In this document: positions 1 to 20,668 of the stretch, piece by piece | How the letters are laid out: every line of letters starts with the position of its first letter | How positions within the stretch are numbered: position 1 is the first letter of the stretch | Origin: a virus | Virus record (IMG/VR): IMGVR_UViG_3300020466_000024 | Location: 1 to 20,668 of that record | Length of the DNA stretch: 20,668 nucleotides | Strand: one strand, 5' to 3' | Position numbers and translations under genes: made by a program | Notes under the pieces: generated by a model | Told to the model about the DNA's origin: nothing | Database searches by the model: none | The model's input: only the letters and a program-made list of their open reading frames with translations

Positions 1-265
1 GAGTATTAATCACCTCATCAACATGAAAAACCCTGGCATCATGTGCCCCTTCAAACGGGAACGCTTTGCTGCCTTCATTTAAATTGCTTGAGTACTTCTT
101 TCCATCAGTACTTTGACCATCCCATTTTGCATAACGCACTTCATCGTTATCCGCTAAACGGTTTAACGAATAACCGTCACTGATGGCTCTGCGAAATTCG
201 CTAACCAACTCTGATACATCCGGTTTATCGCCGGCCTTTGCCAAGTTGTCCTTGTATTCACTCAT
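1..265 (-). CDS. Phage portal protein, N-terminal part (runs off the window)
   Basis: The first 88 codons of a minus-strand gene lie here and the rest is beyond position 1. The ATG at 265 shares one base with the stop of the upstream HTH gene (TAATG), so translation is probably coupled. Residues 45-52 read YAKWDGQS and residues 68-80 read AFPFEGAHDARVF, followed by HVDEVI. A tryptophan-rich patch followed by FPxEGAxDxR is typical of the N-terminal arm of many phage portal proteins. The portal forms the dodecameric ring at one capsid vertex through which terminase pumps DNA. TerL lies just upstream, the usual packaging order. Only the N-terminus is visible, so the call rests on this motif and on context. 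Confidence 0.75.
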   Translation of the reverse strand, partial: MSEYKDNLAKAGDKPDVSELVSEFRRAISDGYSLNRLADNDEVRYAKWDGQSTDGKKYSSNLNEGSKAFPFEGAHDARVFHVDEVINT

Positions 266-477
266 TAATCATATTCCTTGTAGTTTCCCTGCTCATCCAT
301 CTTTAAATGTTTAAGCAAATCGTTTTTGTAATATCTGCATTCACTCCTTCTTGTAGTGCCCTGCAGTTTATATACTTTCACCAAATTCATCTTCCGCAAC
401 CTATCCAGGTAATGTGGCTGCAACCCCGTAAGCTCTAATGCTTCACTCTTTGTTAATAGTGGAGGATATTCTTTCAA
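265..477 (-). CDS. Small excisionase/MerR-type helix-turn-helix protein
   Basis: A 70-aa protein that begins with TTG at 477. The start overlaps the TerL stop as TTGA, and no usable ATG exists nearby. Residues 8-60 follow the HTH_17/excisionase pattern: LTKSEALELTG (helix), LQPHYLDRLRKMNLVK (recognition helix), a basic wing (KLQGTTRRSECRYY) and a closing helix NDLLKHL. Proteins of this type bind DNA as small winged helices and serve as excisionases, DNA-packaging cofactors or regulators. Its place between terminase and portal is unusual for an excisionase, so a packaging or late-regulatory role is possible. The function is inferred from fold only. Confidence 0.7.
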   Translation of the reverse strand: MKEYPPLLTKSEALELTGLQPHYLDRLRKMNLVKVYKLQGTTRRSECRYYKNDLLKHLKMDEQGNYKEYD

Positions 478-2096
478 TACGAACCTCCCGCACTTACCGC
501 TGGTACATCAGCGTCCATGTAACAAGGATCCATAACAGCAATATATCTGAGGGTGTCGCATGGATCCTTTGTCGGACCATCTTTCTCAACATTTTTCCAT
601 TCGTTCATGCAATAAATTAAATTCTGACATTCCTCACTTATATACAGTTTAGGCTCATTAAGTTTTGTGATGGGTTCATTCTCATTGTAACTCAACCACT
701 CATTAATCGTAGCCACTCCCTGCTCGATGCGAATCCCAGCACTAGGCTCAACGTGCATCCCTGCAAAGTTGAGCAAATCAATAATTGAAGTCCCACCTTC
801 TTTGCCTACAACCTGGGAAGCTCCAAATCGCGGATCAATATATCTCTCAAAAATTTCCTCACCTTCCTCCAACCGATTTACCATCTCGATTATCTGGTCA
901 ACCCCCAACACTACATCAAGTTTCTGGGCTATACCTACCTTACCGTCTTTTCCACCTGGAGTTGCCCACTCTCCAACCTCAATATCGGGCCATTCACGAT
1001 AAACAAACTTACGCCCCTCTGGATCCACCAATAACCACACAAAAAAATAATTTTTATTCTGACCAGGATCGATTGCCATGTATCGAGTGCCCTTCTTAGG
1101 GATATCCTTTGCAGGAATAATATTGTGCCGATTAAATTGCGGGAACATTGCTCCAGCGGTGTTATCTGCCCAACCGTAAGCCCTAATTTTTATTTCACTC
1201 TTTGGCCTACCCTCCAACTGCTTGATCATCTGAGGCCAAGGGTTGTAAGGATTATGTTTTGTGTGAAACCAAACTACACTTGAATTTTTAAAAGGATGTT
1301 TCGCTTCAACCGGCATATGTCCTACCGGAACCCCTTTTACATTTTGTTCTGGCAATAATTCACTCTCTTCTGTCTCTGTAATCTGTGACCCAGCTAAATA
1401 ATCATTAACCACAGGAGAATATCCCGTAATAGGGGTAAAAGTCACAAGCATCTTACCTCCACCTGGTTCTGTGCCTCTCCTGGTCACCAACCGATAACGT
1501 AATGTCTCAATCCAATCCAAACTCTGCTCATCAATAGCCTCATCAATCCAACAAGCAGTAATTTCCCCTCCTTCAACCACTCTTTTTTCCTGGGCGAAGT
1601 TTAAAAAGGTCATCATGGATCCATTCGGGCCTAACCAAGCATTCATAGCAAATCCGCTTTTACTGCCAAAATTTATATTACAATGTTTACTCTTTTTTAT
1701 CGCTTTCCATGAATTAGGCACATATTTCCAGATCAAGGGTTGCTGCATCTGGATTGAACTCATCGAAGTAGTGTGAAGGCACCAAATCCTGGCATTTGGG
1801 ATGTTCACCATCAGTTCAACCATCCTTTTTGCTGCCCACTCAGATTTTCCCGCCCTGTTACCCCCTAAAACACATAATTCATCAACCTTCTCCAATGCTT
1901 TATCGGCTCGATGCCAATGCGGAGGCTCAAACCCGTGGACAAAAGGATTTTCCCGCTCCAACCGGATCTTTTCCTCTCTTTTAAGCAAATAATCCCTAAC
2001 AGCTTCCTCACCATTATTTTTAACCAGCTTTGCAAGCTCCTCATCACTGGGAAGTTCCAAAACTGGATGCTTTGTAGGTGTCCAACCCTGTTTCAT
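474..2096 (-). CDS. terL: Terminase large subunit (ATPase and nuclease)
   Basis: A 540-aa DNA-packaging motor. The ATPase half has Walker A GGNRAGKS (residues 78-85), Walker B ITACWIDEA (179-187, with catalytic DE) and a coupling motif TFTPITG (219-225). The nuclease half has RNase H-fold acidic positions MAIDPG (D343), YIDPRFG (D421) and KDPCDTLRY (D511/D514). The length is normal for a complete TerL. The ATG at 2096 overlaps the stop of the upstream lipoprotein-like gene (ATGA), and its own stop overlaps the downstream TTG start. The segment GGEITACWIDEA...DWIETLRYRLVTRRG resembles TerL of Verrucomicrobia-associated phages as I remember them. Candidate TerS is at 3090-3569 and portal at 265-1. 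Confidence 0.96.
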   Translation of the reverse strand: MKQGWTPTKHPVLELPSDEELAKLVKNNGEEAVRDYLLKREEKIRLERENPFVHGFEPPHWHRADKALEKVDELCVLGGNRAGKSEWAAKRMVELMVNIPNARIWCLHTTSMSSIQMQQPLIWKYVPNSWKAIKKSKHCNINFGSKSGFAMNAWLGPNGSMMTFLNFAQEKRVVEGGEITACWIDEAIDEQSLDWIETLRYRLVTRRGTEPGGGKMLVTFTPITGYSPVVNDYLAGSQITETEESELLPEQNVKGVPVGHMPVEAKHPFKNSSVVWFHTKHNPYNPWPQMIKQLEGRPKSEIKIRAYGWADNTAGAMFPQFNRHNIIPAKDIPKKGTRYMAIDPGQNKNYFFVWLLVDPEGRKFVYREWPDIEVGEWATPGGKDGKVGIAQKLDVVLGVDQIIEMVNRLEEGEEIFERYIDPRFGASQVVGKEGGTSIIDLLNFAGMHVEPSAGIRIEQGVATINEWLSYNENEPITKLNEPKLYISEECQNLIYCMNEWKNVEKDGPTKDPCDTLRYIAVMDPCYMDADVPAVSAGGSY

Positions 2097-2290
2097 TGGT
2101 TTTCTAATTTAGCTTCCAAATCAATAATCACTTTCAATGCGTCTCTAACAAATTTCTCTGACTCAGCACTGGCATTAACAGCATCTTTAAACCCCTTTGG
2201 ATGATTCCTCATCAGCTCTCCCGTCTTGTCCAACCTCATTGACAGGCACCCGCTTAGAATCATTAACCAAAGCAGCAGCAATCGCGGCAT
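2093..2290 (-). CDS. Small lipoprotein, possible outer-membrane spanin (Rz1-like)
   Basis: A 65-aa protein read from the ATG at 2290. It starts MPRLLLLWLMILSGC, a textbook lipoprotein signal with a short basic n-region, a hydrophobic core and the lipobox LSGC. The mature part is a mostly helical, charged tail ending DLEAKLENQ. A TTG start at 2326 (77 aa, sharing TTGA with the upstream gene) is possible. I prefer the ATG because it gives a compact signal. The gene overlaps the preceding reading frame by about 100 nt in another frame, as Rz1 genes overlap Rz, and its stop overlaps the TerL start. The lipoprotein call is firm from sequence. The spanin role is inference from the overlap and phage context. 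Confidence 0.65.
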   Translation of the reverse strand: MPRLLLLWLMILSGCLSMRLDKTGELMRNHPKGFKDAVNASAESEKFVRDALKVIIDLEAKLENQ

Positions 2291-2414
2291 CAACCTTGCC
2301 CATCTTCCTTTTACGCCGTTTTTCAACTGTTCCTCGCCTTATATTCCTCTCTAACATCTCCCCCAGGCTTTTTAATGCTGGGATAGCCTTCAATATCGCA
2401 ATCAACACACTCAT
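2187..2414 (-). CDS. Small basic/amphipathic phage protein overlapping the lipoprotein gene
   Basis: A 75-aa protein. It has a short hydrophobic N-terminus (SVLIAILKAIPALKSL), a strongly basic centre (RRGTVEKRRKRK), a VDAAIAAAL helix and an acidic tail. The ATG at 2414 has an upstream GAGGAA about 10 nt away, located inside the preceding gene. The N-terminal segment is too short and too broken for a clear transmembrane helix, so it is not a typical inner-membrane spanin. It could still be a membrane-associated partner of the downstream lipoprotein. Similar 'DAAIAAAL' small proteins just before an Rz1-like lipoprotein are something I recall from related prophages, though I could not check. It overlaps genes on both sides, in all three frames. 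Confidence 0.5.
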   Translation of the reverse strand: MSVLIAILKAIPALKSLGEMLERNIRRGTVEKRRKRKMGKVDAAIAAALVNDSKRVPVNEVGQDGRADEESSKGV

Positions 2415-2535
2415 TACCTATCCATTCCTCAAATACATATCTTCCACCCGTTAATTTCATATGCTCAGACTGTAAAACCTCATTCTGACATATAACTTTG
2501 AATAATAATCTTTCCAACTCTCTTTCACGATCCAT
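2323..2535 (-). CDS. Hypothetical 70-aa protein
   Basis: Starts at the ATG at 2535, sharing one base with the preceding stop (TAATG) and with an AGGAG upstream. Residues 1-30 (MDRERELERLLFKVICQNEVLQ...) suggest an amphipathic or coiled-coil helix. The rest carries three cysteines (C16, C43, C46), including a CVDC pair. Its last 30 codons are overlapped by the next gene in another frame. The stop overlaps a possible TTG start of the lipoprotein gene. No family is recognised. The coupled start is the main argument that it is translated. Confidence 0.5.
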   Translation of the reverse strand: MDRERELERLLFKVICQNEVLQSEHMKLTGGRYVFEEWIGNECVDCDIEGYPSIKKPGGDVREEYKARNS

Positions 2536-2930
2536 TACAAACGTGGACTCCTAGCCACCCTCCAACCCGCTGCACTATATTGTACCGGAACTGTCATCGG
2601 CGATTTCAGCAATGGCTTATCCATTGGATCGCACTGAACATCTTCTTTCTCGTCATTTATAATCATCCTAATTATTCTCTGGTTAGGGCAATAATCAGCG
2701 ATAACCCTGCCAGCGGCCTTATCACCAATTTTAGGGCCGGTAGTAAGACCAAGCTCCTCCCTGAGAAGCTCCTTGCCACGAGGTAGCCAAACAATTTTTG
2801 CCCCATCCTTGTCCCAATGATGTCCAAGTAAGTAATTATCACCCTTACGGATCCTGGCTAACTCCTCACGGGGCAAACCTAATTGATCAGCAAAATCAGT
2901 TTCGGGGATGTTTCTTTCTGGCTCAATCAT
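2535..2930 (-). CDS. Conserved-looking phage protein of unknown function (HTH-like N-terminus, beta-rich C-terminus)
   Basis: A 131-aa protein. The N-terminus (ETDFADQLGLPREELARIRKGDNYLLG...HHWDKDGAKIVWLPRGKELLREEL) looks like a small helical DNA-binding module with an arginine-rich helix. The C-terminal 60 residues (PNQRIIRMIINDEKEDVQCDP...GWRVARSPRL) look like a small beta barrel. I recall this arrangement in uncharacterised proteins near terminase genes of prophages, but cannot name a family. The ATG at 2930 is preceded closely by AAAGAG. The non-coding stretch before it, 2931-3089, holds a G-rich tract and GGGTGACA repeats. Confidence 0.6.
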   Translation of the reverse strand: MIEPERNIPETDFADQLGLPREELARIRKGDNYLLGHHWDKDGAKIVWLPRGKELLREELGLTTGPKIGDKAAGRVIADYCPNQRIIRMIINDEKEDVQCDPMDKPLLKSPMTVPVQYSAAGWRVARSPRL

Positions 2931-2992
2931 GGCTCTTTTTTGGAAAAAAATTTAAATGGGATAATGCGTCCTGCATTTTTCCACAGAAAAAT

Positions 2993-3016
2993 CCCTAACC
3001 CCCTCCCCCCCTACCC
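2993..3016 (-). other. Possible G-quadruplex motif on the coding strand
   Basis: On the minus strand this tract reads as four guanine runs of 3, 7, 5 and 3, separated by loops of 2, 1 and 3 nt (TA, A, TTA). This matches the usual four-run rule and would also be present in the transcript. It lies 63-86 nt upstream of the ATG at 2930, in otherwise AT-rich DNA. A role in expression or packaging is speculation. Confidence 0.5.
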
Positions 3017-3037
3017 GGCTATCAAATGGGGTACCCA

Positions 3038-3057
3038 GGGTGACAAACGGGGTGACA
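3038..3057 (+). repeat. Paired GGGTGACA direct repeats, 12-bp period
   Basis: Two copies of GGGTGACA start at 3038 and 3050. The same octamer with the same 12-bp spacing is found at 13488/13500 and 13682/13694, each time outside recognised coding sequence. The palindrome GGGTACCC (3029-3036) is next to it. A protein-binding site is likely; its ligand is unknown. Confidence 0.6.
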
Positions 3058-3089
3058 TTTATTTTAATGAATTGGTAAATCATTATTAA

Positions 3090-3569
3090 TCAGTTACTTA
3101 CATTAGCGTCCCGTATTCCATCAGCGGGAGTATTCTTGTCCCTTAATCCAGCCAGGAGATCATTTACAGCTCCATGATTGTGGATATGGACGTGTTTATG
3201 TACCTGGCCATTACTATTTCCCTGGATCTCCATCAATTTTGAAGAAAGGATAGCAAGTGATAACGCCTTACTCTGGGGTGGAATCTTCTCAAAATTCTTA
3301 TCAAGATCTTTAGCCATCTTAACAACTGTATCACTCAATACCTTCTCTGTGCGTTGTCTCCAGTCAGGTATTTTCTCAGCATTGTCATGTTTTATTTGCT
3401 GGATGGTGCCCTTCGCTACACCATACTTTGCAGCGATCCCTGGCATACTTAGATCCCCTTCTATCAATGCATCCACAATAGCCTGGTATTTCTCAGGATC
3501 CTTGTTTGATAAGTGGGTATTGCGTCTCCCGTTATCGCATATGACAACATTTGACTTAGTCTTACTCAT
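3090..3569 (-). CDS. Helix-turn-helix protein, candidate terminase small subunit
   Basis: A 159-aa protein. Residues 27-60 form a helix-turn-helix: VDALIEGDLSMPGIAAKYGVAKGTIQQIKH, a Trp-less variant of the HTH found in many TerS and regulator proteins. A long helical middle (EKVLSDTVVKMAKDLDKNFEKI...SKALSLAILSSKLMEIQG) fits the oligomerisation core of TerS. The C-terminal part holds a histidine-rich stretch, HKHVHIHNHG, that might bind metal. TerS recognises the phage DNA and stimulates TerL. The gene lies upstream of TerL with three or four small genes between, which is compatible. A transcriptional regulator is the alternative. The ATG at 3569 has only a weak ribosome site. Confidence 0.5.
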   Translation of the reverse strand: MSKTKSNVVICDNGRRNTHLSNKDPEKYQAIVDALIEGDLSMPGIAAKYGVAKGTIQQIKHDNAEKIPDWRQRTEKVLSDTVVKMAKDLDKNFEKIPPQSKALSLAILSSKLMEIQGNSNGQVHKHVHIHNHGAVNDLLAGLRDKNTPADGIRDANVSN

Positions 3570-3633
3570 CTCGCTATTAATTTAGAATGTCTTGCATGAT
3601 CTTTGTCAACCTGACTAGCCGGCATTTGGAAAG

Positions 3634-3704
3634 CACCTCACTCTTCATAACGTCGTGTAACAGTTGCCTGAGAGGGTCAGGACTTGGCAGGAAAGAGTGA
3701 GGGC
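3634..3704 (-). ncRNA. Candidate structured RNA or DNA element upstream of the terS-like gene
   Basis: A perfect 10-bp inverted repeat, CCTCACTCTT (3636-3645) with AAGAGTGAGG (3693-3702), encloses a 47-nt interior. Inside is a second perfect stem, CCTGA-GAGGG-TCAGG (3667-3681), and an alternative outer pairing TGCC/GGCA (3665-3668 with 3686-3689). If transcribed leftwards it would be the leader of the gene starting at 3569. It could equally be a packaging (pac/cos) site. No riboswitch class is recognised. Confidence 0.4.
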
Positions 3705-3720
3705 AAAATGTTTAACACGG
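3705..3720. promoter_or_regulatory. Operator-like TGTTTAACA copy upstream of the packaging genes
   Basis: Contains TGTTTAACA at 3709-3717, a 4-1-4 dyad (TGTT/AACA). Exact copies are at 9422, 9518, 13454 and 13717. On the minus strand a TTGTCA lies just upstream, a possible -35 box without a convincing -10. Confidence 0.5.
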
Positions 3721-3726
3721 GATAGC

Positions 3727-3756
3727 TTGACAAGTTTTTTCATAGGTCGTTAAAAT
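3727..3756 (+). promoter_or_regulatory. Possible sigma70-type promoter pointing right, antisense to the genes
   Basis: TTGACA (3727-3732, a perfect -35), an 18-nt spacer, then TAAAAT (3751-3756, 5 of 6 matches). No plus-strand gene follows. The transcript would run into the hairpin at 3798-3834, so a small or antisense RNA is conceivable. This is a sequence match only. Confidence 0.35.
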
Positions 3757-3797
3757 TGAATTTCCAACAATTCCATTAAATACATTATCCCATGTTT

Positions 3798-3834
3798 ATC
3801 TTCGCCCGCTCCGCTAGGGCTGCGGGGCGAAGAT
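3798..3834. terminator. Strong GC-rich hairpin, possible terminator or RNA element
   Basis: ATCTTCGCCC (3798-3807) pairs perfectly with GGGCGAAGAT (3825-3834). Allowing one bulged C extends the stem by GC/GC, and an inner CC-GCTA-GG can also form. There is no clear T-run on either side, so intrinsic termination is uncertain. It sits between the early genes (upstream on the minus strand) and the packaging genes. Confidence 0.45.
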
Positions 3835-3869
3835 TGTTAAATCTATCTTCATTTGGTTCATGCTTATAT

Positions 3870-4157
3870 TCAATTGAATGGCATCCGCATAGATTTACCA
3901 GGAATATAAAAAGCACCAGTCTCTTCATTTTTTTCATTCTTATATCCTTTAATTTTAAGTAAATATTTTATCTTATTTATCCCCTTCTGCCTTGACCAAT
4001 TTCTAGGTATTTGGAACCCGCAATCTTCAGCATGATCCATCTGAAATTTAAGTATGTTGTAGATGTTTAAATCCGAAGGATAAACATCATGAAAATTTAT
4101 ATATCTAATAGCGTGTTGTACTGATACTTTATAAATAGTGTTAATGTGTACTTTCAT
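3870..4157 (-). CDS. Hypothetical 95-aa protein
   Basis: Starts at the ATG at 4157, sharing a base with the preceding stop (TAATG), and ends 300 nt before the packaging operon. It is basic and rich in Ile, Asn and Lys, with a C-terminal helix (KGINKIKYLLKIKGYKNEKNEE). No motif or membrane segment is recognised. It is AT-rich, as expected of a small early phage gene. Confidence 0.5.
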   Translation of the reverse strand: MKVHINTIYKVSVQHAIRYINFHDVYPSDLNIYNILKFQMDHAEDCGFQIPRNWSRQKGINKIKYLLKIKGYKNEKNEETGAFYIPGKSMRMPFN

Positions 4158-4363
4158 TAATTTTTATATTTTTTCAAAAACTTAGCAGGAGATAATCCAC
4201 TCTTTTTATACTCTCGAATCATTTGATACTCGCTAGGTGTAGGATCCCAATACCCTTTCAAAACCTTGAGCCTAATTTTATATGTTAAATCCATTTTAAA
4301 TTGGTGCCCAACATCTGCATGACTATGACCGCTATCACTAACCTTATGGATTTTCTCATTCAT
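4157..4363 (-). CDS. Hypothetical 68-aa protein
   Basis: The ATG at 4363 lies 2 nt after the stop of the 31-aa cysteine-rich gene, and its stop shares a base with the next ATG. The N-terminus has five histidines (HKVSDSGHSHADVGH). The C-terminus (PTPSEYQMIREYKKSGLSPAKFLKKYKN) looks like a helical hairpin with a basic end. The function is unknown. Tight spacing supports translation as part of the early operon. Confidence 0.5.
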   Translation of the reverse strand: MNEKIHKVSDSGHSHADVGHQFKMDLTYKIRLKVLKGYWDPTPSEYQMIREYKKSGLSPAKFLKKYKN

Positions 4364-4365
4364 AG

Positions 4366-4461
4366 TTATTTACAATTACAATCATCACAATCTTCACCGC
4401 ACTTCTTACACTCCCATTTAGGTGTCTCTAATTCATCATTATCATAATCTCGATCATTCAT
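4366..4461 (-). CDS. 31-aa cysteine-rich mini-protein, zinc-knuckle-like
   Basis: A very short frame with ATG at 4461 overlapping the primase-helicase stop as ATGA. It ends with TAA 2 nt before the next ATG. The acidic N-terminus (MNDRDYDNDELETPKWE) is followed by five cysteines in 13 residues: C18-x2-C21-x3-C25-x2-C28-x1-C30. Two CxxC pairs could bind one zinc ion as a minimal zinc ribbon. Perfect packing between two coupled genes and the cysteine pattern argue that it is real. A role as a small partner of replication proteins is a guess. Confidence 0.55.
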   Translation of the reverse strand: MNDRDYDNDELETPKWECKKCGEDCDDCNCK

Positions 4462-6215
4462 AATACTTCCAGATCTTCCTCCCAGCATAAACCGTATTTA
4501 CTATGTTTAAGTGGCATTTTAGTTGTGTATTCTCCAGTAAATGACTTTAAACCGGTCCTATTGCCTCTCTTAGTGGCATATAAGCTATATTTCTTGTCTT
4601 CACCAGAATGACTCACCAAAACCATGACTGCCCTGGCCCAATTGGTTAATGCACTGGATCCCAGGCCAGCATAAGCCCATTCATTTGCTCCCCAGTTGCT
4701 TGTTGATTTAGTATCTGTTTTAGGCTTACCAGTGTGATGCATTAGCATAATGATTACTCCCTTCTGTATTGCCAATTCCCTTAAAGGGTTTAGAAAGGCC
4801 ATTACGTCTTGTTGACTGTTCACTTCTCCATCCAAGTAGCTTAAAAGGTTATCAATCCAAATTAGATCAGTTTCCTCTTCCTCGATGATTTGTTCTAAGC
4901 GTGAAATAAATAAATGACCGTACAGCCCATTTACAGTGTAGACATTTACATTCTCTTTAATGGTATCGATATGCTTCTCATAGCTCATCCCTTTAACAAT
5001 GCCCTGCATTGACTCGGCTACATCACCAAAATCATTCTCCGACTGTATGATAGTTGACTTCAGAGCCTTCCAGGGTTCTATCCCGAAAAATGACGCTTGG
5101 ATTGACCAGGTGATTGCAGCCTGGATGCTTAAAACTGATTTCCCAATCCCACTGCCTCCAATCCACAGACAACTTCCACCTTTGCAAAGCCATCTGTTGC
5201 CAAGCAATGCATCGGGATCTTTCTCCGCATTCCAAAATAATGCAGTGTCCCAACATACCTTATCGTTTTTTTTTTGAGTTTCTGGCTTAGAATTTAGCCA
5301 GGTATTTAATTCACTAATTACATCTCCCTTAATATCACGGATCCAATCGTTAAGATCCTTATATTCTTTAGGTGGATATAATTTACGGGTAGGTGCCTTG
5401 ATTAGTGTGGCTTCCACTTTGTCAGCCCACACTTCTGCAGGGACTTTACCATTCTTCTCCTCATCATTTTGCATGATGAGTGTAGTGGGTAATTTTAAAT
5501 TAAAAGGAATTACTAAACCACCATTGCTTGCTCCCCTGGTAATTATAATCCTGGTATCTCTCTGCTCACCAAGTGCATCAATCAAAGCAAATGCATCCCA
5601 TTGAGATTCAAATATAAATTGTTGTGTAGGGGTTTTGGATCCTTCAATAACTAAAGGTTCCATCGATCCTCCATAGATACGCCAGGAACCATCCTTACGC
5701 CTCTGGTGTATGCCTGTGATTAATTCAAACTGCCATTTGCCCAGGTTGATCTCAGCGATACTGATAGGCATTGATAGTAAGCCATCCTTTAAGCCTATTA
5801 ACCTGGAATCTTTTAGCCATTGACAAAACTCAGGTCGATAACCTCTCCACTCAGCAAGCTCATCAATTTCTTTCTGAGTTATACGTCTAACGCATTCATT
5901 CCAGGGATGTTCCCAGGACTCAGCCAGGTATTTACTTTTTTCCCTGGGAGTATCACAGCCAGCAAGCTCCTTATATTTTTTAATAGCGTCACGATTAGAT
6001 AAGCCTAATGCGTGTTCAATAAATGTAACCTCATCACCAGACTCATCAGTGCCATGATCTTTAAAGAACCAATTACCATCATGCTGGAAGATTCCGAAAG
6101 AAGGATTTTTCTCATCACGAAATGGAGAGCGACATGATGCTTTCTGATACTCTGTACCATACCCAAGTTTGGACATAAGTGCAGGAAGTGGCAGACGTTG
6201 TTTACACTCATCCAT
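4458..6215 (-). CDS. Phage DNA primase-helicase (degenerate CHC2, TOPRIM-like, RecA/AAA_25 helicase)
   Basis: A 585-aa replication protein. The N-terminus resembles a CHC2 primase finger (CRSPFRDEKNPSFGIF, residues 28-43, then WFFKDHGTDESGDEVTFIEHAL), but only one Cys of the usual zinc set remains. Residues 198-255 (QFIFESQWDAFALIDALG...IIITRGASNGG...LIMQNDEE) fit a TOPRIM-like fold. The C-terminal half is a RecA-type helicase with Walker A GGSGIGKS (353-360), Walker B LIWIDN (451-456) and an LMHHTGK motif (491-497). It probably primes and unwinds the phage origin. It follows a nuclease gene with an 8-nt overlap. The ATG at 6215 has no strong ribosome site, so coupling is likely. Confidence 0.88.
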   Translation of the reverse strand: MDECKQRLPLPALMSKLGYGTEYQKASCRSPFRDEKNPSFGIFQHDGNWFFKDHGTDESGDEVTFIEHALGLSNRDAIKKYKELAGCDTPREKSKYLAESWEHPWNECVRRITQKEIDELAEWRGYRPEFCQWLKDSRLIGLKDGLLSMPISIAEINLGKWQFELITGIHQRRKDGSWRIYGGSMEPLVIEGSKTPTQQFIFESQWDAFALIDALGEQRDTRIIITRGASNGGLVIPFNLKLPTTLIMQNDEEKNGKVPAEVWADKVEATLIKAPTRKLYPPKEYKDLNDWIRDIKGDVISELNTWLNSKPETQKKNDKVCWDTALFWNAEKDPDALLGNRWLCKGGSCLWIGGSGIGKSVLSIQAAITWSIQASFFGIEPWKALKSTIIQSENDFGDVAESMQGIVKGMSYEKHIDTIKENVNVYTVNGLYGHLFISRLEQIIEEEETDLIWIDNLLSYLDGEVNSQQDVMAFLNPLRELAIQKGVIIMLMHHTGKPKTDTKSTSNWGANEWAYAGLGSSALTNWARAVMVLVSHSGEDKKYSLYATKRGNRTGLKSFTGEYTTKMPLKHSKYGLCWEEDLEVL

Positions 6216-6558
6216 TAATCAATTCATTTAAACGCTTATTGTCTTTAAGAAGTCTGATAAGATGATCGAACTCAATTATCGCAAGTGGTTTCTTTCTGTT
6301 CTTGAACCATATAAGTACTGGATCCTTGGACGCACAGTCTTCACGGGCACGTTCCATCGTTGTTTGAACAGAGAGAGATTCAACTCCTTTGATCTCCCAG
6401 TATAAGCTAGGAAACTCTGGAGTAAGAATATCACTCGCATCGGGATTGCGACCACAGAACTGCTGCGAACGTCTGGCTTCAATTCCATTCTCTTTGAGTA
6501 TGTTAACAGCTTTAAGCTCATTGGCTTTTCCTTTAGCTTTGGAATTAATTTTACCCAC
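6208..6558 (-). CDS. PDDEXK-type nuclease, Holliday-junction-resolvase-like
   Basis: A 116-aa protein starting with GTG at 6558. It overlaps the exonuclease gene by 8 nt and has GGGAG upstream. Motifs suit small PDDEXK nucleases: KGKANELKAVNIL (E14 on the first helix), RRSQQFCGRNPDASDIL (D43) and WEIKGVESLS (E55-x-K57), then a central strand PVLIWFKNRKKPLAIIEF. In phages such enzymes resolve branched DNA before packaging or act in recombination. The neighbours (SSB, exonuclease and primase-helicase) agree. The exact substrate cannot be told from sequence. Confidence 0.75.
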   Translation of the reverse strand: MGKINSKAKGKANELKAVNILKENGIEARRSQQFCGRNPDASDILTPEFPSLYWEIKGVESLSVQTTMERAREDCASKDPVLIWFKNRKKPLAIIEFDHLIRLLKDNKRLNELING

Positions 6559-7246
6559 ACGTTTTCTCCCAAACTCTTTCAGTTATTTTTAGATCGTTCT
6601 TTAAATAATCGATAGCAGCTTCGGGATTAGTTTTATACAACTCACTAAAGTGTTTCCCGTTACCAGACTTGCCTTTGATTTTTAAAAACTTACAGAAGTT
6701 ATCCAGGGAAATGGTTTCGTTAAAAATTCCACATGCCCAGGTATCCATTAGATCAATTATGTTATCTCTCCAGTATCTGTTTTGCTGGAGAATATTTCGC
6801 GGATAGTCAACGCCACAGTGAAAACCCCTGCGAATAATATAAGGCAAATCAAACTTGCGAATATTAAAACCAATAAAAGGCTGTGGATCATAATTCCTCC
6901 AATAAGTCCAAAAGTCATTGATGATATCTGACTCACGTCCTTCGAGTATTGTGTACTTCCCGTCCCTGAGAAGACCGATTGCAATGATTTGCCCTGTGAG
7001 TGGCGAGAGTGCTGCCTTATCAAGCCAAGCGATGCGTTTCGCATCGATGGCTTTGTTAATTTTTTCTTCATCCTTGATGTTCTTTGGTGCCTCGAAATCT
7101 GGCACGAATTGCTCCAAGTCATCGGCATCCATAGGGCCGGTTTCGATGTCGAAAAATGTAGGCTCATTAATATACACTCTATCCTTCAAATCTTCGTCGC
7201 TAATTTTTGGAAAGGTCGTTGTCCGTTCTCGTTTAAAACGGGACAT
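6551..7246 (-). CDS. DEDD 3'-5' exonuclease, PolB-exonuclease-like, stand-alone
   Basis: A 231-aa protein from the ATG at 7246. This start is preferred over the ATG at 7252 because AGGAGG lies 6 nt upstream of it but touches the other. The DnaQ-like motifs are ExoI FDIET (D33, E35), ExoII GFNIRKFDLPYI (N128, D133) and ExoIII YLKNDLKIT (D218). It resembles the exonuclease domain of family B polymerases without a polymerase domain. It may proofread for the host polymerase or process ends during recombination with the SSB and resolvase-like partners. The ribosome site is made of the codons for the acidic tail of the upstream SSB-like gene. Confidence 0.88.
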   Translation of the reverse strand: MSRFKRERTTTFPKISDEDLKDRVYINEPTFFDIETGPMDADDLEQFVPDFEAPKNIKDEEKINKAIDAKRIAWLDKAALSPLTGQIIAIGLLRDGKYTILEGRESDIINDFWTYWRNYDPQPFIGFNIRKFDLPYIIRRGFHCGVDYPRNILQQNRYWRDNIIDLMDTWACGIFNETISLDNFCKFLKIKGKSGNGKHFSELYKTNPEAAIDYLKNDLKITERVWEKTCG

Positions 7247-7838
7247 CGTCATCCTCCTCTTCTACTACCTGGGGTGCAGGGGCAGGAGCTGGAGGTTGTG
7301 TTTTCTTTGGAGCTGGTGCGGGAGTTGGAGTTGACACTTCTTCAGCCGGCACCAGTTGCCACTCACCATCTATTTTAGTCATCAACTTGCGTTTCAATGA
7401 TGCATCAATAATTAAATCATTAGATTTTTTAGGTGGCTTAATTTTAGAAATGTAACTTCTTTTGCCCCCACCATTTTCAGGAGTGAAGTCATCAATCATA
7501 ATTGTAGCTTTGACACCGATTAATTTATCAAAATGAAAATCACTAAAATCAACAGGCTTTTCATCTCTCCAAGATTTTAATGCTTTATAAAGATTACCAC
7601 TTGAAGATGTAGTGTTATTATATGTTTTGCGAATTGTCATTGGCTCACCGTCAGCCGTCTTTTGACCAACCATAAAATCAATTGCTATTCGTTCTTGTAC
7701 ACCAAAATCACCAGCGTTGTATTCTGGTATATGGTACCAATCGATGCATATAGCATCGTGCATTCCTACTTCTACTTGTTCCCAGGATCCAGCTTCTGCA
7801 GTTGCACTCGCTTCTCCTGTACTACTTATTTTTCCCAT
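7233..7838 (-). CDS. Single-stranded DNA-binding protein-like, with acidic DDDVPF tail
   Basis: Read from the ATG at 7838 it has 201 residues. A GTG at 7895 would add 19 residues and I consider it less likely. The core (SWEQVEVGMHDAICIDWYHIPEY...ERIAIDFMVG...MTIRKTYNNTTSSSGNLYKALKSWR...KLIGVKATIMIDDF) is beta-rich and OB-fold-like. A Pro/Ala linker (TPTPAPAPKKTQPPAPAPAP) leads to the tail EEEDDDVPF, nearly the same as the partner-binding tip of bacterial SSB (DDDIPF). It should coat ssDNA and recruit the co-transcribed exonuclease, nuclease and primase-helicase. The fold is inferred. The tail is plain in the sequence. Confidence 0.8.
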   Translation of the reverse strand: MGKISSTGEASATAEAGSWEQVEVGMHDAICIDWYHIPEYNAGDFGVQERIAIDFMVGQKTADGEPMTIRKTYNNTTSSSGNLYKALKSWRDEKPVDFSDFHFDKLIGVKATIMIDDFTPENGGGKRSYISKIKPPKKSNDLIIDASLKRKLMTKIDGEWQLVPAEEVSTPTPAPAPKKTQPPAPAPAPQVVEEEDDDVPF

Positions 7839-7856
7839 GTTAGTTTTTTCTTCGTC

Positions 7857-7875
7857 AGTTAGCTTCGTGCTAACT
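7857..7875. promoter_or_regulatory. Small hairpin just upstream of the SSB start
   Basis: AGTTAGC (7857-7863) and GCTAACT (7869-7875) form a perfect 7-bp stem with a 5-nt loop, 18 nt before the ATG at 7838. If translation begins at 7838 it would fold in the leader and could tune SSB synthesis. If the GTG at 7895 is used it lies within coding sequence. Confidence 0.35.
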
Positions 7876-7921
7876 TGTCTTGTACCCAGGGGCACCTTCT
7901 TAATTGAGGGTGTCCCGAATT

Positions 7922-8095
7922 TTATCCACCAAGTCTCACACGCTTTACTAATTGTGCCCGTGTTATCAGTGGGACTCTTGGCCTCAAATATGTTTTTTTG
8001 AGGTCACCACATTTAAGCATTCGATCTATTGTTGATAGACTGACTCTTAAAAATTCTGCAGCTTCTTCTCTGCGAAAAAATTGTTGATCATTCAT
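7922..8095 (-). CDS. Small excisionase-type helix-turn-helix protein
   Basis: A 57-aa protein with ATG at 8095, overlapping the RHH gene by 8 nt. FFRREEAAEFLRVSLSTIDRMLKCGDLKK is a classic HTH_17/excisionase helix-turn-helix, followed by a wing (TYLRPRVPLI) and a closing helix (RAQLVKRV). With the integrase at 11086-12771 it is the best candidate for the recombination directionality factor (Xis). A transcription regulator of the replication genes downstream is equally possible. The stop is 83 nt before the SSB ATG. Confidence 0.65.
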   Translation of the reverse strand: MNDQQFFRREEAAEFLRVSLSTIDRMLKCGDLKKTYLRPRVPLITRAQLVKRVRLGG

Positions 8096-8354
8096 TATTT
8101 CTTAAATTTTTAAACGCAATTCGTTTAAAGGCAGCGTTCTTAGATTTTTCGTAATGATCTTCAATTAAACGAAAATCTTCTGCCAATTCTATCAATTCGC
8201 TTTCAGGCAGTGTTGCAATCACTTCAATTATGTACTCAATTATTTTAGTTCTATTACAACCGATCTTTTCACTAAGATTTTTTAACAAATCTAAATGATG
8301 CTGATAAATCCTGAAACTAACTTGACCCAATTTGCTTTTATTTACATTGTTCAT
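8088..8354 (-). CDS. Ribbon-helix-helix-like DNA-binding protein
   Basis: An 88-aa protein. KLGQVSFRIYQHHLDLLKNLSEKIGCNRTKIIEYIIEVIATL has the RHH order of a beta strand (QVSFRI), helix, CNRTK turn and second helix, as in Arc/CopG/MetJ-type dimers. The C-terminus is a charged helix. It sits in the early operon 13 nt after a membrane protein gene. Such proteins usually repress their own operon. The palindromic TGTTTAACA sites would suit an RHH dimer, but which of the three RHH proteins binds them is unknown. Confidence 0.65.
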   Translation of the reverse strand: MNNVNKSKLGQVSFRIYQHHLDLLKNLSEKIGCNRTKIIEYIIEVIATLPESELIELAEDFRLIEDHYEKSKNAAFKRIAFKNLRNNE

Positions 8355-8367
8355 AATAATATTTTAT

Positions 8368-8628
8368 TTATTCGATAAATTTTTGTACTGAATATCTAAA
8401 ACAATAAAATCCAACTATTATTGAAATGATTTGTATGATTAGCTGTATTGATCCTGCTTGCAGTGATGCTTGAAATGCTTGCGGGGAACTTGCGAAAAAT
8501 GCCCCAAGTATCCCTAATAAAAAGCCTAAACAAAACATTATGGCTAATGTTGCTACTATAAAAACTATGTATGATTTTAAATATCTCATTTTGTATTCCC
8601 AAATTTGAACTTCTTTATCGAGTGGCAT
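8368..8628 (-). CDS. Small inner-membrane protein with two transmembrane helices
   Basis: An 86-aa protein. Two hydrophobic helices are at about residues 19-45 (SYIVFIVATLAIMFCLGFLLGILGAFF) and 59-79 (SIQLIIQIISIIVGFYCFRYS). Basic residues at both ends suggest both termini are cytoplasmic. The ATG at 8628 overlaps the upstream gene by 14 nt, and an ATG at 8589 (MRYLKSY) is an alternative start. The position among early regulators argues against a holin and for a role such as superinfection exclusion or host modification, but that is inference. Confidence 0.6.
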   Translation of the reverse strand: MPLDKEVQIWEYKMRYLKSYIVFIVATLAIMFCLGFLLGILGAFFASSPQAFQASLQAGSIQLIIQIISIIVGFYCFRYSVQKFIE

Positions 8629-8905
8629 TTAAACGGTATTGATACAAACCACTTTCCACATAACGCTTTACTACTTCGTGCCCTCCAAAACGTGGCTTAC
8701 GAAGATTTCTTAACTGTGCTGAAATTGATGATTGAGGATCTCCTGTCACCTCTTCGATCTCTCCCAGGGTTCTCCACTTACCATCCATCATGCATTTGTG
8801 AACCCTTTTTAATTGCCCTTTAAGCCGGCAATTATCCCTGCCTTGCTTTACATCTGAGCCATCAAATATTAAGGCACTCCAATCTAGTTTTAATTGATCA
8901 TTCAT
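8615..8905 (-). CDS. Winged-helix DNA-binding protein
   Basis: A 96-aa protein from the ATG at 8905, which overlaps the preceding stop as ATGA. A TTG at 8914 is the longer alternative. The C-terminal two-thirds (KRVHKCMMDGKWRTLGEIEEVTGDPQSSISAQLRNLRKPRFGGHEVVKRYVESGLYQYRL) is a typical winged helix: two helices, a recognition helix with SSISAQLRNLR, and a two-strand wing. Similar small proteins are common in phage early regions. It is probably a regulator or replication accessory factor. Confidence 0.7.
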   Translation of the reverse strand: MNDQLKLDWSALIFDGSDVKQGRDNCRLKGQLKRVHKCMMDGKWRTLGEIEEVTGDPQSSISAQLRNLRKPRFGGHEVVKRYVESGLYQYRLNATR

Positions 8906-9195
8906 TTTACCCAAATTTCTAATCCGTATTTATTCTTAACCAGGATCCAATTCTGTTCGCTAATGTCACCAAGCACTTTCTCCATCATTATATATTCTTT
9001 TTTAGTGAAAGCATAAGTCATTGATCTGTAACCTTTAGATTCTGCAAACTGCTTAGTTGTGTAAGCATATTCAAATGTGGGGGCAATGCGTCCAATCCAT
9101 TCCAGTAATGGTTTAGGGATTGCTTCCCGTCCTGCGAAACTTTTACGAATCGCTGAAGGTAGCTCTTGCAAAAGTTGTGAATCATTTTTGCTCAT
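8902..9195 (-). CDS. Hypothetical 97-aa phage protein
   Basis: The ATG at 9195 overlaps the preceding small RHH gene by 14 nt, with GGAAGAG upstream. The sequence (QLLQELPSAIRKSFAGREAIPKPLLEWIGRIAPTFEYAYTTKQFAES...) is helical with a short beta C-terminus (WILVKNKYGLEIWVK). No domain is recognised. It is the second gene of the leftward early operon. Confidence 0.55.
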   Translation of the reverse strand: MSKNDSQLLQELPSAIRKSFAGREAIPKPLLEWIGRIAPTFEYAYTTKQFAESKGYRSMTYAFTKKEYIMMEKVLGDISEQNWILVKNKYGLEIWVK

Positions 9196-9358
9196 TTTTT
9201 GGAGGCTCTTCCCCCAGACCCCAGTAATTTAAAATTGCAGCTCTTAAAAATTTAGACATACCCTTGTGAACTTTAGCCCCATCCCTCAAGAGCCTGTCTG
9301 TCTGAGGATCCACTCTAAACCCCCTAGTTTTGTGCTTTTTTGTTTGCAGTTGGCTCAT
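9182..9358 (-). CDS. Small RHH-like protein, first gene of the leftward early operon
   Basis: A 58-aa protein. TRGFRVDPQTDRLLRDGAKVHKGMSKFLRAAILNYWG fits a ribbon-helix-helix: strand RGFRV, helix PQTDRLLRDGAKVH, turn KGMSK and helix FLRAAILNYW. The ATG at 9358 faces the divergent control region full of TGTT/AACA palindromes, with AAGAAGG just upstream. This is the layout of an autoregulating repressor, and I consider it and the RHH gene at 9575 the two candidate master regulators. Confidence 0.65.
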   Translation of the reverse strand: MSQLQTKKHKTRGFRVDPQTDRLLRDGAKVHKGMSKFLRAAILNYWGLGEEPPKNEQK

Positions 9359-9419
9359 GCCTTCTTTTGTAGTCGTGTTTTACATGACAACACAAACATT
9401 AATTTTTCACAGTATTCAC

Positions 9420-9455
9420 AATGTTAAACATTAAAAGTTAACAAGCTGTTAACAG
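9420..9455. promoter_or_regulatory. Operator cluster near the early operon, palindromic TGTT/AACA sites
   Basis: Three sites in 36 bp: the perfect dyad AATGTT-A-AACATT (9420-9432, containing TGTTAAACA), GTTAACA (9437-9443) and the perfect palindrome CTGTTAACAG (9446-9455). They lie about 65-100 bp before the ATG at 9358 and just upstream of the plus-strand promoter. A dimeric repressor is likely to bind here. Confidence 0.6.
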
Positions 9456-9462
9456 ATTTAAT

Positions 9463-9491
9463 TTGACCCCATTGTTACTAAGGATTAGAAG
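9463..9491 (+). promoter_or_regulatory. Likely promoter of the plus-strand accessory genes
   Basis: TTGACC (9463-9468), 17-nt spacer, TAGAAG (9486-9491), pointing to the gene at 9575. Matches to sigma70 are 5/6 and 4/6. It is bracketed by operator-like sites at 9420-9455 and 9514-9526. Confidence 0.45.
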
Positions 9492-9513
9492 AATCAACCG
9501 TTCGCGGTACTGA

Positions 9514-9526
9514 TTAATGTTTAACA
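9514..9526. promoter_or_regulatory. Operator-like site between promoter and first accessory gene
   Basis: TTAATGTTTAACA is the exact 13-bp reverse complement of 9422-9434. A further near-copy, GGTTTAACA, is at 9562-9570, just before the ATG at 9575. Both lie downstream of the predicted start of transcription, where a bound repressor would block it. Confidence 0.55.
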
Positions 9527-9574
9527 AAAAAAAATTAGATATTAGACTTGGCTTATCCCCAGGTTTAACAATTT

Positions 9575-9859
9575 ATGCCAAAACCTAAAAAAACATTACG
9601 CTCATTTAGGTGTAGTGACCCATTTTGGAAGGCAATTGAAGTTGCCTCCAAGGAGGCTGGTATGAGTTGTAATGAATGGATTAACCTGGCTTGTGCCAGG
9701 GCTTTAAAGGATCCAATTGTTGGTAAAGCTACTGATTTAAACGAGGTCGCTGAGTTAGCAAACTCAGATGCCGTCATGTCTATTGCGGAAGCAATGGCTA
9801 GAACTAATAAAATTTTTGAGGAAACTGCAAAAAAATTAGGAGTAAAATATAATAAATAA
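9575..9859 (+). CDS. Ribbon-helix-helix-type protein, first gene of the accessory cassette
   Basis: A 94-aa protein. Basic start PKPKKT, then LRSFRCSDPFWKAIEVASKEAGMSCNEWINLACARAL, the pattern of an RHH domain (strand, helix, SCNEW turn, helix). A C-terminal helical tail (NEVAELANSDAVMSIAEAMARTNKIFEETAKKLG) is probably for oligomerisation. It is transcribed away from the leftward early operon and so may be the lysogenic repressor of this phage. There is no clear Shine-Dalgarno sequence before its ATG. The role is inferred from position and fold. Confidence 0.65.
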   Translation: MPKPKKTLRSFRCSDPFWKAIEVASKEAGMSCNEWINLACARALKDPIVGKATDLNEVAELANSDAVMSIAEAMARTNKIFEETAKKLGVKYNK

Positions 9860-9927
9860 AACAATGAATGTTTTTTAAATTATCAACGAGGAGCTAGACC
9901 TCACTAAAAAAGAGATAAAATAAAAAA

Positions 9928-10845
9928 ATGACTGAAAATAAAAATGATAAAGGGATTGCAAGTGTTATTTACAATCAAGGTTGTGCAGAAACAAATGCAA
10001 ATGAGCGTTTTGACAAAAATTCTAAGTGTTGGTCTTACAGATATTACGGAGCAATTGGACTTATATTTATATTGACGATTACTACCACTTGGTATGGCAC
10101 AAATAATTTTGCTAATAAGGTTGATGAAAAATCTGACCGAAAAGTTATTTGGTTTGATCGGCAGAGAGAGCATCCAAGTGAAGGTTTTGCCAAAGTTGAT
10201 GAAAAATTTCCGGCAGGATATGAAATTTGGGAGGGGTCGAAACTTATTGAGAGGTGGCATTGGAAAATTGAAAACGACCCACGAACGGATCAGTTTGGTG
10301 ATTTTATTTTAAGGTGTGTGGCAAAATATTCTGATGACGGAGCTTACATTGGATACACTGAATATCAGATGTCGGATTACCCAACCGAGGAACATGAAAA
10401 GTTTGAAAGCCTAAGAAAACCAGATGCATTAGTTTTTCACCTGTCTACTAAAAAAGGATTTGTAATTCTTAGCAAACCCACCCTGACTGCGAAATGGAAG
10501 GGAGCAAAATATATGGGTGCTGAAAAAATTTCTGATGGATTTCCTCATTCTAAAAATCACGTTCATGCATCTATGTTAATAGAAAATGAAACTGATCTGA
10601 CGTATGTTAAATGGCTAGCGGAACGCTTTAAATTTTTACAAAAAGATGTAGTGAACGCCTATCTGGCTAAAAAAGATTTTGAAGAAGTCCTTGAAAATGC
10701 TCCTGAAGCCACACAAGACGCATGGAGCAATTTTGTGGATCAAATGAATAGCGATTGCGAACAAACTCAAGCTTACATTGAGAACAAATGGCGTAATCGT
10801 AAAATTAAAGACACCGCAAATAATTATCCCCAAGGATTCCAATAA
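9928..10845 (+). CDS. Membrane-anchored protein of unknown function (one TM helix, large C-terminal domain)
   Basis: A 305-aa protein. One transmembrane helix is at about residues 40-56 (YGAIGLIFILTITTTWY). The N-terminal 38 residues carry several basic residues near the membrane, suggesting N-in/C-out topology with a periplasmic domain of about 245 residues. That domain is soluble and charged, rich in Trp/Tyr and Lys/Glu, with no motif I recognise. There is no signal peptidase site. In an opposite-strand cassette next to the integrase and lysogeny control, it is a good candidate for a superinfection-exclusion or other lysogenic-conversion protein. That is inference only. The start is A-rich with a weak AGAG ribosome site. 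Confidence 0.6.
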   Translation: MTENKNDKGIASVIYNQGCAETNANERFDKNSKCWSYRYYGAIGLIFILTITTTWYGTNNFANKVDEKSDRKVIWFDRQREHPSEGFAKVDEKFPAGYEIWEGSKLIERWHWKIENDPRTDQFGDFILRCVAKYSDDGAYIGYTEYQMSDYPTEEHEKFESLRKPDALVFHLSTKKGFVILSKPTLTAKWKGAKYMGAEKISDGFPHSKNHVHASMLIENETDLTYVKWLAERFKFLQKDVVNAYLAKKDFEEVLENAPEATQDAWSNFVDQMNSDCEQTQAYIENKWRNRKIKDTANNYPQGFQ

Positions 10846-10867
10846 TTAATAATTTTTTATACAAAAA

Positions 10868-11077
10868 ATGCTAAATCTATTTAAGAAAAAAGATGAAGAT
10901 AAACTCCCTCCAATTAGTGAGTTTCGATACGAAACAAATCCAAAAGTACTCAAGGCTGCGGCAGAGGAGTATGGCATGACGCTAGAGGAGTTTATAACAA
11001 AACTTAAACAGGAATTAGAAGATTCGATCCCTCGCTCTCCAAAAATGAAAGCTTTTAGGGAGAGGAACAATCTTTAA
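10868..11077 (+). CDS. Hypothetical 69-aa protein of the accessory cassette
   Basis: The gene starts 22 nt after the membrane-protein gene and ends 8 nt from the 3' end of the convergent integrase gene. It is highly charged and helical (LFKKKDEDKLPPISEF..., NPKVLKAAAEEYGMTLEEFITKLKQELEDS). No membrane segment or family is recognised. No ribosome site is visible before the ATG (AT-rich leader), so coupling to the preceding gene or leaderless-like initiation is possible. Confidence 0.5.
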   Translation: MLNLFKKKDEDKLPPISEFRYETNPKVLKAAAEEYGMTLEEFITKLKQELEDSIPRSPKMKAFRERNNL

Positions 11078-11085
11078 TTAGTGTT

Positions 11086-12771
11086 TTAAGCTGCAACAAT
11101 TTTATCAATAATATCGATAACATTGTCCTCCTTACTGAGATCCCCCAGGTCATCTAGCCAATCATTTTCGATCACGTCGAAATAGGTTGCATAGTGACGT
11201 TCCACAACTGCAATAGAGTTGCCTAGCAGCTTCGCTGCAGCCTCAACACCTAGCTTCTGGTATACTATGGACCCAAGGTGCTTCCTAAGCCTATAAAACA
11301 ATTTCTGTCCACCATTTGGATCTTTCCATCCTATACCTAAAAGAAAAGCATTCACTCGGTTCCAATTGCCTTCACCCCTCTGATATGCAGTTCCTTCAAG
11401 GACAAAGTCTTCAGCTTCACTGCCATCAAGTTTAGGTGCTTGTCCATTGCGTGGACAATATTGATAATTAATTGAATCAGCTACAGCCACGATTTCTTTA
11501 TAAGCTTTCTTGCTCCATCCAGTTTTCCAAGCCGCAACTCCCTGGCCTAGATATTTGTCTAAACCTAGTTCATAACGGTGGTGAGCATGAAGCACTGCCT
11601 GTGTAGTTGACCGGCAAAAGCCACTAGCATTTGCTACATCCTCAATACGAACTCCATTATCAATATGCTTTTTGTCTTTTAATTTTAGGAGCTGCTCTAA
11701 AGACCATTTACTTAATTGGATAGTATTACCTTTTTTGTTTTTCCGTTGACCCTTCTTTAAAGAAATTAATTGCCCATGAATATCTGACCATTTCAATTTA
11801 GTAATCTCAGAGTTTCTAAAGGCACCATTTAAACCAAGTAATATTGATCGGAATATATTACGCTCATCCGGTAAGTGTGAGTTTGCAAAATGCTGAAACT
11901 CCCGCTTAGTTAACTCCCAGGTTTTTTGTCCATGAGTCCCATCGGCAGGAGGAACATAATGCACACTGTAGTTGCACTCCATTTGAGGAATGTCGTTAGC
12001 AGATTTCACCGCAAATCTCTCACGATCACTAAGCTGATATGTCTCAGCCTTGTTCTCGCCAGAAATTAGTTCCTTAGTGAACAAAGCCTTAGCACGACCA
12101 AGACGTGCATTCTCATTGTAAATAACAAGCTCATATTCCTGGCTACCTTTCTCGCCTTCGCATTGAGCTTGGCTACGAGTGAACTGCTTGAACCTGGCAG
12201 TGACATCATCGTTCCAAGCGTCCTCGATGGGTTGGTTCAGAATAGCCTCAACAAACTTATGACCACTTGTAATCACAATTTTCTTTTTTGATGATTCATC
12301 TATATCCAGAACCTTACGACTTTTTTGTGCCCCAGGATCCCCTGGAGATATAGGCCAAGCTTCTTTATTCTGTCCAATATAACTTGCAGCCAGGAAATCC
12401 TTAAACACTTGTTTCTTCGTTTTACGATCAGTAAGAAACCAATACAGATTAAATATCTCACGGACTGTACGAACATTTCTCGATGCAGACTCCAGAGCTT
12501 TTATTGCTTTGATCTTTGCCTCGCCTCGATCCTTGCCAAATTGAATTAGAATTGAATCAGCAAACTTAACTGCTGTAGCTAGGTCTGCAGTTCCAGATGA
12601 TTTATCAAATCCCCCCTTGCCCTTTCTACGAACATACCACTTACCTGACCGCAAACGGAAAGTCGTGCCTCGATAATGGTAACCCTTATCGGTTGCAGTG
12701 ATATGATGCTTCTCACTATTCACCTTAAATGTGTGAGATCCTTTTTTAAGAATTTTTTCTTCCAGTGTCAT
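11086..12771 (-). CDS. int: Tyrosine site-specific recombinase (phage integrase)
   Basis: Read from the ATG at 12771 (561 aa), with AAAGGA 9-10 nt upstream. A TTG at 12807 overlapping the previous stop would add 12 residues. Numbering is from the ATG. The N-terminal 280 residues are an arm/core-binding region. Catalytic motifs are GAFRNSEITKLKW (R319), SLKKGQ (K339/K340), RLRKHLGS (R496, K497, H498), LLGNS (N518, where His or Trp is usual) and the nucleophile in ERHYATYF (Y527). The box-II His seems to be Tyr (FYRLR). About 150 residues separate the Lys strand from the second Arg, longer than usual. It integrates phage DNA at attP/attB. The attP candidate lies at 13488-13715, one gene away. 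Confidence 0.9.
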   Translation of the reverse strand: MTLEEKILKKGSHTFKVNSEKHHITATDKGYHYRGTTFRLRSGKWYVRRKGKGGFDKSSGTADLATAVKFADSILIQFGKDRGEAKIKAIKALESASRNVRTVREIFNLYWFLTDRKTKKQVFKDFLAASYIGQNKEAWPISPGDPGAQKSRKVLDIDESSKKKIVITSGHKFVEAILNQPIEDAWNDDVTARFKQFTRSQAQCEGEKGSQEYELVIYNENARLGRAKALFTKELISGENKAETYQLSDRERFAVKSANDIPQMECNYSVHYVPPADGTHGQKTWELTKREFQHFANSHLPDERNIFRSILLGLNGAFRNSEITKLKWSDIHGQLISLKKGQRKNKKGNTIQLSKWSLEQLLKLKDKKHIDNGVRIEDVANASGFCRSTTQAVLHAHHRYELGLDKYLGQGVAAWKTGWSKKAYKEIVAVADSINYQYCPRNGQAPKLDGSEAEDFVLEGTAYQRGEGNWNRVNAFLLGIGWKDPNGGQKLFYRLRKHLGSIVYQKLGVEAAAKLLGNSIAVVERHYATYFDVIENDWLDDLGDLSKEDNVIDIIDKIVAA

Positions 12772-12803
12772 GTCTTGTATTCCTTTCTTGTTGCCCCTCC
12801 AGC

Positions 12804-13403
12804 TCAAGCATATGAGCTGGTGCGAATTGCCTTACCCTCCCATTTAGAAAGAGTGCCACTGATTGGTGCCTTAACGGTACCATCACCTTGAACCAGTTTT
12901 TTAATAACCGGAGCATCCTCTACAAACTCGTTTCTACGAGGTTGTGTTAATCCCCCACAAGGTGAACCATGAAAGTCAGAAGAATTCTGACACACCTCAA
13001 TAAAGGAAACATAAGAACCCTTGACACCTACCACTTGGTAGAACTCAACATTAGTTTGATCGTAACCCCAGGATGAGTAGAGAACATCACCAACATAAAA
13101 GTGATCCTCTGCTTTCGCAGCCTTCTTTGGCTTGCGATTTTCAACCCACTTATTGATGCCCTCAATAACTCCTTGAGCATATTCATCTCTACGCTGAGAT
13201 GTAGAGAAGGTGTAATAGCAAGTAGGCCTTGCTGCAGTGCCTTTAAATATCTTCAAGTCGAAGAAGTATTTACCGTTTGCCCTGGCACCTTCTGTCTTGC
13301 AGACGATGCAGTTTTCTAGCCGATCAATTGACCAACCAGAATGCTTGTGTTGTTTAAGGATTGCCTCGCGAATTGCGAGCCGATTTGCTTTTGTATTTTT
13401 CAT
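12804..13403 (-). CDS. Phage/plasmid-type protein of unknown function with SSWGYDQTNV motif
   Basis: From the ATG at 13403 it has 199 residues. The frame stays open to 13562, but that extension crosses the GGGTGACA repeats and the operator, so I reject it. The middle holds FYVGDVLYSSWGYDQTNVEFYQVVGVKGSYVSFIEV, a signature I recall from uncharacterised proteins of plasmids and phages. The C-terminus (GTVKAPISGTLSKWEGKAIRTSSYA) resembles the end of the same proteins. The fold is probably an all-beta barrel. The stop overlaps a TTG of the integrase frame. The leader AAAGG-TACAAGACAGT is similar to that of the integrase. Confidence 0.65.
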   Translation of the reverse strand: MKNTKANRLAIREAILKQHKHSGWSIDRLENCIVCKTEGARANGKYFFDLKIFKGTAARPTCYYTFSTSQRRDEYAQGVIEGINKWVENRKPKKAAKAEDHFYVGDVLYSSWGYDQTNVEFYQVVGVKGSYVSFIEVCQNSSDFHGSPCGGLTQPRRNEFVEDAPVIKKLVQGDGTVKAPISGTLSKWEGKAIRTSSYA

Positions 13404-13453
13404 ACTGTCTTGTACCTTTCTGCCATCAGAACCCCTTCCGGTGGCTGGCGAAA

Positions 13454-13462
13454 TGTTAAACA
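13454..13462. promoter_or_regulatory. Operator-like TGTTAAACA upstream of the integrase unit
   Basis: An exact copy (reverse complement) of the 9-mer TGTTTAACA, 50 nt upstream of the ATG at 13403, placed where a promoter for the leftward int unit would be. It is 25 bp from the nearest GGGTGACA repeat. Confidence 0.5.
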
Positions 13463-13487
13463 AATTTAAAAACTTGGCAACAAAAAA

Positions 13488-13715
13488 GGGTGACAAAATG
13501 GGTGACAGTAAATTACGAGATGCAAAAAACGCTTTATTTATTAAGAAAAACAGATATATCAATGTTCCAGTTCAAGAAACTTTTTTCTGTTTTTTTACTA
13601 AGAGAAAACGCTGTTTGTTAAGAAACAGCGTTCAGTGAACTGTCACCAAGCATCATTAAACACCTCAAACTGTCAGTCATTGGGTGACAAAATGGGTGAC
13701 AGTGGGTGACAGTAA
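13488..13715 (+). repeat. GGGTGACA/TGACAGT repeat cluster around an inverted repeat: candidate attP or iteron array
   Basis: Direct GGGTGACA units start at 13488, 13500, 13682, 13694 and 13704 (12, 12 and 10 bp within groups). A 22-bp block is identical at 13488-13509 and 13682-13703. Two inverted ACTGTCA units are at 13639-13645 and 13669-13675. The groups flank the 10-bp inverted repeat at 13607-13632. Arms of short repeats around a core inverted repeat, near an integrase gene, is how attP sites are built. An origin or operator array is the alternative. This fills most of the gene-free stretch 13404-13719. Confidence 0.6.
13607..13632 (-). terminator. Perfect 10-bp inverted repeat: terminator of the late genes or attP core
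   Basis: AACGCTGTTT (13607-13616) and AAACAGCGTT (13623-13632) are separated by GTTAAG. In minus-strand RNA the stem is followed by UUCUCUU, a weak U-tract, so it may terminate transcription 88 nt after the gene ending at 13720. The 6-bp spacer between symmetrical 10-bp arms also fits a tyrosine-recombinase core with a short crossover region. Confidence 0.5.
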
Positions 13716-13716
13716 T

Positions 13717-13725
13717 TGTTTAACA
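13717..13725. promoter_or_regulatory. Operator-like TGTTTAACA at the end of the late genes
   Basis: An exact copy of the 9-mer next to the last GGGTGACA unit. It overlaps the TAA stop of the winged-helix gene that ends at 13720. Confidence 0.45.
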
Positions 13726-13935
13726 TTTCTTTGGTTTCCAGATGCTAAGTTTTCTACCCTTCATTATAAACGATTTCTTTTCAACTTCACCCCTGGCAAG
13801 CCTTCGCTTCAAACGCTTATAAACAGTTTCCATAGGCAATTTTAATTCTTCAGAAATTTGGCTAGTAGTAGCCCAACCTTCGGGCACTTCTTCCTCATCA
13901 AACTGAGATAAAATTTTTATCCAATCGCTCATCAT
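13720..13935 (-). CDS. Small winged helix-turn-helix protein
   Basis: A 71-aa protein. EGWATTSQISEELKLPMETVYKRLKRRLARGEVEKKSFIMKGRKLSIWKPKK is a compact winged helix of MarR/IclR size: helix 2 QISEEL, recognition helix MQ-like METVYKRLKRRLARG, then a wing. The start ATGATG at 13935 overlaps the phosphoesterase stop. It is the last gene of the late unit, and similar small HTH proteins often end phage structural operons. The role is unknown. Confidence 0.65.
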   Translation of the reverse strand: MMSDWIKILSQFDEEEVPEGWATTSQISEELKLPMETVYKRLKRRLARGEVEKKSFIMKGRKLSIWKPKKC

Positions 13936-14687
13936 AATTCTTCAATTCCTGTGGGCAGGATCCACTTGTCTCCTGTCTTTTCAGCAAGCCAAACTCTATG
14001 GCTTTTGCTATTGTAAACTCCGTAGGAAAAACCGTGTGCCCACATCGAGGTGGCGAGACGATGCTGGGCATAGGTCATTTTTTCAAAGTCAGCCAGACAT
14101 CCAATTGAATAACCCGTGGCTCTTCCCAGAGACTTACCGGACTGCCTTTCGATCCTATGCAAATGTCCCATAACAACACTGCTATCAGGACCACTCCCAA
14201 AGTGTTGAGCGTGTTCACTTACAGCCCTGACACTTGCTGTATATCCATGAACAAAAAGCAATGTGTCAGTCAGTGCAAAAACACCTTTTTCATAATGGTA
14301 GGGAAATATCCGTATTTTATTTTTACGGCAAAACTTTTCCAGCTTGGCAACCCCTTCCTGGGCAGCTCCTCTGATTATCCCATTTGCATGTTCTTCTGCG
14401 ACTCTTACAATCCTGTGGTCATGGTTTCCCAGGAGCAGAATATCAGGGTTAGTTTTCTCAAGGATTTGGTATCCCCTTAGCGTGTCTCGCTGAAGGTCAT
14501 CATATGCATCGCACTCAGTAGCTTTGATGCCCTGGCGTAGTGCCCTAAAATCAAAAAGATCTCCAACGTGTATTTTAATGTCAGGCTTAAAGTGATCTAT
14601 GAATTTGATAAGACTGTTTACGCTAGGCTCATGGTTCATGTCTCCATGAGTGTCTCCGAAAGCTACAAATTTTTTCCAGCCTTTCAT
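13932..14687 (-). CDS. Calcineurin-type metallophosphoesterase
   Basis: From the ATG at 14687 (ATGA overlap with the upstream stop) it has 251 residues. A longer frame to 14741 lies inside the previous gene. The five metallophosphoesterase motifs are all present in order: FGDTHGD, VGDLFDFR, LLGNHDHR, FVHGYTA and MGHLHR. They bind two metal ions and hydrolyse phosphoester bonds in nucleic acids, nucleotides or proteins. The position after virion-type genes suggests action on host or phage DNA/RNA late in infection or on entry. The substrate is not visible in the sequence. Confidence 0.9.
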   Translation of the reverse strand: MKGWKKFVAFGDTHGDMNHEPSVNSLIKFIDHFKPDIKIHVGDLFDFRALRQGIKATECDAYDDLQRDTLRGYQILEKTNPDILLLGNHDHRIVRVAEEHANGIIRGAAQEGVAKLEKFCRKNKIRIFPYHYEKGVFALTDTLLFVHGYTASVRAVSEHAQHFGSGPDSSVVMGHLHRIERQSGKSLGRATGYSIGCLADFEKMTYAQHRLATSMWAHGFSYGVYNSKSHRVWLAEKTGDKWILPTGIEEL

Positions 14688-15010
14688 AATAAACTTTGGA
14701 ACCAGCGAAACGCATTTGGATTTGCAGCCCAGACAGTGCAAAGCCCAGTGCTAATCTTTTGAACTAAATCCTCTTCATCCAGATCCTTAGTAACATCGAT
14801 GCCCATCCCATAAAATATCGAGTGAAGAACCTCATGCAGAAACGTATCTGCCATCTGCTGGTCAGGCTGACCTTCAAACAAGCTAATGGTTTGCCGCTCG
14901 TAATCACACCAACCAAGCGAATTACTCGCTTGGCTAATAGCCTCATTAACAAATTCTATTTTCCAAGAAAGATTAAGAACGCGAATGCGTTTCGGTTTTG
15001 GAATATTCAA
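14684..15010 (-). CDS. Small HExxH zinc metallopeptidase-like protein
   Basis: A 108-aa protein from TTG at 15010. An in-frame TGA lies two codons upstream, so no longer start exists. Core: ISLFEGQPDQQMADTFLHEVLHSIFYGMGI, with the zinc motif HEVLH, then an acidic DEEDLVQKISTGL helix that can supply the third ligand, and NPNAFRWFQSLL at the end. Phage proteins of this size and motif are generally annotated as putative metallopeptidases, and the substrate is unknown. The stop overlaps the phosphoesterase start. Confidence 0.75.
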   Translation of the reverse strand: MNIPKPKRIRVLNLSWKIEFVNEAISQASNSLGWCDYERQTISLFEGQPDQQMADTFLHEVLHSIFYGMGIDVTKDLDEEDLVQKISTGLCTVWAANPNAFRWFQSLL

Positions 15011-15022
15011 GACTCATCTTTC

Positions 15023-15913
15023 TTATTTAGATAATCTTTTAATTTCAGATTGAATGTCGCGGCGTTGTTTTTCCGTTGAGGAAGATCTCACAAATGGAGC
15101 AAACGAAGGAATTTCTTTTGCTACATCAACTACCCTCCATCTACCTCTGCCTTGTTTTATTTTAATAAAGTCAGGCAATGAATCTCCTGCTGCAATCAAT
15201 CTGTCAAATTCATATAAAGCATCTTCGCCATAATCAAATTCTGGATAGTCAGATCCAGTTTGAGGTGAATATGCGTTCACTGCACCTTTAAAATCAGCAA
15301 CAGATTTTTGATTATTCATTAAAGAATTAACCGCATTGGCAGGAATAAGATTACTTTGTTGATTCGCCTGAACTCCACCACCTAACACATTAAGTTCAGC
15401 TATATCGCCTGGTGTTGTGTCTGATTGGCGAGCTTGTGTTTGCATCATTCGCATAACTCTTTGAGCTTCCTGGTTCTGTTTCATCTCTCCCATCATTGCA
15501 TCCAAGCCCACACTTTCAATATGGTTTTGAACAATTGCCTGGGACAATTCATCAACTCCCTGGTCAAATTGTTGTTTAGCTTTTGTCATGCCATCGATTT
15601 GACCTGCAATGCCGCCAAGCTCCCCTTCAATTCTTTGCATCTCTCCTGCTTGTCTTGCCAAACGAGAGGCTTGTGAGATCTTGCCGAATACATTTGAGAG
15701 GCTTTTTCCGAAATTTTTTAGTATACCTCCAGACTTAGATTTAGTTTGTCTAAGTTGAGGTTCAGCCATAGGTATTCCACCTACTGGCCCTCTACCTTGT
15801 TGCATTCTGTCAGCCATTCCACCAGGAACCATTGTCCTGGTTTGTGCTTGAGGAGCAGAGCCTCGCCGTTGCGACATCTGCATTAATCTTTGCCCACCTT
15901 TAATTCTTGCCAT
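15023..15913 (-). CDS. Gln/Met-rich structural-type protein (possible internal virion protein)
   Basis: A 296-aa protein. ATG at 15913 with AGGA 8 nt upstream, one base after the giant gene. The first 60 residues are basic and disordered (MARIKGGQRLMQMSQRRGSAPQAQ...). Residues 65-175 are amphipathic and Gln-rich with coiled-coil character (GILKNFGKSLSNVFGKISQASRLARQAGEMQRIEGELGG...). The C-terminus (EFDYGEDALYEFDRLIAAGDSLPDFIKIKQGRGRWRVVDVAKE) is a compact domain. Composition and position suggest a virion or ejection protein encoded with the giant polyvalent protein. No family is recognised. Confidence 0.55.
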   Translation of the reverse strand: MARIKGGQRLMQMSQRRGSAPQAQTRTMVPGGMADRMQQGRGPVGGIPMAEPQLRQTKSKSGGILKNFGKSLSNVFGKISQASRLARQAGEMQRIEGELGGIAGQIDGMTKAKQQFDQGVDELSQAIVQNHIESVGLDAMMGEMKQNQEAQRVMRMMQTQARQSDTTPGDIAELNVLGGGVQANQQSNLIPANAVNSLMNNQKSVADFKGAVNAYSPQTGSDYPEFDYGEDALYEFDRLIAAGDSLPDFIKIKQGRGRWRVVDVAKEIPSFAPFVRSSSTEKQRRDIQSEIKRLSK

Positions 15914-15914
15914 A

Positions 15915-18900
15915 TTATTTTCCTATTTTTTTATTTGCGATTTTTTCAGCCGATTCAATTGACTTGCCAACTCCAGCCATTGAACCGTCTGGTGAATAAA
16001 CTCTGTATTTAGTTCCAGCTTTAACAATTCTCCAACCAATTTGATTCTCTAAAAATTCAGAATCACCTATTTTCCCTCTAGGCTTAAAGGTTGTGTCAGC
16101 CGCAGCCGCATTTAAAATTTCACTTGGCACCACAGTTGCCTTCTGTTGAGCGAATGGACGGTTTCTAGGGTGAACATACCCAGACTCACCTTCAAGCGGT
16201 ACACGTCCATCTAGACCCCTTAAATGCGATCCAAAGTTTACCCATGCGTTTTGTGCTAGGGTTTCTGCAGCTAATGCACCTTGTGCAAGCTGTGAGTACA
16301 TTGATGAGTGTTCAAGGTATGCATTGTACTCGCCCCTTTGTCCAAATTGGAATCCCTGGGGAGTGTGCCCGAAATAATCATGTACAATTCTAAAAGCATC
16401 ATTAAGCACCATTCCATTACCAATCTCTTCAAGCATTGGATGATCACCTGGGATTGAATCTTCACCAAATCCTTTGTCAGTAGAAAAATACCACATATGA
16501 TTATTGTCTCTAACATCTTTCATCATCTCTTTGGAATTTGCGTAAGGCTCACCATCCCCTTTCCAGGCTTCAAATTTTAATCCAGCTTTTTTTAGTGCAT
16601 CAAATTGAGCTAGGGTTTCATCTCTAAGAGCTTTGTAACTTGCCTGGACTACAGGACTATCTGGCTCATGCGGTTGTTGCTGGAACCAATCTGCAACCTG
16701 GGAAAGCAAGTCAGGATTTACTGGGAAGTAGCCACCGTGTGGTTTGTATTCAATTCCAGATTTTCGAGCATAGATTTGCTGTACACGCCTAGTCTTAGAA
16801 TTACCATCAACTGGTAAATAATTTACATCTTCCGAACCAGAATGGTTCCGAATAACACCTTGGGCTTTTTGTAAATTTTTTGGGAGAGGATCTACAGATC
16901 CTAATATTCTTTCTTGGGCCTTGGTGGGATCGAGTAATCCTGGGGCGTGTTCTTGGAAGGCGTTTTCGAGGTGCTGGACGTAGGTTTTACGGTAATCATC
17001 GACGAGCCTAGCTCTTTCAGAGCCTCCTCGTTCGATAATTTTCGGAAGGTAACCTTCCCCGTTTCTTTGGACTGACCAGTCATTACTTGTCGTTTCTGTG
17101 ACGGCACTTAAACCATCAACATCTAAATCGATCCTGTGCCTTGCAGCCCAATCAGTCAATATCTTTTCTACATAGGTTTCTCCCTTACCAGAAAGCCCTG
17201 CAATCAGAAGACCTTTGTCATCTGGGGTGGCATGGGCACTGAATCCACTCATCAAACGCATGGCTTTTTTATCTCCTTTAATTGATTCCATTAATGAATC
17301 AATTTGTTTTTGAGTTAACGCTTGGCCATTAGTTCTTTTAAATTTAACTGCTCTTTTATCCTTGCCTCCTTTGCCAAACTGAACTGACAAGGTTCCACCT
17401 TGCTGGCTAACTAAGGCAAGGCTGTCTCTAAAAATTCCAGCAGCAGCAGGAGATCCTAATGTAAATATTTGAACTGATGGTGATTTTGTTCCTTGCCAAA
17501 ATCCAACACCAGTTTTAATGGATTGAACTTTTAAACTTCCACCAACAATCTTAGCTATATCTTTAGTAGCATTAGTTAAAACATCTCTAGTAATCTTTTG
17601 CTGAACATCTAGTGGAAGTTCATTAAATACTGGATACTCTTTTGAAAGTCCTTGTGAATAATCATAATTAACTTCCGCACTAATTCGGTGAGTATTAGTA
17701 ACCATTGCTTCAGCTACAGTTGACTCAGGCAATCCGTATTGCCTCAATATTCTCATCCATCCTGCCGCTTGTGCTTCAAGTGGACTCCAGTTTCCTCCTT
17801 CAAAATTATTTTCGTTAAGCCAATCGCTAAGTTTATTCCCCCAAACAGAAATACCCTCATATTGTGTACTACCAGGTGAACCAATCATGTCACTGGTTAG
17901 CTCCTGCTTGGATCCATCAGCTCTTTCAATTCCCACTCTAACAGGAACTTCTTGTGTCCTGTCTTTTGCTTTTATTTTTTTTGTTTCAAGTGGAGTGATT
18001 TTAACAGGCTGACCATCTATAAATAAACCATCTTTAGACTTCTGTATTAAACGAGACAAAGTTGTGTGATCCACATGACCAGAATCTCGACCAGTGTGTA
18101 CATCTGCTACAAAAGGTTTGCCTCCTGCTTTGTCACCTCCCATGAAGGTGCGAGTCTCTCTTAAATAAGCACTATCAACAAAGTCTGATAGCTTTGGTCC
18201 GAATCCTTTTTTCGGCAGTTTGCCTGTTAAGATCTGTTGAATCTTTTCATCTGCTAAACCACCTTTTAATACCTTACCAGTTTTAGGATCTAACTCTACA
18301 ATTCCAGCAAGCCTATCTTGCACCCTAAAAACATTAGCTAGTGCAGCTATGGGAGAAGCATTTTGTTGTGCCCCTAACCAGCTCATCATCATCCTGCCAG
18401 CTTTTTGTTTACCGAACACTCTTTCAAACTCAGTGTTTAGTACACGATACCATTGACGAGCCGCACTAATCTCTTCTGGTGATAACCAGATCTTTGTTTC
18501 TTCAGCCCATCCAGCAAAAGGTTTACCACCATCCTTCTCTGTAGCTCCTATGTAAATTGGTTTACCCTGGGCATCTTCAAATCTAATTGCAGGATTTTTG
18601 GCAACTCCTGTTTTAGGTTTTCTTGCCTGTGCAAGTCTTAGATTCTCTTCAACATCACCAACAGCATCTCGATGCCAGGTACTGACATCCCCTTTCGGCA
18701 TGAAATTTTGCTGATTCAATGCATAGATATCTTCATTAAATGGAATGAAATCCCTGTCAGGTCTTGGATCCCATTTAGCAATACGATCAGCTCTAAATGA
18801 TCGTATTAAAAAATCTTTATCTTTGATTGTCTTACCAAGTGCTAATGGGTTTGTTGCCTCTCTCCCCCTGGCATTAAAAAACTGATTAAGAATATTTCGT

Positions 18901-20668
18901 TTCTCTTTACCAAAAAGCTCTTTACTTGGTATTGGATTTTCTCTGTCCAGGTTACGAGTATAAGTTAATACATCCTGCCAAAATGCATTCCTGTTACCCT
19001 GCCAGGGTTCCAGGTGATTTTTCATTTTACCTAACTTAGCTTCCATCTGGGAGACATCCAAAGATCTTACAAATAGATTTCCTGCTTTAGAAATTTCCCA
19101 GGAATAAGGAACCATAAATCTGCTTCGCCCTTTTATCCCAGAACTGTAAACCCTCATACGGTAACGTCTGCCGGTCTTCTTATTTTTCCGGTAACGATTT
19201 TTTGTTGCCGCATAGTAATCGATTAAAATTTGATTACCATTGCCCATGTTATCATTGATCTCCTTAACTTGCTTTTTAAGTTTAGGATCAATGTCTGGAT
19301 GGTTTTCAATAAACTTAACTTGTGCTTCAGAAAACTTGCCACCAGAGAAAGTCACATTGCCATCATCCTCGATAATCCTTTGAACTACTGAAGGATCAGT
19401 GGTGTCACCGGCTTGTTCTAGGGCTTCGACTATGTTTTCAGCCGCAGCTATTTCTTCATCCATCAAAGTCTTATCATCTTTTAAGAAATGCCGGCCTTTA
19501 TCATCTACATCAAACATTCCTGTTCGTGACAGATGAGATCCAAGCTGGTTCATTTCATTTTGTGACATTGACCTGGGATTTAAAACAAATCGGTTTGGAT
19601 CATTGTGCAGATCCATTTTTTCACGAATGATTTTTTTCCCACGAATCATTTCACGAAGAGCAGCATTAACTTCAGCACTCATCGTCACAGGCTCACCATT
19701 CTTGCCTACATAATCAGATTCAACTTTGCCAGTCACAGGCTCAAACATTTGACCAAAACCACGAAGCATAGAGTTTCGCATTCTCCCGAATACTGAGTCA
19801 GCATAATTTAATAAAGCCTTGTCTAGTTGACCTCTCCAAAATTCCCTAGAACTTACGTCCCAGGTTTTCTTAGTATTTAATAGTAAATCACTTTTCCCTT
19901 TATTTATAAATGAAGCAAAATAATCTGCAGCAATCTCCTCAACCATTGCTCTTTCCTGAGAGGCATCATCCATCTTATCAAATCTGTCTTTATTAGGGTC
20001 AGACAATTTGTCTCTGTAATCCTTTTTGGCTTGTTTGATTTGAGCATCATTTAACAGACCTTTAGTTACTCTTGCTCCAGAAGTGCCAGCAGCTTGGCCT
20101 ATAAGCATATTCTGTAGTGTGCTTAATTGATCCTGCACTCCATCCAGGTTTGACATTGCGTGAACAATTTCATGTGCTAAAGAATTCGGACCTTCATAAT
20201 CCAAGTTTATGTATACAGCCGGCTTTTCTCCCTCAATTAGATGGGCACCAGCACCTTCTTGCACAATCTTGGTTACATCTTGCATGAATGGACCAGACCT
20301 TTTGACATCATAAAATTGATCTTTCCATTCTTCACCAGTTTTAAAAATAACATCTACATCTTGAGCGGTAACACCCTTGGCCAATGTTGTTAAATCCATG
20401 ACCTTCTCTTTACCTACCTGGGTATCTCCCGCATAAAATTCATTCCTGGCTGCAGTCTCTGGATCCATACTTTCTGTGAACCTGGCCCAATCACCTTTCA
20501 CATTAGCTGATTTAGTAGCACCGGAAACTTTACTAATCGTTCTACCAAGAACTCCCCCTGCAGCTCCTAAAGCACTTCCTAAAGCACCCCCACCTACAGC
20601 ACCTTCAGTTCCTTCACTCCAGTAACCAAGACCAGCTCCAACTGCAGCCCCAGATCCTGCAGCACTTA
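15915..20668 (-). CDS. Giant phage polyvalent protein, N-terminally incomplete (zinc peptidase and conserved large-protein domains)
   Basis: The frame is open from the stop at 15915 to the window edge, at least 1583 codons. A GTG at 20501 is an internal codon rather than a proven start. Upstream of it lies a Gly/Ala-rich glycine-zipper-like stretch (GSGAAVGAGLGY...GGGALGSALGAAGGVLG) that may insert in membranes. Counting from the GTG: a zinc-peptidase site HEIVH (110-114) with EEIAADYF (188-195); LGAQQNASPIAALANVFRV (about 705-725) and KLSDFVDSAYLRETRTFMGGD...VADVHTGRDSGHVDH (about 770-813); and a C-terminal FRIVHDYFGHTPQG...RGEYNAYLEHSSMYS...AETLAQNAWVNFG (about 1371-1424). The last two recur in giant proteins of marine and other phages. 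Such proteins are packaged and probably injected with the DNA. Confidence 0.8.
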   Translation of the reverse strand, partial: SAAGSGAAVGAGLGYWSEGTEGAVGGGALGSALGAAGGVLGRTISKVSGATKSANVKGDWARFTESMDPETAARNEFYAGDTQVGKEKVMDLTTLAKGVTAQDVDVIFKTGEEWKDQFYDVKRSGPFMQDVTKIVQEGAGAHLIEGEKPAVYINLDYEGPNSLAHEIVHAMSNLDGVQDQLSTLQNMLIGQAAGTSGARVTKGLLNDAQIKQAKKDYRDKLSDPNKDRFDKMDDASQERAMVEEIAADYFASFINKGKSDLLLNTKKTWDVSSREFWRGQLDKALLNYADSVFGRMRNSMLRGFGQMFEPVTGKVESDYVGKNGEPVTMSAEVNAALREMIRGKKIIREKMDLHNDPNRFVLNPRSMSQNEMNQLGSHLSRTGMFDVDDKGRHFLKDDKTLMDEEIAAAENIVEALEQAGDTTDPSVVQRIIEDDGNVTFSGGKFSEAQVKFIENHPDIDPKLKKQVKEINDNMGNGNQILIDYYAATKNRYRKNKKTGRRYRMRVYSSGIKGRSRFMVPYSWEISKAGNLFVRSLDVSQMEAKLGKMKNHLEPWQGNRNAFWQDVLTYTRNLDRENPIPSKELFGKEKRNILNQFFNARGREATNPLALGKTIKDKDFLIRSFRADRIAKWDPRPDRDFIPFNEDIYALNQQNFMPKGDVSTWHRDAVGDVEENLRLAQARKPKTGVAKNPAIRFEDAQGKPIYIGATEKDGGKPFAGWAEETKIWLSPEEISAARQWYRVLNTEFERVFGKQKAGRMMMSWLGAQQNASPIAALANVFRVQDRLAGIVELDPKTGKVLKGGLADEKIQQILTGKLPKKGFGPKLSDFVDSAYLRETRTFMGGDKAGGKPFVADVHTGRDSGHVDHTTLSRLIQKSKDGLFIDGQPVKITPLETKKIKAKDRTQEVPVRVGIERADGSKQELTSDMIGSPGSTQYEGISVWGNKLSDWLNENNFEGGNWSPLEAQAAGWMRILRQYGLPESTVAEAMVTNTHRISAEVNYDYSQGLSKEYPVFNELPLDVQQKITRDVLTNATKDIAKIVGGSLKVQSIKTGVGFWQGTKSPSVQIFTLGSPAAAGIFRDSLALVSQQGGTLSVQFGKGGKDKRAVKFKRTNGQALTQKQIDSLMESIKGDKKAMRLMSGFSAHATPDDKGLLIAGLSGKGETYVEKILTDWAARHRIDLDVDGLSAVTETTSNDWSVQRNGEGYLPKIIERGGSERARLVDDYRKTYVQHLENAFQEHAPGLLDPTKAQERILGSVDPLPKNLQKAQGVIRNHSGSEDVNYLPVDGNSKTRRVQQIYARKSGIEYKPHGGYFPVNPDLLSQVADWFQQQPHEPDSPVVQASYKALRDETLAQFDALKKAGLKFEAWKGDGEPYANSKEMMKDVRDNNHMWYFSTDKGFGEDSIPGDHPMLEEIGNGMVLNDAFRIVHDYFGHTPQGFQFGQRGEYNAYLEHSSMYSQLAQGALAAETLAQNAWVNFGSHLRGLDGRVPLEGESGYVHPRNRPFAQQKATVVPSEILNAAAADTTFKPRGKIGDSEFLENQIGWRIVKAGTKYRVYSPDGSMAGVGKSIESAEKIANKKIGK

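Follow-up and report, generated by a model that had tools for sequence, protein, structure and literature searches.

A candidate attachment site formed by octamer clusters around a palindrome near a divergent phage tyrosine integrase gene

Results

A candidate attP near the integrase gene

The window, the whole 20,668-nucleotide stretch of phage DNA analyzed here, contains an intergenic region at 13404–13719 that we interpret as the attP of a tyrosine integrase with a lambda-like layout, with a probability of about 0.55. The integrase gene lies 0.6 kb away, arm-type repeats are present on either side of a potential core, and the repeated octamer recurs at recognizable att sites of other phages. 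The first-pass annotation had assigned the region as attP for the integrase encoded at 11086–12771. Its case is strengthened by the layout, the integrase alongside, and the presence of the same octamer at ssrA and tRNA-Leu cores, and is weakened by a core unlike tRNA, by an octamer that is not exclusive to att sites, and by the searches for attB, attL, and attR, which found none. Should the assignment hold, this largely unannotated phage, whose integrase is very divergent, would be temperate and would have its integration site here. The window is contained in a 31-kb contig, IMGVR_UViG_2788500413_000021, at 99.7% identity.

Architecture of the octamer array

Five exact plus-strand copies of GGGTGACA start at 13488, 13500, 13682, 13694, and 13704 and fall into two clusters within 13488–13711. 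The left cluster (13488–13507) holds two units 12 bp apart from start to start and provides the proposed far-arm sites, while the right cluster (13682–13711) holds three units, 12 and 10 bp apart, as the proposed near-arm sites. With this spacing of 10–12 bp in either cluster, the units are helically phased. A 22-bp block, GGGTGACAAAATGGGTGACAGT, is present in two exact copies spanning both clusters (13488–13509 and 13682–13703). The exact octamer occurs seven times in the window against 0.43 expected, a count attained by none of 100 shuffles, and the longest direct repeat of 22 exceeds the maximum of 14 among 300 shuffles.

The clusters are separated by a 174-bp gap with a GC content of 31.6%, as compared with 40.2% for the window. 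Within the gap lies a palindrome, AACGCTGTTT-GTTAAG-AAACAGCGTT, with a perfect 10-6-10 arrangement at 13607–13632, located 99 nt from the left cluster and 49 nt from the right cluster. Inverted ACTGTCA motifs follow at 13639 and 13669. The copy at 13639, ACTGTCACCA, corresponds to an inverted octamer unit with one mismatch in the octamer (arm-like unit TGGTGACAGT, minus strand, 13639–13648), and the weaker inverted unit GACTGACAGT (minus strand, 13669–13678) shares TGACAGT. The palindrome with its 6-nt center, the two octamers to its left and three to its right, and the inverted motifs between had all been described in the first-pass annotation, and each was recovered at its position. Absent from that annotation is a perfect 14-bp inverted repeat (13450–13463 and 13716–13729) that encloses the array region; inverted repeats of at least 14 bp arose in 10 of 300 shuffles, and by itself the repeat is not strongly significant. 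The palindrome taken alone is likewise only moderately unusual, as a perfect 10-bp inverted repeat also appeared in 19 of 2000 shuffles of the region.

The integrase and its neighboring genes

On the minus strand, the gene order is a metallophosphoesterase, a 71-residue winged-helix protein, the intergenic region 13404–13719, a 199-residue protein, and the 561-residue integrase. The integrase (11086–12771, minus strand) is divergent in sequence, matching the PHROG integrase families at 2.9e-8 and PF00589 weakly, below the cut-off. Inspection of its sequence located Arg319, a Y493xxR496 motif, Asn518, and Tyr527, in which Tyr and Asn replace the two usual histidines. Searches with tblastn yielded no relative in the phage collection except the near-identical 31-kb contig, and none in bacterial genomes; the relatives of the neighboring metallophosphoesterase were also limited to this contig. 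Pfam finds no arm-binding domain in the N-terminal region of the integrase. A single-sequence model of the protein was unusable (pLDDT 34); the three strands and one helix that it places at residues 37–76 would fit such a domain.

The 199-residue protein (12804–13403, minus strand), encoded between the candidate attP and the integrase, belongs to PHROG 37844, for which no function is given. It has one relative at 27% identity, the surroundings of which contain no annotated integrase or octamer pair. The gene for the 71-residue protein (13720–13935, minus strand) ends 8 nt before the right cluster. Weak TrmB and HTH_20 matches and a structural model (pLDDT 78) assign a winged-helix fold to its product, and a fold search returned generic winged-helix matches (best E 1.3e-3). 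Small winged-helix excisionases near integrase genes are common, and this protein is a candidate excisionase; a regulator or an initiator are the other roles considered below.

As an attP, the region would operate through two modes of DNA binding. The N-terminal domain of the integrase would bind the GGGTGACA arm sites, three near the core on one side and two farther off on the other, while the catalytic domain would bind the palindromic core and exchange strands with the chromosomal site. The direction of the reaction would be set by DNA-bending proteins together with a small excisionase of the winged-helix type, which may be the 71-residue neighbor. What we infer here is that this integrase binds the sites, together with the precise point of crossover, the target in the chromosome, and which protein is the excisionase.

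This arrangement resembles that of known systems. Lambda integrase bridges arm sites and core, and lambda-type attP sites of heterobivalent tyrosine integrases likewise comprise five arm-type repeats on both sides of the core, beside the integrase gene (PMC4880445). In contrast to these sites, the window carries the octamer GGGTGACA and a perfect rather than an imperfect palindrome, and its arm binding is predicted from sequence. It also differs in IHF-like sites: no match to WATCAANNNNTTR within one mismatch was found in the region, and this consensus may not fit the bending protein of the host. The attP of ICEMlSym R7A, which at 283 bp is similar in extent, likewise carries five arm sites upstream of the integrase gene, together with a winged-helix excisionase; it differs in its arm consensus, TGKTGGTATC, and its target is known (PMC11963761).

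The octamer at ssrA and tRNA-Leu attachment sites

Six other phages (L043, L056, L102, L115, L137, and L163) have octamer clusters next to a tyrosine integrase gene, on both sides of the 3' end of a tmRNA gene (ssrA). The tmRNA was called by cmscan in L043, L056, L102, L115, and L137 (weak) from partial matches below the Rfam gathering score (E 2.5e-4 to 0.11), and in L163 by matching sequence. Outside the att site, these phages contain few copies of the octamer. Octamer clusters are also found on both sides of tRNA-Leu in L029, L030, L129, and L128, and a different integrase adjoins them in the first three. L078 has octamer clusters with a third integrase, and the 5' half of a tRNA-Leu was recognized there by eye.

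The ssrA phages resemble the window in their TGTCACCC clusters, cluster gap, and near-arm distance. The clusters are 164–165 nt apart at the ssrA att sites versus 174 in the window. At four fully scored ssrA sites, the near arm, core, and far arm measure 47–48, 28, and 89 nt, compared with 49, 26, and 99 nt in the window, and L056 and L163 have the same near-arm distance as these four. The far-arm excess of 10 nt in the window is one helical turn. Since it was the symmetry of the palindrome that led to its selection, the match in distances is supportive rather than proof. A wide layout, defined as a pair followed by a third unit after 155–185 nt, was found in 7 of 2.9 million contigs: this phage, five ssrA-integrase phages that represent one family rather than independent cases, and L108, a contig without a detected integrase, which counts against the attP reading. 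The ssrA phages differ from the window in that their core is the tmRNA 3' end and their arm sites are mostly close to the integrase 3' end. Their integrases are about 360–370 residues long, and a profile built from them does not find the window integrase. The 3' end of the integrase gene overlaps the arm sites in several of these phages, and their translation gives, for example, QNVTQMSPK or GDNLGDN.

The window itself contains no tRNA or tmRNA, and its core has no similarity to either. An exact search for the central 20-mer of the palindrome found nothing across 84,980 bacterial and archaeal genomes; the host is possibly absent from this set, or the crossover may lie elsewhere in the gap. A search of bacterial genomes for attL and attR hybrids found no locus with the integrase, and in viral contigs the core matched only itself.

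The palindrome could be a mere terminator of the upstream operon, with the true crossover elsewhere in the 174-bp gap or in the genome. This reading, which is compatible with an attP and overlaps it, appears somewhat improbable. In its favor, the stem is followed on the minus strand by TTCTCTTA, the stretch has a folding energy of −16.8 kcal/mol (z −3.0), 13720 marks the end of the upstream genes on this strand, and a second comparable perfect 10-bp inverted repeat occurs in the window at 18780. However, a terminator scan did not list the palindrome, and its near-arm distance is within 2 nt of that at the ssrA att sites.

Distribution of the octamer among viral contigs

Among 2.9 million viral contigs, at least 119 stretches match TGTCACCC-N4-TGTCACCC, whereas a complete scan with the octamer written backwards in the same pattern identified 21; the octamer pair is thus at least about six-fold more frequent than the control. 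Among the matches listed, the pairs occur at att sites, in replication initiators, in Mu-like phages, in phages with VapE-type helicases, and in coding repeats. At att sites, the clusters adjoin tyrosine integrases of at least three groups. Given these several contexts, the octamer alone does not identify an att site. Octamer-pair matches were rejected as proof of function on their own, since many are plain coding repeats, for example in a RecA-like protein, and the control loci also carry tandem repeats. The literature searched offered nothing relevant on arm sites of sequence TGTCACC or iterons of sequence GGTGACA.

In the five representatives tested, TGTCACC arrays also lie within genes encoding winged-helix, HTH_36, or Phage_rep_O domains; in the Phage_rep_O or HTH_36 initiator genes they sit just past the winged-helix domain. 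Such arrays, in winged-helix initiator-like genes, were observed in L058, L063, L089, L111, L028, and L035, where the linker encodes GDK or GVT repeats. This placement is an argument for regarding the region in the window as a replication origin, in which the GGGTGACA units would be iterons bound by the adjacent winged-helix protein and the AT-rich 174 bp between the clusters would be the unwinding region. The array directly follows a winged-helix gene in the window too, and the low GC content of the gap given above suits unwinding. Several observations argue against an origin, and we consider it quite unlikely. BLASTP gave no alignment between the 71-residue protein and one array-bearing initiator, and this protein has no RepO or HTH_36 match. 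The initiator arrays examined are more compact and have no 174-bp interruption. The phage has its replication genes elsewhere, at 4458–7841, and an origin leaves the nearby integrase unexplained.

Phage contigs are enriched in TGTCACC arrays, which recur in initiator genes as well as at att sites belonging to three or more integrase groups. The arrays provide a searchable signature for att sites and raise the question of which protein domains read the octamer. It is conceivable, though doubtful, that TGTCACC(C) is a DNA address common to phages, serving as an integrase arm site at ssrA and tRNA-Leu, as an iteron in initiator genes, and in this phage at both the integrase locus and a site downstream of terS. 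In nine Mu-like phages (L025, L032, L039, L047, L065, L081, L084, L103, and L131), TGTCACCC arrays are close to an S24 repressor gene and an rve/transposase-like gene.

A second octamer site downstream of terS and operator-like repeats

A second octamer site, absent from the first-pass annotation, lies 10 kb from the array and 32 nt downstream of terS, where exact copies of GGGTGACA at 3038 and 3050 form GGGTGACA-N4-GGGTGACA (3038–3057, plus strand). Both units are letter-identical in two relatives, L015 and L019, while the linkers vary. The retention of the pair suggests that something uses it away from the integrase. In L015, an GGGTGACA pair is found at 486–505, and in L019, a triple with one mismatch at 6613–6642, both downstream of terS. 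A G-rich tract, GACGCATTA, and TTTTTTTCYAAAAAAGA are conserved along with the pair, and this block may be an element for packaging or late control. Should a single protein recognize both octamer sites of the phage, it would link integration with packaging or with the control of late genes.

The reading that best explains the terS pair is one in which a small regulator of the phage, potentially the 71-residue winged-helix protein, recognizes the octamers at two loci as direct repeats spaced by one helical turn. The sites at the integrase locus would then control the integrase operon and perhaps excision, and those downstream of terS would control late genes. The conserved octamer indeed recurs at this second intergenic locus, and the end of the winged-helix gene is only 8 nt from the array. 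A distant relative, L064, also has arrays between its terminase and capsid genes. Comparable behavior is known for 186 Apl and P2 Cox, which act at att and at promoters through direct repeats spaced by roughly one helical turn; for Apl, the repeats are 10–11 bp apart and occur at attP and at pR-pL (PMC7498355). These systems differ from the window in that the Apl units are 6 bp and in that the second locus of the window is near terS rather than at a lysis-lysogeny switch (PMC7498355). A sigma-70-like promoter sequence, TTGCCA-16-TAACAT (13453–13480, minus strand), is positioned about 8 bp beyond the left cluster and directed toward the 199-residue gene and the integrase; however, the consensus scan that detected it found one such sequence against 1.8 expected, which is at chance level. 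Moreover, clusters on either side of a core with attP-like spacing are unusual for excisionase sites, and the same octamer flanks tRNA and tmRNA cores on both sides in other phages. On balance, we regard a regulator as unlikely to account for the array, and an attP is the reading that we prefer.

In L064, the arrays at 2851–2960 comprise two TGTCACCC pairs together with inverted GGCGACATTT copies. The 14-bp inverted repeat that encloses the array region in the window contains the TGTTTAACA copies at 13454 and 13717. Its left arm (13450–13463, minus strand) and right arm (13716–13729, plus strand) overlap, respectively, the −10-like hexamer of the integrase operon and the winged-helix gene at its 3' end. 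Judged from the sequence, TGTTTAACA is likely the operator of a phage-wide regulator. Exact copies of TGTTTAACA are located at 3709, 9422, 9518, 13454, and 13717, the first four in intergenic regions and the last across the end of the winged-helix gene; they include copies in the divergent control region at 9196–9574.
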